64,000 nt of DNA from the NCBI RefSeq assembly GCF_030159955.1, contig NZ_BSNK01000001.1, forward strand, positions 1,240,001-1,304,000. Direction: 5' to 3'. The notes below the pieces were generated by a model, which worked only from the letters and a program-made list of their open reading frames with translations, had not been told where the DNA came from and made no database searches. Origin of the DNA: Algimonas ampicilliniresistens (GTDB lineage: Bacteria > Pseudomonadota > Alphaproteobacteria > Caulobacterales > Maricaulaceae). Shown piece after piece: positions 1 through 64,000 of the stretch (positions are counted from its first letter, which is position 1; each line of letters starts with the position of its first letter). The translations under genes were made by a program, and so were the position numbers.

Positions 1-773
1 TGGATCATGTAGACACGGTGATCGACGTCTCAGCAGACTTTAGGCTCTCCGATCCGGCAGAATTTGAAGCCGTTTATGGTGCGCCACATAGCCAACCGGC
101 TTTGCTGGAAGACCGCGTTTACGGGCTGACGGAGTTCGCCCGAAGTGATCTTTTGGGCGCGCGTTTGGTGGCTTGTCCGGGCTGCTTTCCGACCTGTTCA
201 CTCTTGGCTTTACTGCCAGGGGTCGAGGCGTCTGCCTTCACAGATAGTCTCATCATCATTGATGCGAAGACGGGCGTAACCGGGGCGGGACGTAAAGCGA
301 CGCTCGGTCTCCACTTCTCAGAAGTTTCAGACGGCGCACATGCCTACGGGATTGGAAACCATCGCCACGCCCCTGAAATGGAACAAGAATTACGGCTGTT
401 TGGACATACGTCAGCGATCAGTTTCACTCCGCATCTCGTCCCGATGAACCGCGGTATGATCGCGACTTGTTATGTCGAGCTGACCGAGGATTGGTCGGTT
501 GAGCGGGTGAGACAACTCTATGCGGAACGCTATTCGGCAGACCCATTCGTCACAATCATGCCGGACGGCGAAGTGCCCCAGACGCGGCATGTTCGTGGAT
601 CGAACGAAGCGAGGATCGGCATCTTCGCTGACCGTGTTCCGGGCCGCGCGATTATCGTGTCGGTGATCGACAACCTCACAAAGGGGTCGAGCGGGCAGGC
701 GGTACAAAACTATAATCTCACGCAGGGCTGGACCGAGACACTCGGACTAGGGGCCACAGGGCTCTTTCCTTAA
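1..773 (+). CDS. argC: N-acetyl-gamma-glutamyl-phosphate reductase, 5' part missing
   Basis: Third enzyme of arginine biosynthesis: NADPH-dependent reduction of N-acetylglutamyl phosphate to the semialdehyde, in the cytoplasm. The frame is already open at base 3 (reads DHVDTVIDVSADFR), so the true start and the NADP-binding Rossmann N-terminus lie outside the window; an internal GTG at 18 is not taken as the start. The active-site cysteine sits in PGCFPT (codon at 183-185), and the catalytic histidine region reads HLVPMNRGM, both ArgC signatures. About 256 residues are visible of a usual 310-350. It is separated from the next gene by 73 bases. The family assignment is secure. Confidence 0.95.
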   Translation, partial: DHVDTVIDVSADFRLSDPAEFEAVYGAPHSQPALLEDRVYGLTEFARSDLLGARLVACPGCFPTCSLLALLPGVEASAFTDSLIIIDAKTGVTGAGRKATLGLHFSEVSDGAHAYGIGNHRHAPEMEQELRLFGHTSAISFTPHLVPMNRGMIATCYVELTEDWSVERVRQLYAERYSADPFVTIMPDGEVPQTRHVRGSNEARIGIFADRVPGRAIIVSVIDNLTKGSSGQAVQNYNLTQGWTETLGLGATGLFP

Positions 774-846
774 CGGACCAGTGATTTTTCCGGACCTGTG
801 CGTAAGTTTCACATGACGAACGCGACAAATTCGCTACTCTTACCCT

Positions 847-1188
847 ATGTCTATTCGCATCCTTGCTATCACCGCTCTTGCTGCCGCCACCTTACCGGGG
901 TGTGCCTCCGTAAAATTACCGGACCTCGATTTCATGGGCAACTCAGACTTCAATGAAGAGATTTCCGATTTGGAGATGAGCTTTCCGAGCCCTGGAGACA
1001 CACCGGATATGCCAGCCGGAGTCCGCACGGCCGAAGAATGGGATCAATCCGCGCGCGAGATGCAGGAACTCTACGATGATGTCGATGTCCCCGATCTAGA
1101 ACCCGCTCTGAGCCCAGAGGTGTTCGACCGTCAATTCGAAGCGGCCAAGGACGAGGCTGAAGAATATAAGGACGATGATCCGTCATGA
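847..1188 (+). CDS. small acidic predicted lipoprotein
   Basis: A 113-residue protein with a lipoprotein signal peptide: a short basic start (MSIR), a hydrophobic stretch and a lipobox TLPGC, so Cys19 would be acylated. The mature part is very acidic, rich in Asp, Glu and Pro, ends in DDDPS, and shows no domain I recognise. Its stop overlaps the start of the downstream aminotransferase gene (ATGA at 1185-1188), which suggests translational coupling. The function is unknown; the Asp/Glu-rich tail could be a periplasmic binding or spacer segment, but that is a guess. Confidence 0.75.
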   Translation: MSIRILAITALAAATLPGCASVKLPDLDFMGNSDFNEEISDLEMSFPSPGDTPDMPAGVRTAEEWDQSAREMQELYDDVDVPDLEPALSPEVFDRQFEAAKDEAEEYKDDDPS

Positions 1189-2423
1189 ACTGGCCTGTCC
1201 CCGACAAGACGTTTCGGGAAGAATTCTACAGGATCCAACGTCTCCCGCCTTATGTTTTTGCCGAAGTCAACAAGCTGAAGGCTGAACTCCGTGCGGATGG
1301 GTCCGACATCATCGATTTCGGCTTCGGCAATCCCGACCTGCCGACTCCCAAACATGTCATCGATAAGCTGATCGAGACGGTTCAGAAGCCCAATGTAACA
1401 GGCTATTCGGCCTCGCGTGGGATCAAAGGGCTACGCCAAGCCTGTGCGCGCTATTATGATCGGCGCTTTGATGTCTCGCTTAATCCAGAGACACAAGTCA
1501 TCGCCACAATCGGATCTAAGGAAGGGTTTGCCAACCTTGCGCAAGCGATCACTGCACCGGGCGACGTGATCTATGCGCCAGATCCATCTTATCCGCTCCA
1601 TGCTTATGGCTTCATCATCGCGGGTGCGAAGATCAAAGGCATTCCCGCCATTACGGCTGACGAGTATCTCGCTGGAGTGAAAAAGGCTCTATCTGAAGAC
1701 GATAAGCCCCCTTTGGCGATCGTGGTTTGCTTCCCATCGAACCCGACGGGCATGACCTGTGATTTGTCGTTCTATGAAGAGATCATCGCGATCGCAAAAG
1801 CCAATGATATCATTATCTTGTCGGACCTAGCGTATTCAGAAATCTATTTTGGCGATCCTCCGCCCTCTATCTTTCAGGTACCGGGTGCGCGGGACATTCT
1901 CGCTGTTGAGACCATCTCACTGTCCAAAACCTATTCCATGGCCGGATGGCGTATGGGTTTTGCCGTGGGTCATGAGCGCCTGATCGCAGCGCTAACCCGG
2001 GTGAAGTCCTACCTTGATTATGGGGCGTTTACACCGATCCAAGTCGCCGCCTGCGCGGCGCTCGACGGCCCGCAAGACCCTGTGGAACAGGCGCGCGCGA
2101 TTTATCGGTCACGGCGCGATGTCATGGTTGAAAGCTTTGGCCGAGCCGGTTGGACGATCCCAACGCCGGATGCGTCGATGTTTGCTTGGGCGCCTTTGCC
2201 AGAACAATATCGCGCGATGGGGTCTCTCGCCTTTTCAAAATATCTCATGCGGAATGCCGATGTGGCTGTCTCACCGGGCAATGGTTTTGGCGAACATGGC
2301 GAAGGCTATGTTCGGATCGCTTTGGTTGAGAATGAACAGCGCATTCGTCAGGCGGCCCGCAACATCAAACAGATGATGCAACGCGATCTAGCCAATGAGG
2401 CTAAGGCCAGCGCTGCAGAATAA
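1185..2423 (+). CDS. class I/II PLP aminotransferase, AlaC/DapL-like
   Basis: A fold-type I aminotransferase of 412 residues. The PLP lysine is Lys248 in the motif SLSKTYSMAGWRMGF; the substrate/PLP-phosphate motifs GSKEG and FPSNPTG are also present. This subgroup is annotated variably as LL-diaminopimelate aminotransferase or alanine-type transaminase (AlaC); the exact substrate cannot be fixed by eye. In many alphaproteobacteria this gene is followed by homoserine dehydrogenase, then glpX and recJ; here glpX follows after only 53 bases, so homoserine dehydrogenase must be elsewhere or absent. The start overlaps the stop of the upstream lipoprotein gene. Confidence 0.9.
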   Translation: MNWPVPDKTFREEFYRIQRLPPYVFAEVNKLKAELRADGSDIIDFGFGNPDLPTPKHVIDKLIETVQKPNVTGYSASRGIKGLRQACARYYDRRFDVSLNPETQVIATIGSKEGFANLAQAITAPGDVIYAPDPSYPLHAYGFIIAGAKIKGIPAITADEYLAGVKKALSEDDKPPLAIVVCFPSNPTGMTCDLSFYEEIIAIAKANDIIILSDLAYSEIYFGDPPPSIFQVPGARDILAVETISLSKTYSMAGWRMGFAVGHERLIAALTRVKSYLDYGAFTPIQVAACAALDGPQDPVEQARAIYRSRRDVMVESFGRAGWTIPTPDASMFAWAPLPEQYRAMGSLAFSKYLMRNADVAVSPGNGFGEHGEGYVRIALVENEQRIRQAARNIKQMMQRDLANEAKASAAE

Positions 2424-2476
2424 CGTCGACTGTGCTACGGCGCGCGACGAATCAAAACACCTGAAGGGCTTTTGAA

Positions 2477-3448
2477 ATGGGCAAGATTGGTTTTAATGCG
2501 GGACTCGCCGTGCAGGCGGCGCTCGTGACCGAACAAGCCGCGATTGCGGCGTCCGAGATGATCGGACGAGGTCGCGAAAAAGCAGCGGACCAAAAGGCCG
2601 TGGACGCTATGCGACGCGGTCTCAATGCGCTGGATATTCGCGGTCGGATCGTCATTGGCGAAGGCGAGCGCGATGAAGCCCCCATGCTCTATATTGGCGA
2701 GGAAGTCGGGACGGGCAAAGGCCCAGAAATTGACATCGCTCTCGATCCTTTGGAAGGTACAACCCTGACGGCCAAGGCGATGGCGAACGCTTTAGCTGTG
2801 ATGGCGTTTGCACCGCGCGGCGGTCTGCTGTTTGCCCCAGACGTCTATATGGACAAAATTGCGATTGGGCCGGGCTATGATGCCGGGACAATCAATCTAG
2901 CTGACAGCCCCGCCGACAATGTAAAACGTTTGGCCAAAGCCAAAGGCGTGACCCCCTCCGATATCACAGTTTGCGTGCTTGATCGCTCTCGCCATTCTGA
3001 CATCATCGATAGTCTGCGCGATATTGATGCGCGTGTCCGCCTTATCACGGACGGCGATGTGCAGGGCGTGATCAGCACGACCGACCCGGACACGCAGACC
3101 GATATGTATATTGGTCAGGGCGGGGCTCCCGAAGGTGTCCTAGCCGCCGCTGCTTTGCGCTGCATTGGTGGGCAGATGCAGGGGCGGCTGCATTTCCGCA
3201 ACGATGACGAAGTTGCCCGCGCCCGTCGTGTTGGCATTGATGATCTGGACAAAACCTATGATCTGGAAGGCCTAGCCTCCGGGCCGACGATTTTCTCGGC
3301 GACAGGCGTGACCCAAGGCTCCCTATTGGACGGGGTGAAGATCATGGGTGGACGCGTGCACACTCACACGCTGATCATGAACTCTGTCGATAGTGCGGTG
3401 CAGCGTTTGCGTTCTTCGCGCCCCTATAACCCTGGCAAGGCGGGATGA
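2477..3448 (+). CDS. glpX: class II fructose-1,6-bisphosphatase GlpX
   Basis: Hydrolyses fructose 1,6-bisphosphate to fructose 6-phosphate in gluconeogenesis; a cytoplasmic, metal-dependent enzyme. The 323-residue length is standard. Recognisable elements are GEGERDEAPMLYIGEEVG near residues 61-78 and the metal/phosphate-binding DPLEGTT beginning at Asp90. Class II enzymes belong to the inositol-monophosphatase-like superfamily and are unrelated to class I Fbp at motif level. An A-rich stretch with a weak Shine-Dalgarno (AAGGGC, about 8 bases ahead) precedes the ATG. The stop overlaps the recJ start (ATGA at 3445-3448). Confidence 0.95.
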   Translation: MGKIGFNAGLAVQAALVTEQAAIAASEMIGRGREKAADQKAVDAMRRGLNALDIRGRIVIGEGERDEAPMLYIGEEVGTGKGPEIDIALDPLEGTTLTAKAMANALAVMAFAPRGGLLFAPDVYMDKIAIGPGYDAGTINLADSPADNVKRLAKAKGVTPSDITVCVLDRSRHSDIIDSLRDIDARVRLITDGDVQGVISTTDPDTQTDMYIGQGGAPEGVLAAAALRCIGGQMQGRLHFRNDDEVARARRVGIDDLDKTYDLEGLASGPTIFSATGVTQGSLLDGVKIMGGRVHTHTLIMNSVDSAVQRLRSSRPYNPGKAG

Positions 3449-5202
3449 CGGATCGCCCAGCCTTATTGGGGGTCGAGCGATCTCTATTGGGCAAAAAATG
3501 GATCGCCCGTGCCAGCGATGAGGACATCACAAAGGTCCAACAAACGTCAGGCCTAGACCGTATTCGGTCAGCCTTATTAGCGGGTCGCGGTGTGCCGGGG
3601 GAGACGGCTGAGCGTTATCTCGTCCCGACATTGAAGGCGGATCTGCCGGATCCGTCCACCCTGACAGACATGGATACTGCGGCGGGCCGGATTCTGGACC
3701 GGATCGAGGCGGGTAAACGAGTCACGCTCTTCTCTGACTATGACGTCGATGGCGGCACATCAGCCGCGCAGATGATCCGATGGGGGCGGGGGCTCGGCTA
3801 TGAGTTTGGACTACATGTCCCAGACCGCATCCGCGATGGTTACGGTCCGTCACAACAGGCCTTTGAGGTTTTAAAAGGCGAGGGGACAGACCTTGTTGTC
3901 ACGCTGGATTGCGGCGCGGCAGCCCATGAAGCCTTGCACGCCGCCGCAAAGATCAATTTGCCCGTGATCATCATAGATCACCACCTGATGGACGGGTTGC
4001 CGCCTGCCGAGGCCATCGTAAATCCGAACCGTCCTGATGATGAGAGCGGTCTTGGCTATCTGGCCGCCGCCGGTGTGACCTTTATGCTGGTCGTGGCGTT
4101 GAACCGAGAAGCAAAGCGGCGAGGGTTAAAGCCAACGCTTGATATTCGCGAATTACTCGGCCTCGCCGGGCTTGGCACAATTTGCGATGTTGTTCCGATG
4201 GTGGGGCTCAACCGACTTCTGGTTAAACACGGCCTAAAGGTCATGGATCGTCAGCGGATCGCCGGATTGAACGCGCTGGCGGCTGTGGCCAAGGCCACAC
4301 CACCTTTCACCACTTATCATGCTGGTTTCGTCCTCGGGCCACGAATCAATGCAGGCGGTCGGATTGGCCGTTCTGAGATGGGGGCTGAGATGCTCTCGAC
4401 AGACGATCTGGCGCTCGCCCATTCTCACGCTTTTGAACTCGACCGGCTGAACCGAGAACGCCGGACCATGCAGGACGATATGCTCCGCGCGGCAACAGAA
4501 CAGGCCGAACGTCAGGATAACCGCGCTATTATTGTCGTGTCGATGGAAGGCTGGCATCCGGGTGTGATCGGGATTGTTGCAGGGCGACTCAAAGATCGGT
4601 TCGAACGGCCAGCTATTGTGATCGGGATTGATGAGGACGGTGTCGGCAAAGGCTCAGGTCGGTCAATCTCTGGCGTCGACCTCGGCACAGCCTTCACCCA
4701 GGCCAAAAAGGCGGGTCTGCTACAATCTGGTGGTGGTCACGCCATGGCGGGCGGCCTGACCGTAGAAGGCGCGCGGGTTGGCGAGCTAACGGACTGGTTG
4801 GAGGATCGGCTCTCAGGTGACGTTGCTGCAGCGCGCGCGGCACCCATATCCAAAGTCGATCTCAGCCTAGCACCGAGTGCAGTCGATCTCGACCTTCTGA
4901 CCATTATCGATTCGGTCGGCCCCTATGGCCCACAGAACCCTGGCCCGGTCTTTGCCTTTTCAGATGTCCGGATTGCCTTCTCTAAACGCCTCAGTGGTGG
5001 CCATGTTCGGTTCACGGCAGAAGGTCGGGGCGGGGACCGCGTGTCGGGAATCTTGTTTCGCGGCGATGAAACTGAACTTGGACAGGCTTTGCTAGAGGCG
5101 GGCGATCGCCGCCTTCATCTACTCGGACAGGTCAAACGGAACAGCTATCAAGGGCGTGAAAGTGCGGACTTTCACCTCAAAGACATCGCTTGGGCGGTGT
5201 AG
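3445..5202 (+). CDS. recJ: single-stranded-DNA-specific 5'-3' exonuclease RecJ
   Basis: A DHH-superfamily exonuclease that degrades single-stranded DNA 5' to 3' in recombination, mismatch and base-excision repair. In 585 residues it has the first metal motif FSDYDVDGG (Asp98, Asp100, Asp102), the DHH signature IIIDHH (residues 176-180), and the DHHA1 glycine motif GGGHAMAGG near residue 430, followed by an OB-like C-terminus. The length fits the family. It is translationally coupled to glpX by a 4-base overlap and followed by tRNA-Glu, an arrangement shared by several alphaproteobacteria. Confidence 0.96.
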   Translation: MTDRPALLGVERSLLGKKWIARASDEDITKVQQTSGLDRIRSALLAGRGVPGETAERYLVPTLKADLPDPSTLTDMDTAAGRILDRIEAGKRVTLFSDYDVDGGTSAAQMIRWGRGLGYEFGLHVPDRIRDGYGPSQQAFEVLKGEGTDLVVTLDCGAAAHEALHAAAKINLPVIIIDHHLMDGLPPAEAIVNPNRPDDESGLGYLAAAGVTFMLVVALNREAKRRGLKPTLDIRELLGLAGLGTICDVVPMVGLNRLLVKHGLKVMDRQRIAGLNALAAVAKATPPFTTYHAGFVLGPRINAGGRIGRSEMGAEMLSTDDLALAHSHAFELDRLNRERRTMQDDMLRAATEQAERQDNRAIIVVSMEGWHPGVIGIVAGRLKDRFERPAIVIGIDEDGVGKGSGRSISGVDLGTAFTQAKKAGLLQSGGGHAMAGGLTVEGARVGELTDWLEDRLSGDVAAARAAPISKVDLSLAPSAVDLDLLTIIDSVGPYGPQNPGPVFAFSDVRIAFSKRLSGGHVRFTAEGRGGDRVSGILFRGDETELGQALLEAGDRRLHLLGQVKRNSYQGRESADFHLKDIAWAV

Positions 5203-5297
5203 CACGACACACCTGCTGCATTTTCATGACATATGCGCGATCTTTTCCGCTTGAAAGCTCGCACCCTCTTTCATATATGGCGGCTCGCAACAGAGTG

Positions 5298-5371
5298 GTC
5301 CCTTCGTCTATCGGTTAGGACGCCAGGTTTTCAACCTGGAAAGAGGGGTTCGATTCCCCTAGGGACTGCCA
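5298..5371 (+). tRNA. tRNA-Glu (anticodon TTC)
   Basis: A cloverleaf can be drawn: acceptor GGTCCCT pairs with AGGGACT (one G-T at the end), the anticodon arm is CCAGG-TTTTCAA-CCTGG with TTC at the anticodon positions, the T arm is AGGGG-TTCGATT-CCCCT, and G-CCA is encoded at the 3' end. It lies 95 bases downstream of recJ. Confidence 0.96.
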
Positions 5372-5529
5372 GTTGCCTTTTGACACTCATTGTGGGCTTA
5401 ATGCTCCTCACCGTGTCTCTTCCTCCATTCCGTAGTTAGACGAAATAGGCATTTGTGTCTGTTCAGCATTGTCGAACCCTTCCGGTGAGTTCGATTTGGC
5501 TGTAGTCACAACCTATGGTATAAAAAGCT

Positions 5530-6033
5530 ATGAAGCTACTTGTCATTGCCATCGGCGCGCTTGCGATTACGGCCTGCGCCACCACAAACACCACTCAACT
5601 AAGTGAGAACACCTATCACATTGAGATGCGGGGAAAGACCTTCGCCGATGGGATCAAAACGAGCGATCAGGCTTATCTTACTTCCGCAGAAACCACGATA
5701 GACGCGGGTCATCGCTACTTTTTGGTTCAATCGGTGGATGACAGCTTCAAAACCAAAGATGTCGTAAGGCCGGGCGTTTACAGAAAAAGTTTGAAGGTGT
5801 TCGCTGTCAATACGGGCGAAACGAAATACCCAACGGGACCGGAAGCGAAGGCTTACTTTCCCTCGCAAGTGTCTTCAGTCCAAAATCCGGGTTTGGACGC
5901 TGTCATAGAAACTTATGCGCACCGACCATCAGTTGATGCCGTCGATGCCTATGAGATCGTGACCCTGCTGGGTTCGCGGTTAAACCCTGACCGATGGACG
6001 CCCGAGGCTCTCGAAGGGCTCAGGCGGCAGTAA
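5530..6033 (+). CDS. predicted lipoprotein resembling the CC0125/CC1285 family
   Basis: A 167-residue protein with a signal peptide and lipobox (MKLLVIAIGALAITAC), predicting acylation at Cys16. The mature N-terminus reads TYHIEMRGKTFADG, followed by a region with SAETTIDAGHRYFLV. This pattern of a beta-strand with RGN/RGK followed by 'AAELT...G..YF' resembles the alphaproteobacterial CC0125/CC1285 lipoprotein family; the match is from memory and moderate. The rest is mixed alpha/beta without catalytic motifs. The gene stands alone between tRNA-Glu and a DUF192 gene. Function unknown. Confidence 0.75.
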   Translation: MKLLVIAIGALAITACATTNTTQLSENTYHIEMRGKTFADGIKTSDQAYLTSAETTIDAGHRYFLVQSVDDSFKTKDVVRPGVYRKSLKVFAVNTGETKYPTGPEAKAYFPSQVSSVQNPGLDAVIETYAHRPSVDAVDAYEIVTLLGSRLNPDRWTPEALEGLRRQ

Positions 6034-6153
6034 CTCGCGCCAAGCCTTTGTTTTCGCAGCGCAGGGTGTCGCTCGTAGGGTGACTATTGGTGTTTCCGTC
6101 ATCAGTGCGATTTTTACCTGACAGAGCCGGGGGCTGTGGCTAGAGGTTCGACT

Positions 6154-6636
6154 ATGAAACGTGCTCTAATTTCCGCTCTCTTCGTTGCTTTAGCGTCAAC
6201 GGCGTATACGTCGCCAGTTTTCGCGCAGACTGACCAAAATGATGTTGTTGATTTCGGTGAGCCCCAACCTCTGAGCATTGTTTCAGAGAATGGAACCCAC
6301 GCCTTCTTGGTCGAAGAAGCCAAAACTATCGATCAGCAGGCTCGCGGCATGATGTGGCGCGACTCAATGGGCGAAGATGAGGGCATGATCTTCGAGTTTG
6401 CAGAACCCAAAGTCGCCACGATCTGGATGAAGAACACGGCGATACCGCTCGATATCTTGTTTGTTCGCTCCAATGGTCAGATTTTGAAGATCGAACATAT
6501 GGCGCAACCCTACAAGCTGCGTTCGGCCAGTTCGGAAGCTACTGTCGCGGCTGTTGTTGAGCTTAAGGGCGGACGGGCCCTAGAACTGGGGATTAAACCC
6601 GGAGATACAGTTGAGCACCCATTTTTCGGCAGCTAA
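6154..6636 (+). CDS. exported DUF192 family protein
   Basis: The ATG at 6154 is preferred over an in-frame GTG at 6136 because it directly opens a Sec signal peptide (MKRALISALFVALASTAYTS, cleavage near VFA-QT) and has AGAGGT upstream. The mature part carries the DUF192 hallmarks: QQARGMMWRDSMGEDEGMIF, then IWMKNTAIPLDILFV, and the C-terminal LELKGG-like segment VVELKGGRALELGIKPGD. The family forms a small beta-barrel of unknown biochemical role, usually periplasmic. The gene lies just before tRNA-Pro. Family identity is firm; function is not known. Confidence 0.92.
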   Translation: MKRALISALFVALASTAYTSPVFAQTDQNDVVDFGEPQPLSIVSENGTHAFLVEEAKTIDQQARGMMWRDSMGEDEGMIFEFAEPKVATIWMKNTAIPLDILFVRSNGQILKIEHMAQPYKLRSASSEATVAAVVELKGGRALELGIKPGDTVEHPFFGS

Positions 6637-6683
6637 CGACTTGCGCCTGCGCGCGAACCGTCTAAGAGCCGCTTCGTCTGGAA

Positions 6684-6760
<77 letters not shown>

Positions 6761-6835
6761 GACATCCCAAACTCAACCCAATGTAAGCCTTGTCTTAACG
6801 CCTCTGACCTAGCGTCTCCCAAAGAGGGTTACGCT

Positions 6836-8764
6836 ATGACGCCAACGGCATCGGGATTAAGGCAGGCCACGGCGCCTGGCGGCGGCGCGCGGCGTCAGCC
6901 TGCCCAGATCGAAATAGGTCGAATTCTCAATGTAGGGTCGTCTGAGGCGCTCATTTCGATCAGCAAAACCATTATCCGGGATAATAAGTTACATCTCGCG
7001 CAGATCGGCACGATTCTCAAAATTCTGACTAGTCAGTCCATCGTTGTCGCGATGGTGTCATCGCTCCAAATTGGTGCGACCGATAATGAGGGGGAGAATG
7101 ATGGATGCATGGCGAAGCTGAGCATCCTGGGTGAGATCACGACGAATCCTACCACGCGAGAAACGAAGTTTTTCAGAGGGGTTCGGACGTTCCCCGTCGT
7201 CAATGAAGCCGTTTACGCCATGTCGCCTTCAGACTTGCAGTTAATCTTTGCGAGAGAGAATACCGCCTGCATCGAAATCGGACGCTTGCAGCAAGATAGT
7301 AGCATCGTTGCCAAAGTTCGCACGGATGACATGTTGTCCAAACATTTCGCCATCATTGGATCTACAGGTTCAGGGAAGTCCTGCACAGTCGCATTGGTTC
7401 TGCAGTCCATTTTGAACGCCAACCCGAACGGGCACATCGTACTGTTCGATCCACATAACGAATATTCCAAGAGTTTTGGCGCGCGGGCAGAGGTCATCAC
7501 GGGGGAGACTCTCGACCTCCCGCTTTGGATGTTTGATTTTGCCGAAACCTCTGAGCTTCTGACGTCCGATATCGAAGACCAAGCGCGCGAGGAGGACGAA
7601 ATCCTTCACGACGTTATTCTGAAAGCCAAACGTCTGTTTGAGCGCGCCAATCAAAGCAGTGATGTTAGCGCACAGGTCAATCTCGACGACATTGAATATG
7701 AGCTGCAGCGTGCAACCCATATCACTTTGGATAGCCCGGTCCCGTACCGTATTCGCGATGTGGTTAAGCTGATTGACCATGAAATGGGCAGGCTTGAGAA
7801 TAATTCGAACCTTCAGCCCTATAAGAGGCTAAAGCGTCGCATCGCGACCCTGATCTCCGATCCTCGCTACGCCTTTATTTTCCGCAATCAGGCCAAGCCG
7901 AAGTCCATACAGGACATTATGGGTCCGATTTTCCGGCTACCTGTCAATGGAAAGCCGATTTCGATTCTGGATTTCTCATCAATCCCGTCTGAAACGCTCA
8001 ATGTTGTCGTATCCGTTGTCAGCCGACTCGCTTTTGAATTAGCCACCTGGTCCAAACGTAAAATCCCCATTTTGCTCGTCTGCGAAGAAGCGCACCGCTA
8101 TATTCCACGCGATCCGAGCTTAGGCTTTGCCTCTACGCGGAAGATCATTTCCCGCATTGCCAAAGAAGGTCGGAAATACGGTGTGTCTCTGGGCATTATT
8201 TCGCAACGTCCGTCCGAGCTTGAGCCGAGCACCTTATCGCAATGTTCAACGATATTTTCGATGCGTCTGTCGAATGAAGTCGACCAGAACTTTGTTCGCT
8301 CGGCCGTTCCTGACGGGGCGGCTGAGTTGTTGGCCTTCCTACCGTCGCTTGGAACGGCTGAAACCATGGTCTTCGGTGAAGCCGTCAACCTGCCCATGCG
8401 CGTGCTGCTGAATAATCTACCCGAAGAATATCGTCCGCACAGTTCCAGCGCATCCTTCACAAAACTTTGGACCCACGACACAGCGACCCCGCAACTCATG
8501 CACGGGGTCTATGAGAGCTGGAAAAAGCGAAGTCATGCTTCTGACGTGAATTTACCCCCTCAGACACCTCATGCGGCTCGACCGCATTCAGTTCAAACTC
8601 AGCCCGCGCCAAGAGCTGTGGCACAGCAACGGGCTGGCTCACCGGGATACCCGGCTCAACCGCACACTCAAGGCGGGCAGGCGCACGCGCAGCCTCTTAC
8701 GAAGGGTCAGGCATTGAGTGACGTGAAACGGTTGCTCAACGCGGCTTTTCACAAGGAAAACTGA
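6836..8764 (+). CDS. HerA-type ATPase (DUF87), orphan
   Basis: A 642-residue HerA/FtsK-superfamily P-loop ATPase. It has an N-terminal beta-rich (HAS-barrel-like) region to about residue 150, Walker A GSTGSGKSC at residue 175, a Walker B/acidic motif ILLVCEEAHRYIP near 412-424, then the conserved GRKYGVSLGIISQRPSEL segment typical of DUF87 proteins. The last 80 residues are Pro/Gln/His/Ala-rich and probably disordered. Archaeal HerA pairs with NurA in DNA-end processing, and some bacterial HerA proteins pair with SIR2- or nuclease-type partners in phage defence. No such partner is adjacent: the neighbours are tRNA-Pro and a complex I subunit gene. The start has GAGGGT upstream. Its role here is unknown. 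Confidence 0.88.
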   Translation: MTPTASGLRQATAPGGGARRQPAQIEIGRILNVGSSEALISISKTIIRDNKLHLAQIGTILKILTSQSIVVAMVSSLQIGATDNEGENDGCMAKLSILGEITTNPTTRETKFFRGVRTFPVVNEAVYAMSPSDLQLIFARENTACIEIGRLQQDSSIVAKVRTDDMLSKHFAIIGSTGSGKSCTVALVLQSILNANPNGHIVLFDPHNEYSKSFGARAEVITGETLDLPLWMFDFAETSELLTSDIEDQAREEDEILHDVILKAKRLFERANQSSDVSAQVNLDDIEYELQRATHITLDSPVPYRIRDVVKLIDHEMGRLENNSNLQPYKRLKRRIATLISDPRYAFIFRNQAKPKSIQDIMGPIFRLPVNGKPISILDFSSIPSETLNVVVSVVSRLAFELATWSKRKIPILLVCEEAHRYIPRDPSLGFASTRKIISRIAKEGRKYGVSLGIISQRPSELEPSTLSQCSTIFSMRLSNEVDQNFVRSAVPDGAAELLAFLPSLGTAETMVFGEAVNLPMRVLLNNLPEEYRPHSSSASFTKLWTHDTATPQLMHGVYESWKKRSHASDVNLPPQTPHAARPHSVQTQPAPRAVAQQRAGSPGYPAQPHTQGGQAHAQPLTKGQALSDVKRLLNAAFHKEN

Positions 8765-8818
8765 GCCCAGACGCGGGACGAACTTGCCAGCCGCGCACCG
8801 CCCCGCTAACGCCGCTCT

Positions 8819-9124
8819 ATGTACGCCAAGATCTACAGACCACGCCCATCGGCGATGAGCTCGGGACGCGCCAAGACCCACCACTGGATTCTCGAATTTG
8901 AGAGCGAAGAACCGCACTCAATCGATCCGCTGACGGGTAATGCGATTTCGACCGATACGCGGGAGCAGATCCGGATGACATTTGACACTTTGGACGAGGC
9001 TGTATCCTACGCCAAAACGAATGACATTCCGCACCGTGTGCATGGATCAAAGGATTCGAAACGGATCCCACGATCATATTCCGAAAATTTCGCCTTTAAT
9101 CGCAAGTTGCCCTGGACCCATTAG
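8819..9124 (+). CDS. complex I accessory subunit, NDUFS4/ETC family
   Basis: A 101-residue protein matching the alphaproteobacterial 'ETC complex I subunit conserved region' family, homologous to mitochondrial NDUFS4 (18 kDa subunit). Seen motifs: MYAKIYRPRPSAMSSGRAKT at the start, WILEFE, FDTLDEAVSYAK in the middle, and the C-terminal signature YSENFAFNRKLPWTH. It is thought to associate with the peripheral arm of NADH:quinone oxidoreductase at the membrane's cytoplasmic face. It lies 20 bases before tRNA-Arg, an arrangement I recall from related genomes. The nuo operon itself is not in the window. Confidence 0.93.
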   Translation: MYAKIYRPRPSAMSSGRAKTHHWILEFESEEPHSIDPLTGNAISTDTREQIRMTFDTLDEAVSYAKTNDIPHRVHGSKDSKRIPRSYSENFAFNRKLPWTH

Positions 9125-9144
9125 GGTCAGGTCACTTGTCAGTC

Positions 9145-9221
9145 GGCCCCGTAGCTCAACTGGATAGAGCAGCTGACTTCTAATCTGCAGGTTGGGGGTT
9201 CAAGTCCTCCCGGGGTCGCCA
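9145..9221 (+). tRNA. tRNA-Arg (anticodon TCT)
   Basis: Acceptor GGCCCCG pairs with CGGGGTC (one G-T), the T arm is GGGGG-TTCAAGT-CCTCC, and G-CCA is encoded. The anticodon stem/loop is GCTGA-CTTCTAA-TCTGC, giving anticodon TCT with one T-T mismatch in the stem. The gene ends 8 bases before the stop codon of the convergent esterase-like gene. Confidence 0.93.
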
Positions 9222-9228
9222 TTTTTCG

Positions 9229-10437
9229 CTAATCTTTAGCCATATTCGCATCGAGAAAATCGAGGAAGGCGGGCCAGTCTTCTTTGACCACGCCGTGCGT
9301 TCCGGGACGGAGCCAATAGGCCTTTGTGTCCGAGGGACGGAAGTCCGCAGGGCTTTCAGCCCCGAAGGCATCGCCCCAGGCTGATTTGGCTTCCGTAAAG
9401 GCACCCCACGGGTCGGACCAGACATCGCGCCTGGCATTGCCAAGTAAGACGGGCTTGTCACCGATCAGAGCAAGCAGGTCAGCGGGACGAACAGGCAAGG
9501 ATGCCGGTGTGTCAGCAAAGGGGGTGATGCCAGGACCCGCCCAATGCGGGTAGGCTCTGACCATATCGTCCAACGGCTCGCCCGTATCGTCGTCAAGCGC
9601 GGACGCGCCGAGTGTCCCGCTCTGATGGGCGAGAACGGCGTCAATCCGGTCAGACCACGCCCCGGCCAACAAAGCGGTCTTCGCGAAACGAGAGTGTCCG
9701 TAAGCAATCATGGGCCGCTCACCGAATTTGGTCTCTATTGTATCGGCGGCAACCTCAAACAGTCCGGCCCAGGCTGCTAACGCGCCGGGTCGCTTAGGCT
9801 GGTTCGGAAACAGGGCACCTAGCGCCGCCAGTCCGGATTCACCACTGTCTGGGATAACTTGACTGGGATAGGTCGCGGCGAAGCCATAACCCCGGTCGAT
9901 TATGTCCTGCAGAGGCGGCGTCACGATATAACGGCCAAATATGTTCCCAAATAAGGCTCCAGCTAAACCCCCGCCCGAACAGTTGAAGCCTATATTAGCG
10001 GGCGCTCTGACGCCTTCCAGCGGAACAACATCATTATTGGGACAGAAATTCTGCGACAGAATCATTGGGGCATTAGGATGTTCATTGGGAATCAAAGCAA
10101 CAAGGTCGAGATCGCGGACCGCCGCCCCATAGCCAATCCGAAGGTGCCATTGGACGAGGGTGGCCCGACCGTCAAAGGCGCCGGTTGACGTGATCTGATA
10201 GTCGACGACCTCAACATCCGGACTCAGTTCCATTTGGCCGTAAACATGCGCTTGCAGCAGCTCTCTCGCCAGCGGATCGGGTAGGGATTGGCGCGAGAGT
10301 GGTTGCCAATCGGATGGTAAATCCGTCGGCGCTTGTTTCAATATTGTTCGGGCTGTTGTGCAAGAGCCCAGAGCAATTGCTCCCCCGACCGCTGCGAGTT
10401 TGAGACTCCCCCAAATAGCTTCAAGAACCCGACGCAA
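9229..10437 (-). CDS. CE15-like alpha/beta hydrolase, probable lipoprotein
   Basis: A 402-residue protein with an N-terminal hydrophobic segment ending in GSC (residues 24-26), suggesting a lipoprotein. The nucleophile elbow reads AYGHSRFAKTALLAGA and is followed by AHQSGTLGAS; this GxSRxxK pattern is the hallmark of carbohydrate esterase family 15 (glucuronoyl esterases) and relatives. A C-terminal histidine in RPGTHGVVKEDW could complete the triad. True CE15 enzymes cleave lignin-glucuronate esters, but many homologues have other, unknown substrates. The start overlaps the end of metC by 17 bases on the same strand, so it is probably the last gene of the sulfur amino-acid operon, although the link to that pathway is unclear. 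Confidence 0.75.
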   Translation of the reverse strand: MRRVLEAIWGSLKLAAVGGAIALGSCTTARTILKQAPTDLPSDWQPLSRQSLPDPLARELLQAHVYGQMELSPDVEVVDYQITSTGAFDGRATLVQWHLRIGYGAAVRDLDLVALIPNEHPNAPMILSQNFCPNNDVVPLEGVRAPANIGFNCSGGGLAGALFGNIFGRYIVTPPLQDIIDRGYGFAATYPSQVIPDSGESGLAALGALFPNQPKRPGALAAWAGLFEVAADTIETKFGERPMIAYGHSRFAKTALLAGAWSDRIDAVLAHQSGTLGASALDDDTGEPLDDMVRAYPHWAGPGITPFADTPASLPVRPADLLALIGDKPVLLGNARRDVWSDPWGAFTEAKSAWGDAFGAESPADFRPSDTKAYWLRPGTHGVVKEDWPAFLDFLDANMAKD

Positions 10438-11566
10438 GAGCCTGCTCTATATCACTTATCAAATCACGCTCGTCTTCGAGACCGCAGGCAAATCTAACAA
10501 TGGGACCGGCGAAAGGTTCGCCAAATCGACGTTTGAGTTGCGGATCGCAATGGATCGCCAAACTCTCATACCCGCCATAAGAAAACCCAACACCAAAGAG
10601 TTTGAGCGCATCGATGAAGCGGTTGACGTCAACCGTTGATCGCGGGCTCATCACAACGCTGAATAGCCCGCCGCCGCCACTAAAATCACGCGCCCAGAGC
10701 GCATGATCGGGATGGCTTTCCAGAGCTGGGTGGAGAACGTCAAGGATCTGGTCGTGACTGCTTAGCCAGCGGGCTATAGTTTCGGCTGTACGCGCCTGTT
10801 GTTCGAACCGGGTAACCACCGAGCGGAACCCGCGCAAAACTTGATAGGCATCATCGGGCGAGCTGGCGACGCCCAACTGTTTAGCGGTTTGCGAGAGTTT
10901 CTCGCCGTGTGCGGAGCTCGCGCAAATCGCGGCTCCGAGCAGAAGATCACCGTGACCCCCGAAATATTTCGTCGCTGAATGGGTGGAAATATCTGCGCCC
11001 AGAGCCAGAGGGTTGCATGTCAGGCCAGCCGACCAGCTATTGTCGACAATGGAGACAACACCGCGATCCCGCGCAGCTTTACAAATAGCTGGAATATCCT
11101 GAATCTCAAAGGTGAGGGAACCGGGACTCTCCAGCAGGATGACAGAGGTGTTGTCACGAATCAGACCGTCAATATCGCCGCCGATCCGAGGGTCGTAGAG
11201 CTCCATCTCCACACCCATCTGTTTCAGGAAGGTCTGGCTGAAGTAGCGGGTTGGCCCGTAAGCACTGTCTGTCAGTAAGACATGATCGCCGGGTTTGACG
11301 AAAGATAGGACGGGCTGGACACAGGCCATGACGCCGGACGGGTAAATTTGACTGCTCTCACCGCCTTCTAATTCGATGAATAGCTCACGGAGCGCCCCGT
11401 GAACATTGGTTCCGTGGCGACCATAGCTGGTAATATCGGTCCGATAGAGGTCCTCGGATCGGTCAAACAACAAGGTTGAAGCCCGCACGATTGGCGGGTT
11501 TACCGGCGTTCCTATATCCGGACTTGGTCGACCAAGATGGGCAAATCGTGTGCGTTTTTCAGTCAT
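10421..11566 (-). CDS. metC: cystathionine beta-lyase
   Basis: A PLP-dependent Cys/Met-metabolism enzyme of 381 residues. The PLP lysine lies in HSATKYFGGHGD, and the Tyr/Arg phosphate contacts are in TSYGRHGT. The pattern SGVMACVQPVLSFVKPGDHVL and IVDNSWSAGLTCNPLALGAD favours MetC (cystathionine to homocysteine, pyruvate and ammonia) over gamma-synthase or gamma-lyase, but the Cys/Met-metabolism family is hard to separate by eye. It follows the sulfurtransferase gene with a 4-base ATGA overlap (11563-11566). Confidence 0.85.
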   Translation of the reverse strand: MTEKRTRFAHLGRPSPDIGTPVNPPIVRASTLLFDRSEDLYRTDITSYGRHGTNVHGALRELFIELEGGESSQIYPSGVMACVQPVLSFVKPGDHVLLTDSAYGPTRYFSQTFLKQMGVEMELYDPRIGGDIDGLIRDNTSVILLESPGSLTFEIQDIPAICKAARDRGVVSIVDNSWSAGLTCNPLALGADISTHSATKYFGGHGDLLLGAAICASSAHGEKLSQTAKQLGVASSPDDAYQVLRGFRSVVTRFEQQARTAETIARWLSSHDQILDVLHPALESHPDHALWARDFSGGGGLFSVVMSPRSTVDVNRFIDALKLFGVGFSYGGYESLAIHCDPQLKRRFGEPFAGPIVRFACGLEDERDLISDIEQALASGS

Positions 11567-12339
11567 GACCCAGTTTTGATTGGTAAGTTCGGATCACTGC
11601 CCCATTCGGCCCAAGACCCCTGATAGACTTGGACATGGTCGGCCCCGCAGCGGGTCAGGGCATAAGCCAGCCCAGATGCTGTTACGCCAGATCCGCAAGT
11701 GGTGATGATCGGCTTGGACAAGTCTACATCCGCCTCGTCGAAAATACCCATGAGCTCGTCATTGCTTAAAAAAGCGCGTCCGGATTTTAACGTCCCAAAG
11801 GGGACATTGAGACTACCAGGGATATGACCCGAGCGGCACTCTGGTCTTGGTTCAGCAAATTCACCGGAAAAGCGGCCTGCGGGCCGGGCATCGAGAATTT
11901 GAATATCATCTTCGTCTAAAGCCGCCACCACATCGGCCTTAATCGCATTGAAACTGGTCGGGTCCTGTTTCGATATGAAGGTTGCCGGGGGCGCTATCGG
12001 GCATTCAATTTGTGTATCGCCCCACCCTTCAATTAAGACCACGTCACAACCATGAGAGCGTAAGAGCCACCACACCCAAGGGGATGAAAACAAGCCGGCG
12101 CGGTCATAAATGGCAAGCGGATTATGGCCGGTCAGCCCAGCCTCGCCGAAAATATAAGGGCTATGAGTTGGGCGATCTTCCGGCGCTAAGGCTTTGATCC
12201 GATTAGTGTTAACCCAATGGGTCGTGCCAGCTAAGTAATCGTCGAGCGGTTCCGTGCGACTGGGTAGAACCCATGTTGCATCGACCCGTAGGCGAGATTT
12301 GGACAGTCCAGTCGGGGTCAAGGCAGCATTCATAACCAA
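11563..12339 (-). CDS. sseA: 3-mercaptopyruvate/thiosulfate sulfurtransferase
   Basis: A tandem-rhodanese protein of 258 residues. The C-terminal rhodanese domain holds the catalytic loop TTCGSGVTASG, where CGSGVT is typical of 3-mercaptopyruvate sulfurtransferases rather than classical thiosulfate sulfurtransferases (CRKGVT). The N-terminal domain (WVLPSRTEPLDDYLAGTTHW; later PYIFGEAGLTGHNPLAIYD) is the usual inactive one. The enzyme transfers sulfur from mercaptopyruvate, a cysteine-derived keto acid, to thiol acceptors, which fits its place between a cysteine synthase gene (10-base overlap) and metC (4-base overlap). Confidence 0.88.
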   Translation of the reverse strand: MVMNAALTPTGLSKSRLRVDATWVLPSRTEPLDDYLAGTTHWVNTNRIKALAPEDRPTHSPYIFGEAGLTGHNPLAIYDRAGLFSSPWVWWLLRSHGCDVVLIEGWGDTQIECPIAPPATFISKQDPTSFNAIKADVVAALDEDDIQILDARPAGRFSGEFAEPRPECRSGHIPGSLNVPFGTLKSGRAFLSNDELMGIFDEADVDLSKPIITTCGSGVTASGLAYALTRCGADHVQVYQGSWAEWGSDPNLPIKTGS

Positions 12340-13325
12340 GATGGCACGGGGAGACCCCGCTCCTTTAGAAAATCTGGGTTATAGACTTTGGACTGGTAGC
12401 GTTGACCATAATCACACAGGATGGTTACGATTGTGTGGCCCGGCCCCATCTCTCGCGCCATATGAATGGCGCCCGCAATGTTAATGCCAGACGATCCGCC
12501 GAGACAAATGCCTTCGAGCTGATTGAGTTCGAAAATGATCTGCAAGGCTTCAGTGTCACTGATACGATAAGCGCGATCAACGATCACATCTTGCAAGTTG
12601 GCCGTAATCCGCCCTTGGCCAATGCCTTCTGTGATAGAATTGCCTTCGCTCTCAAGCTCGCCGTGATCATAATAGGCGAACATTTTTGAACCATAAGGGT
12701 CAGCCACGCCGATTTTAACATCAGGATTTTTAGCCTTCAGCCCCATCGACATTCCGCCCAATGTTCCGCCCGACCCGACCGAACAGACGAAACCGTCAAC
12801 CTTGCCCTCTGTTTGCGTCCAAATTTCTTCGGCTGTGCTATCAATATGGGCCTGTCGGTTGGCTATGTTATCAAACTGGTTTGCCCAGATCGCCCCGTTC
12901 GGTTCGGTCTCGCTGAGCTCTTTCGCAAGGCGTTCGGATACATGCACATAATTGCCCGGATTGGCGTAGGGCACGGCATCGACTTCAATCAACTCAGCGC
13001 CAAGTAGTTTAACGGCGTCTTTCTTTTCTTGGCTTTGTGTACGCGGCATGACGATCTTACAGCGATAACCGAGCGCGGAGCAGACCATGGCGAGACCGAT
13101 GCCAGTATTACCCGCCGTGCCTTCGACAACAACACCGCCCGGACGCAGTGCGCCCCGCGCTTCTGCGTCGCGCACGATCCAGAGCGCCGCCCGATCTTTG
13201 ACTGACTGACCTGGATTGAGGAACTCGGCCTTGCCGTAAATATTGCAACCCGTCATTTTTGACGCGTCCTGCAGTTTGAGCAGAGGGGTGTTGCCGATGA
13301 GGTCAATGACGGAAGAGGCTATCAT
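12330..13325 (-). CDS. cysK: cysteine synthase A (O-acetylserine sulfhydrylase)
   Basis: A fold-type II PLP enzyme of 331 residues making cysteine from O-acetylserine and sulfide. The PLP lysine lies in GQSVKDRAA, the substrate loop is EGTAGNTGIGLA, and the phosphate cradle is VGSGGTLGG. The EGTAGNTG form differs from the EPTSGNTG of enterobacterial CysK and is common in a subgroup that may include cystathionine beta-synthase-like members, so the exact donor is not certain. It is the first gene of the minus-strand sulfur amino-acid cluster; sulfide could come from the CysI/CysH operon at 28.6-33.1 kb. Confidence 0.88.
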   Translation of the reverse strand: MIASSVIDLIGNTPLLKLQDASKMTGCNIYGKAEFLNPGQSVKDRAALWIVRDAEARGALRPGGVVVEGTAGNTGIGLAMVCSALGYRCKIVMPRTQSQEKKDAVKLLGAELIEVDAVPYANPGNYVHVSERLAKELSETEPNGAIWANQFDNIANRQAHIDSTAEEIWTQTEGKVDGFVCSVGSGGTLGGMSMGLKAKNPDVKIGVADPYGSKMFAYYDHGELESEGNSITEGIGQGRITANLQDVIVDRAYRISDTEALQIIFELNQLEGICLGGSSGINIAGAIHMAREMGPGHTIVTILCDYGQRYQSKVYNPDFLKERGLPVPSWL

Positions 13326-13366
13326 AGCGCGTCCTTGCCAGTGGAACTGATGAAATTCTACCGCTT

Positions 13367-14563
13367 TTAGCGTTCAGGAATTTGTGATGTCGGTGGGCGG
13401 TCGGTCGCAGGCACGACTGGGCTCTCGTCAATCTCGATCACATCGAAATCATCGAGCCGTCCAGCACGCTTGGGCAGCGTTCCTGATTCGATCAACGCCT
13501 CGACCCGAATCACGGCATTCTGCCGGAGATCTTCGTAAAAAAGATTGGACGGGAGGGTGCGGAACTTGGCCCCGATTTGAATGGGGCGCCGCAGCGAGCG
13601 AGAGCGCGGCCTGTCGACCAGTAATATTCCGTCCTGACATTGAGCTCCGACCTGATTGGGTCGGGCTGCCGGGCGAATATCGGGTTCCAGCCCCTCAGCC
13701 GCGACACCGCCGAGATGGAGCCGTTCTGGCGCATAATCTTGCGACCGGGTCCATGTCAGCGGGTTGATGCAGAGAAGAGCGCGTTCATTGACGCTCTCAA
13801 AGCTCGTGCCGTTATGCACGAGGAGGCGTTCCGTGAACCGCTCAGCAATACTGTCTTCGCCGGGCATAAATGTCCCAAACGCCGCAACGCAATTCGTATC
13901 GTCGGCGCTCTCACAAGGCATAAGCGGCGCTAGAGCCTGATCAAAAAGGTCGAGCGGCACCGGATAGTCGATCACGTAGGCGACAGCAAGCCGATCAGTG
14001 AGGGCTGAGTCCACGGCAAAGAAATCATGCAATAAGCGGATCAGATGCGCCGCGCCTTGATTATGACCGACCAGCACAATGGGCCGCTCGGGGGGGCTGT
14101 GTTTCAGAAAATCCCCAAAAGCGCGTTTCACGTCCTGATAAGCGAAGTCTTGCGCCAGACGCGCATCCTCGCGCGTTGTCATATAGCTATAGAGTGAGGC
14201 TTGTCGGTAGAATGGCGCGAATAATCGTCCGGCATCGCCATAGGGGGTTACATAATTGGGGCGAACAATCCGTTCTAGTTTGGACTTTCTTCGCAGATCA
14301 TCGCTGGGAAGAACATAATGTTCCCCGCCGCGATAGACACTCGGCACAATGACGAACACATCGCCTTTCTCATTCAGTGTAAACGGATCAATTGTGAGGT
14401 CAGGCAGGCTAAGCCAGCTATCGGTTTGGGCGTAATCCGGCGCTTCGGGTGGATCATAAGTCTGGAACGGTTGTCGCGGATCTTGAATTGTTTGAAAAAT
14501 ATCGTCGCGATAAATGACAGCCAAAGCCCCGCCGATCACGATTGACGCGATCACTCCGCCCAA
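13367..14563 (-). CDS. DUF3089 family alpha/beta-hydrolase-like protein, membrane-anchored
   Basis: The protein begins with a hydrophobic segment (IASIVIGGALAVIY) and then carries DUF3089 signatures: VFVIVPSVY, a nucleophile-elbow-like VGHNQGAAHLIRLL, and AVAYVIDYPVPLDLF; in VGHNQG the usual serine position is Asn. The start is uncertain. The frame stays open upstream to a stop at 14639-14641, and the upstream part (IRSRRLALWQTLLGG) completes a better anchor. The only candidate start codons there are TTG at 14563, CTG at 14566 and an ATT at 14620 that has GAAGG ahead of it. DUF3089 proteins resemble lipases or esterases; the substrate is unknown. Confidence 0.75.
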   Translation of the reverse strand: MGGVIASIVIGGALAVIYRDDIFQTIQDPRQPFQTYDPPEAPDYAQTDSWLSLPDLTIDPFTLNEKGDVFVIVPSVYRGGEHYVLPSDDLRRKSKLERIVRPNYVTPYGDAGRLFAPFYRQASLYSYMTTREDARLAQDFAYQDVKRAFGDFLKHSPPERPIVLVGHNQGAAHLIRLLHDFFAVDSALTDRLAVAYVIDYPVPLDLFDQALAPLMPCESADDTNCVAAFGTFMPGEDSIAERFTERLLVHNGTSFESVNERALLCINPLTWTRSQDYAPERLHLGGVAAEGLEPDIRPAARPNQVGAQCQDGILLVDRPRSRSLRRPIQIGAKFRTLPSNLFYEDLRQNAVIRVEALIESGTLPKRAGRLDDFDVIEIDESPVVPATDRPPTSQIPER

Positions 14564-14702
14564 CAGCGTTTGCCAGAGCGCTAGCCGCCGGGACCTAATT
14601 TCTTGCGGAGACGTTGTAATGAGGCTGCCTTCTCGCTTTCAATGATCGACCGAACTGGCATAAGCGCATGCAAGACGGGCGGCAAGCGGGCAAGGTAAGG
14701 CA

Positions 14703-15434
14703 ATGACAAACAGTCACCCTGAAATCAAAGTTGTGCCGAAGGAACCGCGCTTTCGTGTTGTTCGCTGGTTCCGCAATCGGTTAATCGCTGGGATCATCGT
14801 GGCGTTGCCGATCGTCGCCATATTCTGGCTCCTTAATAAGTTGATCGGAACAATCGATTCGGCGGTCTGGAGTATCGTTCCTGATGCGCTGAACCCCTCT
14901 AACTATTTCGACTTTCCATTCTGGGGCCTGTCGCTGATCTTGGCTGTAGTTGGCCTGACCCTGCTGGGGATTTTTGTCTCTAATCAGGTGGGAACGAGCA
15001 TTTTACGCGCAGGGGAAGCGGTTCTAGCCAAGGTTCCTGTGATTGCGCCGATCTATAACGGCATCAAACAGATCCTAAATACCATCGCTCAGCAGAAGGA
15101 CCGTGCCTTCCGCGATGTGTGTTTGATCGAATATCCACGCAAAGGGATTTGGGCGATTGGTTTCGTGACGGCTGATCTATCGGGTGCGCCAGAAACCGAA
15201 CTCTCTGGCGACGGTAAGGACTATGTGTGCGTGTTTGTTCCCACGACACCTAACCCGACATCCGGGTTTCTATTGTTTGTGCCTAAGACCGAAATAAAGT
15301 TGCTCGACATGACGCCGGAAGAAGGCGCGAAAATGATCATTTCTGGGGGGATGGTATCGTCCAATGAGGCGCTCGAAGAGTATAAAGGCAAGAAACCCAA
15401 AAAACCTCTGACGGACAAAACTCTGTCCGACTAA
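14703..15434 (+). CDS. DUF502 family integral membrane protein
   Basis: A 243-residue inner-membrane protein with two transmembrane segments, LIAGIIVALPIVAIFWLLNK (about 27-46) and a second around residues 75-93 (LSLILAVVGLTLLGIFVSN), followed by a conserved soluble domain with KVPVIAPIYNGIKQI and VFVPTTPNPTSGFLLFVPK, the DUF502 signatures. Its biochemical role is unknown. AAGG precedes the ATG by five bases. The gene converges on recG with a 4-base overlap of stop codons; DUF502/recG/sdhE/mfd is a recurrent alphaproteobacterial neighbourhood. Confidence 0.93.
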   Translation: MTNSHPEIKVVPKEPRFRVVRWFRNRLIAGIIVALPIVAIFWLLNKLIGTIDSAVWSIVPDALNPSNYFDFPFWGLSLILAVVGLTLLGIFVSNQVGTSILRAGEAVLAKVPVIAPIYNGIKQILNTIAQQKDRAFRDVCLIEYPRKGIWAIGFVTADLSGAPETELSGDGKDYVCVFVPTTPNPTSGFLLFVPKTEIKLLDMTPEEGAKMIISGGMVSSNEALEEYKGKKPKKPLTDKTLSD

Positions 15435-17533
15435 CCCGCCCGCATCATGGCGATTCCGTGATCCTGCTCGAATAAATAAAGTAAGGTTCGCGCGGCTTTC
15501 CCCCGGTCAGACGTCAGGCCTGGATCGGTTTGCACCAGTAGCCGCGCGTCCTGCGTGGCTGTTTCGAGTAGATCTCGATGCTTGTCGAGATTGGCCAGCC
15601 GGAAGCGTGGCAGTCCGGATTGCGCCGCGCCCAATAGGTCGCCTGAGCCGCGCAATTCCCAATCTTTCTCCGCGATTAGAAACCCATCCTCGCTCTCACG
15701 AAGGATTTTAAGGCGTTCTTTCCCGTTCTGACTGAGGGGTGATTTATAGAGCAGGAGGCAGCTACTTTTCTTGCTCCCCCGTCCCACGCGACCACGCAAT
15801 TGATGCAGCTGCGCCAGTCCGAACCGTTCCGCATGTTCAATCACCATTACGGTCGCATTGGGTGCATCGACCCCAACTTCGATAACAGTCGTGGCGACCA
15901 GAACATCGTAGCGCCCAGCTTTGAAGGCTTGGCTGATAGTCTCTTTTTCCGTTGCGCTCATGCGCCCGTGCAACAGTCCAACACGCTCTCCGAAAATGGC
16001 CGTGAGCTGCCGATGCCGATCCTCGACGGATGAGAGATCACTGACCTCGCTATCTTCGACCAGCGGGCAAACCCAATAGACTTGATCGCCCACTTTCGTC
16101 GCACGACCGACCGCATCGATAACATCATCGAGCCGTTGTAAGGGCAGGGCTACCGTCTCAATCGGCTGACGTCCGGCTGGCTTTTCATCCAGAATCGAAA
16201 TGTCGAGATCGCCATAGCTGGTCAGGGCCAGCGTTCGCGGGATTGGTGTGGCCGTCATCACCAGTAAATCCGGTGCATCGCCTTTTTCAGTCAACCGCAG
16301 ACGGTCCCGGACGCCAAACCGATGCTGCTCGTCAATAATGACTAAGCCGAGTCGGTCAAACTCGACCCCGTCTTGGAACAAGGCGTGGGTGCCGATCACG
16401 ACGTCAATGTGACCTTCTGAAAGACCGGAGTTGATCGCCTTGCGGGCTTGGCCTTTGTCGCGCCCGGTAAAAGCTTGAACCGTCAACCCAGCAGGCTCTA
16501 GCATCGCGCCGAGCGTGTCTGCATGTTGCCGCGCCAGTATTTCTGTGGGCGCCATGATGGCGACCTGCGCCCCGGCTTCCGCCGCATAGGCACTGGCGAG
16601 GGCGGCTACGAAGGTTTTCCCGGCGCCGACATCACCCTGCAGCAAGCGAGCCATACGCGATTCGGATCCCATATCGGCTTTGATCTCTTCAAAGGCGCGC
16701 GCCTGCGCGTCCGTCGGCGAAAACGGCGCGGCGCGCAGCACATCATCGACATATTCACCCGTCGCGCTCAGGGCTTCACCTTTAAGGGATCGGTTACGCG
16801 CCCGGACCAAGGCCATAGCCAGTTGTTTAGCCAGAAGTTCGTCATAGGCGAGGCGTCGCAAGGGCGGCGCATTGGCGGATATATCGACGATATGGTTGGG
16901 CTGGTGCAGGCGCAGGACCGCCTCATTGAAAGTCGGCCAGTCATTTTGCTTGAGAAAGGCGGGGTCGATCCATTCGGACAGACTTTCACCGAGGCTCACA
17001 GTCTTGAGCGCGGACCAAACGGCTTTACGGGCGACTTTCGGGGATAATCCTGCCGTCAGTGGGTAGACGGGCTCAAAGCTCGGCAATTCATCGGCCTGTT
17101 CGGGTGCTAGCACATAGTCTGGATGACTCATCTGAGCTTCGGCATTGTAGATCTCGACCTTACCGGAAATCAGCCGCTGCGCGCCTTCGGGGAATTGCCG
17201 CTCTAACGTCGAGCCATAAGCCTTGAAGAAAGCGAGAATCATCTCGCCCGTCTCATCATAGACCCGAATGCGGTAGGGTTTAGAGCGAGAGTTGGCGGGC
17301 ATATGCCGCCCAACCGTGACTAAGAACGTTCCTATATCTCCTTGCCGCGCATTGACGATACCGGGCCGGTTTGACCTGTCTATGATGCTGACAGGCGGCG
17401 TTAGTAGCAGATCGCGAAGCTTCGCCGGGGTTCTGACAGAGAAGGCTCGTTCCAATGCTTCGCCGACTTTATCACCGACACCCGTTAGCGATCGGATGCC
17501 AGTAAACCATGAATTGAGGGCAGGAGGTCTCAC
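15431..17533 (-). CDS. recG: ATP-dependent DNA helicase RecG
   Basis: RecG remodels stalled forks and Holliday junctions. A GTG at 17533 is chosen because it yields RPPALNSWFTGIRSLTGVG, the normal RecG N-terminus, and a standard length of 700 residues; the longer open frame to 17635 would run over the divergent sdhE start. Seen: the OB-fold wedge domain (residues 40-200), Walker A GDVGAGKTF near residue 300, the DEQH box IIDEQHRFGVRDR, the motif TATPIPRTLAL and the C-terminal LRGRVGRGS. It is divergent from sdhE with about 80 bases between, and convergent with DUF502. Confidence 0.95.
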   Translation of the reverse strand: MRPPALNSWFTGIRSLTGVGDKVGEALERAFSVRTPAKLRDLLLTPPVSIIDRSNRPGIVNARQGDIGTFLVTVGRHMPANSRSKPYRIRVYDETGEMILAFFKAYGSTLERQFPEGAQRLISGKVEIYNAEAQMSHPDYVLAPEQADELPSFEPVYPLTAGLSPKVARKAVWSALKTVSLGESLSEWIDPAFLKQNDWPTFNEAVLRLHQPNHIVDISANAPPLRRLAYDELLAKQLAMALVRARNRSLKGEALSATGEYVDDVLRAAPFSPTDAQARAFEEIKADMGSESRMARLLQGDVGAGKTFVAALASAYAAEAGAQVAIMAPTEILARQHADTLGAMLEPAGLTVQAFTGRDKGQARKAINSGLSEGHIDVVIGTHALFQDGVEFDRLGLVIIDEQHRFGVRDRLRLTEKGDAPDLLVMTATPIPRTLALTSYGDLDISILDEKPAGRQPIETVALPLQRLDDVIDAVGRATKVGDQVYWVCPLVEDSEVSDLSSVEDRHRQLTAIFGERVGLLHGRMSATEKETISQAFKAGRYDVLVATTVIEVGVDAPNATVMVIEHAERFGLAQLHQLRGRVGRGSKKSSCLLLYKSPLSQNGKERLKILRESEDGFLIAEKDWELRGSGDLLGAAQSGLPRFRLANLDKHRDLLETATQDARLLVQTDPGLTSDRGKAARTLLYLFEQDHGIAMMRAG

Positions 17534-17615
17534 GATCCTGATTTGGCGCGGTAATACAGCCCATGCAAGGGATAGGGTCGTGACAGGGCAGGCCGCATTC
17601 AGTAGGGCCGCGCCC

Positions 17616-17894
17616 ATGTCTGAGAATGATGACACAATCGATTGGGAAACGCGCCGTAAGCGCTTGATCCACCGCGCGCATTATCGCGGCTTTAAAGAGG
17701 CTGATTTGATCCTTAGTGGCTTTGCCCGGACCTATGGACCAGAGCTATCCAATGAAGAGCTGTTGATGTTCGAAGACCTGCTCAGCGCCAAGGACCACGA
17801 TATCTACGCCTGGATTACGCAAGCGCTGCCCGTTCCCGCCAATTTCGACACACCACTATTGGAACGATTGCGCGCGTTCAGACCTTCCTTCTGA
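17616..17894 (+). CDS. sdhE: succinate dehydrogenase flavinylation factor SdhE
   Basis: A 92-residue protein of the SdhE/DUF339 family, which promotes covalent FAD attachment to SdhA. The family motif RGxxE appears as HYRGFKEADLILSGFA, followed by LSNEELLMFEDLLSAKDHDIYAWI. The ATG at 17616 gives the normal length; an upstream-extended frame would overlap recG. It ends one base before the mfd start, so the two are probably co-transcribed. Adjacent sdhE and mfd genes are typical of this lineage. Confidence 0.95.
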   Translation: MSENDDTIDWETRRKRLIHRAHYRGFKEADLILSGFARTYGPELSNEELLMFEDLLSAKDHDIYAWITQALPVPANFDTPLLERLRAFRPSF

Positions 17895-17895
17895 C

Positions 17896-20800
17896 ATGCA
17901 AATCCAACTCTCACGCTATGTCGGGCCTGATCTTCGACTAACGGCCGCTGGCCTCCCAGAAGGGGCTGATGCGCTTATTGTTACCAAAGCCGCCGTAAAA
18001 ACGTCGGGTCGCGTTCTGTTCGTGGCGCGGGATGATGCGCGCGCTGCGTCCTTCACGGCCGCCTGTCGCTTCTTCCAACCCGATGTGCCCGTGCTCAATT
18101 TGCCTGCGTGGGATGCTCTCCCTTACGACCGTGTGTCGCCCAGCCGGGTTCTGGCCGCGCGTCGGGCGGGAGCGCTTTACAGCCTACTTGCCGTCAAGAC
18201 GACAAAGCCTCTGATCATCGTCACGACGGTCGCGGCCATTCTGCAACGTGTTCCGCCCCGCAAGATTATCAAAGCGGCCGGGTTTCGCGCCAAGGTTGGC
18301 GACGACGTCCGGCGTGAAGATTTAGAACGTTACCTATCGCGCAACGGCTATATCCGCGCTTCAACCGTAGTTGAGCCTGGCGATTATGCAGTACGCGGTG
18401 GTCTCATCGACATTTTCCCGCCGACCCGCAAAGCTCCACTCAGACTCGATTTCTTTGGTGATGAGCTTGAAAGTATCCGCGAATTTGACGTCGACACGCA
18501 GCGGACCAGTAATGCGCTCAAGAGTTTGACTCTGGCTCCGGTGAGCGAGGTTTTCATCGAAGAAGATACGATCAGTGAATTCCGCAAAGCTTATATCGCG
18601 GCGTTTGGCGGCGGCGTCAGTCGCGACCCGGTCTATTCAGCGGTCATTGATGGCATCCGCCCGCAAGGGATCGAACATTATCTGCCGCTCTTCTACGATC
18701 ATACCGAAACTGTGTTAGATTATGTCGGCGCAGGCGCGATTATCGCTTTCGACGGCTTGGCGAACGAAGCGATGGCTGAACGCGAATCGCTCGTCGAAGA
18801 CTTCTATACATCGCGTAAAGAGCATCAGGACGCACGCGATAGTGGCTCCGGGTACCCGGCCAAGACGGCGGGACTCTACCGACCGCTTCCACCCGATGCA
18901 CTTTATATACCGCCTGTTGAACTGTCAGACATCACCGCGCCGCTTCGCGTTCGTCAGCACACGGCTTATGACGCCCCGGATGAAGGCGATAAGATCGACT
19001 TTGGCGCACGGACAGGCCGCAGCTTCCTCGCCGAACGTCAGACCGAAGGCGTCAATGTCTTCGATTCGGTCGCAAAACATGTGCAAGCGTTGCGCGAGAC
19101 CAAACACCGCGTCTGGATGGCCGCTTGGTCAGAAGGATCGCGCGAACGTCTGACCAATGTCTTGGAAGACCAAGGCGTCATCGTTCCCATCGCGCGGGAC
19201 GGCCAAGCCGCCTTCAAAATCGCACCCGGTGATATTCGAGCCGTCATTCTTCCGCTTGAGCAAGGCTTCGTCATGCCGGGCGGAGAGGCTGACTTGGCGG
19301 TTATTTCCGAACAGGATATTCTGGGCGACCGTCTCGTCAATCGCGGCAAGCGGCGGCGGGCGAAGAACTTTATTGCTGAGGCCAGCGCTCTCAATCCAGG
19401 TGATTTGATCGTCCATATTGATCATGGAGTCGGACGTTATCTCGGGCTGAAAACACTCGCTGTGGGCGGCGCACCGCATGATTGCCTTGAGCTGGAATAT
19501 TCTGGGAACGCGAAGCTCTATCTGCCCGTCGAGAATATCGAACTCTTATCCCGTTATGGCGCGGCGAATGAGAGCGCTGTTCTGGACAAGCTCGGCGGTG
19601 TGGCGTGGCAATCCCGCAAGGCGAAAGCCAAAGGCCGTCTGCGCGAAATGGCAGCAGAGCTGATCATAATCGCGGCGAAGCGCGCCATGCGCACCATCGA
19701 GCCGATTGAGATAGAGGAGGGGTCTTATAACGAGTTTGCTGCCCGCTTCCCTTATGCTGAAACGGACGACCAGTTAAACGCAATCAAAGATGTCTTTGAT
19801 GATCTGACGTCCGGCCGGCCAATGGACCGATTGATCTGTGGCGATGTCGGCTTCGGTAAGACCGAAGTCGCCTTACGGGCTGCGTTCGCCGTCGCCATGA
19901 CAGGGCGGCAGGTTGCGATTGTCGCGCCGACAACGCTCTTGTCTCGTCAGCACTTTAAGACCTTTACTGAGCGCTTCCGGGGTATGCCGATCACCGTCCG
20001 GCAACTTTCGCGCCTCGTGCCAGCCACAAAAGCCAAACTGACACGCGAAGCGCTGGCAAAAGGCCAAGTCGATATTATCATCGGGACCCATGCCGTTCTC
20101 GCCAAATCCGTAAGCTTCGCCAATCTGGGCCTCGTCGTTGTCGATGAAGAACAACGCTTTGGTGTCCGCCACAAAGAGCGTCTGAAGGCGCTGCGGGCAG
20201 ACGTGCATATGCTGACCCTGACCGCGACCCCGATCCCGCGCACCTTGCAGATGGCGCTCACGGGTATTCGCGACCTGTCACTGATTGCGACGCCGCCCGT
20301 CGACCGCTTAGCCGTGCGAACCTATGTTTTACCGTTTGACGAAGTCTCGATTAGAAAAGCGCTATTGCGGGAAAAATATCGCGGCGGGCAGAGCTACTAC
20401 GTGACGCCGCGGATTAGCGATATTAGACGGCTTGAAGAGTTCCTGCGCGAACGTGTTCCCGAAGTAAAATATGTCATCGCCCACGGCCAGATGGGCGCCA
20501 GCGCGCTCGATGACATTATGAGTGCCTTCTATGACGGCCAATATGATGTGTTGCTGTCGACCTCTATTATTGAGAGCGGCATCGATATTCCGACCGCCAA
20601 TACGATGATTATCAATCGGGCGGACAAGTTCGGTCTGGCGCAACTCTATCAGATGCGCGGTCGTGTCGGTCGGTCCAAGACGCGAGCCTATGCTTATCTG
20701 ACGATACCGGATGAGCATGTTGCGACGAAAGGGGCCTTGCAGCGACTAAAAGTATTGCAATCACTCGATACGCTCGGCGCAGGTTTCACGCTCGCTAGCC

Positions 20801-21405
20801 ACGATTTGGATATGCGTGGTGGGGGTAACCCACTGGGAGAAGAACAGTCCGGTCACATTAAAGAACTAGGGGTGGAGCTTTACCAACACATGTTGGAGGA
20901 GGCGGTTGCTGAGCTGAAAGACGATGAAACTGTGTCAGATCAAAGCTGGACGCCGCAGGTCAATCTTGGTGTCGCGGTTCTCATCCCCGAAACCTATGTT
21001 GAAGACCTGAACCTGCGCCTGTCGCTCTATCGCCGGATTTCTGACCTTGAGAATGATACGGATAGTAATGCGCTCGCCGCAGAGTTGATTGACCGATTTG
21101 GCCCATTGCCGGAAGAAGTTGAAGCCCTGTTAAAAGTCATGACGATCAAGCGTTTATGCCGAAAAGCTCATGTCGAGAAAGTCGATGCTGGGCCGAAAGG
21201 CGTCGTTTTGAACATGCGCCATCAAGATATTAAAAATCCAGCGATCGTGATGAATGCGATCAGTCAGAACTCTGGCTGGCGTTTGCGTCCGGATCAGACG
21301 ATTTTGGTTCAGGGTCGATTTGATACGCCGAAATCACGGGTCCAAGGCGCGGAACGTGCGGTCAAAGCTTTGATCGTCGACGCTAAGGCGGAAGGCGCAG
21401 CTTAG
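17896..21405 (+). CDS. mfd: transcription-repair coupling factor Mfd
   Basis: A 1169-residue translocase that removes stalled RNA polymerase and recruits UvrA. The N-terminal UvrB-homologous part contains LPAWDALPYDRVSPS. The CarD-like RNA-polymerase-interaction region has GDLIVHIDHGVGRYLGL near residues 505-521. The RecG-like motor has Walker A GDVGFGKTE at residue 649, the DEEQ box VVDEEQRFGVRHKE, TATPIPRTLQM and the TRG motif region LQRLKVLQSLDTLGAGF. The C-terminal domain closes at residue 1169. The stop codon overlaps that of the convergent gene by 4 bases. Confidence 0.97.
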   Translation: MQIQLSRYVGPDLRLTAAGLPEGADALIVTKAAVKTSGRVLFVARDDARAASFTAACRFFQPDVPVLNLPAWDALPYDRVSPSRVLAARRAGALYSLLAVKTTKPLIIVTTVAAILQRVPPRKIIKAAGFRAKVGDDVRREDLERYLSRNGYIRASTVVEPGDYAVRGGLIDIFPPTRKAPLRLDFFGDELESIREFDVDTQRTSNALKSLTLAPVSEVFIEEDTISEFRKAYIAAFGGGVSRDPVYSAVIDGIRPQGIEHYLPLFYDHTETVLDYVGAGAIIAFDGLANEAMAERESLVEDFYTSRKEHQDARDSGSGYPAKTAGLYRPLPPDALYIPPVELSDITAPLRVRQHTAYDAPDEGDKIDFGARTGRSFLAERQTEGVNVFDSVAKHVQALRETKHRVWMAAWSEGSRERLTNVLEDQGVIVPIARDGQAAFKIAPGDIRAVILPLEQGFVMPGGEADLAVISEQDILGDRLVNRGKRRRAKNFIAEASALNPGDLIVHIDHGVGRYLGLKTLAVGGAPHDCLELEYSGNAKLYLPVENIELLSRYGAANESAVLDKLGGVAWQSRKAKAKGRLREMAAELIIIAAKRAMRTIEPIEIEEGSYNEFAARFPYAETDDQLNAIKDVFDDLTSGRPMDRLICGDVGFGKTEVALRAAFAVAMTGRQVAIVAPTTLLSRQHFKTFTERFRGMPITVRQLSRLVPATKAKLTREALAKGQVDIIIGTHAVLAKSVSFANLGLVVVDEEQRFGVRHKERLKALRADVHMLTLTATPIPRTLQMALTGIRDLSLIATPPVDRLAVRTYVLPFDEVSIRKALLREKYRGGQSYYVTPRISDIRRLEEFLRERVPEVKYVIAHGQMGASALDDIMSAFYDGQYDVLLSTSIIESGIDIPTANTMIINRADKFGLAQLYQMRGRVGRSKTRAYAYLTIPDEHVATKGALQRLKVLQSLDTLGAGFTLASHDLDMRGGGNPLGEEQSGHIKELGVELYQHMLEEAVAELKDDETVSDQSWTPQVNLGVAVLIPETYVEDLNLRLSLYRRISDLENDTDSNALAAELIDRFGPLPEEVEALLKVMTIKRLCRKAHVEKVDAGPKGVVLNMRHQDIKNPAIVMNAISQNSGWRLRPDQTILVQGRFDTPKSRVQGAERAVKALIVDAKAEGAA

Positions 21406-22778
21406 CGGACGAGAGAGATCGTATCGGACTGATCTGTAATGTTCGGATCGATAGGCTGAGCGGAGTTTTCGCCCGAATTCTCGCCCTGTTCGACGATGGC
21501 TGTCTCAACTCTCATCGACAAGGCACCGCTGTCATCATCCGGGATTTGGAAGGCTGCATTCTCGATTAACTCGCTGATCCGCGCCGCAATCCGCGCCACA
21601 TCACTTCGGTGTTCTTCTGGGAAGGCAACGATAACCGTATCCGCATCGATCCGGGCAACAATATCCTGCATCCGAACAATGCCAGCAATCAATTTTATCG
21701 AGCTGGCATAGGCGGCGCTAAGTCCATCGGGGTTCAGGGCTGTGTCGGCGTGCGGGACAAGCTTAAGGGTCAGGATCGTTAGCGGAACCTTGCGAGCGCG
21801 ACAGTCGCGACTCACGCGTTTCAAATGGGGCGTCAAGAATCGCGTATTGAGAACACCGGTCTCTGGGTCCGAACATTCAGGTCCGCCCAAATTGGAAAAC
21901 TCATCTTTGAGTTTCAGGTGTAGACGACATTCATTCGCCAGCTCTAAAATTCGACCACTCAATTCTTCGGGCGGCGCGTCCGCATCGATCAAGTCTTTGA
22001 TGCCGTGAGAATAGGCGAGATCCACATCTTTAAACGTCGTTTTATCGACGAGTAGCAGGGTCGGGACATGGAATAGGCGAGGGTTCCGCCGCATCGTATC
22101 GGCAATTGTCATGGCCGGTTCGCTACCATTAAGTGCGTTCATCACGACGGCATCGAATGTGCTGTCATGGAGATAATCGAAGGCAGAAAAAGAGGTGAAG
22201 GCGGCGACGACATCGACATTCTTGTCCTGAAGCGCGTTGACGACCGCCATATAGGCCGGATCAGCTTTACCGATGAAGAGAACGCGGAACGGTTGACGCA
22301 GCGTGTCTTCTGAAAACTCCATCTCCTGCCCGAATGAGTGTTTGAGTGTCTCCATGCGGCGGATGATTTCGTTTTCCATCTGGCCAAGCCGGATGAGCGA
22401 CGAAACGCGGTGTGCGACCTGAACCGGATGGACGGGCGCATAGAGCACGCTGTCATAGGGATGATCGCCGAGCGCCTTGCGCATCAACCGACCTAAGATT
22501 GGGAAATCACGGGGTGCGTAATGCGTTCGGATATCAGAGACGATGGCGGGGCCATGCTCAATATAATCAGATAGGAAACAGAGAACGGCGGACGGCGCTT
22601 GGGCCGGAAGATCAGAGAGATGGCTTCCGTTATAAGCGGTTATGCTAACATCCAAGGACAAATCGCGCAGATGCTCCACCATCGCGACCGATGCATTAGC
22701 GTCGTCAGTGACGATCAGGACGCGTCGGTTAAACCGGGCTAAGGTCGGGCTAGACGCCTGTCTTGCGGGATTCGACAT
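21402..22778 (-). CDS. degenerate REC-REC-GGDEF protein, PopA-like
   Basis: A 458-residue protein with two receiver-like domains (about 18-135 and 174-290) and a GGDEF-fold domain (about 312-440). In the second receiver the phosphoacceptor position reads VVMNALNG (Asn for Asp), and the first lacks an obvious acceptor although it keeps an acidic TDD. In the GGDEF domain the catalytic motif is replaced by DADTV (378-382), so cyclase activity is not expected. However, an RxxD I-site (RMQD, 369-372) sits exactly five residues before it, the standard spacing for c-di-GMP binding. This matches the logic of Caulobacter PopA, a c-di-GMP effector with the same order. The C-terminal tail is Asn/Glu/Ser-rich. 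A hairpin directly precedes the start codon. Confidence 0.7.
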   Translation of the reverse strand: MSNPARQASSPTLARFNRRVLIVTDDANASVAMVEHLRDLSLDVSITAYNGSHLSDLPAQAPSAVLCFLSDYIEHGPAIVSDIRTHYAPRDFPILGRLMRKALGDHPYDSVLYAPVHPVQVAHRVSSLIRLGQMENEIIRRMETLKHSFGQEMEFSEDTLRQPFRVLFIGKADPAYMAVVNALQDKNVDVVAAFTSFSAFDYLHDSTFDAVVMNALNGSEPAMTIADTMRRNPRLFHVPTLLLVDKTTFKDVDLAYSHGIKDLIDADAPPEELSGRILELANECRLHLKLKDEFSNLGGPECSDPETGVLNTRFLTPHLKRVSRDCRARKVPLTILTLKLVPHADTALNPDGLSAAYASSIKLIAGIVRMQDIVARIDADTVIVAFPEEHRSDVARIAARISELIENAAFQIPDDDSGALSMRVETAIVEQGENSGENSAQPIDPNITDQSDTISLVR

Positions 22779-22803
22779 GGAGCGAGCCTTACCGACTCGC
22801 TCC
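22779..22803 (-). promoter_or_regulatory. perfect 8-bp hairpin abutting a start codon
   Basis: Read on the minus strand, GGAGCGAG and CTCGCTCC pair perfectly around a 9-base loop TCGGTAAGG; the 3' arm ends at the base before the ATG of the PopA-like gene. The only Shine-Dalgarno-like bases at correct spacing (AAGG, 8 bases upstream) lie in the loop. No T-run follows on the minus strand, so a terminator for the upstream peptidase gene is less likely than a translational control element. Confidence 0.55.
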
Positions 22804-22820
22804 TTTCACATAAGTTAACC

Positions 22821-24743
22821 TTATTCGCTTGCGCCTCGGTCCCAACCACAGGTGCGGCCTTCATTCTGGGTTTCCAGATAAGTCATTAGCGGTGCGAAAT
22901 ATTCGAGGATTGCGGAACCGTCCATATCGCGTGTGCCGGTGAAGGCTTCGAGTGCGTCTGGCCAAGGCTTGGACTGACCCATTTCGAGCATTGCATTGAA
23001 ACGCGCGCCGACATCCGTATTGCCATAGACCGAGCAACGGTGCAGCGGTCCCTCAAAGCCAGCCTGATCGCAGGCAGCTTTGTGGAACTGGAACTGCAAG
23101 ATGTAGGACAGGAAGTAGCGCATATAGGGCGTATTTCCGGGAATATGGTACTTCGCCCCTGGATCGAACGCATTGGCTGAACGCTCATCTGGCACTTGAA
23201 TGCCTTGATACTGCTCGCGCAATGCCCACCAGCCATCATTATATTCGTCTGGGCTCAGTGTGCCGTCAAAGACCTGCCAGCGCCATTTATCGACCAGGAG
23301 GCCGAAGGGCAGGAAGGCCACTTTGTCCATTGCGGCCCGTAAGAGCAGCGCAATGTCAGCATCTTCACCAGGTACGTCGGCTTCATCTAACAGACCGATT
23401 TGTACCAAATAATCAGGTGTAATCGACAGGGCAATCATGTCCCCAATCGCTTCATGAAAGCCGTCATTGGCGCCGGATTGGTAGAAGACGGGCTGGTTTT
23501 TATAGGCGCGCTGGTAGAAGTTGTGACCGAGTTCATGGTGAACTGTGTCGAAATCTTCTCCCGTAACTTCCGTGCACATTTTAATGCGAACATCGTCTTG
23601 GCCGTCAAGATTCCACGCAGAAGCATGGCACTGAACTTCGCGGTCCTGCGGCTTAGTGATCAATGACCGCTCCCAGAATGTGTCCGGTAGCGGCGCAAAG
23701 CCCATAGACTCGAAAAACCCTTCGGCGGTCTCGACCATCTTCAGCGCGTCATAGTCCTGATCTTTGAGCAGTGCGGTGACATCGACACCGGCGCCTGCAT
23801 CGGCAGGTTCGACAACATCGTAAATATTACCCCAAGTCTGCGCCCACATATTGCCGAGCAGGTCAGCGCGAATGGGCTCATCAAGTGGCACCACATCATT
23901 GCCATAGGTCTCGTTCAGTTCGCCGCGTACGAAGCAGTGAAGCTGATCATAAAGCGGGCTGACTTGACCCCAAAGCCGATCAACTTCGGTCGCAAACGCA
24001 TCAGCGTCCATATCGTAACCTGCCCGCCACAGCGCGCCAGCATCATCATAACCCAGTTCTTGTGCGCCTTCATTGATGAGTTCGACCATCCGCGCGTAAT
24101 CATTTTTCATGGGCGGGCTAACAGTGCGCCAGCCTTCCCAGACTTGTTGCGTCAGCTCCGGGTCACGCAATTGCGCCAACAGGCGAGTCGCCTCACCAAG
24201 ATTGATTGTGTCGCCTTCAACTTCACCCAGAACATCTTTGATTTTGGGATTGTCCGTATCAATGTTGAATTTGCCCGTCGCATAGGTTGCGTCGAGACCC
24301 GCCATGATTTCTGACAATTCTTCTGCCGCGCCGGGACGGTTGGGCGCCGGGAAGTTTGAACCCCGTTTGAGCATGTCGATCTTGCGGCGCATATCGACCG
24401 GAAGAGACACACCGTTGAAGCGCTTCGCTTCATTCGCCAATCGTGTGCTAAGTTTCGCCCCGTCCGCAGAGGTCTGCGCGACCAGTGCATTGGTGTCCTC
24501 AGTCACGAAGTTAGCGTTGATCCAAGCCGCGCGAGCTCCGATGATGCCGTTGGCGACAATGTCCCGTTCTGCCGCGTCTAAAAATTCGCGCGCATCTTGA
24601 ACGGTGGGTCGCTGTTCTGCTGGTGTGACGGCTGCCTGTGTCAGCTCATCGACCGTATTGCCCGCTTCCACGGTCTGGCCGTCCTGACACGCACTGAGTG
24701 CCAAAACTGCGAGGCAGGATGTGGCAAGAAAAAGTCGTTTCAT
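22821..24743 (-). CDS. peptidase M2 family (angiotensin-converting-enzyme-like) lipoprotein
   Basis: A zinc dipeptidyl-carboxypeptidase-type protein. The start at 24743 is chosen because GGAGA lies upstream and it opens a lipoprotein signal (MKRLFLATSCLAVLALSAC, Cys19); 17 further in-frame codons upstream lack this logic. The 640-residue mature frame contains the zinc motif HHELGHNFYQ near residue 402 and the third ligand region DGFHEAIGD downstream, both characteristic of gluzincin family M2. Chloride/substrate-site segments such as TPYMRYFLSYILQFQFHKAAC near the C-terminus also match the family. Bacterial M2 enzymes probably act on periplasmic peptides. The gene is divergent from hemH. Confidence 0.92.
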   Translation of the reverse strand: MKRLFLATSCLAVLALSACQDGQTVEAGNTVDELTQAAVTPAEQRPTVQDAREFLDAAERDIVANGIIGARAAWINANFVTEDTNALVAQTSADGAKLSTRLANEAKRFNGVSLPVDMRRKIDMLKRGSNFPAPNRPGAAEELSEIMAGLDATYATGKFNIDTDNPKIKDVLGEVEGDTINLGEATRLLAQLRDPELTQQVWEGWRTVSPPMKNDYARMVELINEGAQELGYDDAGALWRAGYDMDADAFATEVDRLWGQVSPLYDQLHCFVRGELNETYGNDVVPLDEPIRADLLGNMWAQTWGNIYDVVEPADAGAGVDVTALLKDQDYDALKMVETAEGFFESMGFAPLPDTFWERSLITKPQDREVQCHASAWNLDGQDDVRIKMCTEVTGEDFDTVHHELGHNFYQRAYKNQPVFYQSGANDGFHEAIGDMIALSITPDYLVQIGLLDEADVPGEDADIALLLRAAMDKVAFLPFGLLVDKWRWQVFDGTLSPDEYNDGWWALREQYQGIQVPDERSANAFDPGAKYHIPGNTPYMRYFLSYILQFQFHKAACDQAGFEGPLHRCSVYGNTDVGARFNAMLEMGQSKPWPDALEAFTGTRDMDGSAILEYFAPLMTYLETQNEGRTCGWDRGASE

Positions 24744-24843
24744 AATGGGTCTCCGATCATGTACCGACTTGCGCGCGCATTCGGCAGTCTGCATGGCTTA
24801 GTCATTCGTAGACAGCGCAGCGGAATGATTCAACGCTACTTTC

Positions 24844-24859
24844 TGTCGTTTTATCGACA
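24844..24859. promoter_or_regulatory. short inverted repeat upstream of hemH
   Basis: TGTCG and CGACA are perfect complements separated by TTTTAT, ending 14 bases before the hemH start codon. It could be an operator in the M2 peptidase/hemH divergent region or a small RNA hairpin; it does not match a Fur or Irr box that I know. Confidence 0.3.
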
Positions 24860-24873
24860 ATCTGGAGAACCCT

Positions 24874-25863
24874 GTGCCCTTAGGTCTACTGATGGTTAAT
24901 CTTGGGAGCCCTGATGCTCCTACGGCGGAGGCCACGCGCCGTTACTTGGCGCAATTTCTGCACGATTATCGCGTCGTGGATACGTCGCGTTGGATCTGGT
25001 GTCCGATCCTACACGGCGTGATTCTCCGGATTCGTCCGAAACGGTCCGCCAAAGCCTATGCCAGCATCTGGGGTGAGGGCGAGGAAGCCCCGCTTGTCCG
25101 GATTACCCGCGCCCAAGTCGCTGGGGTCCAAGCGCAGCTCGGCGATGCGGTCATGGTTGAGACGGCAATGCGTTATGGCAACCCGTCGATTGGTGCGGGT
25201 TTAGAAAAGTTGATGGCTGCGGGATGCGAGAAGATCGCAGTGCTACCGCTCTACCCACAATATGCGGGGGCCACGACGGCGTCGGTCTATGACGGCGTGG
25301 CGAAAGCGCTAGAAGATAAATGGGATGTGCCGGAACTCCGGTTCTTGCGCGACTATTACCGCGAACCCGCTTTCATTGCGGCGTTGGCGGATAGCCTGTC
25401 CGATCATCTGGCGACGCTGGATTGGACACCAGACCGGATCCTGACCTCTTATCACGGCCTGCCGCAAACCTATGTCGATGCGGGCGACCCCTACCAGTCG
25501 GAATGCTTAGAGACGACCGTGCTGCTACGCGCACATACCGGCTATAGCGAAGAGACATTGCAATCGACTTTCCAGTCCCGGTTCGGGCCAAAAGCCTGGC
25601 TGCAACCCTACACAGATAAGGTACTGGAAGCGCTGCCAGAACAAGGCATCAAGAAGGTCGCCGTCATGATGCCGGGCTTTTCATCCGATTGCCTAGAGAC
25701 ACTCGAAGAGATTGCCATGGAAGCAGAGGAGAGCTTCCTCCACGCAGGCGGCACCCACTTCGCGGCGGTTCCATGCCTTAATGATCGCGCGGATCACATT
25801 GATTTATTGTCCGATTTAGCGCGTCGCCGCTTGCTAGCGGGCTGGCTTGATGAGGTCGAATAG
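24874..25863 (+). CDS. hemH: ferrochelatase
   Basis: Inserts ferrous iron into protoporphyrin IX, the last step of haem synthesis. In 329 residues the N-terminal LLMVNLGSPDAP motif, the catalytic histidine in SYHGLPQTYVDAGDPY and the acidic FSSDCLETLEEI stretch are all present. The GTG at 24874 is preceded by GGAGAA at correct spacing. The last 30 bases overlap the 3' end of the convergent kinase-like gene, an unusually long tail-to-tail overlap. Confidence 0.95.
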   Translation: MPLGLLMVNLGSPDAPTAEATRRYLAQFLHDYRVVDTSRWIWCPILHGVILRIRPKRSAKAYASIWGEGEEAPLVRITRAQVAGVQAQLGDAVMVETAMRYGNPSIGAGLEKLMAAGCEKIAVLPLYPQYAGATTASVYDGVAKALEDKWDVPELRFLRDYYREPAFIAALADSLSDHLATLDWTPDRILTSYHGLPQTYVDAGDPYQSECLETTVLLRAHTGYSEETLQSTFQSRFGPKAWLQPYTDKVLEALPEQGIKKVAVMMPGFSSDCLETLEEIAMEAEESFLHAGGTHFAAVPCLNDRADHIDLLSDLARRRLLAGWLDEVE

Positions 25864-26472
25864 GACTTCAACCTGATCGGTCAGAATATCGGCGGAGCTG
25901 ATTGTATGGTCAGCGAGCGCGCTATAGGCCGAGGCACGCGACGCCAAGAGATCGGGATAGCTGGCAAGCAACGATTCCGTGTCATTCATCCCGTTCCGTT
26001 TCTTGTAGTGGCCATTCCAAGCCAATGGTTTGGGCTGAGCGAAATATTGAGATTTGAGGCGCTCCAAATGTTCCGGCGCGGCTTCGATATAGACTGTGAA
26101 CCAGTCCTCACTGAGCGTCTTCAGAACTGCCGCATCCGTATAGATGACAGATCCCGTCGTATCGAGCAGGGCGTTGCGGGCCTGGCTTTGTAGACTCTTA
26201 CGCGTGGCATCCGTTTCCAGCGCAATGGATTCGCGCTCTCGCGCCTCATATCCCTCGCTATACGGCTGGCCCTGCCACGCCGCAAACGCATCCATATCCG
26301 TTTCACCGAGCGCGTCCCAGATCAATCGGTCTACTTCGATCAGGGTGAAGTCGAAATGGGTTGCGAGTCGCATGCCGGAATAGCTTTTGCCGATATTGGA
26401 CATGCCAATCAGCGCCAGTTTTAACTGGCCCGCAGCGTATCGGCGCTCAAATTCGGCGCGACTTAGCTTCAA
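25834..26472 (-). CDS. P-loop kinase-like protein of unknown substrate
   Basis: A 212-residue protein with a Walker A-like loop GMSNIGKSYSG (residues 23-33) and a following LIEVDRLIWDAL segment, as in the shikimate/nucleoside kinase fold, where an Asp follows strand 2. DTTGSVIYTD is likely the Walker B-type strand. Homologues are generally uncharacterised, and I cannot name a substrate. It seems to start with TTG at 26472, overlapping the thrC stop (TTGA), so it is probably translated by coupling to thrC. Its 3' end overlaps that of hemH by 30 bases. Confidence 0.65.
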   Translation of the reverse strand: MKLSRAEFERRYAAGQLKLALIGMSNIGKSYSGMRLATHFDFTLIEVDRLIWDALGETDMDAFAAWQGQPYSEGYEARERESIALETDATRKSLQSQARNALLDTTGSVIYTDAAVLKTLSEDWFTVYIEAAPEHLERLKSQYFAQPKPLAWNGHYKKRNGMNDTESLLASYPDLLASRASAYSALADHTISSADILTDQVEVLFDLIKPAR

Positions 26473-27824
26473 GTGACGACCAAAGCGATCTGATCAACAA
26501 GCGCGTCCAGCGTCGGATCAATGGTTGTGACACGCTTTTTGGCTTCAAAGGCCGCGGCCAAGGGCGCTGGCATCGGCACATCTTCGCGGATGATCGTCTC
26601 AAGACTGTCGGCGAATTTGGCGGGGTGGGCTGTACCGACCGTCAGGAATGTCGCGTCTATGTCGTGCGCCTCACGGAAAGCACGCATCCCCATATGGCCA
26701 ACAGCGGTATGTGGGCACATAAGATAGCCCGTATCCGTATAGATGCGGCGAATATGACGCGCGGTTGTTTCATCATCGAACGAGACTCCCCAACAAACCT
26801 CTCGAATCGCGTCTAGATTGCCATCGAATAGGCTCAAAATACGGGGGAAGTTATTCGGACGCCCGATATCCATGGCATTGGACAGGGTCGGCGTGGATGG
26901 GCGCGGGCGGTATTCGCCGTCTTTCAGATAATCGACAAACGGGTCGTTGACGTTGTGCGAGACGACGAAGCGGTCGATGGGTGCCCCCATTTTCCGCGCG
27001 ATCAGGCCGCCGGTCAAATTGCCGAGATTGCCGGATGGGATCGAGATAACCAAATCCCGGGTCGGATAGGCGGCCTTGGCCTGAAGGGACGCCCAGACAT
27101 AATAGAAACTCTGCGGAATAACGCGGCCGACATTGATCGAATTAGCGCTCATCAGATCGAAGCGCTTTGACAGCTCAGCGTCAGCGAAGGCTGTTTTCAC
27201 CAGCGCCTGACAATCATCGAATGTGCCATCAACGGACAGCGCTCGTACATTGGAGTTCTTGCCACCCATGGTGCAGAGTTGCTGCTCTTGCACCTTCGAA
27301 ACGCCGCCTTTTGGAAACAGAATGAAGACCTGAACGCCGTCTTGATCCAAGAAGGCGTCACCAATCGCGCCCCCCGTATCGCCAGACGTGGCGACCAAAA
27401 TAGTCCGCCGTTGCCCGCTACTCGCCATGAGGTGCGAGGCCGCGCGCCCCATAAAGCGGGCCGCGAAATCCTTGAAGGCCAATGTCGGACCGTGAAATAA
27501 CTCTAGCACAAATTCGTCGGCGTTTGGCGCCATGGCTGGGTCGAGCCGTTCACCGCCTAACGTCATCATCGGTACGTCATAACTATAGGCATCGCGGCAG
27601 AGACTTTTCAGCGTCTCCTCATCAAATCGATCATCCGTGAAATGGGCCGCAAGCGCCGCGGCACAGTCAGCAAAGTCCATCGCGCCCAAGTCAGCCATTT
27701 GGCCGGGCGTGAAATGCGGAATCTTGTTCGGCATCCACAATCCGCCATCCGGTGTGAGGCTAGCGAGGAGCGCGTCTCCGAATGAGGCCGTGACGCTTTT
27801 ATCGAGATGAGAATGGTACTGCAT
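26469..27824 (-). CDS. thrC: threonine synthase
   Basis: A PLP enzyme converting O-phosphohomoserine to threonine. The ATG at 27824 gives MQYHSHLDKSVTASFGDALL, the standard N-terminus, and 451 residues; a longer frame from 27893 would overlap the upstream regulator gene. The PLP lysine lies in HGPTLAFKDFAARFMG, and the ATSGDTGGAIGDAF loop is the substrate phosphate site. It may be co-transcribed with the XRE-cupin regulator upstream (52 bases) and the kinase-like gene downstream. Confidence 0.94.
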   Translation of the reverse strand: MQYHSHLDKSVTASFGDALLASLTPDGGLWMPNKIPHFTPGQMADLGAMDFADCAAALAAHFTDDRFDEETLKSLCRDAYSYDVPMMTLGGERLDPAMAPNADEFVLELFHGPTLAFKDFAARFMGRAASHLMASSGQRRTILVATSGDTGGAIGDAFLDQDGVQVFILFPKGGVSKVQEQQLCTMGGKNSNVRALSVDGTFDDCQALVKTAFADAELSKRFDLMSANSINVGRVIPQSFYYVWASLQAKAAYPTRDLVISIPSGNLGNLTGGLIARKMGAPIDRFVVSHNVNDPFVDYLKDGEYRPRPSTPTLSNAMDIGRPNNFPRILSLFDGNLDAIREVCWGVSFDDETTARHIRRIYTDTGYLMCPHTAVGHMGMRAFREAHDIDATFLTVGTAHPAKFADSLETIIREDVPMPAPLAAAFEAKKRVTTIDPTLDALVDQIALVVT

Positions 27825-27876
27825 TAGGGGCGACGGACTAACGCCACCCACGCGGATGGCAAGCCGGGAATCTTCC

Positions 27877-28515
27877 TTATCCGCTACGAACACTATGGGC
27901 GAGAATATTGACCATTGTCGCGTGGGCCAGCGTATCCCCTAAATTGTGTATGCTGTGCGGTCTGTCTGCATGGTAGCGAAGGGTCTCACCTTCACGCGCG
28001 GACCAGCGTTCATCTGCGATACGCACTTCCAGCTCTCCCGACAAAATGGTCAGGTTTTCAACAGAACCGATAGGGTGAGGGGAGCTTATCAACACGCCGC
28101 CCGGCTCAGCCCGGAAATCATAGACTTGGACAAATTGGACGGTTTCAATAGCGCCGATGATACGAAGTTCGCACAACCCGTCATCCGAGGTGATGCGAGG
28201 GATGTCCTGAACCTTCGCGTGTTGAACCAGGGCCGTATCCGTAGGGGCAGCGGCAAACATGGCTTCAACACTGGTGCCGAGCGCTTGGGATAGCCGCGAC
28301 AAGGTTGCGACCGTCGGATTAGATTCGTTTTTCTCGATCTGGCTGATCATTGATTTGGCCACACCGGACATTTCAGACAGATCGCCGAGTGAAAGCTGAT
28401 CTGCCTTTCTCAATCGACCGATGGTTTCACCCAGTTTTTCGGCCAGTGCGTCAGTTTCAGCACAGGGCTGGCGGCGAGTGCGAGCTTTACGCGTTGAGGT
28501 CGGTGTTTTGGGCAT
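27877..28515 (-). CDS. XRE-cupin transcriptional regulator
   Basis: The ATG at 28515 with GAAGG upstream gives 212 residues. A basic N-terminal tail (KARTRRQ) precedes a helix-turn-helix domain with LSLGDLSEMSGVAKSMISQIE and NPTVATLSRLSQALG, then a C-terminal single cupin domain with ENLTILSGELEVRIAD and PHSIHNLGD. Such proteins usually sense small molecules through the cupin and control adjacent genes. It is divergent from cysG, with an inverted repeat between them, so control of the sulfite reduction operon is the simplest inference; thrC lies downstream on the same strand. Confidence 0.88.
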   Translation of the reverse strand: MPKTPTSTRKARTRRQPCAETDALAEKLGETIGRLRKADQLSLGDLSEMSGVAKSMISQIEKNESNPTVATLSRLSQALGTSVEAMFAAAPTDTALVQHAKVQDIPRITSDDGLCELRIIGAIETVQFVQVYDFRAEPGGVLISSPHPIGSVENLTILSGELEVRIADERWSAREGETLRYHADRPHSIHNLGDTLAHATMVNILAHSVRSG

Positions 28516-28555
28516 AACGCCTTCGTGAGCTTTTTGGGGTGGCAATCTATTATCT

Positions 28556-28571
28556 GTTCTATATACAGAAC
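28556..28571. promoter_or_regulatory. candidate operator between XRE-cupin gene and cysG
   Basis: GTTCT-ATATAC-AGAAC is a perfect 5-bp inverted repeat with a 6-base AT-rich centre, located in the 100-base divergent region. Its size and symmetry suit a dimeric XRE-type helix-turn-helix protein. Confidence 0.45.
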
Positions 28572-28615
28572 GAAACGTCCTTTCAAGCGAACCCTTCGAC
28601 AATAAAGATACTGTG

Positions 28616-29986
28616 ATGCGCTATCTTCCTATCCATTTCGATCTCCGCGGCAAGACTGTATTCGTATACGGGGGCGACCGTGCGGCCGAAGCCAAGCTCC
28701 GTACTTTGCTCAAGACGGATGCCAACCTCGTCGTCATTTCAGAAACACCCGGTGAGGAAATCCGTCGCTGGGCAGAGCAAGGCCGCCTGACTATCGTCGC
28801 AGACGCTGATCTGAGCACGGCGTCCCTGATCTATGCAGCGACCGAATATCCGAATGAGAATTATCGGATTGCTGAGACTGCGCGCGCGGTCGGCATTCCG
28901 GTCAACGCCGCCGACCAACCCGCCGGATGCGATTTCATCACGCCCGCCATTGTGGATCGATCGCCGGTGGCTGTGTCGATTGGCACGGAAGGCACCAGCC
29001 CCGCTCTAGCTCGCGCACTGAAAAGCGATTTAGAATCCCGCCTCCCATCCAGTCTTGGAGAAACATCCAAGACAATCAAAAACCTACGCGACCAACTGAA
29101 GGTCGATGAGCCCGACATCGCCAAGCGACAAGCGCTCTGGGCGACGGTTCTGGGGTCCGGTCTGGGCGATTATGCTGAGTTGGACTCCGACACAGTCACG
29201 GCCCGGTATAATACGGCACGCCAATTATCAGCACCGCAGGAAACATCCGTTGGACACGTCCACATTGTCGGGGCGGGACCGGGCGATCCTGACCTTCTTA
29301 CTGTTGGTGCGCTGCGCGTCATGCATAGCGCGGATGTGGTGGTTTATGATCGTTTGGTCAGTGATGAGGTTATGTCACTCTGCCGCCGTGAAGCCGAATT
29401 TATCTATGTCGGCAAAATTCCCGGCGGTGTGTCGACGCGTCAGGACGAGATCAACCGGATTATCGTTGAAAAAGCACAGGCTGGCGAAAGCGTCGTCCGA
29501 CTGAAAAGCGGCGATCCGCTTGTCTTTGGCCGCGCTGAAGAAGAATTTGCTGCGCTCGATGGGGCTGGGATCGGCTTCACCATTCATCCTGGCATCACAG
29601 CGGCGACGGCAGCGGCGGCATCGCTGCGTCATTCCTTGACGGTACGCGGCGAAAATACGGCCGCCACATTGGCAACCGGGCATGATGAGCAAGGCTTCGC
29701 CGAGTTAGACTGGACAGCCCTCGCTAAACCCAATGCTCGCGCTACAATTTATATGGGTCTCCGCGCCGCGCGCTTCATCCAGGGTCGGTTACTGTTGCAT
29801 GGAGCCTCGCCTGAAACACCTGTGGCCGTGGTCGAGAACGCCTCTCGCGCCAATGAAATTATTGTCGCCACGACGTTGAGCCAATTGCCTGACGATCTCA
29901 CCTCAAACGGCATCAAAGGGCCAGCCGTGGTCATGATTGGTTATGACCGCCGCCCATCCGCCGTTGCGCTGAAAGCCGCATCATGA
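28616..29986 (+). CDS. cysG: siroheme synthase CysG
   Basis: A trifunctional enzyme making siroheme from uroporphyrinogen III. The N-terminal precorrin-2 dehydrogenase/ferrochelatase half (1-200) has the NAD-loop-like VYGGDRAAEAKLRTLL and GCDFITPAIVDRSPVAVSIGT. The C-terminal SAM methyltransferase half (about 215-456) has HIVGAGPGDPDLLTVGALR, VVRLKSGDPLVFGRAEEE and GITAATAAAASL. The ATG at 28616 is chosen over a GTG one codon earlier. The cofactor it makes is needed by the CysI encoded two genes downstream. The stop overlaps the DUF2849 start (ATGA). Confidence 0.95.
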   Translation: MRYLPIHFDLRGKTVFVYGGDRAAEAKLRTLLKTDANLVVISETPGEEIRRWAEQGRLTIVADADLSTASLIYAATEYPNENYRIAETARAVGIPVNAADQPAGCDFITPAIVDRSPVAVSIGTEGTSPALARALKSDLESRLPSSLGETSKTIKNLRDQLKVDEPDIAKRQALWATVLGSGLGDYAELDSDTVTARYNTARQLSAPQETSVGHVHIVGAGPGDPDLLTVGALRVMHSADVVVYDRLVSDEVMSLCRREAEFIYVGKIPGGVSTRQDEINRIIVEKAQAGESVVRLKSGDPLVFGRAEEEFAALDGAGIGFTIHPGITAATAAAASLRHSLTVRGENTAATLATGHDEQGFAELDWTALAKPNARATIYMGLRAARFIQGRLLLHGASPETPVAVVENASRANEIIVATTLSQLPDDLTSNGIKGPAVVMIGYDRRPSAVALKAAS

Positions 29987-30288
29987 GCACGCTCAAACAT
30001 AAGGGCAAAGGCCCGCAGGCCATGACGGCAAACGAATTGGTCTCCGGGCTGAGTGTCTGGATGACGACGGACCTTAACTGGTCGCGGGATTATGCAGACG
30101 CGCTTTTGACAGAAGACGAAACCGTCATCGAGAAAATGGATGAGATCGCCAAAGCCGCAGAACAGGCCAACACTGTCGTTGGCGCATATTTTATTGACAC
30201 AGTGGATGCCAAGCCCGCCCGCTATCGTGAACGGTTCCGAACCCACGGCCCGTCCTACGACACAGCCGATCTGATTTCCGAAAGCTAA
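29983..30288 (+). CDS. DUF2849 family protein
   Basis: A 101-residue cytoplasmic protein typical of alphaproteobacterial sulfite-reductase operons, always between cysG and cysI. Seen: ANELVSGLSVWMTTD at the start, then WSRDYADALL, and YFIDTV-PARYRERFRTHGPSYDT toward the end. The biochemical role is unknown; the fixed context suggests assistance to sulfite reductase or siroheme delivery. It overlaps cysG by 4 bases, and cysI starts 4 bases after its stop. Confidence 0.9.
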   Translation: MSTLKHKGKGPQAMTANELVSGLSVWMTTDLNWSRDYADALLTEDETVIEKMDEIAKAAEQANTVVGAYFIDTVDAKPARYRERFRTHGPSYDTADLISES

Positions 30289-30291
30289 CCC

Positions 30292-31935
30292 ATGTACCGC
30301 TATGATGAATTTGACGCGGAGTTTGTACACTCGCGCGTGGCCCAGTTTCGCGATCAGGTCGTGCGCCGTCTCGATGGACGGCTGAGCGAGGCGGAATTCC
30401 GTCCGCTGCGCCTGATGAACGGCCTCTATCTGCAGCTTCACGCCTATATGCTGCGCGTGGCCGTGCCTTATGGCACGCTGCGCAGCGATCAGTTGCGTAT
30501 GCTCGCCCATCTCGCGGATAAATATGACAAGGGCTACGGGCACGTCACGACGCGTCAGAATATGCAGTTCAACTGGCCTGTGCTGAGCGATGTACCGGAG
30601 ATGCTGACAGACCTTGCCAGCGTCGACATGCACGCGATCCAAACGAGCGGGAACTGCATCCGCAATGTCACTTGCGACCCCTATGCGGGCGCGGCGGCGG
30701 ATGAAATCGAAGATCCACGGCCGATGGCCGAGCTAATCCGCCAATGGTCGATGCTACACCCTGAATTCGCCTTTTTGCCACGCAAGTTCAAAATTGCTGT
30801 GACCGCATCTTCGCAAGACCGCGCGATGATCAAAGGCCACGACATTGGCATTCAAGTCGTGCGCAATGAGGCCGGAGAGGTGGGTTATCATATCATCGTC
30901 GGGGGTGGCCTCGGACGAACCCCGGTGATCGGCCAGACGCTTAGGGCCTTCCTGCCCAAGGATGATCTGCTGCCATACCTCGAAGCGACGATGCGGGTTT
31001 ATAACCGCTTTGGTCGGCGCGATAACAAATACAAAGCCCGGATCAAAATCCTTGTCCGTGAGACTGGCATCGAAGATTTTACGCGACTGGTCGAAGACGA
31101 ATTCGCGGCGCTGGACCCGAGCGACATTGCCGTCGGCGCCGCTGAACGTGCGCGGATTGCAACCTATTTCGCGTCGCCGGCCTTTGAGACCGGGATCAAG
31201 CCGTTAGACATGGCGAGCCAGCCCGAAGTCTTCCGCAAGTGGGTCGACACGAATGTCGTCGCACATGCGGCACCCGGCTACGCGATTGTCAATATCTCGC
31301 TGAAAGATCCAGAGCGCGCGCCAGGAGATGTCACGACAGAACAAATGCGCGCCGTAGCCGATCTGGCCGATGCTCATAGTTTCGGTGAGCTGCGCTTCAC
31401 TCACCAACAGAATATTGTCCTAGCGCATGTTCGTCAGGACGCGCTACGCGCCGTGTGGGACGGCTTGGTTGCGGCTGATCTGGAAGACGCCAATATCAAT
31501 CTGATTGGCGACATCATCTGCTGCCCGGGTATGGATTTCTGCGCCTTGGCGACAGCGCGATCTATCCCCGTGGCGCAAGCGATTGCCGAACGCTTTGAGG
31601 ATCATGATCGTCAGCAAGCCATCGGCGAGATGCAGATCAAGATCAGCGGCTGCATCAATGCCTGCGGCCATCACCATGTTGGCCATATCGGTATTCTCGG
31701 GCTCGAAAAAGCTGGGGTCGAGTTTTACCAAGTCACGCTGGGTGGCGACGCGACGCAAACAGCCGCCATTGGTGACAAGATGGGCGCAGGTTTCAGCCAA
31801 GAAGAACTGGTCGACGGGATCGAACGGATCGTCGATTTCTATGTTGGCGCGCGCGAACATGATGAGCGCTTTCTCGACACATATCGCCGCCTCGGCACTG
31901 AGGCGTTCAAGGAGGTACTCTATGCCAGCGCTTGA
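30292..31935 (+). CDS. cysI: siroheme-dependent nitrite/sulfite reductase, assimilatory (CysI type)
   Basis: Reduces sulfite to sulfide with six electrons, using siroheme and a [4Fe-4S] cluster. In 547 residues it shows the siroheme-contact motif TTRQNMQFNWP, TSGNCIRNVTCDPYAG, and the cluster cysteines Cys411, Cys417, Cys454 and Cys458 (CPGMDFC; CINAC). This pattern with no flavoprotein partner nearby fits the ferredoxin-dependent form. Its end overlaps the start of the DUF934-CysH gene by 14 bases. A nitrite reductase cannot be excluded by motif alone, but the operon argues for sulfite. Confidence 0.92.
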   Translation: MYRYDEFDAEFVHSRVAQFRDQVVRRLDGRLSEAEFRPLRLMNGLYLQLHAYMLRVAVPYGTLRSDQLRMLAHLADKYDKGYGHVTTRQNMQFNWPVLSDVPEMLTDLASVDMHAIQTSGNCIRNVTCDPYAGAAADEIEDPRPMAELIRQWSMLHPEFAFLPRKFKIAVTASSQDRAMIKGHDIGIQVVRNEAGEVGYHIIVGGGLGRTPVIGQTLRAFLPKDDLLPYLEATMRVYNRFGRRDNKYKARIKILVRETGIEDFTRLVEDEFAALDPSDIAVGAAERARIATYFASPAFETGIKPLDMASQPEVFRKWVDTNVVAHAAPGYAIVNISLKDPERAPGDVTTEQMRAVADLADAHSFGELRFTHQQNIVLAHVRQDALRAVWDGLVAADLEDANINLIGDIICCPGMDFCALATARSIPVAQAIAERFEDHDRQQAIGEMQIKISGCINACGHHHVGHIGILGLEKAGVEFYQVTLGGDATQTAAIGDKMGAGFSQEELVDGIERIVDFYVGAREHDERFLDTYRRLGTEAFKEVLYASA

Positions 31936-33124
31936 TCTTTCACTCGTCAGCGCCACGGGCGTGGCCGCGAATGCGGTCGACCCGTCTGACGTAGACGCCC
32001 TGTCTCGGAACACGGATATTGAGGCACTACGGCTGCCGCCTGATGCTGACCTATCGGAAATTGTGGACGCCTTGCCGCGTATCCAGTCGATCTTTGTTGA
32101 ATTCGCTGCCTTTACGGATGGTCGCGGTTTCAGCTTGGCCCGGCTTCTGCGCCTGCGTCATGGCTATACGGGTTTGCTCGTCGCGGATGGCCAACTCATT
32201 CCAGATCAGTTCGCCTTTGCACTTCAATGCGGCTTTGATGCCGTACGTATCGCGGACAGAGAGCTGGCTCGGCATACACCTGAGGCTTGGGATGCAGCAC
32301 TGGATGCGTTCGACCTGACCTATCAACGCGGTTATGCCGTGAAGCCTGGCCCCGCCACATCTATTTTCGACGCCCGCCTGACCGCGATGGAGGAGCGAAA
32401 AACCGACGACCCTTTTTTCGGACTGGGCGCGGAGGCAGCGCTGCGGCGTGCCATCGCGCAGCATGACGGTGATATCTTCCTCGCCAGCTCGCTAGGCGCC
32501 GATAGTGCGGTTTTGCTACATATGGTCAGCCGTATCCGGCCGGACCTGCCCATCTATTTCTTGGATACGGGCAAGCATTTTCGGCAGACACTGGCCTATC
32601 GCGATACGCTAATAGAGCAGCTTGGCCTGACCAATTTCATCAATGTCCGTCCGGACCGCGATGAGTTGATTGAGCAAGACCCGACCGGGGCTTTGCATGA
32701 GGCGGAACCCGACGCCTGTTGCGCTTTGCGCAAGGTGCGTCCGCTTGCCTCTGCTGTCGGTCATTTCGGCGCGCAGATTACGGGACGCAAACGCTACCAG
32801 ACCCCAGAACGCGCCAATATGCCGATCTATGAGCCCTTGGATGGCGCGGATGGTGAGCCAGGAATGGTGAAAATTAATCCGCTGGGTTATTGGACCGCAA
32901 AAGACGTGACCGCCTATATTCGCCGTCACAACCTACCACCGCATCCAATGTTTGCGCTCGGCTATCTGTCGATTGGCTGCCAACCCTGCACGACGCGTGT
33001 CGCTGAGGGCGAGGACCCCCGCGCGGGCCGTTGGCGGAACCAAGGCAAAACCGAATGTGGCATCCACATGGTCGACGGCAAATGGCAACCGCTTGAGAAG
33101 AAGGAAACGTTTGAGGCGTTTTAG
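31922..33124 (+). CDS. cysH: DUF934-CysH fusion: adenylyl-sulfate reductase with N-terminal DUF934 domain
   Basis: A 400-residue protein. Residues about 1-135 are a DUF934 domain (VEFAAFTDGRGFSLARLLR; VADGQLIPDQFAFALQCGFD), normally a separate gene in this operon. Residues about 155-400 are CysH: FLASSLGADSAVLLHM is the PP-loop-type nucleotide site, YFLDTGKHF follows, and the Cys266-Cys267 plus Cys353/Cys356 (CQPC) pattern marks the [4Fe-4S] type that uses adenylyl sulfate. The C-terminal ECGIH carries the catalytic cysteine. The ATG at 31922 is taken because it opens the DUF934 part; a longer frame to 31505 runs over cysI. Confidence 0.92.
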   Translation: MPALDLSLVSATGVAANAVDPSDVDALSRNTDIEALRLPPDADLSEIVDALPRIQSIFVEFAAFTDGRGFSLARLLRLRHGYTGLLVADGQLIPDQFAFALQCGFDAVRIADRELARHTPEAWDAALDAFDLTYQRGYAVKPGPATSIFDARLTAMEERKTDDPFFGLGAEAALRRAIAQHDGDIFLASSLGADSAVLLHMVSRIRPDLPIYFLDTGKHFRQTLAYRDTLIEQLGLTNFINVRPDRDELIEQDPTGALHEAEPDACCALRKVRPLASAVGHFGAQITGRKRYQTPERANMPIYEPLDGADGEPGMVKINPLGYWTAKDVTAYIRRHNLPPHPMFALGYLSIGCQPCTTRVAEGEDPRAGRWRNQGKTECGIHMVDGKWQPLEKKETFEAF

Positions 33125-33130
33125 ATGTCG

Positions 33131-33772
33131 CTATTTGGCTTCGAAATGGACCTTTAGAGACTTTACGAGGATCCGCTGATAATATCCCTCAGCCCGTTCT
33201 TCTGCCGTATCCAGAAAGCCAAGGATTTCGTCCTGATTGATCTTGGGATAGTCCGTGCATCCGTTGAACGTCCCGGTCTGCACATAGTGCGGAAAACCGA
33301 CGAGCCCGGCGAAGCGGCCGGCGTGGGCTGAGCGGCGGACGAGTTCACCGCCATAGCAGGGATCAGCGGGCCGCCCGTCCCAACCTTCGATCCGGATGTA
33401 TCCAATCACAAAGAGCGATTGAGGATAGCCCGCATTGAGTGCCTTGATGCGGTAGGGATCACTCTCCGCATGCAGGCCGGAATAACCATAGGCGCGGGCG
33501 AGTAGATAGTTGAGCCGGGGATTATCAGGATCAGCCTGGAGCGCGGTGTGACAGGCGGCAATGGCCGCTGGCTTATCCATCTCATTTTGAGACACGCCAG
33601 GCGTCACGCGTTCCGGATCGCTGGGATGTCCGGCGATCAGATCGCACTGTGTCACCGTCCGACTGTGCGCGTCACGGTCATAGGTCGATATGTCAGCGAA
33701 TGGGTTTGCGGATACTGGAGCCGCCGCCATAAACGTCAGAAGGGCAACGGGGATTGGAAAGATAAGTTTCAT
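33131..33772 (-). CDS. exported protein with TPR-like repeats, unknown
   Basis: A 213-residue protein with a Sec signal peptide (MKLIFPIPVALLTFMAAAPVSA, cleavage before NPFADI). The middle resembles tetratricopeptide or Sel1 helices (PAAIAACHTALQADPDNPRLNYLLARAYG). Four cysteines (in TQCDLIAG, AACHTAL, DPCYGGE and NGCTDYP) could form disulfides in the periplasm. It converges with the sulfur operon, leaving a 6-base gap, and lies upstream of nothing obvious. I do not recognise a family. Confidence 0.7.
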   Translation of the reverse strand: MKLIFPIPVALLTFMAAAPVSANPFADISTYDRDAHSRTVTQCDLIAGHPSDPERVTPGVSQNEMDKPAAIAACHTALQADPDNPRLNYLLARAYGYSGLHAESDPYRIKALNAGYPQSLFVIGYIRIEGWDGRPADPCYGGELVRRSAHAGRFAGLVGFPHYVQTGTFNGCTDYPKINQDEILGFLDTAEERAEGYYQRILVKSLKVHFEAK

Positions 33773-33840
33773 GTTATGTCTCTAGGCTAGCCACAGACAC
33801 ATACAGAGGCAGACAGAAACGCGTTTGTGAGATCGCAAGC

Positions 33841-34446
33841 CTAGCTATGGCGAGACATCAGAACCTCAAGGATTTGATTCAATGAGAGATCCTTCGCGCG
33901 GGTAACAACCAGCAAATGATAAAGCAGATCAGCGGCTTCATTGAGGAAGTCTTGGTCTGTTTCGGCCACAGCGGCGAGCGCGGTTTCCACCCCTTCTTCG
34001 CCGACCTTCTGAGCGGCTTTCACCAGCGGGCCCTGCAGAAGTTTGGCCGTATAGCTGCTAGAAGGATCAGCGTCTTTCCGGCCTTCGATGAGGGTTTCGA
34101 GATAGGATAGAAATCCGACCCCGCTGGCACCCTCAGCTCCAAAACACGACACGGTGCCTTCATGACAGGTCGGACCCGCCGGACGGGCTTTAATAAGCAG
34201 CGTGTCCGCATCACAATCCACGTCGAGACCGACGAGTGAGAGCGTGTTCCCGCTCGTCTCGCCCTTGGTCCAGAGCGTATCGCGACTGCGCGAGTGGAAC
34301 GTGACGAGACCTGTTTCCTGCGTCTTGGTCAGGGCCGCCTCATTCATATAGCCAAGCATCAGCACTTGCAGCGTGTCGGCATCCTGCACGATGGCGGGGA
34401 CGAGGCCGTTCGCCCCCAATTTCAGAGAGTAGAAATCAACGATCAT
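33841..34446 (-). CDS. hisIE: bifunctional phosphoribosyl-AMP cyclohydrolase/phosphoribosyl-ATP pyrophosphatase
   Basis: Catalyses steps 2 and 3 of histidine synthesis. The N-terminal HisI domain (1-110) has [16 protein letters not shown] and the zinc-ligand pattern VDCDADT plus [12 protein letters not shown]. The C-terminal HisE domain (115-201) has SYTAKLLQG and [14 protein letters not shown] followed by [11 protein letters not shown]. The two-domain fusion is the common enterobacterial-type form; many alphaproteobacteria keep hisI and hisE separate. It is the last gene of the his operon and overlaps hisF by 4 bases. Confidence 0.95.
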
Positions 34447-35210
34447 AGTCGCATCTCCAGTCCAGCCTGAACCAGATCACGTTTTAAATCCGGAATGGCG
34501 ATGACCTGCTTATGAAACACGGACGCGGCCAAAGCTCCGTCCACATTCGCTTCTTTAAACACGGTCTCAAAGTGCTTCGTTGCTCCGGCGCCGCCAGAGG
34601 CGATTAATGGCACGTTGCAGACTGCGCGGACGGCTTTGAGTTGTTTGACATCATACCCTTGGCGCACGCCGTCTTGGTTCATACAGTTCAACACAATTTC
34701 ACCCGCCCCGCGATCCGTCGCTTCGAGGACCCAATCCAATGTGGTGCGTCCAGTTTCTCGCGTTTTGTACGGGTCGCCCGTATGGCTTTTAACCCGGTAA
34801 GTTCCGTCTTGTTCAAACGTGTCGATGCCGACAACGATACATTGACGGCCAAAAGCGTCCTGTAATTCGTCAATCAGGTCGGGGCGGAGCAGGGCCGGGG
34901 AGTTAACGCTGATCTTGTCGGCCCCCGCTGCCAGACGCGCGCCAGCGACAGCAACACTATCGATCCCGCCCGCAACACAGAACGGAATGTCGAGTTCGCG
35001 TGAGACCCGCCCGATCCAGTCGGCGCTGACTTGCCGGTCGTCTGTCGATGCGGTGATATCATAGAATACGAGCTCATCCGCGCCTTCGTCCCGATAGCGA
35101 GCGGCGAGCTCCACAATATCACCGACATCTTCGTGATTGCGAAACTGCACTCCTTTGACGACGCGGCCGTCACGGACGTCGAGACACGGAATAATCCGTT
35201 TGGCTAGCAT
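34443..35210 (-). CDS. hisF: imidazole glycerol phosphate synthase, cyclase subunit
   Basis: A TIM-barrel subunit that converts PRFAR plus HisH-derived ammonia into imidazole-glycerol phosphate and AICAR. The ATG at 35210 gives [20 protein letters not shown] with the first catalytic Asp, and exactly 255 residues, the family norm. The second catalytic Asp lies in [10 protein letters not shown]; phosphate motifs [13 protein letters not shown] and ALAASVFH are in place. The gene starts 10 bases after the hisA stop. Confidence 0.96.
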
Positions 35211-35220
35211 ATCAGAACGC

Positions 35221-35946
35221 CTAGCACGCAATCGCCTCATTCAAGGTGAAGTGACCCTCATACAAAGCACGGCCGATAACGATACCATAGGGGTTGAAGG
35301 CTTTGAGCTCACGCACGTGATCGAGCGTGCCGACACCGCCTGATGTGATCAAGTTGAGGTTTGGATAGGTCTGGATGATTTTCCGGTAGAGGATTGTATT
35401 GCCCCCAGTCCCTGCGCCGTCGCGGCCAATATCCGTAACAAGGATCGTTTTCAGACCTGATGCCGTGTAATTGTCCAGCACGTCGAAAAATGGGGTGGTC
35501 GTCGTTTCCGTCCACCCTTTGATGGCCGGATAAGCGACACCGCTTTCGTCAATATTCACGTCAAAGGCGAGAACAATACGCTCGGGGCCAAACTCTTCGA
35601 TCCAGTGTTTGACCATGAAGGGACGTTTGACGGCCAAACTGCCGATCACGACCCGTTCCACACCCGCGTCCAGCAGGCGCTTCACGGTGACCATGTCGCG
35701 AATACCGCCCCCGACCTGAACTTTCAGACCCACTGTTTGGGCCAACTGACCGATCAGATCGGCTTGGACAAGCTCTTCGTTCTTCGCACCATCCAGATCG
35801 ACCACATGCATCCATTCGGCACCACCGCGCGCATAGCCGCGCGCGACTTCGAGTGGGTCTTCTTCATATTGGGTTTTATCGTCAAAGCTGCCTTTGAGCA
35901 GTCTGACGCATTTTCCGTCCATGAGATCGATAGCGGGGTAAATCAT
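35221..35946 (-). CDS. hisA: ProFAR isomerase
   Basis: 1-(5-phosphoribosyl)-5-[(5-phosphoribosylamino)methylideneamino]imidazole-4-carboxamide isomerase, a 241-residue TIM barrel. Seen: [19 protein letters not shown] with the catalytic Asp, VQVGGGIRD (phosphate site 1), [16 protein letters not shown] with the second catalytic Asp, and [11 protein letters not shown] (phosphate site 2). Its start overlaps the hisH stop by 4 bases. Confidence 0.96.
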
Positions 35947-36536
35947 AACGTTGCGAAAGCTTTCAGGATAGCGGAACCCGTTTGCGAGCTTCGCTCCGGG
36001 TGGAATTGGCAGCCACGGACATTATTGTGGCGCACCATGGCGGAGAAAGGCGTGTGGTAACGGCAAGTTGCCACCGTTTCGTTTGTAATTAAGGCTGCGA
36101 AAGAATGAACGAAATAGGCATGATCGCCCTCATTTAGCGCGTGTGTGAGCGGGTCATCAATTAGATCCGTCAACTGGTTCCAACCCATATGCGGGGTCGG
36201 TAGGTCGCCTGTATCCAGCGCCTCAACGTGTCCTGGCACCAGTCCCAATCCAGCTGTGGATGTGCCGCCTTCTTCCAGAGTCTCAAACAAGAGTTGCATA
36301 CCTAGACAAATACCAAGCACAGGTTGATTCAACAAGCGTAACGTATCTTCCAAACCTGCGGCGCGTATCTTCTCCATTGCATAGGGTGCCGACCCCACGC
36401 CGGGGATTAGAACCCGGTCAGCCGAGCGGATTTCAGTCGGATCATCGCTGATCCGGTTCGTAATCCCCATCCGATCAAAGGCGAACCCAACGGATGCCAG
36501 ATTAGCGCATTTCGTATCGACAATTAGGACGCTCAC
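35943..36536 (-). CDS. hisH: imidazole glycerol phosphate synthase, glutaminase subunit
   Basis: A class I glutamine amidotransferase that supplies ammonia to HisF. The GTG at 36536 is chosen since it yields VSVLIVDTKCANLASV, the normal first strand, and 197 residues; the frame is open further but has no homology there and would run into hisB. The catalytic Cys lies in LGICLGMQLLFE; the His/Glu pair lies in CQFHPERSS. The gene starts 25 bases after the hisC-hisB stop. Confidence 0.94.
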   Translation of the reverse strand: MSVLIVDTKCANLASVGFAFDRMGITNRISDDPTEIRSADRVLIPGVGSAPYAMEKIRAAGLEDTLRLLNQPVLGICLGMQLLFETLEEGGTSTAGLGLVPGHVEALDTGDLPTPHMGWNQLTDLIDDPLTHALNEGDHAYFVHSFAALITNETVATCRYHTPFSAMVRHNNVRGCQFHPERSSQTGSAILKAFATL

Positions 36537-36561
36537 GAAAATGCTGCAGTTATAAGGGTCA

Positions 36562-38208
36562 TTAGAGCACGCCCTTTGTAGAGGGCATATCGGTACCAGA
36601 CACGGATAGGGCCGGGCGTAGTGCGCGACCGACACCCTTGAAGCAGGCCTCAATCATGTGGTGGCTATTTTCGCCCTCAACGTCGATCTGGATCGCGGCG
36701 CCGAGGGTTTGCGCAAGGCTTTGAAAAAAGTGCGGGCACATCTCGACCGCGAACTCGCCGACATGGTCCGTTGGGAAATCACCTTTAAAGGTAGCCGCAG
36801 GACGCCCGGACAGATCGATGGCTACCCGCGCCTGTGTTTCATCCATCGGCATAACAAACCCATATCGGCCAATCCCGGCCTTATCGCCAAGTGCCTGTTT
36901 CATGGCGGAGCCGAGCGCCAAAGCCGTGTCCTCTACGGTGTGGTGAGCATCAATTTCGAGGTCGCCTTTGACCACGCAAGTCAGACCAATCCCGCCATGT
37001 TTAGCGATCTGTTCCAGCATGTGATCGTAAAAGCCAAGGCCCGTATCAATGCGCACAGCGGTCGGATCGTCCAAATTCACACGAATGGCGACATCTGTCT
37101 CTTTCGTGGTTCGGAAAACTTCCCCAACTCGTTGTGGTGCCTGATTAATTTCAATCAATCCGAATGCCGCTAGTGCGAGATCATTCTCTTCCGGTGTGCC
37201 GATCGACAGACGGAAATGTCCGGGGATCTTGCTACGGAAATCGCGGATGCGGATATTCGCCGTCGCAAGACGCGATAATAGGGCCGCTTCGTTCACGGCC
37301 TTGAATAGGATGAAATTGGCGTCCGATGGATAGAGCGTCTCAACGAAGTCAGATTGCGCCAATTGAGCCGCAACTCGGTCCCGTTCAGACTTCAATATCG
37401 CCCGACGCGCTTCAACAACGGCCATAGCTGGGGCGGCGAGCGCTGACATGGCCGTATCAATGACCGGTTTTGGTACCGGGTAGGGCGGAATGACTTTCAG
37501 CATCAACTTGATAACCGCCGGATCGGCTATCGCCGCGCCGAGGCGAACACCAGCAAGACCGTAAAGCTTTGACAGGGTACGAGCCACGACAAGATTTTGC
37601 GGCCGCCGGGCGGCGAGGCTCGGCTGATCAGAAAATTCGATGTAAGCCTCGTCCAACACCACCAAACCATTGCTGGCTTCACAAACGCGCAAAATGTCGA
37701 CCTCATCAATCGAATGACCTGTCGGATTGTTCGGTGAGCAGAGGAAAGTGACTTTTGGCTGTTCTCGCAAGACGGCTGCGACAATGGCATCCATATCCGG
37801 CATCAAATCGCCGCCGCCGGGGATGTCTATGACGTCGCAACCTTGCAAGGATGCGACCGTATTGAAAAATGAAAATGTCGGGGAAGACAAAAGGATACGG
37901 TCTTTTTCGGGGACGCAAAAAGTGCGAACTAAGACGTCGATCACTTCATCCGCGCCGCGTCCCATGATAATTTCATCCGACGGCACACCATATAGATCGG
38001 CGAGACGCTGGCGCAGCACACCTGGTTGCTGTGCGGGGTAACGATTATAGCCAGCGACCGATGCTGTGCCGGGCGGCGGCGCCCAAGGGCTCTCATTCGC
38101 ATCTAAGTGCAACGCCCCGGTTGATTCACCACGGGCCGAATAGGCGGTCATGGCAACAATATTGGGTCGCGCAATGGCATCCGCCCACGTCTTTTCAACC
38201 TTAGTCAT
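36562..38208 (-). CDS. HisC-HisB fusion: histidinol-phosphate aminotransferase + imidazoleglycerol-phosphate dehydratase
   Basis: A single uninterrupted frame of 548 residues. Residues 1 to about 353 are HisC: LHLDANESPW, CSPNNPTG, the PLP lysine Lys214 in ARTLSKLYGLAGVRLGA, and a normal C-terminus (HFRLSIGTPEENDLAL). After a short linker (about 354-365) comes HisB/IGPD: TKETDVAIRVNLD, DTGLGFYDHMLEQIAKHGG, the metal-ligand DAHHTVEDTALALG, and the closing EGENSHHMIEACFKGVGRALR. All active-site motifs of both halves are intact, so both steps (6 and 8 of the pathway) should be catalysed. The gene overlaps hisD by 4 bases. I know HisIE and HisNB fusions; HisC-HisB is not standard. Confidence 0.93.
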   Translation of the reverse strand: MTKVEKTWADAIARPNIVAMTAYSARGESTGALHLDANESPWAPPPGTASVAGYNRYPAQQPGVLRQRLADLYGVPSDEIIMGRGADEVIDVLVRTFCVPEKDRILLSSPTFSFFNTVASLQGCDVIDIPGGGDLMPDMDAIVAAVLREQPKVTFLCSPNNPTGHSIDEVDILRVCEASNGLVVLDEAYIEFSDQPSLAARRPQNLVVARTLSKLYGLAGVRLGAAIADPAVIKLMLKVIPPYPVPKPVIDTAMSALAAPAMAVVEARRAILKSERDRVAAQLAQSDFVETLYPSDANFILFKAVNEAALLSRLATANIRIRDFRSKIPGHFRLSIGTPEENDLALAAFGLIEINQAPQRVGEVFRTTKETDVAIRVNLDDPTAVRIDTGLGFYDHMLEQIAKHGGIGLTCVVKGDLEIDAHHTVEDTALALGSAMKQALGDKAGIGRYGFVMPMDETQARVAIDLSGRPAATFKGDFPTDHVGEFAVEMCPHFFQSLAQTLGAAIQIDVEGENSHHMIEACFKGVGRALRPALSVSGTDMPSTKGVL

Positions 38209-39503
38209 GACATTGCCTCAAGCCGTAACGTGACAGCGTTCTTATGCGCGTCGAGCCCTTCCATTTCGGCCAGTCGCTCAACGGTTGGGCCGAGACGTTT
38301 CAATCCGGCTTTAGACAAGCGTTGGACCGAGACAAATTTCAGGAAGCTCTCAATAGTGATGCCGCTATAGGCCCGCGCCGCGCCATTGGTGGGCAGCGTG
38401 TGGTTGGTGCCTGACGCGTAATCCCCAACGGATTCCGGTGTCCACGGTCCAAGGAAAATAGATCCCGCATTACGGATCGCTGGCACCAATGTCTCCGGAC
38501 GTTCCATCTGCACGATCAAATGTTCGGGCGCGTAGCGATTGATGATGTCAACAATGTCAGCCCGGTCATCCGTCACAATCATGCGGGCGTGCGACAGTGC
38601 CGTCGCGGCAATATCCTTCCGGCTTAATGTTTGAAGCTGTTCGGTCACAGCGTTCTGAACCGCGACGGCAACGTCGGGGCAGCATGAAACGCAAACAACC
38701 TGCGCCACTGTGTCGTGCTCAGCCTGGCTAAGTAGATCAGAGGCAATGAAGGCTGGATTTGCGCCTTCATCACAGACAACCATCGCTTCCGACGGTCCAG
38801 CGGGCATGTCGATCGCCGGACCGCCTGCTGCTTGAGCAACGAGTGACTTGGCCGCCGCAACATAGGCATTACCGGGGCCGAAAATCTTGTCACAGCGCGG
38901 AATAGTTTCGGTGCCGTAGGCGAGGGCGGCGATGGCCTGCGCTCCGCCGACTGCGAAGACATCCGTCACGTTACACCTATACGCACAGGCGAGAATAAAC
39001 CGGTCAATCGTTCCGTCCTTGCTCGGTGGCGTTACGACAATGCGGCGGCGAACCCCGGCCACTTTAGCCGGCGTCGCCAGCATGATGAGCGTCGACACCA
39101 GAGGTGCAGTTCCGCCCGGAATATACAGGCCCGCCGTATCAATGGCGCGGACTTCACGGCGACAGACAACGCCCGGTTCTGTCTCAACTTCGATGTCTTC
39201 GGGCATTTGCGCGGCGTGGAAGGTTTTCACATTGCGCCGAGCGCGTTCGATGACGGCCTGATCAGAGGCGTCCAAACCGTTCCAAGCCGCTTCCAATGCT
39301 TCATCCGGAACGCGCAGGGTTATCTCAGCGTCCGTATCGAACCGTCGTGTGTAGTCCGCGAGAGCGGCATCGCCCCGCGCTTTCACGTCGGCGAGAATGT
39401 CGCGAACGCGCGCGAGGAGAGCATCATCCGCAATTTCGGCCGGGCGGGCGAGGGCGGTTTCACGCGCCTCCGCGCTCAGTGATGTCCAGTCATAACGGCG
39501 CAT
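38205..39503 (-). CDS. hisD: histidinol dehydrogenase
   Basis: A zinc-dependent NAD enzyme of 432 residues that oxidises histidinol to histidine in two steps. Seen: GLYIPGGTAPLVSTLIM, FAVGGAQAIAALAYGTETI, the GPGNAYVAAAK signature, DMPAGPSEAMVV, SQAEHD and the C-terminal YASGTNHTLPTNGAARAYSG. Its start codon overlaps the hisG stop by one base (TGATG). Confidence 0.97.
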   Translation of the reverse strand: MRRYDWTSLSAEARETALARPAEIADDALLARVRDILADVKARGDAALADYTRRFDTDAEITLRVPDEALEAAWNGLDASDQAVIERARRNVKTFHAAQMPEDIEVETEPGVVCRREVRAIDTAGLYIPGGTAPLVSTLIMLATPAKVAGVRRRIVVTPPSKDGTIDRFILACAYRCNVTDVFAVGGAQAIAALAYGTETIPRCDKIFGPGNAYVAAAKSLVAQAAGGPAIDMPAGPSEAMVVCDEGANPAFIASDLLSQAEHDTVAQVVCVSCCPDVAVAVQNAVTEQLQTLSRKDIAATALSHARMIVTDDRADIVDIINRYAPEHLIVQMERPETLVPAIRNAGSIFLGPWTPESVGDYASGTNHTLPTNGAARAYSGITIESFLKFVSVQRLSKAGLKRLGPTVERLAEMEGLDAHKNAVTLRLEAMS

Positions 39504-40381
39504 CAGCTCATCATCTTCTCAATCGGCAGCACCAAGATAGACCGAGCCCCGAGCGATTTCAGACCTTCGAGCGTTTCCCAAAACACGGTTTCCGTGCAGA
39601 CGGCTTGAATGGCGACTAGATCATCATTGCCAGCCAGCGGCATAACGGTTGGCGCATCAGAGCCGGGGAGCAGTTCAGTAATGGCTGAAATCTGGGACTT
39701 CGGCGCATTGAGCATGATATATTTGGTCTCGGCTGATTTGATTACGCCTTCGATCCGGCGCATCAATTTATCAAGAAGGTCAGCTTTTTCCGGAGACAGA
39801 GTGCGTGAACTGCGGATTAGGGCCGCCTCCGAATTCAGGATCGTCTCAAATGCGGCCAGGCCATTGGCTTCTAGAGTCGCGCCCGATGACACGAGGTCGC
39901 AAATACTCTCCGCGACGCCGATAGATGGGGCCAATTCGACCGCGCCTTTCATCTCAACCAATTTAGCCTCGATGCCGCGTTCACGCAGGAACCTCGCCGT
40001 GACGCCGGGGTAAGTCGTGGCGATCCGTGTTCCGGCTAGATCGTCCGATGATTTGACGGCCCCGCGTTCTGGTGCGGCAAGGCAAAGCTTGCAACGTGAA
40101 AACCCGAGACGCATGGCAATATCCGCATCAAGCTCACCTGTGAGCTGTTCTTCAACCAATACGTTCTCGCCGACGATACCGATATCGGCCGCATCATTGG
40201 ACACGAAGGATGGGATATCGTCATCCCGTACCAAAAGCAGGTCGATCGGCATATTTTTCACACGCGCCAGCAGGCTGCCGCCGCGAATAGAAAAACGTAG
40301 ACCGCACGCCTTCAACAAGGCGAAACTATCATCCGCAAGGCGGCCTTTTTTTTGTACAGCAATTCTGAGCCTGTCGCTCAT
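39503..40381 (-). CDS. hisG: ATP phosphoribosyltransferase, long form
   Basis: First, committed and usually feedback-inhibited step of histidine synthesis. At 292 residues it is the long HisG form, with a C-terminal regulatory ACT-like domain (from about residue 220), so no HisZ partner is needed. Seen: RIAVQKKGRLADDS, DLLLVRDDDIPSFV, the DIGIVGENV segment, RIATTYPGVTARFL and VELAPSIGVAESICDLVSSG TLEANGL (the family signature). The start overlaps the upstream regulator stop by 4 bases. Confidence 0.96.
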   Translation of the reverse strand: MSDRLRIAVQKKGRLADDSFALLKACGLRFSIRGGSLLARVKNMPIDLLLVRDDDIPSFVSNDAADIGIVGENVLVEEQLTGELDADIAMRLGFSRCKLCLAAPERGAVKSSDDLAGTRIATTYPGVTARFLRERGIEAKLVEMKGAVELAPSIGVAESICDLVSSGATLEANGLAAFETILNSEAALIRSSRTLSPEKADLLDKLMRRIEGVIKSAETKYIMLNAPKSQISAITELLPGSDAPTVMPLAGNDDLVAIQAVCTETVFWETLEGLKSLGARSILVLPIEKMMS

Positions 40382-40656
40382 TGTGTCATCTCCAAGAGCA
40401 GGCGGTATCCGCCGTGGGGCTCATCTTTTAGGAAGCGGGAAACCCGCCCGATTGTTGTGGTGCTAACGCCTGTGTCAGCGCTGATTTCCCGGTAGCTCAT
40501 CTCGCCCTCGGCCAGCGCCTTTGCCACGCGCCAACGCTCTGACAAGGCCCGAAGTTCCGCCGGTGTGCATAAATCGACCAACACGGCCCGCATCGCGTCG
40601 GAGTCATCGACGCGCGCTAATGTGGAGCAAAGTTCGTTGAAGGCTAAATCTGTCAT
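40378..40656 (-). CDS. TrpR/YerC-family regulator heading the his operon
   Basis: A 92-residue, all-helical DNA-binding protein of the TrpR-like YerC/YecD family. Seen: LCTPAELRALSERWRVAKAL, then the helix-turn-helix SYREISADTGVSTTTIGRVSRFL, and a closing GGYRLLLE segment. It overlaps hisG by 4 bases and is thus the first gene of the his transcription unit. A YerC-type protein has been linked to histidine gene control in Bacillota, as I recall. Autoregulation with the downstream his genes, possibly sensing histidine, is inferred from the palindrome at its own promoter. Confidence 0.88.
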   Translation of the reverse strand: MTDLAFNELCSTLARVDDSDAMRAVLVDLCTPAELRALSERWRVAKALAEGEMSYREISADTGVSTTTIGRVSRFLKDEPHGGYRLLLEMTQ

Positions 40657-40671
40657 GACATCCGTGTGACT

Positions 40672-40689
40672 GTGTTAGCGCGCTAATAC
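40672..40689. promoter_or_regulatory. candidate operator of the his operon
   Basis: GTGTTAGCG-CGCTAATAC is an 18-bp palindrome with a single mismatch pair and a perfect 12-bp core TTAGCGCGCTAA. It lies 16 bases upstream of the regulator's start codon and overlaps the predicted -10 element, as expected for repression by the TrpR-type protein. Confidence 0.6.
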
Positions 40690-40710
40690 AAACGAATGTA
40701 AGCGTGTCAA
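40683..40710 (-). promoter_or_regulatory. sigma70-type promoter of the his operon
   Basis: On the minus strand TTGACA (plus coordinates 40705-40710) is followed after 16 bases by TATTAG (40683-40688), close to the vegetative consensus. The predicted start of transcription would leave a leader of only about 20 bases, too short for a classical his attenuator or leader peptide. Confidence 0.6.
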
Positions 40711-40859
40711 CCACAAGATAGTCGTCACAGCCAGTTTCTGCAGCGTCAAATCTACATACGCAGGAACCGACGACTTAGGTCTTATGAAGGCTTATCACTC
40801 AATTTAAACAAATGACTGTGGGGGAAGCAGGCACCTGTTTCAGCCGGGTTCAGCGAAAA

Positions 40860-41291
40860 TTATTCCGGCGTCTTCCAAAGGACAGCGTCAATAGAATAAC
40901 GTCCTGCGCCTCGCGAAGCCACATATAGGCCAAACATGATTAGCATTGCCGCTGGGAACGCTTGTCTGAAACCGCCTTGGGCATCGACCATGATAAGTGC
41001 GACGAGGAAATTCACTGCGCAGACGACACCCAGCCAGCGAGTCATGAGGCCGAGCAAAATCCCTATGCCGCAGACAAGCTGCGCATATACGGAAACCGGC
41101 GCCAGTAGATCTGGGTAGACGAACCCTTGTGATGCCAAAAAGCGTGAGAACTCGGCCATTCTGTCCGAACTTATGACATTGTCCCACACACCCCAGACTA
41201 GGAATCCACCGACGAGTAGCCGAAAGCCGAGGAGGAAAATCTCTTCGGCCTTGGACCAATGTTTTGGGTCAGCCATTTGTCGCATATTCAT
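40860..41291 (-). CDS. DoxX family membrane protein
   Basis: A 143-residue inner-membrane protein with four hydrophobic segments (LLGFRLLVGGFLVWGVW; YAQLVCGIGILLGLM; WLGVVCAVNFLVALIMV; PAAMLIMFGLYVAS), matching the DoxX/DoxD-like family. Family members are linked to thiosulfate oxidation or redox stress in some species, but most are uncharacterised. The start has AGAGGGG at good spacing. It stands alone between the his operon and an SRPBCC gene. Confidence 0.85.
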   Translation of the reverse strand: MNMRQMADPKHWSKAEEIFLLGFRLLVGGFLVWGVWDNVISSDRMAEFSRFLASQGFVYPDLLAPVSVYAQLVCGIGILLGLMTRWLGVVCAVNFLVALIMVDAQGGFRQAFPAAMLIMFGLYVASRGAGRYSIDAVLWKTPE

Positions 41292-41364
41292 TGCCCCTCT
41301 AAGTCATTGGGAATGCCTATTACCATGAACAACGATACGGGTCGTGGATTTTCCAGACAGGCGG

Positions 41365-41751
41365 TTAGCTAGACGTCAAAAATGCCTTGAGCGGATCCCA
41401 ATACATTTTATCCCAGCCAGCTTCTAGATGAGGCTCAAATTCAGGCGGATATGCGTCATGAAACAAGGTCAGTCGGGTTCCCGCTTTATCTGGAGCCAAG
41501 TCAATCCGAACAATAGAGTGGACGCCTGCATCCCAATTTCCGGGACGCCAAGCTTGCACGATTTGCTTTCCGAGTGTCAGCTCAATGAACCGGCCGGAAA
41601 TTTGTCCGTTAAAGCAGGTGAAGGCACCACCAGCGTTCACATCCATGTCCGCAGGCTGCCCAGTCATCGCGCCAAAGTCGTCACTGCTTGTGAGCGTTTT
41701 GAAGACTTTGTGAGGGTCTGCCGATAGTAGAATGTCTTGATATATCGGCAT
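41365..41751 (-). CDS. SRPBCC/AHSA1-like protein (first)
   Basis: A 128-residue protein of the START-like AHSA1 (activator of Hsp90 ATPase homologue) group: YQDILLSADPHKVFKTLTS at the N-terminus, GGAFTCFNGQISGRFIELTLGKQIVQAWRPGNW in the middle, then a C-terminal helix EPHLEAGWDKMYWDPLKAFL. These folds bind hydrophobic ligands in a deep cavity; the ligand is unknown. It is divergent from an arsR-type gene that is followed by a second SRPBCC gene, with a 7-bp inverted repeat between. Confidence 0.85.
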   Translation of the reverse strand: MPIYQDILLSADPHKVFKTLTSSDDFGAMTGQPADMDVNAGGAFTCFNGQISGRFIELTLGKQIVQAWRPGNWDAGVHSIVRIDLAPDKAGTRLTLFHDAYPPEFEPHLEAGWDKMYWDPLKAFLTSS

Positions 41752-41787
41752 GGGGCGCTCGTTCGTCGTTTTGTGATGGGACTTGTA

Positions 41788-41811
41788 TCATTAAACCAAG
41801 TAGATTAATGA
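41788..41811. promoter_or_regulatory. candidate ArsR-type operator
   Basis: TCATTAA-N10-TTAATGA is a perfect 7-bp inverted repeat centred in the 70-base region between the divergent SRPBCC and ArsR genes, ten bases before the ArsR start. On the minus strand it sits between TTGACT and TAATGA (17-base spacing), a possible promoter for the SRPBCC gene. Confidence 0.55.
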
Positions 41812-41821
41812 GTCAATCAGC

Positions 41822-42175
41822 ATGAATTCGACAGCAACAACTGACGCCACGGCGCACTCGCTTGACGGTATCTACAAGGCCCTATCGGATGGGACTCGGC
41901 GCGCCATTATCGCTCGGCTCGCCTCTGGTCCGGCGAGTATTGGCGCGGTTGCAGAGCCGTTTGATATGTCGCTGGCTGCAATTGGCAAGCATGTGAAAGT
42001 GCTCGAATCTGTTGGCTTGGTCCGTCGCACAATCGAGTGGCGAACGCATATATTGACTCTGGATCCTGCTGCCTTGCAGCACGCGGAACAGTGGCTCTCA
42101 ACCTATCGTCACTTCTGGTCCGGCAGCCTAGATGCTCTCGCCAAATATGTTGAAACGGATGATGATGACGTCTGA
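41822..42175 (+). CDS. ArsR-family winged-helix regulator without cysteine
   Basis: A 117-residue winged helix protein: IYKALSDGTRRAIIARLASGPASIGAVAEPFDMSLAAIGKHVKVLESVGLVRR is the typical ArsR DNA-binding domain. There is no cysteine in the whole protein, so classical metalloid sensing through Cys ligands is excluded. ArsR genes followed by an SRPBCC gene, as here, form a widespread two-gene cassette whose inducer is rarely known. Its stop overlaps the start of the next gene by about 14 bases. Confidence 0.9.
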   Translation: MNSTATTDATAHSLDGIYKALSDGTRRAIIARLASGPASIGAVAEPFDMSLAAIGKHVKVLESVGLVRRTIEWRTHILTLDPAALQHAEQWLSTYRHFWSGSLDALAKYVETDDDDV

Positions 42176-42617
42176 CGCCAAAACACTTGTGATCGAAAAG
42201 CGGGTGAGGGCGCCGATTGAAAAAGTCTTCGAGGCTTGGACAACAGCCAGTCAACTTATCGCTTGGTGGGGCCCTGACGACGTTGTCTGCATTGGTGCAA
42301 CGATCGATCTTCGTGTTGGCGGTCATTATCGGATTGGAAATCAGCTTGCTGATGGACAGGTGATTTGGATCTCAGGAACCTATGAAGACATCACGCCCCC
42401 AAACCGCCTCGTCTTTTCATGGTCTATTGATCAGGGCGCTCCTTCGACGGAGCGTGTAACCGTTAACTTGCAATCCTCCGGCGACGGGACCGCCACACAG
42501 ATTACCGTAACACACGAACGGATTCCCGATATAAAGGCTCGTGAGCGACACGCCGTAGGATGGACCGGATGTCTAGATGGTCTGGAAGTCTGGGCCAACC
42601 GCACCGGCAAAGGTTAA
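42162..42617 (+). CDS. SRPBCC/AHSA1-like protein (second)
   Basis: About 151 residues. The N-terminus VIEKRVRAPIEKVFEAWTTASQLIAWWGPDD is a classic AHSA1/SRPBCC start, with the G-GHYRI and WISGTYEDITPPNRLVFSW segments following and a C-terminal helix HAVGWTGCLDGLEVW. Two adjacent ATGs (42162 and 42165) are possible starts, with GGAT upstream. It is co-transcribed with the ArsR gene, which it overlaps; the ligand is unknown. Confidence 0.88.
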   Translation: MMTSDAKTLVIEKRVRAPIEKVFEAWTTASQLIAWWGPDDVVCIGATIDLRVGGHYRIGNQLADGQVIWISGTYEDITPPNRLVFSWSIDQGAPSTERVTVNLQSSGDGTATQITVTHERIPDIKARERHAVGWTGCLDGLEVWANRTGKG

Positions 42618-42621
42618 GTGA

Positions 42622-43602
42622 TTACGGGCCGCTCAGCCGCGATAAATCCTCCAAGGCACGATCCAGCGCAGCATCAGCGGGGGCTTTAATGTCAGGCTTC
42701 ACACCCACGGATTGCCAGTTTCCTCCTGTGATTGGATTAACGCTCTTGGCGGTCACGGACCATAAAACGAAATTCGAATGAATAGGCTGGTAGTCGAATG
42801 GGTGAGCGCCACCGCCCGACGTTTCTCCCACGATTTCGGCTCGGTCCAAAGCCTGTAGGTTGTAAGCCAATGCCTCAGCTGCCGAGAAGGTCTTTTTAGA
42901 GATCAAAACATAGACTGGCTTGTCAGGTCCAAACCGCGCGCCAGGGACGTAAGCTTGGCTAAAGCGCTGGGTCAGTGTGTCACTAGGGCGATCATAGATG
43001 CCTGTAAGTTGCTGTCGGTCTGGGCCGAACAGATAACTCGCCACTAGGTCGGCCGTATCCCCGATGCCGCCACCATTCTCTCGCAAGTCGATGATTAAGG
43101 CGTCCATGTTCGCAACGACATTCATGGCCGCAACAAAGGTGTCACCGCCCATCTCAACGGGCGGAAACACCCGAAGGTCAAGATACCCGATATTGCTATC
43201 CAGTCTTTTGACGGACTCGACCCCGAAATTGATATGCGAACCGTACCACCGTTCCATTTGCTCCGCATTGAACGCGTCTTCGTCGCTATCATCCTGCATT
43301 ATCGGTTTTTCGAAATATTCGACGTTTAGGTGACCATCGCCTGTCAAAGCCTGCAGGCGGTCCGTAACGGCGTCCGAAAAAGCATGACCTGTAGTCAGCG
43401 CGTCGAAATGACCGTCAGCAAGGTCCTCGCGGAATTTCGCGGCTGTCGACTTACCCACCGCCATATCAACATAATGAGTTTCGAGATGGGTGATAACGGC
43501 CTCAATTACTTCAGACCTATCATTCGCCGTGATTTCTGCCCCTTGGGCAAAGGCGGGAAGCGGAGTTAAGCTCAAAAAGGCCGCAAGAATAAAACGCCTC
43601 AT
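42622..43602 (-). CDS. exported S41-family serine peptidase
   Basis: The ATG at 43602 is chosen because it starts a Sec signal peptide (MRRFILAAFLSLTPLPAFA) and overlaps the upstream MarR stop (ATGA); the frame extends further upstream without signal-like sequence. The 326-residue protein has the tail-specific protease core: SNIGYLDLRVFPP, LIIDLRENGGGIGDTADL, the nucleophile in ISKKTFSAAEALAY and EIVGETSGGGAHP. No PDZ domain is evident, as in the interphotoreceptor-retinoid-binding-like S41 branch. It is probably periplasmic. Confidence 0.88.
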   Translation of the reverse strand: MRRFILAAFLSLTPLPAFAQGAEITANDRSEVIEAVITHLETHYVDMAVGKSTAAKFREDLADGHFDALTTGHAFSDAVTDRLQALTGDGHLNVEYFEKPIMQDDSDEDAFNAEQMERWYGSHINFGVESVKRLDSNIGYLDLRVFPPVEMGGDTFVAAMNVVANMDALIIDLRENGGGIGDTADLVASYLFGPDRQQLTGIYDRPSDTLTQRFSQAYVPGARFGPDKPVYVLISKKTFSAAEALAYNLQALDRAEIVGETSGGGAHPFDYQPIHSNFVLWSVTAKSVNPITGGNWQSVGVKPDIKAPADAALDRALEDLSRLSGP

Positions 43603-44099
43603 GCCACACCTTCCGCATCTGGGACTCGCGCTCCTATTTTTACTTGGCTCTCGATTCGATCCTGGAATGATCGGTGCTCCAGACGTTCGATGGCTTCCGT
43701 CAGTATAGCGCTGAGCGAGTATGAAAGCTCTGCCTCTAGCTCTCTCGCAGCGGCGGTCGTTGAGTCCCACAATACATTCAACATCGGCAACATGGCCCGA
43801 CCGCTTTCCGTCAAGCAAATCCGTTTGCTCCGCTGGTCGCGGGCAGGGAGGGTGTCAACTAAGCCGTGACTCTTCAACTTTGAGACTGTCTGACTCGCGG
43901 CAGAATGCGAGACGTTGGACCGTGCGGCTATCTCTTTGATCGTCAGACTGGTCTCGGCGGTGAGGGCTTTAACAACTGGCGTGAACCTTGGCGTATAGAC
44001 CGGGTGCCGTTCTCGGTAGATCGTTTCCAGATCTCCATCGAGAAGTTCCAACAACCTGCGAAGTTGCGTGCCTAAGCCATCTGCATGTCTTGTATTCAT
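43599..44099 (-). CDS. MarR-family transcriptional regulator
   Basis: A 166-residue winged-helix protein: LTIKEIAARSNVSHSAASQTVSKLKSHGLVDTLPARDQRSKRICLTESGRAML is a complete MarR DNA-binding domain and wing, flanked by dimerisation helices. It overlaps the S41 peptidase gene by 4 bases, so the two form an operon. An 8-bp inverted repeat lies 11 bases upstream of its start, pointing to autoregulation. Confidence 0.9.
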   Translation of the reverse strand: MNTRHADGLGTQLRRLLELLDGDLETIYRERHPVYTPRFTPVVKALTAETSLTIKEIAARSNVSHSAASQTVSKLKSHGLVDTLPARDQRSKRICLTESGRAMLPMLNVLWDSTTAAARELEAELSYSLSAILTEAIERLEHRSFQDRIESQVKIGARVPDAEGVA

Positions 44100-44109
44100 A
44101 ACAGCGCTA

Positions 44110-44131
44110 ATATATAAGTGCTGTTATATAT
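44110..44131. promoter_or_regulatory. candidate MarR operator
   Basis: ATATATAA-GTGCTG-TTATATAT is a perfect 8-bp inverted repeat with a 6-base centre. It lies just upstream of the MarR start and covers a possible minus-strand promoter (TTGCAC, 18 bases, TATATA). The size and AT-rich arms are usual for MarR sites. Confidence 0.5.
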
Positions 44132-44197
44132 CAAGTGCAATTGTGTACCTGGAGATCCGGATATCTAGGCCCATTAAGTCCTGATGGTTTAAGAGAG

Positions 44198-44287
44198 TGG
44201 CGGGCGGGGCGGGATTCGAACCCGCGAAGGAGTTGCCCCCTTGCCGGTTTTCAAGACCGGTGCATTCAACCACTCTGCCACCCGCCC
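44198..44287 (-). tRNA. tRNA-Ser (anticodon TGA)
   Basis: Read on the minus strand, the acceptor GGGCGGG pairs with CCCGCCC, the D arm begins GCAGAGTGG, the anticodon loop CTTGAAA sits between ACCGG-type and CCGGT-type arms and gives TGA, a long variable arm of class II tRNA is present, the T arm is GCGGG-TTCGAAT-CCCGC, and G-CCA is encoded. Confidence 0.96.
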
Positions 44288-44550
44288 AACGGGTTTATGA
44301 CGTTTCGTCATTTCGTGGTGGGCGCGCTTTAATGCGGCCCGTGCCGTGGTTCAACCATCAATCGCGTTAACTGCAGCCTAACTACAGGAATTTGGAATCT
44401 GTTATCATTGTTTCCCAACCGCAGATTAGGACCGATCCCGTAAACCGTTCCTCAATGACACGAAGCGCGTGGCGAAAGCCCGGACAGTTTCGAATTGAAT
44501 AGGTGAGGGTGCCCGAGTGGCACTGAACGCAAAACGCGGAAGAGGGTTTA
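44288..44550. other. intergenic region upstream of rlpA, with a CtrA-like box
   Basis: This 263-base stretch carries no convincing gene. TTAA-N7-CTAA at 44367-44381 matches the CtrA consensus TTAA-N7-TTAA in 7 of 8 bases and lies about 170 bases before rlpA. A small hairpin GTGCC-CGAGT-GGCAC is near 44507-44521. Nothing else is recognised. Confidence 0.35.
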
Positions 44551-45495
44551 ATGACTTGCATGACTTTGAAACTGGTAACGATCACAGCCGTAGCAGGCTT
44601 GATGGTAACAGGTTGCGCAACGACAAGTGCCACAAGCAAAATGGCTAAAGCCGCGCCAATCACCTATAAAATGGGGCAAGGTAACGCTCAATATGCGTCG
44701 CTCGACCTTTCCAAGCGCTCAATGCGCCCGGGAATTCCGGGTGTCGGGACAAGCCCGCATTCGACAACGCCGCTAGGTGGGCAAGGACGTCATTTCGACC
44801 CGTCTAAAGTTGATCGCCAGCTATATAGTCACCAGAAAGTCGGCAAACGCTACACCATCATGGGCGGAACCTACACGCCGAAACATCAACCGGACTATGA
44901 TGAGGTCGGTGAAGCATCTTGGTATGGCCCTAAATTCCACGGCAAGCCCACTGCGACCGGTGAAACGTTTAATAAGCGCGATATGACTGCCGCGCATAAG
45001 ACGCTGGCCCTCAATTCCATGCTGGTTGTGACCAATCTCGACAATGGTCGCGTTGTCACGGTGCGCCTCAATGACCGCGGTCCGTTTATTGGCAATCGTA
45101 TGATTGATCTCTCTGAGGCCGCCGCCGAAGCTTTGGGTTTCAAGTCGAAGGGTCTCGCCAATGTTCGCGTGCAGTATGCCGGACCCGCCGATCCAATGGC
45201 GGCAGGCCGGACGCTACCGCGCAATATGCCACGCTCTGTTGAACTTCCGCGGGAAAACATCGTCGAAGCGCCCCGACGCCCGCGTTCGCCAACCCCAACG
45301 CCAATGATTCCAGAATTCAAAGCGCCGTCACTACCGGCCCCGATTGTGCCTGTTGCCCCACGCGCCGCCCCTGATGCCGGCATGCCGAGCGGTGGCGATA
45401 TCACCCTTACGATTAAAGGCCCGATTCACATTGCTCGATCTGACGACCAATCCCCGGAGCCGCAATTTATCGCGGAACGACTCGACACAAAATAG
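44551..45495 (+). CDS. rlpA: RlpA-family septal lipoprotein
   Basis: A 314-residue lipoprotein with lipobox VAGLMVTGC. A double-psi beta-barrel occupies about residues 118-210: GEASWYGPKFHGKPTATGE, MTAAHKTLALNSMLVVTNL and VRLNDRGPFIGNRMIDLS, with the catalytic-type Asp and His found in lytic transglycosylase RlpA proteins. The C-terminus is a Pro-rich linker without a recognisable SPOR domain, so denuded-glycan targeting may be absent. The ATG at 44551 (with GAAGAGGG upstream) or 44560 may be used. Expected role: cleavage of glycan strands at the division site in the outer periplasm. Confidence 0.9.
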   Translation: MTCMTLKLVTITAVAGLMVTGCATTSATSKMAKAAPITYKMGQGNAQYASLDLSKRSMRPGIPGVGTSPHSTTPLGGQGRHFDPSKVDRQLYSHQKVGKRYTIMGGTYTPKHQPDYDEVGEASWYGPKFHGKPTATGETFNKRDMTAAHKTLALNSMLVVTNLDNGRVVTVRLNDRGPFIGNRMIDLSEAAAEALGFKSKGLANVRVQYAGPADPMAAGRTLPRNMPRSVELPRENIVEAPRRPRSPTPTPMIPEFKAPSLPAPIVPVAPRAAPDAGMPSGGDITLTIKGPIHIARSDDQSPEPQFIAERLDTK

Positions 45496-45511
45496 ACCAA
45501 CGCAAAATTGG

Positions 45512-45540
45512 CTGACCTGGCCGCCTTGCGGCAGCCTCAG
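45512..45540 (+). terminator. weak hairpin between rlpA and the carboxypeptidase gene
   Basis: CCGC-CTT-GCGG is flanked by an outer CTGA/TCAG pairing and followed by TTTC. The inner stem is GC-rich, but the internal loop and short T-run make it a poor terminator; it could equally be a processing hairpin. Confidence 0.25.
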
Positions 45541-45599
45541 TTTCAAGGCATTCGATGCGGACGTCATCCCGGCGTCCGTTTTTCGATTCCTGTCAGAGC

Positions 45600-46742
45600 A
45601 TGCTGAAACCTCTTCTTCTCTCCCTAATTCTTCTTCCCGGTAGTAGCTGGCTGACCACGGTATCCGCCGCCCCGTTAGAAACGGCGGCGAAGCAAGCAAT
45701 CATCATTGATCACGATACGGGCATTGTTCTGTTCGAGAAGGATGCACGCCGGCCCATGCCGCCTGCGTCTATGACTAAGATCATGACGGCTTACATGGTG
45801 TTCGAAGCGTTGGAGCGCGGCGATATCCAAGAGGACACACTCTTTACTGTCAGCGAAGAAGCTTGGCGGCGCGGCGGCGTTCAGTCTGGGTCTTCGACGA
45901 TGTTTCTTAAGCTTGGATCCCAAGTCCCCGTGATCGACTTGATTCGCGGCGTAATCATCCAATCCGGCAATGATGCGTGTATAGTGCTGGCAGAAGGTTT
46001 GGCCGGATCAGAAGACGCCTTTGCACGACGCATGACAGAGCGCGCCCGTGAAATGGGGCTGCAATCGGCAACTTTTCGTAATGCCACAGGCTGGCCCGAT
46101 GAAGGCCATGAAATCAGTGCGTCAGATCTGGCAACGCTTTCCAGAGATTTGATCGCGCGTTTTCCAGACCGCTACAAAATCTATTCGGAACGCAGCTTCA
46201 CATGGAACGGCATTTCGCAAGGTAACCGGAACCCCCTGCTGGGCTCATTTACGGGCGCAGATGGGATCAAGACCGGATCAACTTCTGTCTCGGGCTATGG
46301 TTTGGTCGGGTCCGCTTTACGGGACGGTGAACGCCGCACGATAGTCGTCAACGGTCTGGGCAGCCAGTCAGAGCGCGCTTCTGTCGCGAGAGAGATCATG
46401 TCGGCGGCCTTCCGCGATTTCGACATCAAATCACTTTACCAGCCTGGCGATCAGATCGGTTTCATACCTGTCTATATGGGCAAGGCCGAAGATGTTGGTG
46501 TAGTTGTTCGTGACGACATTCAAATCGGATTTGAACGGACCGATCGCGACGAGATCAAAGCCCGTATTGACTACACCCCGGCAGTCGCTCCGGTCGAGGC
46601 CGGGAGTAAGATCGCTGACTTGGTCGTAACCAAATCAGGTGAGGAAGTGGGTCGTTATCCACTCTACGCAACGGATGCCGTGGCACGTAAGGGCTTCTTT
46701 GGCCGAGTCGGCGCATCATTGGCACAGAAAATCAGAGGATAA
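45600..46742 (+). CDS. D-alanyl-D-alanine carboxypeptidase (PBP5/6 type)
   Basis: The ATG at 45600 opens a signal peptide (MLKPLLLSLILLPGSSWLTT, cleavage near VSA-AP) and gives 380 residues. The penicillin-binding triad is complete: SMTK (Ser57, Lys60), SGN (Ser122), KTG (Lys224). After the catalytic domain there is a beta-rich C-terminal domain and a terminal amphipathic helix (KGFFGRVGASLAQKI), the PBP5/6 membrane-association arrangement. It trims the terminal D-Ala from peptidoglycan pentapeptides. It is followed by tmk after 9 bases and probably belongs to its operon. Confidence 0.93.
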   Translation: MLKPLLLSLILLPGSSWLTTVSAAPLETAAKQAIIIDHDTGIVLFEKDARRPMPPASMTKIMTAYMVFEALERGDIQEDTLFTVSEEAWRRGGVQSGSSTMFLKLGSQVPVIDLIRGVIIQSGNDACIVLAEGLAGSEDAFARRMTERAREMGLQSATFRNATGWPDEGHEISASDLATLSRDLIARFPDRYKIYSERSFTWNGISQGNRNPLLGSFTGADGIKTGSTSVSGYGLVGSALRDGERRTIVVNGLGSQSERASVAREIMSAAFRDFDIKSLYQPGDQIGFIPVYMGKAEDVGVVVRDDIQIGFERTDRDEIKARIDYTPAVAPVEAGSKIADLVVTKSGEEVGRYPLYATDAVARKGFFGRVGASLAQKIRG

Positions 46743-46751
46743 TCAGACCTG

Positions 46752-47414
46752 ATGGCAGGACAATTCATTACATTTGAGGGCGGCGAAGGCTCCGGTAAAA
46801 CAACCCAAGCCAAAATGCTCGCCGATGCGCTGGAGCGCGTCGGAGTTGAAACCATTCTGACCCGTGAACCGGGCGGCACATTCGGCGCGGAATCGATCCG
46901 CAAACTTGTCCTTGAAGGCACGGATGACCGTTGGTCTGGCATGACAGAGCTACTTCTCATGTATGCGGCGCGGCTCGACCATGTCGAAAAACTCATCAAA
47001 CCAGCTCTGGAACGCGGTGCTTGGGTCATCAGCGACCGGTTCTCCGATTCAAGCCTTGCCTATCAAGGTTATGCGCGGGATCTTGGCGCTGACCGGGTTC
47101 GGGCCGTCCATGATGTTGTCATGGAAGGGTTCAACCCCGACCTCACTTTGGTCTTCGATATGGACGTTTACTTGTCACTGAAACGTGTGGAAACACGGGC
47201 GGCACAAGATGATGAAGTCCTCACTCGCTTTGATAAGGCCGGACAGGAGTTTCACACCACAATTCGCGAAGCCTTTCTCGATATTGCCAAGAAAGAGCCC
47301 AGTCGTGTCAAAGTCGTGGATGCTGACGGCTCACGCAGCGCTGTTCACGCGCGCATCCTGAATGCGCTGACGGCACAATATCCGGAGTTCGCCGGGAAAC
47401 TCGGTGGCGCGTGA
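46752..47414 (+). CDS. tmk: thymidylate kinase
   Basis: Phosphorylates dTMP to dTDP. It has 220 residues with the P-loop EGGEGSGKTTQ at about residues 8-18, the DR(Y/F) motif as VISDRFSDSSLAYQGYAR and the substrate segment TREPGGTFGAE. The last 11 bases overlap the holB start. tmk-holB pairing is widespread in bacteria. Confidence 0.96.
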   Translation: MAGQFITFEGGEGSGKTTQAKMLADALERVGVETILTREPGGTFGAESIRKLVLEGTDDRWSGMTELLLMYAARLDHVEKLIKPALERGAWVISDRFSDSSLAYQGYARDLGADRVRAVHDVVMEGFNPDLTLVFDMDVYLSLKRVETRAAQDDEVLTRFDKAGQEFHTTIREAFLDIAKKEPSRVKVVDADGSRSAVHARILNALTAQYPEFAGKLGGA

Positions 47415-48456
47415 AGCGCCGCTAATACCGGAACCGGATCGCTCTGAGGGCTCTCCCCATCCGCGTGAAGTCTATGACCTGCTCGGTCATTCGGACGCCG
47501 AAGCGCGCTACTTGCAGGCTCAAGCTTCGGGACGATTACATCATGCATGGCTGATCACTGGACCGCCGGGCATTGGCAAGGCGACGCTCGCTTACCGGAT
47601 CGCGCGGCATCGCTTGGGCGGGTCGAGTCTGTTGGACCAAAGTTTGGATATACCGCCCAATGATCCAGTGTCTCAGCGGATTGAAAGCCAAGGTCACGGC
47701 AATCTGTCTGTCCTGCGACGTCCCTATGATCCGAAAAGTAAAAAGCTGAAGCGTGACATTCCAGTCGATGAGGTTCGAGCCTTGTCCAAGTTTTTCCAAA
47801 GCACGGCCGCCGAAAGCGGTGACTGGCGCGCGTGTATTGTCGACAAAGCGGATGATCTGAACCGAAACTCGGAAAACGGTATTCTCAAATTACTGGAGGA
47901 ACCGCCCGACAGAACACTATTCCTCCTTATTTCGGACCAACCGGGCCGACTACTACCGACCATTCGGTCACGCTGTCTGCACTTGCCCTTAAGGGCCGTG
48001 GACGGCGAGGTGCTGGGCCGCTGGCTTGCATCTCGAACAGATATCCGCCCTGAATTCCAGCAAGCCGCGATCGCCTTATCCCGCGGCGCGCCCGGAAAGG
48101 CGTTGGCCTTGGCCGGACATGTCGAAAGCGTGCTGCAGCCGCTCAAACGGCTCATGCAATCTATGGCGGGAGACGGCGACGATATGAGCCTGGCCAAGAC
48201 CTTAGCCACGGCCAAAGAAGCGACGTCCAGAGCCCTATTTTGGGACGCGCTGATCGATACACTACAAGCTCAAGCCATCTATGCCGAAACCGGACATTGG
48301 TCCGGCCCGTTTGATCCAATCGAAGCTCGCAAAGCTGCGTCAAGTTGGGCCGAAATGGCGCAACGGGCGCAGGATACGCGTCGCGCCGAAACCGCGATCA
48401 ATCTCGACAAAACAGCCGCGCTGTTTGATTTTCTTAGCCGAGTTCGAGCCGCATGA
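47404..48456 (+). CDS. holB: DNA polymerase III subunit delta'
   Basis: Clamp-loader subunit of 350 residues. The AAA+ fold is seen with HHAWLITGPPGIGKATLAYRIAR (P-loop from Gly53) and a DDLNRNSENGILKLLEEPPDRTLFLLISDQPGRLLPTIRSRC stretch, which contains the SRC motif. It starts with GTG inside tmk and its stop overlaps tatD (ATGA). In several relatives metG sits between holB and tatD; it is missing here. Confidence 0.93.
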   Translation: MAREAPLIPEPDRSEGSPHPREVYDLLGHSDAEARYLQAQASGRLHHAWLITGPPGIGKATLAYRIARHRLGGSSLLDQSLDIPPNDPVSQRIESQGHGNLSVLRRPYDPKSKKLKRDIPVDEVRALSKFFQSTAAESGDWRACIVDKADDLNRNSENGILKLLEEPPDRTLFLLISDQPGRLLPTIRSRCLHLPLRAVDGEVLGRWLASRTDIRPEFQQAAIALSRGAPGKALALAGHVESVLQPLKRLMQSMAGDGDDMSLAKTLATAKEATSRALFWDALIDTLQAQAIYAETGHWSGPFDPIEARKAASSWAEMAQRAQDTRRAETAINLDKTAALFDFLSRVRAA

Positions 48457-49229
48457 TTATTGATAGTCACGTCAATCTACATGGCGAGAAATTTGCCGAA
48501 GACCTCGACGCCGTCATTGCCCGCGCGCATGAGGTTGGTGTCACGCATATGCTGAACATATGTTGCAATATCAATGACTTCGAAGCCGTTGTAAAAGTCG
48601 CTGAAGATCATGACAATATTTGGGCAACAGTCGGGACACACCCGCATGATGCCAAGGATAACCCGGACATTACGGCCGATCAGCTGATCGAAATGGCGGC
48701 CCATCCCAAAGTCGTTGGGATTGGCGAGACAGGCTATGACTTTCACTATGGTTACTCGTCGCAAGACGATCAGGTGAAGAATTTTGCGGCCCATATTGAG
48801 GCGTCACGTCAGAGCCAGCTCCCGCTCGTCATTCATACGCGGGAGGCGGATGATTTGATGTTGCAGACACTCAAAGAGAGCGGGGCGGGGCGTGATTATC
48901 CTGCCTTGCTACATTGCTACACATCTGGCCAAGATTTGGCTGAGTGGGCGGCGGAGGCAGGGCTCTATTTTTCAGTCTCCGGAATCGTGACATTTAAAAC
49001 TGCCCATGACGTCCGCGACCGTATTAAAGCCATGCCAGATGACCGCATCATGCTGGAAACTGATTGCCCTTATCTGGCGCCCGTTCCTTATCGAGGGCGC
49101 CGGAATGAGCCATCATATTTGCCTCATGTCGCCGAGGGACTGGCGTCTGTTAAAGGCTGGACGGCTGAAGAGACGGCACAACGCACTAATGCGGCCGTGT
49201 TCAACCTGTTCAAAAAGATGACGCCATGA
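48453..49229 (+). CDS. tatD: TatD-family metal-dependent hydrolase
   Basis: A 258-residue TIM-barrel DNase-like hydrolase. Seen: GTHPHDAKD, VGIGETGYDFHY (Glu ligand), PLVIHTREA (His ligand), PALLHCYTSG and LETDCPYLAPVP (Asp ligand). The first metal motif, usually HxH, reads DSHVNLHG, so the second His is Asn; I recall this variant in other alphaproteobacterial TatD proteins. It may act as a 3'-5' exonuclease/AP-type nuclease. It overlaps holB and the MBL gene by 4 bases each. Confidence 0.92.
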   Translation: MIIDSHVNLHGEKFAEDLDAVIARAHEVGVTHMLNICCNINDFEAVVKVAEDHDNIWATVGTHPHDAKDNPDITADQLIEMAAHPKVVGIGETGYDFHYGYSSQDDQVKNFAAHIEASRQSQLPLVIHTREADDLMLQTLKESGAGRDYPALLHCYTSGQDLAEWAAEAGLYFSVSGIVTFKTAHDVRDRIKAMPDDRIMLETDCPYLAPVPYRGRRNEPSYLPHVAEGLASVKGWTAEETAQRTNAAVFNLFKKMTP

Positions 49230-50026
49230 GTTTGGTTGCGACGATATTGGGCTGTGGGAGCTCAGGGGGCGTTCCGCGTGTCGGCGGTGATTGGGGCTTT
49301 TGTGACCCATCAGAGCCGAAAAACCGGCGTTCACGTTGCTCGCTTCTAGTCGAAAAGACAGGAGATGAGGGGACGACAACGGTCTTAATAGACACGTCGC
49401 CTGACCTGCGGGAGCAATTACTGAGGACCGAAGTCAAACGGCTCGACGCTGTGCTCTACACGCATGACCATGCGGACCAGACCCACGGTATCGATGATCT
49501 GCGCGCTATTGCGTACCGTATGCGCACGCAAATACCGACCTATATGGACGCACATACGAAGGCGCATGTTGCTGAGCGGTTCGATTATTGTTTCGAAATG
49601 CCCGAGGGTCGCGTTCATCCAGCTATCCTGTCGCTTCAACCCTTGCTCGAAGACGGTCAAACTTTTGAGATCAATGGGCCCGGCGGAGCAATTCAAATCG
49701 ACGTCATTCTCGCGTCCCACGGGCCGACACCAGTGCTGGCTTTCGTTATCGACGGGCGGCTCGCCTACAGTCCCGATGTGTGGGACATTTCAGATGAAGG
49801 CCTTAATCGTTTGTCGGGGTTAAAGATGTGGATTTGCGACGCGCTGCGCTACAATGATCATCCCACACACGCGCATGTCGACAAGACATTGTCTTGGCTG
49901 GCTCGGACTCAAACCGAGCAGGCCATTCTCACAAACTTGCATATTGATATGGATTACAATGTTTTAGCAGGTGAACTTCCATCAATTGTAACCCCAGCCT
50001 TTGATGGAATGACCGTCAAGGTTTAG
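49226..50026 (+). CDS. metallo-beta-lactamase-fold hydrolase, PhnP-like
   Basis: A 266-residue MBL-fold protein. It starts with LGCGSSGGVPRVGGDWGFCD, has NRRSRCSLLVE, and the metal motif YTHDHADQTHGIDDLR, in which the usual HxHxDH ends in Gln instead of His. Further ligands are likely in LASHGPTPVLAF and TNLHIDMDYNVL. The closest named family is PhnP/cyclic phosphodiesterase-like hydrolases, but the locus (tatD operon) suggests a nucleic-acid-related or housekeeping role. The substrate is unknown. Confidence 0.88.
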   Translation: MSLVATILGCGSSGGVPRVGGDWGFCDPSEPKNRRSRCSLLVEKTGDEGTTTVLIDTSPDLREQLLRTEVKRLDAVLYTHDHADQTHGIDDLRAIAYRMRTQIPTYMDAHTKAHVAERFDYCFEMPEGRVHPAILSLQPLLEDGQTFEINGPGGAIQIDVILASHGPTPVLAFVIDGRLAYSPDVWDISDEGLNRLSGLKMWICDALRYNDHPTHAHVDKTLSWLARTQTEQAILTNLHIDMDYNVLAGELPSIVTPAFDGMTVKV

Positions 50027-50048
50027 GCTTAGTCTTCTAATTACTTCT

Positions 50049-50064
50049 CATAATATGCATTATG
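50049..50064. terminator. AT-rich hairpin between convergent genes
   Basis: CATAAT-ATGC-ATTATG is a perfect 6-bp stem followed on the plus strand by CGCCTTTT. It lies 23 bases after the MBL gene stop. The stem is AT-rich, so it would be a weak terminator; the region 50027-50162 holds nothing else recognisable. Confidence 0.3.
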
Positions 50065-50162
50065 CGCCTTTTATCATGTTACGTGGCTGAGTTTAAACAC
50101 GACACCCTTCGCCACCCCTCGGCGCTTATCCTGATCCTATTCAGTCCCAAAGTTTTCCGAAT

Positions 50163-51293
50163 TTACTCAGCACCGAGTACGATATTAGCCACTGCGTCCC
50201 CTAGCCCTCTATGGTTGAAATAGGTCGGACCTCCATTGTTGAGAAAGATTACAGTGACAGATCGTTCCGGGTCTGCGTCAGGAATATAGTGAAACAGGTG
50301 GATGCGCGCCCCGCCGCCGTGGCCAATTCGCAGGATCCCGTCCTTATGCTGTCGTTCCCAGCCATTAGATCGATGAGATTCCGAACCATCGGCACGCAAC
50401 ACAGGCTCCCAAAATGTCCGCAACGTATCTGTCTCGACAAATTGACCCTCTAGAACCCCCTGCCACCAGGTAGCGAACTCCCCCAGTGAAATATTTACGC
50501 CAGCGCTTGTGTAGACATACGGCGGAAAGTTGACTGTTCGGCGACCGAGCTTGCCAACTTCATGAGGATGACCCTCATAATTAGTCGTTAGATTGGGCGC
50601 GACCATGCTGAGATCACCCAGTGGTAAGTCCGCAATTCCAACAGGATTAAGCAGCTTGTCTTCCAAGTAGGTGCGGTAATCCGTTTCAGTAATGGACTCG
50701 AAAATCATTTTGAGGAGCAAAAAGTTGGTTTGATTATATTCCGTTTGTGTCCCCGGACTAAACTTAAGGGGGATATCAATCACGCTTCGCAGCGCCTTCT
50801 CTGCTTTTGGCTCCATGGCATTGAGGACAAGAATATCTGTCGTGCCGGTCATGTGAGACCACGCCTGGCGGACCGTGATCGCGGCCCAACTGTCTGGAAG
50901 GTCGTCCAAGTAAGTCCCTAATATTGCCTCTGGATCAAGCTCGCCGCGTTCCACTAATTGCATCAATGCGACATTGAAAAACAACTTTGATGCCGAATAG
51001 ATTTGGTAGCGACTATCTTCGGATATCGGTACCTGGTGTTCAATATTGGCAAACCCACCCCATGTTTGGAATGTAAGCTCGCCATCCTCTAAAATACCGA
51101 GGGAGTAACCGACAACACTGTGCTCTGCGACAGTCTCTTCGAGAAGGCTGCGAACGGAGTCAGCGGTCGCCGCAGGCATAGTCATAGTGCTGGCGTCTTG
51201 TAGCGCGGGCTGCGCGCTTGAACAGCTAGCTATACCGAGAACCGCAAGGCAAACGGTCGAGCGTCCGGCTATTTTCAACATACTTTCAAACAT
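50163..51293 (-). CDS. class C beta-lactamase-like serine hydrolase, lipoprotein
   Basis: The ATG at 51293 opens a lipoprotein signal (lipobox VLGIASC). In about 376 residues the serine motif SASK (RYQIYSASKLFFNVAL) and a C-terminal HGGG (RIGHGGGARIHLF) are present. The middle motif, usually YxN (YSN), reads EYNQTNFLLL, that is YNQ, so the third residue is altered. These proteins include esterases and D-aminopeptidases as well as AmpC; a true beta-lactamase is unlikely without closer similarity. It is isolated on the minus strand. Confidence 0.82.
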   Translation of the reverse strand: MFESMLKIAGRSTVCLAVLGIASCSSAQPALQDASTMTMPAATADSVRSLLEETVAEHSVVGYSLGILEDGELTFQTWGGFANIEHQVPISEDSRYQIYSASKLFFNVALMQLVERGELDPEAILGTYLDDLPDSWAAITVRQAWSHMTGTTDILVLNAMEPKAEKALRSVIDIPLKFSPGTQTEYNQTNFLLLKMIFESITETDYRTYLEDKLLNPVGIADLPLGDLSMVAPNLTTNYEGHPHEVGKLGRRTVNFPPYVYTSAGVNISLGEFATWWQGVLEGQFVETDTLRTFWEPVLRADGSESHRSNGWERQHKDGILRIGHGGGARIHLFHYIPDADPERSVTVIFLNNGGPTYFNHRGLGDAVANIVLGAE

Positions 51294-51567
51294 TCGATGA
51301 CCTTGCAAATTTGGTGAAATGAGTAACAGCTCTGTGGCATAACCATTGGTCACCTAAGCGAAAGCCCATTCATTTAAGGTTTGCGATGCATCGCATTCGT
51401 GTGACGTCTAAAATCTGTCCTTCTCCCCTCACCGTGCATATTCCAATTCGGCTTTGCACGAACGTTCATACCGGGTCTTCTGAGGGGGTTGAGTAGCGCC
51501 ATCCGTCACAAGGGACTAACGCCACGATTGAGTTACGGCTGAGTAAAGTTGAGAAAGCGATCCCGTT
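51294..51567. other. intergenic region with a 14-bp perfect palindrome
   Basis: No gene is evident in these 274 bases. TGCGATGCATCGCA at 51382-51395 is a perfect palindrome, about 90 bases before the serine hydrolase start and 170 before the Qnr-like start; it may be an operator for either. Confidence 0.35.
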
Positions 51568-52236
51568 TTGACCACACCCTCCGATAGTTACGATCGCCAA
51601 GGCTTAGAGGTGTTGCTGGAGAAGTCCCCTCAAAAAATCGTGGGTATAAGCCTGTTAAAGCAGGACCTTAAGAAGTTAAATTTGAGTGATATCATCTTCA
51701 AGGATTGTGATTTCAGTGGATCAGATTTGTCGGGTGCCTATTTGGAAGGGGCCGAGTTGATAGGTTGCAAGGCTTATGGCTCAAAACTCAAATACGCTCA
51801 TTCGGACGACGCAAAATTTCGGAACTGCAATTTGGCTATGACCGATTGGGAGGGCGCACATCTGTCGTCATCTGCGTTCAGTGGCTGCAAGTTGACCGGA
51901 GCAAATTTCCGGAGATCGCATACGCTAGGGATTAGCTTTCAAGAGTGTATTTTGGTCAATGCCATGCTCCAAAATATTTCCTTCGGGAATAGCGAGTTGC
52001 TTCGGAATGACTTTTCTGAGGCAGATTTAGCGGGAGCCGATTTTAGCGACACGACCTTTAAGGAGTGCAGCCTCAGAGGCGCTTGGTTGCGATTGGCAAG
52101 ATTTCGGGGCGCCGATTTACGGGGCTGTGATTTAGGTGGGCTTACCCTAGCTGACGCGATTGTTCTTAAAGGCGCAGTCGTATCGAAAGCTCAAGCGGCC
52201 GAGCTTTTGAGAAGTATCGGAGTTTTAGTGCACTGA
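51568..52236 (+). CDS. Qnr-like pentapeptide repeat protein
   Basis: A 222-residue right-handed beta-helix protein made of A(D/N)LXX-type pentapeptides (FSGSDLSGAYLEGAEL; ADLAGADFSDTTF; GADLRGCDLGGL). Its length and C-terminal end (SKAQAAELLRSIGVLV) correspond closely to the dimerisation tail of Qnr proteins, and segments such as FRNCNLAMTDWEGA and CKLTGANFRRS align by eye with Qnr. Qnr proteins mimic DNA and shield gyrase from quinolones. It uses a TTG start, the first in-frame candidate after the stop at 51550, with GAGAAAG upstream. Codon use looks more AT-rich than its neighbours. Pentapeptide family is certain; the Qnr role is inferred. Confidence 0.8.
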   Translation: MTTPSDSYDRQGLEVLLEKSPQKIVGISLLKQDLKKLNLSDIIFKDCDFSGSDLSGAYLEGAELIGCKAYGSKLKYAHSDDAKFRNCNLAMTDWEGAHLSSSAFSGCKLTGANFRRSHTLGISFQECILVNAMLQNISFGNSELLRNDFSEADLAGADFSDTTFKECSLRGAWLRLARFRGADLRGCDLGGLTLADAIVLKGAVVSKAQAAELLRSIGVLVH

Positions 52237-52321
52237 AGAAGGCAGATTTCTGAGTCTGTCCAAGCGGACGATTGTCATGGCCAATACCCCAAATTCCTAA
52301 AGTCGGACCGGCACGCGTCCC

Positions 52322-53302
52322 TCAGTCCACCCGCCCCATTGCCAGGTCAGCCGCGGCCATAGCGCGGGCGTCTAGCGTATCATGCTGACCCCAGACGGCC
52401 TCGAACGCTTGGTAAACTGTCGCTGATGGCTCATTGGTCAGCCTCCCCGATGTGACGTAATAAGGCTCATAATCCTTCCCTAACGTTTCTCGTGCTGCGG
52501 TTCCGGACGCATACCAAAGTAGCGCGTGCCAGTAGCGCGGAAATTCTAGCCCTGTTTTGGCAATCGCAGCGTCGGCAGCCGCCTCAAGCTGATCGCCCAG
52601 TGGCGATGTATGCGACGCTTCATGGAACAGCATTTCAAACTTATGCTGATTGATCTCAGGATCATTGGCGCTCATCGTAATATGTCCAAACGGGCGCGTG
52701 CCCGTGTAGGCCCCGGCCCAGTTCGCATAGGGTACGATATCGACCCGTAACGGATCAGTCCCCCACTCACCGTCCAGATGATCCGCAAGACGGCTCGCCA
52801 TTGCATCTCCATAAGCTGTGAGATCATCTTCCACAGATCTAATAAACCGTGCTGAATCCGCTTGATGACGGGGCCAAAAATGCTCCTGATAGACGGGCAT
52901 GAAATCTTTCAACGCTTGTTTGACGGCCTCGTCTGGAACCCCCTCAAGGTCGCCATGGGACAGCGCAACAGCAATCCAGCGCAAGCTTCCCGTGAACAAT
53001 AGCGATGATCCTAAATGTGGCTCATATGCAGCGCTGACGGGTTCAAAGGCTTTCGCAACGTCTAGTGTGAAAGCCGCAATATCTGCGTCGAGCATCGGCA
53101 CGCGCCCCTTCACTTTCATATCCGAAAGGGCACGCGCTTGGTGATAGGCATAGTGGTGCAAGGCGACCCAAGGGTCATTGGCTAGCTCGAACTTAGGCAA
53201 AGGTTGGACAGTCTCAGCCGGCGTTGTTGAAACCTCTGTCGTAGCGCAGGCTGAGATCATCATGGCCACCGCCATCGAAAGATTCCGGAACAATCTGAAC
53301 AT
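52322..53302 (-). CDS. lipoprotein with a HEASH motif, possible metalloprotease
   Basis: A 326-residue protein with a lipoprotein signal (MFRLFRNLSMAVAMMISAC, Cys19). A HExxH motif occurs as MLFHEASHTSPLGDQLEAAAD, followed 50 residues later by acidic residues that might supply a third zinc ligand. I do not recognise the family. The rest is mainly helical. It is isolated between the Qnr-like gene and the universal stress gene. Confidence 0.7.
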   Translation of the reverse strand: MFRLFRNLSMAVAMMISACATTEVSTTPAETVQPLPKFELANDPWVALHHYAYHQARALSDMKVKGRVPMLDADIAAFTLDVAKAFEPVSAAYEPHLGSSLLFTGSLRWIAVALSHGDLEGVPDEAVKQALKDFMPVYQEHFWPRHQADSARFIRSVEDDLTAYGDAMASRLADHLDGEWGTDPLRVDIVPYANWAGAYTGTRPFGHITMSANDPEINQHKFEMLFHEASHTSPLGDQLEAAADAAIAKTGLEFPRYWHALLWYASGTAARETLGKDYEPYYVTSGRLTNEPSATVYQAFEAVWGQHDTLDARAMAAADLAMGRVD

Positions 53303-53604
53303 AGGTCCCTCCCTCTCAATCCAATCTCTGGAACCTGTCTATTAGAGAACCAGCTCTCAGATCAAGATCCAGCCAAGTGAGACCTTCTAGGCTTTTGTCT
53401 GCTGTGTCCGTTCCATCAGCATGCGTGACGCGGGTCACACATCGTGCCGCCGGTGCTGGTAAACATTTCCGTAGTTGAGACCGCTAGTGAGCGCTTGCTC
53501 GAAAAAGCCCCTCCTTAGCTCCGTCAATGCCTGTCCCGTATGGCTGAACGCTCGGACGATTGAGCAAATTTGCCGCCAAACTATTGCTACTTAGGAGATG
53601 AATC
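53303..53604. other. 302-base intergenic region, no gene seen
   Basis: The divergent region between the HEASH lipoprotein and the stress protein gene. Stop codons occur in all frames. AGGAGATGAATC just before 53605 supplies a strong ribosome binding site for the stress protein. No clear operator or hairpin was found. Confidence 0.5.
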
Positions 53605-54582
53605 ATGCGCGTTTTTGACAATACACTCTACATCGTCGGGGATAGTGATGGCTTACCAGGGCTAAAACGCGCTCTGGCACTGACGAACACTGAAACAGGC
53701 TCGATCAGCCTTGTCAGCATTATAGAGTCCATCATCCACCCGATCGGCTCCAGCAAGTTCTACACTGAGCTGAAAGAAGCCTTTGAAGCCTTGCGGCACG
53801 AACGTTTGGCTATGCTTGAAAAGCTCGCAAATTCCGTGCCGAAAGGAATATCGGTGACTTATGAAGTCATGGATGGTCGGTCCTATGTCGAAGCGATCAA
53901 GCGGGTTTTACTCTATAAACACGACCTTGTTGTTGCGAATGCTGCAGATAGCGATCACAAAGGTAATCGGCTGTTTGTATCAGAAGAAATGCAACTCCTA
54001 CGCAAATGCCCCTGCCCGGTTTTACTGCTCAAAAGCTCACAAGCCGGACCATTCAAACGCGTGCTCGCGACCTTGGATTTTGAGTATTATGACACACCAG
54101 ACACGGAACAGTCTGAGCCGACGCTCAATGATGAAATCCTTGAGGTCTCAGCGACCATCGCTAGCGAAGCGAAGGGGAAGCTCGACATCATCAATGTTTA
54201 CGAAATTCCCGGTGAAGGTGCGATGACGGCAGGCTGGATCCCGATGAACATCAATTCTTTTTCTGATTATGCGAATAGTTGCGCCAAGACCTCAAAAGAT
54301 AAAGTCGACATGCAGGTAAAGCGGTCCAAGCACCGTCTTGGCACGACCGTGTTCGATCAATCGACCGTAGAAACACATATCGTCCATGGACGCGCTCGGT
54401 CCACCATCCCTGAGGTCGCGGAAACCCTCAAAACAGACTTGATTGTTATGGGGACTGTCGGTCGCGCTGGTACGTCGGGTTTCCTGCTTGGCAACACGGC
54501 CGAAACTATCCTGAACCACATTGATTGCTCCGTCTTAGCCCTCAAGCCGCCTGGTTTTGAGACGCCGATTAGCCTCGACTAG
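53605..54582 (+). CDS. tandem universal stress protein (UspA family)
   Basis: A 325-residue protein with two Usp domains (1-150 and about 155-318). The second keeps the nucleotide-binding signature GTVGRAGTSGFLLGNTAETIL (G-2x-G-9x-G-S/T/N type) and ends in CSVLALKPPGF; the first has CPVLLLK at its end but a weaker glycine motif. Tandem Usp proteins typically form a pseudo-dimer that binds ATP or other ligands under stress or low oxygen. The ribosome binding site AGGAG is excellent. No FNR/FixK box was found upstream. Confidence 0.9.
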   Translation: MRVFDNTLYIVGDSDGLPGLKRALALTNTETGSISLVSIIESIIHPIGSSKFYTELKEAFEALRHERLAMLEKLANSVPKGISVTYEVMDGRSYVEAIKRVLLYKHDLVVANAADSDHKGNRLFVSEEMQLLRKCPCPVLLLKSSQAGPFKRVLATLDFEYYDTPDTEQSEPTLNDEILEVSATIASEAKGKLDIINVYEIPGEGAMTAGWIPMNINSFSDYANSCAKTSKDKVDMQVKRSKHRLGTTVFDQSTVETHIVHGRARSTIPEVAETLKTDLIVMGTVGRAGTSGFLLGNTAETILNHIDCSVLALKPPGFETPISLD

Positions 54583-54665
54583 CTCGGTGATATGCCCCGT
54601 GGACTCGCAGCGGTCTTATAGCGGAGCCCTGCGGACCTGCCCTTGACCTCGCGACTCTGTCCTGC

Positions 54666-54680
54666 GAACAGATGCTGAAC
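54666..54680. promoter_or_regulatory. alphaproteobacterial LexA (SOS) box
   Basis: GAAC-AGATGCT-GAAC matches the GAAC-N7-GAAC (GTTC-N7-GTTC) direct-repeat box of alphaproteobacterial LexA exactly. It lies about 90 bases upstream of the FAN1-exonuclease start, a usual distance for an SOS-controlled repair gene. Confidence 0.6.
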
Positions 54681-54719
54681 AAACGCCCCGACAACCGAGA
54701 ACCTTCACGGTTAGCTGGG

Positions 54720-54779
54720 TGTGGACAGATCTGGGGACAAGTTTGCGAATAGGTCAGGGGATAAGACTGTGAGTATGGC
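54720..54779 (+). repeat. degenerate 12-bp tandem array with DnaA-box-like units
   Basis: Five 12-base units begin TGTGGACAG, TGGGGACAA, TGCGAATAG, AGGGGATAA and TGTGAGTAT. Units 1, 2 and 4 each match the DnaA box TGTGGATAA at 7 of 9 positions. The array spans the presumed leader and first codons of the next gene. Confidence 0.45.
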
Positions 54780-56985
54780 CCGTGCAACGGACTATATCCG
54801 CACTGAACAACGCCGCTTTCGACGCGCAAAATCCGGAAAGGCGTGGCAAGCGCGCGAACTTCCACAATTCTATTACTTAAACAATTTCAAGCGCTTCATA
54901 GCCGATGTTCACGCCTTAAACTTCGATCTTTTGGGCCGCGATGCACTAGACTTTCTAACTCAATTTGAGGCCCTGCCCCATGCGGCGCAATGCGCCTATG
55001 TTCGAATGGCCAATCGTCGTGGATATGTCTTCGACACGGACAAATTCCGCTATGACGAGATCGACGACCTTCCCGCACAATGGTCAACTTTGTCACAGGC
55101 CAGATTCGCGGACCCGATCGGCACACCTCTGTTCAGAGACTGGCTTAGCAGCCTGCCGAAACCAGACCTCGTGCTGTTGATGACAGATTCAATGTGCGAG
55201 ACCCTGTTTAAGAAATCGTGGAAAAAAGACCGGCTCATTAATCTGGCGAACGCCCATCTCGACCCGGCAGAGGCTTACATCCCAGAGCGATATATTGCTC
55301 AAGGGCGGCGCGATGCGCTGCAATATATGCTGTTCCTATATTTCGGACGAATCGAGGACAATCTGCAAGCCTTCACCTTGCGGGATCTTGGACTGGTGCG
55401 ATTACCAGAGGCCGAGACCCAAGCTTTGAGTTTCGAAACCGTCGAAGAGGCCCGAACCGCGTTCTTCTACGCCAAGGCGCTACATGATTTCCGTCATGGG
55501 ACAGATCATGATGCAGACCGATTAGTCAAAGCCACTGACACATGGCCAGAACCGCTCTGTGAGCGAAGCTCCGCCCATCAGAGCAAACTCATACAAAAAC
55601 TTGGTGGGTGGTCTGAACGTCGCGGCGATGCCCAGTCCGCATTGGAACTTTACACTCGCTCGGACACGCCCTTCTGCAATGAACGTGTGGTTCGTATTCG
55701 CTGGTCTCGGGATGAAGCAGATGATCGCGATTGGTGCAAACAGCGCCTAGAAACGATGATCGAAAACCCCAGCTCTGACTCAGAGGCGGGCTTTGCCGAA
55801 GATTTCTACGCGCGGAAATTTCATAAAAAGCGCACGTCTGCCGCGACGGATTTGCTACGATCTGCGACGACACTTACCCTTGATGAAGCCTTCCGAAACC
55901 AGCCAGAGCGAGCCGTGCTGCGTTATTATAAGGCCAAAGGCATTGAGGCCCATCGGGCTGAGAACGTGCCGTGGCGCAACCTGTTTGGCCTGCTGTTTTG
56001 GGATCTGCTACATGACGGGACAACCTCCCCTCGCCGCGTTCCGCCCAAATTGCGCGCTGGAGCCTTCTACACCGAATATAGTCCAGAGATCGAGGCGAGG
56101 CTCGCTAAGCTCGACAATCCATCGCTCATCCTGCTCGATCTCCTCAAAACTTTGGCGCTGCATTATGGCGAGGACAATGCATTGGTCCATTGGGGCTCGC
56201 GCTCGCTCGACAGAATTCAAGCACTGATCGTGCATGCACCGCGCGGCGGAGTGGCACATCTTCTGCGGCTAATGGCGCAGGACTGGCTGGGCACGAAGGA
56301 TGGGTTTCCGGATCTGATGCTGATCGATGATGGGCGGGTCCGCTTTATTGAGGTTAAAACGGCGGGCGACAGTCTGCGGCGCAATCAACTGACCCGGCTG
56401 CGTCAGCTTTCAATGGCGGGTTTCCCCGTCAAGATCATCAAAGTGGCTTGGGCCGTCGATCCAGACCAACCCTATGTCGTAGTCGATGTAGAAACGACTG
56501 GCGGGAAACCGGGCCTGCACCGCCTTACAGAAATCGGGGCGGTCAAGATGATTGGTGGCGAAGTCGTCGATGAGTTTCAGACCCTGCTCAATCCACAGCG
56601 GTCCATCCCGCCGTTCATCACGCGCATCACCAATATCACCAACGATATGGTTGCTGGCGCGCCGCTCTTTGTTGAGGTCGCCGAACAATTTCGTACCTTT
56701 ATGGGCGACGCCATCTTTGCCGCGCATAATGTCAATTTCGACTATGGGTTTATCTCGGCCGAATATGAGATGATCGATCAGCGCTTCCGGCACCCGAAAA
56801 TCTGCACCTGTGCATCAATGCGGCGGCTCTATCCCGGGTACCGCTCTTACTCACTCAAAAACCTGTGCCAGGAATTCGAGATTGATTTGACCAGCCATCA
56901 CCGTGCTTTGTGTGACGCGCAAGCCGCAGCAGAATTACTGAAAATGATCAATGAAAAGCGGATGTCTAACGCTCAGGAGAGCTAG
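54769..56985 (+). CDS. FAN1-type VRR nuclease fused to a DEDDh exonuclease
   Basis: A 738-residue repair nuclease. The N-terminal region (RELPQFYYLNNFKRFIADV; FEALPHAAQCAYVRMANRRG) is that of bacterial FAN1. A helical middle (ca. 250-440) follows, then a VRR-NUC domain near 475-565 with GFPDLMLIDDGRVRFIEVKT, that is PD-(D/E)xK with Asp at about 514 and E-V-K. Residues about 568-730 are a second nuclease of the DnaQ/DEDDh type: VVVDVETTGG (DxE), AHNVNFDYGF (Asp) and HHRALCDAQAAAELL (His/Asp). FAN1 incises interstrand crosslinks and flaps; a 3'-5' exonuclease could process the product. GTG at 54769 has AGGGG 8 bases upstream; ATG at 54775 is an alternative. Confidence 0.88.
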   Translation: MSMARATDYIRTEQRRFRRAKSGKAWQARELPQFYYLNNFKRFIADVHALNFDLLGRDALDFLTQFEALPHAAQCAYVRMANRRGYVFDTDKFRYDEIDDLPAQWSTLSQARFADPIGTPLFRDWLSSLPKPDLVLLMTDSMCETLFKKSWKKDRLINLANAHLDPAEAYIPERYIAQGRRDALQYMLFLYFGRIEDNLQAFTLRDLGLVRLPEAETQALSFETVEEARTAFFYAKALHDFRHGTDHDADRLVKATDTWPEPLCERSSAHQSKLIQKLGGWSERRGDAQSALELYTRSDTPFCNERVVRIRWSRDEADDRDWCKQRLETMIENPSSDSEAGFAEDFYARKFHKKRTSAATDLLRSATTLTLDEAFRNQPERAVLRYYKAKGIEAHRAENVPWRNLFGLLFWDLLHDGTTSPRRVPPKLRAGAFYTEYSPEIEARLAKLDNPSLILLDLLKTLALHYGEDNALVHWGSRSLDRIQALIVHAPRGGVAHLLRLMAQDWLGTKDGFPDLMLIDDGRVRFIEVKTAGDSLRRNQLTRLRQLSMAGFPVKIIKVAWAVDPDQPYVVVDVETTGGKPGLHRLTEIGAVKMIGGEVVDEFQTLLNPQRSIPPFITRITNITNDMVAGAPLFVEVAEQFRTFMGDAIFAAHNVNFDYGFISAEYEMIDQRFRHPKICTCASMRRLYPGYRSYSLKNLCQEFEIDLTSHHRALCDAQAAAELLKMINEKRMSNAQES

Positions 56986-57017
56986 CGACCCGTTCTTCTG
57001 TGTGCGATGAGTGTCCA

Positions 57018-57935
57018 ATGACAGTTACGGCGATTGAAACGGGTGATCACGGGCAATCACATATCGACGCAGCGCGAAGCCGGGTCGATGCCTGTCTTGC
57101 GACGCTGATCCCTACGCCCGAGACCTGGCCGCGCCAGCTTCACGCGGCGCAGCGACATGCCCTGCTCTCACCAGGAAAGCGCTTTCGGCCTCTACTGACT
57201 GTGTTTCTAGCGCGAAGCTGCGGCTTGGATAGCTCGCGGGTCGATGCGGCCATGGAAGTCGGTTGCGCCGTCGAAATGGTTCACGCCGCCTCGCTTATTC
57301 TCGATGATTTGCCCTGTATGGACGATGCAGATTTGCGACGAAATCAGCCGACGACACATGTGGCGTTCGGCGAAAGCACGGCGATTCTGTCGGCCACGGC
57401 ACTGCTCAACCGCGCATTCGGCGTTATCGCTCGCAATCCTGCGCTTAGTGCAGAGCAACGCGCCGAACTCTGTGACCTCTTATCCTATGCGGTCGGCTCG
57501 ACTGGATTGATCGCCGGGCAGATGGCGGACCTTGATAATACTGGCCAAGCCAGCAAGCCGGAGATCGAACGGGTCAATCACCTCAAAACTGGCGCGCTGT
57601 TTGATTTTGCTGCTGATGCTGCTGCCATTCTAGCGGGAAGCCCAGCTGCGCAACGGGCCGCCTTGAAAGACTTCTCGCGCCAGATCGGACTGGCATTTCA
57701 ACTACTCGACGATATCAAAGACGTGCTCCAAAGCCCTGCGCAAAGTGGGAAAACCTCTGGTCGCGATGAAGGTAAAACAACGCTGGTCGCGACGCAGTCT
57801 ATGGACGAGACCAAAGCCTTACTGGAAGGCTATCTCGGCAACGCAAAAATGGCCTTGGCGCGGGCTGGGATGAATGAGACCGACACGTTAATCGCTTTGA
57901 TTGACCAGCAATTCGCCTTTCTAAGGGATTTGTAG
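57018..57935 (+). CDS. crtE: geranylgeranyl diphosphate synthase (CrtE-like polyprenyl synthase)
   Basis: A prenyl elongation enzyme of 305 residues that probably makes the C20 precursor of carotenoids. The first Asp-rich motif is LDDLPCMDDADLRRNQPTTH (from residue 96), with the longer bacterial/plant spacing, and the second is LLDDIKDV. GKRFRPLL is the substrate-binding start. Farnesyl diphosphate synthase (IspA) is a close alternative; the downstream crtW and crtZ favour CrtE. ATG 57018 is used; a GTG 18 bases upstream is less likely. Confidence 0.85.
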   Translation: MTVTAIETGDHGQSHIDAARSRVDACLATLIPTPETWPRQLHAAQRHALLSPGKRFRPLLTVFLARSCGLDSSRVDAAMEVGCAVEMVHAASLILDDLPCMDDADLRRNQPTTHVAFGESTAILSATALLNRAFGVIARNPALSAEQRAELCDLLSYAVGSTGLIAGQMADLDNTGQASKPEIERVNHLKTGALFDFAADAAAILAGSPAAQRAALKDFSRQIGLAFQLLDDIKDVLQSPAQSGKTSGRDEGKTTLVATQSMDETKALLEGYLGNAKMALARAGMNETDTLIALIDQQFAFLRDL

Positions 57936-58052
57936 GCAGTCAATCCGAGGGCAGACTGTCGCATGAGACAATCTAGGCTGGAGTGTAAGGTTTAAATTCG
58001 CTGTCCTCTCCGGTAAGATAGATGAGACTTCTCTCCGCGCTTGATTGGTAGA

Positions 58053-58811
58053 ATGGCGAACCCGAACACACAGACAGCCCCCAACCGAGGACCGCTCTTC
58101 GCGGCCATGCTCGGGAGCGTTTGGCTGGCGGCTCATCTCTACGCGCTGTTCTTTCATACGGTCGGCAGCCCGTGGGTTCTGACCCTCGCCCTGATCGGGC
58201 TTCAGCTTTGGCTTTATACGGGCCTGTTCATCGTCGCTCACGATACAATGCATGGATCATTTGCGCCCGGACGCCCACGCGTGAACGCTTGGGTCGGTCG
58301 GGTCATTCTCTTCTGGTATGCAGGCTTCTCTTGGTCGGCCATGCGAACGGCGCATCATCAACATCACGACACGCCGGGCACAGCAGAGGACCCCGATTTC
58401 AATGCCGACAATCCGCGTGATTTCTGGCCATGGTATCTAAGTTTTTTCCTGCGCTATTTCTCTTGGCGTCAGATCGTCGTGCTCGGTGCGATTGGCGCGC
58501 TCTACACACTGCTCGGCGCGCCCTATATTAATCTGATTGTTATGTGGGCGGTTCCGGCGATCCTATCGTCCGTGCAGCTCTTCTATTTTGGAACCTACCT
58601 CACCCATCGTCATGCCGAAGCGTTTCCGGACGAGCATTTGGCCAGGACGAATGATTATCCGCGATGGCTGTCGCTGCTGACCTGTTTCCATTTTGGCTAT
58701 CACCATGAACACCATCTCTACCCAAATGAGCCGTGGTGGCGACTTCCCGCGCGTAAACTCGCCCACAAACAAGCCCTGAAATTGGCTCTGGAACAGGAAC
58801 AATCCTCATGA
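58053..58811 (+). CDS. crtW: beta-carotene 4-ketolase CrtW
   Basis: A membrane diiron ketolase of 252 residues that adds keto groups to the beta-rings (toward canthaxanthin/astaxanthin). The three histidine boxes are present: HDTMHGSF, HHQHHDTPG and HHEHHLYP, with RHAEAFPDE between the last two, and PWWRLP after them. Several hydrophobic segments span the membrane. It overlaps crtZ by 4 bases (ATGA 58808-58811). ATG 58053 is chosen over a TTG at 58041. Confidence 0.93.
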   Translation: MANPNTQTAPNRGPLFAAMLGSVWLAAHLYALFFHTVGSPWVLTLALIGLQLWLYTGLFIVAHDTMHGSFAPGRPRVNAWVGRVILFWYAGFSWSAMRTAHHQHHDTPGTAEDPDFNADNPRDFWPWYLSFFLRYFSWRQIVVLGAIGALYTLLGAPYINLIVMWAVPAILSSVQLFYFGTYLTHRHAEAFPDEHLARTNDYPRWLSLLTCFHFGYHHEHHLYPNEPWWRLPARKLAHKQALKLALEQEQSS

Positions 58812-59284
58812 GTGTGTGGAGCGCGATCGCCATCACTTTGGTCTCCGTCGTTGGGATGGAAATCTTCGCTTGGGCCATCCATAAATATGTCATGCACGGC
58901 GCAGGCTGGGGCTGGCATGAAAGCCACCATAAAGAGACCGAAGGCCCGTTCGAGACCAACGACCTTTATGCGGTCTGCTTCTCCGTAATTGCAGCAGGAC
59001 TGTTCATTGCGGGATCGCTATGGTCGGAAACCCTTTGGTTCATTGCGCTCGGCTTAACAATTTATGGGCTGCTTTACGCCTTCGTGCATGATGGTTTGGT
59101 GCATCAACGCTGGCCCTTTTTCGTCAAAACGCGCGGTCGCTATATGAAGCGCTTGGTGCAGGCGCACCGGCTTCACCATGCAGTGCACACGCGCGATGGG
59201 GCCGTCAGCTTTGGCTTTCTCTGGGCTGAGGACGTTCGCAAACTAAAAGCTAAGCTCAAAGCGGGATCTACTGATCGCACGTGA
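58808..59284 (+). CDS. crtZ: beta-carotene hydroxylase CrtZ
   Basis: A 158-residue membrane diiron hydroxylase adding 3-hydroxyls to beta-rings. Histidine motifs: HKYVMHG, HESHH, HDGLVHQRW and HRLHHAVH, all characteristic of CrtZ. Transmembrane segments lie at the N-terminus and in ICFSVIAAGLFIAG-like stretches. With CrtW it should give astaxanthin from beta-carotene; crtB, crtI and crtY are not in the window. Confidence 0.95.
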   Translation: MSVWSAIAITLVSVVGMEIFAWAIHKYVMHGAGWGWHESHHKETEGPFETNDLYAVCFSVIAAGLFIAGSLWSETLWFIALGLTIYGLLYAFVHDGLVHQRWPFFVKTRGRYMKRLVQAHRLHHAVHTRDGAVSFGFLWAEDVRKLKAKLKAGSTDRT

Positions 59285-59865
59285 GTGGTTTTGGCCCGAA
59301 TGATCTAATTGAGTGCTACCGACGCGGCATCTTTCCGATGGCAGACAGTCGCGACGCAGCGAGCTTCTATTTGATGGAGCCGGAAAACCGCGCGGTCTTT
59401 CCGATTGAGACATTCCAGCCATCCCGATCCATGCTCAAATTCGCGCGCACAACCAATCTCACTGTCACCATAAACCAAGCCTTCCGACAGGTCATCAAAG
59501 CCTGCGCGGATCTTCGGGAGGACACGTGGATCAGCTACGGGATCGAGTGGCTTTATACCCTTTTGCATGAGCGAAGTGACGCTCATTCGGTCGAAGTCTG
59601 GGACGGCGAAACATTGGTTGGCGGGCTCTACGGCGTCAGTCAGAACGGCGCGTTCTTTGGGGAAAGCATGTTTTCGACCCGCACCAACGCTTCGAAACTC
59701 GCGCTTATACATTTAATTGACCGACTACGGACACGCGGGTTCACTGTGCTCGATGCTCAATTCATGACCGACCATCTCGCCTCGCTCGGCGCGGTTGAAA
59801 TCACGCGCGCCCAGTACCGCGAGCGGTTGACTGCCGCACTTTCTTTGAATGTTGCCTTCGACTAA
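59281..59865 (+). CDS. aat: leucyl/phenylalanyl-tRNA-protein transferase
   Basis: Attaches Leu or Phe to proteins with N-terminal Arg or Lys, marking them for ClpAP (N-end rule). The 194-residue protein has LIECYRRGIFPMAD at the N-terminus, the conserved DTWISYGIEWLYTLLHERSDAHSVEVWDGETLVGGLYGV core, and GAFFGESMFSTRTNASKLAL and DAQFMTDHLASLGA near the end. It begins with GTG inside the crtZ stop (GTGA), so it is translationally coupled to a carotenoid gene, which is unusual. Confidence 0.95.
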   Translation: MSGFGPNDLIECYRRGIFPMADSRDAASFYLMEPENRAVFPIETFQPSRSMLKFARTTNLTVTINQAFRQVIKACADLREDTWISYGIEWLYTLLHERSDAHSVEVWDGETLVGGLYGVSQNGAFFGESMFSTRTNASKLALIHLIDRLRTRGFTVLDAQFMTDHLASLGAVEITRAQYRERLTAALSLNVAFD

Positions 59866-59903
59866 CCCTTGCAACGAGAAAAAGCTTGGTTACGGATAAG
59901 ATC

Positions 59904-61256
59904 ATGATGACATTTCGCACCTGCCTCGCCCTTTCCGCCGCCCTCATCGTTGCTTGTAGTCCCGCTAAGGATGACGAGAAAGAGACCACTACATTCGAGC
60001 TACCGACGGCGTTCCCCAGCACCTATAAACCGATGCCGTCCGTCACGACCCTGATCACCAATGCCTCAATCATTGATGGCACAGGAGACGCCAGTTCAGC
60101 CAACTCAGTCCTCGTTGTGGATGGGCGGATTTCTGCGATTGGCACTGATTTGAGCGCAGACGGCGCAACCGTTCTCGATGCCGGCGGACGTTTCATTACG
60201 CCCGGTATTATCGACATTCATAGTCACCTTGGGAATTATGCATCTCCGGGCGTGAATGCGCATGGAGATGGCAATGAAATCACTTCCCCGATTACCTCCG
60301 AAGTCTTCGCCGAGCATGGCGTCTGGCCACAAGATCCCGGGTTCGATGAAGCACTGCAAGGCGGTGTAACGACCCTGCACATCTTGCCTGGCTCGGCCAA
60401 CCTGTTTGGCGGACGCGGCGTGACCCTACGCAACGCACCCTCGCGGACCGTTCAGGGCATGAAGTTCCCGGACGCCCCCTACACCTTGAAGATGGCCTGC
60501 GGAGAAAATCCAAAGCGGGTCTATGGTAGCAAAGGCGGCCCGGATTCACGTATGGGCAACGTTGCCGGTTACCGAAAGAATTGGATCAAAGCGGCAGAAT
60601 ATAAAAAGAAAATTGAGGATGGCGACGAACCAACTCGCAATCTTCAGTTAGAAACACTGGCGGGTGTTCTAAACGGTGACATTCTGATCCAAATGCATTG
60701 TTACCGTGCCGACGAAATGGCGCAGATCATCGATCTATCCAAGGAATTCGATTATAAAATCACGACGTTCCATCATGCTGTCGAAGCTTATAAAATTGGC
60801 GACCTATTAGCCGAAAACGGAACCTGCGCGGCGATGTGGGCTGATTGGTACGGCTTTAAAATGGAAAGCTATGACGGCATTCTAGAAAACATCCCCTTTG
60901 TGCATGCGGCTGGAGCCTGCGCCATGATCCATTCGGATGATGCCATGAATATCCAGCGCCTTAATCAGGAAGTTGCCAAAGCCCGCGCTAACGGCAATCG
61001 GGCGGGACTGGACATTTCAAAGGCCGAGGCTTGGACGTGGCTATCGACCAACCCAGCAAAAGCGCTCGGCATTCTTGACGAAACAGGCACGTTGGAAGTC
61101 GGCAAACGCGCTGACATGGTGCTGTGGAGTGGAGACCCCTTCTCAACCTTCTCCCGGCCTGACCAAGTCTATCTTGACGGCGCTTTACTATTTGACCGCG
61201 AGGCTGGGCTGAAACCCCAATCCGACTTCCGCCTCGGTACGGAGATTGCTCGATGA
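59904..61256 (+). CDS. amidohydrolase lipoprotein, catalytic partner
   Basis: A 450-residue imidazolonepropionase-like amidohydrolase with a lipoprotein signal (lipobox LIVACS, Cys at about residue 17). Metal-site features are intact: DIHSHLG (HxH), LIQMHCYRAD, TTFHHAVEAYK and IHSDDAMN. The C-terminal beta-sandwich closes with VGKRADMVLWSGDPF. ATG 59904 has GGATAAG upstream. The substrate is unknown, though such exported amidohydrolases often act on peptide- or dipeptide-like compounds. Its stop overlaps the next gene by 4 bases. Confidence 0.85.
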   Translation: MMTFRTCLALSAALIVACSPAKDDEKETTTFELPTAFPSTYKPMPSVTTLITNASIIDGTGDASSANSVLVVDGRISAIGTDLSADGATVLDAGGRFITPGIIDIHSHLGNYASPGVNAHGDGNEITSPITSEVFAEHGVWPQDPGFDEALQGGVTTLHILPGSANLFGGRGVTLRNAPSRTVQGMKFPDAPYTLKMACGENPKRVYGSKGGPDSRMGNVAGYRKNWIKAAEYKKKIEDGDEPTRNLQLETLAGVLNGDILIQMHCYRADEMAQIIDLSKEFDYKITTFHHAVEAYKIGDLLAENGTCAAMWADWYGFKMESYDGILENIPFVHAAGACAMIHSDDAMNIQRLNQEVAKARANGNRAGLDISKAEAWTWLSTNPAKALGILDETGTLEVGKRADMVLWSGDPFSTFSRPDQVYLDGALLFDREAGLKPQSDFRLGTEIAR

Positions 61257-62500
61257 AACATCTTCTTCTCGCAACCGCCAGCTGTCTGCTCGCCGCCGCG
61301 CCGGCCTTCGGGCAAACCCTATTCTTAGATGATGCCACTGTCATCGCGCCCAACGGGTCGAGCCGCACCGCCGATATTATCGTGAACGACGGTCAGATCA
61401 CCGCGATGGGCGACACGCTCACCTCCCCAGACGGTGCCGATGTCATGGCAGGGCTGTGGGTCACACCCGGCTTGATCGCATCGAAATCCACGCTCGGCCT
61501 CGTTGATGTTGGCGCGGAAAGCGCGACGAACGATATCAGCGCGAACACGGACCTCGCTTCTGCGTCACTCCGTGCCGCTGATTCCTTCAATCCACGTGCG
61601 GCACATGTCGCCAATGCGCGGCGTCGGGGCGTGATGTATTCAGCCATTGTTCCCAACCCGACAGGTGACACGATTTTCGGTGGTACGGGCTTAGTAGCCA
61701 GCCTCGACGGCTCTGATGACTCCGTCATTAATGACGCGGCTTTCGTTCACGTCGCGCTTGGCGAAACCGGTGCCCGGCGCGCGGGTGGATCCCGTGCGGC
61801 CGCTATGGCGCAGCTCCGTGGTGCACTCGCCGATGTCCGACGCGGGTTTCTCACTCAAGACGAAGGTGATGTTTTGCGTCGCCGCGACGCGCAAGCACTT
61901 CGTCCCGTTCTGGCGGGACGTATTCCGCTCATGGTCTCTGCAAGCCGCGCCTCAGATCTATTAGCACTTGTCGACCTCAAGGCCGATTTTGCTAACCTTA
62001 ACATCATTATTGTCGGCGCAGAGGAAGCGCATCTTGTGGCGGCAGACCTCGCCACTGCGGGCATCAAAGTGATCGTCGATCCACTTGAAAACCTGCCGGG
62101 TAGTTTTGCGACCCTCAACGCGTCTTATGATAATGTGCTCGTCTTAGACGCAGCAGGTGTCGATTACGCAATCGGCGGCCTATCCGGGCTCGGCGTCGTA
62201 AAAGCTGGCGGACTGACACAGCATGCTGGGAATGCAGTCGGACACGGCCTGTCTCGTGACGCAGCCTTTGAAGCCATCTTAGGCACACCCGCGCGCTGGT
62301 TTGGTGTTGATTTAGGCCTGATGCGTGCGGGCAGCGCTGCGTCATTGGTTGTCTGGGACGGTGATCCATTGGAAGCGTCATCAGCCCCAATCGCTATGTA
62401 TAAGGACGGTGAAGCGCTCTCACTGGAGTCGCGAATGACGGCTTTGCGCGATCGTTATAACCCGACGACCGATGATGATCGTCCTTATAAATATCGCTAG
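61253..62500 (+). CDS. amidohydrolase-like protein lacking metal ligands
   Basis: A 415-residue exported protein (signal MKHLLLATASCLLAAAPAFG) with the amidohydrolase composite fold: an N-terminal beta-sandwich (DIIVNDGQITAMGD) and a C-terminal GTPARWFGVDLGLMRAGSAASLVVWDGDP. The usual HxH after the first barrel strand is replaced by TPGLIASKSTLGLVDVGAE, and no other conserved His/Asp ligand set is visible. It probably cannot bind the catalytic metals. It is encoded immediately after and overlapping the intact paralogue, suggesting an obligate or regulatory partner. Confidence 0.8.
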   Translation: MKHLLLATASCLLAAAPAFGQTLFLDDATVIAPNGSSRTADIIVNDGQITAMGDTLTSPDGADVMAGLWVTPGLIASKSTLGLVDVGAESATNDISANTDLASASLRAADSFNPRAAHVANARRRGVMYSAIVPNPTGDTIFGGTGLVASLDGSDDSVINDAAFVHVALGETGARRAGGSRAAAMAQLRGALADVRRGFLTQDEGDVLRRRDAQALRPVLAGRIPLMVSASRASDLLALVDLKADFANLNIIIVGAEEAHLVAADLATAGIKVIVDPLENLPGSFATLNASYDNVLVLDAAGVDYAIGGLSGLGVVKAGGLTQHAGNAVGHGLSRDAAFEAILGTPARWFGVDLGLMRAGSAASLVVWDGDPLEASSAPIAMYKDGEALSLESRMTALRDRYNPTTDDDRPYKYR

Positions 62501-62608
62501 CTGGATCGTAAATATCCCTAGATTTCAAAGCTTACAGCGACGCTTGATTATACGCCGCACCCGTGTAGGGTGCGCAAGCCTGAGAGGTGCGTGCGAGAGT
62601 CGCATGCG

Positions 62609-64000
62609 ATGCTGCGCGTCAAGACCGATGACGCCCGGCGCCTGGCCCGAAAGACCGCCCAAGTGAGCTCCAAAGACGCCCCGACTGAAATCTCGCCAGA
62701 CGAGCCCGTTGACACGACCTTCTCTGAGCTTGGCCTTGACGCCAAGATCCTGAAGGCCCTGGACGAGATTGGCTATGAAACGCCAACCCCTATCCAAGCC
62801 CAAGCCATTCCGGCTGCTATGCAAAACCGTGACGTTCTCGGCATTGCTCAAACGGGTACCGGCAAGACCGGGGCCTTCACGCTTCCAACGATGCATAAGC
62901 TTGCCAAAGGCCGTGCACGGGCGCGGATGCCGCGCTGTTTGATTGTCTGCCCGACACGCGAACTAGCGGCTCAAGTCGCTGAAGATGTCAAAAGCTACAG
63001 TAAATATCTGAAGCTAGAAATGGCCCTGCTGATTGGTGGTGTGTCCTTTGCTGAACAAGACCGGAAACTGACAAAGGGTGTCGACATTCTGATCGCGACG
63101 CCAGGTCGCCTGCTTGATCAATTTGAACGCGGCAAAATCCTGATGACTGGCGTTCAAACGCTCGTCGTCGACGAAGCCGACCGTATGCTCGACATGGGGT
63201 TCATCCCAGATATTGAGCGTATCTTTGAAATCACGCCTTTCACTCGTCAGGTTCTGTTCTTTTCCGCGACCATGCCGCCAGAAATCAAACGCCTTGTTGA
63301 GCAGTTTCTGCACCAACCCGTGACCGTCCAGGTTGCGCGCCGTAACTCGACCGCCGCGACTGTACGTCAACGCATCATTCGGACACCATCTAGCGATTCG
63401 AAAGTAAAGCGTACTGCGCTGCGTTGGATCATGGAGCAGGAAGAGGTCGATAGCGGCATTGTCTTCTGTAACCGCAAACGTGACGTCGACATTGTTGCGA
63501 AATCCCTGAACAAGCACGGCCTCAGCGCCGAACCGATCCACGGTGATTTGGCGCAAAGCCTGCGCACCAAAACGCTGGACCGTTTCAAGGCGGGAGATAT
63601 CAAATATCTCATCGCTTCTGATGTTGCGGCCCGTGGTTTGGATGTTTCTTCTGTCAGCCACGTCTTTAATTATGATGTTCCGAACCATAGCGAAGACTAT
63701 ATCCACCGGATTGGCCGGACCGGACGTGCTGGTCGCGAAGGCGATACGATCATGCTTGTCGCACCTTTAGATTCAAAGAATTACGACAGTATCCTCGATT
63801 TGATTGGCAAAGACTCGATTGAAGAAATTGACGTTCCGGATATCGACAACTTTCCGCGCGAAGGTCGTGGCGGATCCCGAGGTCGCCCATCCGGCGGATC
63901 ATCATCCCGCCGATCGTCAGGCGGTCGCAATAGCGGCTCGAGTAACAATTCAAGCCGACGCAGTTCAGCGCCGAAACGCGAAGAGGCCCCAAAGGTCGAT
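62609..64000 (+). CDS. DEAD-box RNA helicase, RhlE-like, 3' part missing
   Basis: An ATP-dependent RNA helicase. Seen: Q motif region FSELGLDAKILKALDEIGYETPTPIQAQAI, Walker A AQTGTGKTGAF, PTRELAAQ, TPGRLLD, DEAD box VVDEADRMLDMGF, SAT in FFSATMP, IVFCNRKRDVD, HGDLAQ, ASDVAARGLDV and HRIGRTGRAGREG. An Arg/Gly/Ser-rich tail starts near 63860 and runs off the window. ATG 62609 or GTG 62591 may be the start. The tail and motif spacing resemble RhlE; such helicases assist ribosome assembly and RNA decay at low temperature. Confidence 0.9.
   Translation, partial: MLRVKTDDARRLARKTAQVSSKDAPTEISPDEPVDTTFSELGLDAKILKALDEIGYETPTPIQAQAIPAAMQNRDVLGIAQTGTGKTGAFTLPTMHKLAKGRARARMPRCLIVCPTRELAAQVAEDVKSYSKYLKLEMALLIGGVSFAEQDRKLTKGVDILIATPGRLLDQFERGKILMTGVQTLVVDEADRMLDMGFIPDIERIFEITPFTRQVLFFSATMPPEIKRLVEQFLHQPVTVQVARRNSTAATVRQRIIRTPSSDSKVKRTALRWIMEQEEVDSGIVFCNRKRDVDIVAKSLNKHGLSAEPIHGDLAQSLRTKTLDRFKAGDIKYLIASDVAARGLDVSSVSHVFNYDVPNHSEDYIHRIGRTGRAGREGDTIMLVAPLDSKNYDSILDLIGKDSIEEIDVPDIDNFPREGRGGSRGRPSGGSSSRRSSGGRNSGSSNNSSRRSSAPKREEAPKVD

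Follow-up and report, generated by a model that had tools for sequence, protein, structure and literature searches.

How does a bacterial FAN1 nuclease come to be continuous with a DEDDh exonuclease, and what would such a protein do? The question is raised by one gene in the window, by which we mean the whole 64-kb stretch of DNA analysed here. FAN1 is described as important for crosslink repair in humans and for the stability of CAG repeats, and a bacterial FAN1 permanently joined to a predicted 3'-5' exonuclease hints at a function that FAN1 may require once it has incised, with a division of labour that is directly testable within one polypeptide. Both halves belong to known families and endonuclease-exonuclease fusions are already known. 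In the openly licensed literature on FAN1 and VRR-NUC in bacteria we found no description of a FAN1-DEDDh fusion, and no openly licensed paper was found with both 'FAN1' and 'DEDDh', consistent with the statement of an earlier note on this DNA that the fusion is not a described system. A study of Erythrobacter phages, in the portion accessible to us, mentions FAN1, Alphaproteobacteria and exonuclease (PMC12185513). The analysis also provides an identity for genes that the plasmid records looked at call only 'exonuclease domain-containing protein'.

Two nuclease domains in one reading frame

The open reading frame called mechanically spans 54721..56985 on the plus strand and is open for 754 codons (754 aa). 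We kept the start proposed in the earlier note, GTG 54769, over the mechanical start at 54721, because AGGGGA lies 7 nt before it and because the similarity of relatives fades near this codon in their alignment (Table 1). Two numbering schemes are therefore in use, the 754-aa scheme being equal to the 738-aa scheme plus 16.

Table 1. Features of the fusion gene and its upstream region, with positions in the window
Feature	Position	Strand	Details
GTTC-N7-GTTC box, SOS (LexA) type, candidate	54666..54680	-	88 bp ahead of start codon
AGGGGA, Shine-Dalgarno-like	54756..54761	+	7 nt ahead of GTG 54769, read from sequence
FAN1-DEDDh fusion gene	54769..56985	+	738 aa plus stop, start GTG
FAN1 HTH domain (PF21315)	54868..55107	+	residues 34-113 of 738; Pfam
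Further conserved FAN1 Glu codon	55960	+	upstream of VRR-NUC
VRR-NUC domain (PF08774)	56131..56451	+	residues 455-561; PD...ExK at 56308-56358
Junction between both nuclease domains	56452..56475	+	alignment of 76 proteins
DEDDh exonuclease domain (PF00929)	56476..56940	+	residues 570-724; catalytic codons 56485, 56491, 56740, 56899, 56914

On the window protein, Pfam gives FAN1_HTH (1.6e-18), VRR_NUC (2.4e-13) and RNase_T, the exonuclease model (1.8e-38), all above cut-offs, and all three domains are present in 42 of the 42 members of a chosen subset of relatives (A6). The VRR-NUC domain on which the earlier reading depended is thus found by profile search, and the claim of one continuous frame with two intact nuclease active sites is borne out by these domains and by the conserved catalytic columns described below. 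Pfam TPR models match at most 3 of the 42 members, the window protein not among them, and no helicase family and no GIY-YIG domain is found among the Pfam matches of the window protein. Among the 25 of 31 NCBIfam matches listed, no model spans the whole protein, every match lies in the exonuclease half, and the domain model TIGR00573 is the only one above its cut-off.

With phmmer, residues 31-564 (738-aa numbering) align with residues 16-558 of the Pseudomonas FAN1 chain 4r89_A (E 6.4e-22). Residues 581-750 (754-aa numbering) align with the PolC, DinG and DnaQ exonucleases, the nearest solved structures of the exonuclease half; from the extent of these two alignments, the DEDDh domain starts where the Pseudomonas enzyme (PaFAN1) ends. 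By positions counted on the phmmer alignment, an Asp, a Glu and a Lys of the window protein face D507, E522 and K524 of PaFAN1, residues that are named in the accessible part of PMC9635880. When the FAN1 half of the window protein is compared with the four unfused FAN1s of a further alignment (A2), identity is only about 20-27%. As VRR-NUC is not the last domain in the Pfam layout and the DEDDh domain comes after it, we call the protein a FAN1 variant and not a standard FAN1.

Constraint on the fused protein was assessed in an alignment (A5) of the window protein with 75 of the 80 named-genome loci introduced below (76 proteins; L101, L117, L127, L129 and L139 left out), in which eight of the ten scored active-site columns are invariant. 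In 754-aa numbering, Glu414, Asp531, Glu544 and Lys546 of the FAN1 half are kept in 76/76 fused proteins and Pro530 in 74/76, while DEDDh residues Asp589, Asp674, His727 and Asp732 are kept in 76/76 and Glu591 in 75/76. In both Aliidiomarina copies (L148:5989-8175 and L171:5989-8175) the PD of the VRR-NUC motif is replaced by AD, with DEDDh residues intact, and one Bradyrhizobium copy (L130:5980-8184) has Gly instead of the first DEDDh Glu, which may be a true substitution or an error in the sequence. By sequence identity, the exonuclease half is the more conserved and under stronger constraint within the fused proteins: its median pairwise identity is 0.594 (59%) against 0.349 (35%) for the FAN1 half, and it exceeds the FAN1 value in 2847 of 2850 pairs (A5). 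The junction, residues 560-572, is 13 letters long in all 76 aligned proteins. This fixed length would suit a structural role, with the DEDDh domain acting as a module that binds 3' ends and whose catalytic activity does not matter, but every DEDDh catalytic column is kept in at least 75 of the 76 proteins, and we give such a role a very small chance.

Occurrence and origin of the fusion

The fused frame occurs in 18 of 61 near genomes, namely the window's own, 14 more of the genus and 3 more of the family; the count includes one genome (G018) whose match is listed with a stop and whose open frame is nevertheless 743 aa. The remaining near genomes are matched in the exonuclease half, with two of the matches beginning a little ahead of it, and no separate full-length FAN1 is listed there. 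The arrangement that the earlier note had named as evidence against a fusion, with the two domains in separate genes in all close relatives and signs of a sequencing error here, was thus not what we found, as close relatives carry a single gene. Across the order, PF21315 gives a match in 16 of 300 genomes; 15 of these are above cut-off, and their open frames span 726-783 aa. Within the class the FAN1 family is uncommon, being matched in 4 of 387 genomes, own genome included, and in the phylum 38 of 299 genomes match PF21315. Frame lengths in the phylum scan are 724-756 aa for the class, 728-784 aa for one family (f32) except for one interrupted copy, and 539-687 aa for other families.

When 20 fetched stretches were searched with our own profiles, 12 had FAN1 and exonuclease in one frame, 6 had FAN1 alone, one (L080) held an interrupted fused gene and one (L082) gave no match. 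In the interrupted gene, from family f32 (G326, L080:4683-5920), the HTH domain is separated from what follows by two overlapping opposite-strand frames that look like an IS3-type transposase pair. Another genome (G345) has two fused copies far apart on one contig (L073:1944-4130 and L074:4111-6294).

Named genomes were scanned with the FAN1 portion of fused proteins as query; this gave 128 relatives, and the analysis continued with the 80 best. Both halves lie in one frame at 79 of these 80 loci, including two (L117 and L129) that break inside the exonuclease, and the one exception (L139) runs off its contig end; as the loci were found by likeness to fused FAN1s, the figure is no measure of fusion frequency among all FAN1s. 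A sequencing, assembly or frame error as the source of the fusion is ruled out by the in-frame fusion at 79/80 named loci (best 80 of 128) and in 18/61 near genomes, which leaves it virtually no probability. The genera represented include Algimonas, Hellea, Asticcacaulis, Bradyrhizobium, Rhodomicrobium, Mesorhizobium and Tardiphaga, as well as Alteromonas, Salinimonas, Aestuariibacter, Aliidiomarina, Paraglaciecola, Pseudoalteromonas, Thalassolituus, Woeseia and members of the Verrucomicrobiales. The architecture, which the earlier note had proposed to look for across Alphaproteobacteria, is found there and is not confined to them: the fusion spans Alpha- and Gammaproteobacteria and Verrucomicrobiales. 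One distant alphaproteobacterial FAN1 without exonuclease (G952, L175:3956-5428, 491 aa), from one of the four genomes matched in the class scan, lacks a stretch between the HTH domain and the rest, and no exonuclease match was found anywhere in its 10 kb. No virus or phage copies were found, either in a pattern-based scan of viral contigs or in phage records.

The origin of the fusion was addressed with trees of both halves. In a quick tree of the FAN1 part, with 79 rows chosen from 150 frames (L078 and L080 deliberately dropped), the 50 fused and 29 unfused rows fall on opposite sides of one branch with an SH-aLRT of 99; the exonuclease-lacking FAN1 mentioned above (L175) forms a very long branch and its position is unsure. 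In a careful tree built from 64 exonuclease domains, 27 of them fused and 37 others, the fused exonucleases group at 96/87 and their sister group is weak (53/13). Because the fused FAN1s and the fused exonucleases each group in their trees, the fusion probably arose once, as one old event. The unfused proteins that score best as relatives of the exonuclease half include three exonuclease-GIY-YIG proteins, with the Pfam GIY-YIG model above cut-off in two (L183 and L186) and just below it in the third (L182); a descent of the exonuclease from such proteins, hinted at by the scores, was set aside, as the tree gives no sister relation (53/13). Horizontal spread of the fusion is likely given its patchy distribution, and individual transfers stay candidates: the FAN1 tree places Thalassolituus (L153) among alphaproteobacterial rows and the exonuclease tree places it outside them, and in both trees Woeseia (L110) stands with alphaproteobacterial rows, at weak forks.

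Upstream boxes and neighbouring genes

The candidate box ahead of the gene (Table 1) has the form GTTC-N7-GTTC, which we take to be the alphaproteobacterial LexA (SOS) box type. It is the sole match within the 64-kb window, where 2.03 would be expected by chance, and the evidence for the box is therefore its place and its conservation. In the same genome, GTTC-N7-GTTC lies about 40 and 180 bp ahead of the lexA and recA domains, respectively, as the only match per stretch. With the named loci (best 80 of 128) sorted into classes by the organism names in their records, the box lies no more than 250 bp ahead of the FAN1 domain in 38/45 alphaproteobacterial copies (with L101 omitted), compared with a chance expectation of 0.011 per 250 bp (21 in 462,680 bp of alphaproteobacterial flanks), and in 0/22 gammaproteobacterial and 0/10 Verrucomicrobiales copies (L124 and L132 left out). 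Among the seven alphaproteobacterial copies without it, three (L114, L116 and L129) have one further upstream and four (L112, L117, L127 and L170) have none within 2.5 kb. A second count, on genomes partly shared with the named loci, found the box in the 350 bp upstream of 13 of 17 relatives. In five Bradyrhizobium loci (L112, L114, L116, L160 and L170) a serine recombinase, by Pfam on L116:5526-7613 only, or its homologue lies near the fusion gene, and four of these five are without a near SOS-type box. No sigma-70-type promoter was found upstream on the plus strand.

Gammaproteobacterial copies were searched for CTGT-N8-ACAG with at most one mismatch, which is present in 14 of 22 copies (only 2 exact) and in 76 of 890 control windows from gammaproteobacterial loci; elsewhere it precedes 5/45 alphaproteobacterial and 1/10 Verrucomicrobiales copies. 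Taken together, the boxes indicate that the fusion gene is probably switched on by DNA damage. The CTGT-N8-ACAG motif precedes 16 of 27 unfused FAN1s of the phylum (6 exact; a count made with no separate control windows), a hint that control by DNA damage predates the fusion. Speaking against this, PaFAN1 (PA1865) is reported in PMC12796719 to be induced by UV-C and ciprofloxacin, yet it is grouped there with genes that belong to none of the three damage regulons known in P. aeruginosa.

The window copy sits among ordinary genes with no repair gene adjoining; a pentapeptide-repeat-like protein, read from the translation, is encoded at 51568-52236, about 2.5 kb before the fusion gene, and in two relatives the downstream genes belong to the polyprenyl-synthetase and fatty-acid-desaturase families. 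No neighbour conserved across all classes was found, the largest neighbour cluster being generic ABC ATPases (three frames scanned). In five gammaproteobacterial loci a small HNH-like protein (Pfam HNH just below cut-off, L123:5518-5919) lies directly upstream. SRAP homologues are found in the flanks of 6 of the 80 loci (best 80 of 128), four directly upstream (one a fragment) and two about 4 kb off; SRAP proteins act on abasic sites and HMCES contributes to interstrand-crosslink repair, according to the part of PMC9436759 available to us. The SRAP homologues, and the Y-family polymerases described next, are confined to some Bradyrhizobium and Mesorhizobium.

A Y-family polymerase homologue is present in the flanks of 12 of the 80 loci (best 80 of 128), in 10 of them within about 105 bp, and Pfam confirmed Y-family domains on three scanned neighbours, one a fragment. 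Such proximity, together with the PolC, DinG and DnaQ exonucleases as nearest solved structures, would speak for an exonuclease that serves re-synthesis and not the incised strand: it would trim or proofread the 3' primer end as a translesion polymerase carries synthesis beyond the unhooked lesion, and FAN1 would be the unit that does the targeting. We consider this rather unlikely, however, as the 6-kb flanks of the other 68/80 loci hold no such homologue and the polymerase lies mostly on the opposite strand where it does occur, so that the two genes form no operon.

Mobile replicons were considered as well. A FAN1 match was found in 14 plasmid records, 9 of which (Burkholderia, Vibrio) are below 27% identity, and on the conjugative plasmid p172_1 of Bradyrhizobium sp. 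172 (L210:3161-6142) the fusion gene directly follows an SRAP gene, and a gene annotated as GTPase-associated system protein lies nearby. The latter neighbour, the patchy distribution, the presence of copies among the replicons of the plasmid collection, including a conjugative one, and matches of PADLOC models to the exonuclease half would fit an anti-phage or anti-plasmid defence nuclease. This reading is improbable in our view, as SOS-type boxes stand ahead of most alphaproteobacterial copies, the window copy has the ordinary surroundings described above, and the PADLOC matches cover the generic exonuclease only. Membership in a defence system was rejected on the same PADLOC matches and on PHROGs matches that lie in exonuclease and VRR-NUC pieces.

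Proposed division of labour and known enzymes

Our preferred reading, held with moderate confidence and built on sequence comparisons, is that the fusion is an SOS-induced repair enzyme for crosslinks or adducts, in which FAN1 would incise and the 3'-5' exonuclease would trim the cut strand. FAN1 incises 5' flaps at a distance of a few bases beyond the branch and, after this first cut, shows 5'-3' exonuclease activity (PMC4103454), and DEDDh enzymes work 3'-5' (PMC11194089), as stated in the accessible parts of both papers. The earlier picture of incision followed by resection consequently needs revision, since the added domain would trim from the 3' end of the incision, opposite to FAN1's own 5'-3' direction, and would not resect onward. 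The crosslink or flap repair role that accompanied it retains indirect backing from the SOS-type box, the damage-tolerance neighbours in some hosts and the published DEDDh exonucleases of crosslink repair, all of which are compatible with such a function.

In the proposed mechanism, forks that hit interstrand crosslinks or bulky adducts would lead to inactivation of LexA, and the fusion protein would be made. Its FAN1 part would bind branched DNA and cut the strand that carries the 5' flap, a few bases inside the duplex, so that one strand is unhooked. As the incised strand offers a 3' end, the likely split is FAN1 incision with trimming in both directions: the attached exonuclease would trim 3'-5' from the end left by the cut while FAN1 trims 5'-3', the unhooked remnant would be shortened from both sides, and a gap would be left for translesion or repair synthesis. 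More tentatively, we consider it possible that this amounts to crosslink unhooking by one protein with two polarities, in which the 5'-3' activity of FAN1 and the 3'-5' activity of the rigidly attached DEDDh domain leave a small remnant. If true, two-polarity unhooking would define a crosslink-repair route distinct from UvrABC, SOS-induced and horizontally spread, with a Y-family polymerase or an SRAP protein coupled to it in some hosts.

Among known systems, the closest to the FAN1 half is PaFAN1 (PA1865; PDB 4r89, 5y7g), to which it can be aligned over the full FAN1 length with HTH and VRR-NUC domains shared, but PaFAN1 stops where the junction begins and is without a DEDDh domain. The ExoDinG proteins, such as S. 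aureus DinG, likewise join a DEDDh exonuclease to another DNA enzyme, the difference being that their partner is a helicase and their exonuclease is N-terminal; in the accessible parts of the respective papers, both activities of the S. aureus exonuclease-DinG are required for mitomycin C and formaldehyde resistance (PMC12345164), and exonuclease-DinG is reported as not LexA-regulated (PMC11981726). Exonuclease-GIY-YIG (Cho/UvrC-like) fusions also combine a repair endonuclease and a DEDDh exonuclease in a single chain, and for the mycobacterial form cutting followed by digestion has been proposed (PMC1564403, available in part), whereas their endonuclease fold is unrelated and their domain order is reversed. 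Finally, MrfB of Bacillus subtilis resembles the exonuclease half as a DEDDh 3'-5' DNA exonuclease of mitomycin C repair (accessible part of PMC11194089), but it is a separate protein that works with the helicase MrfA and is without a FAN1 part.
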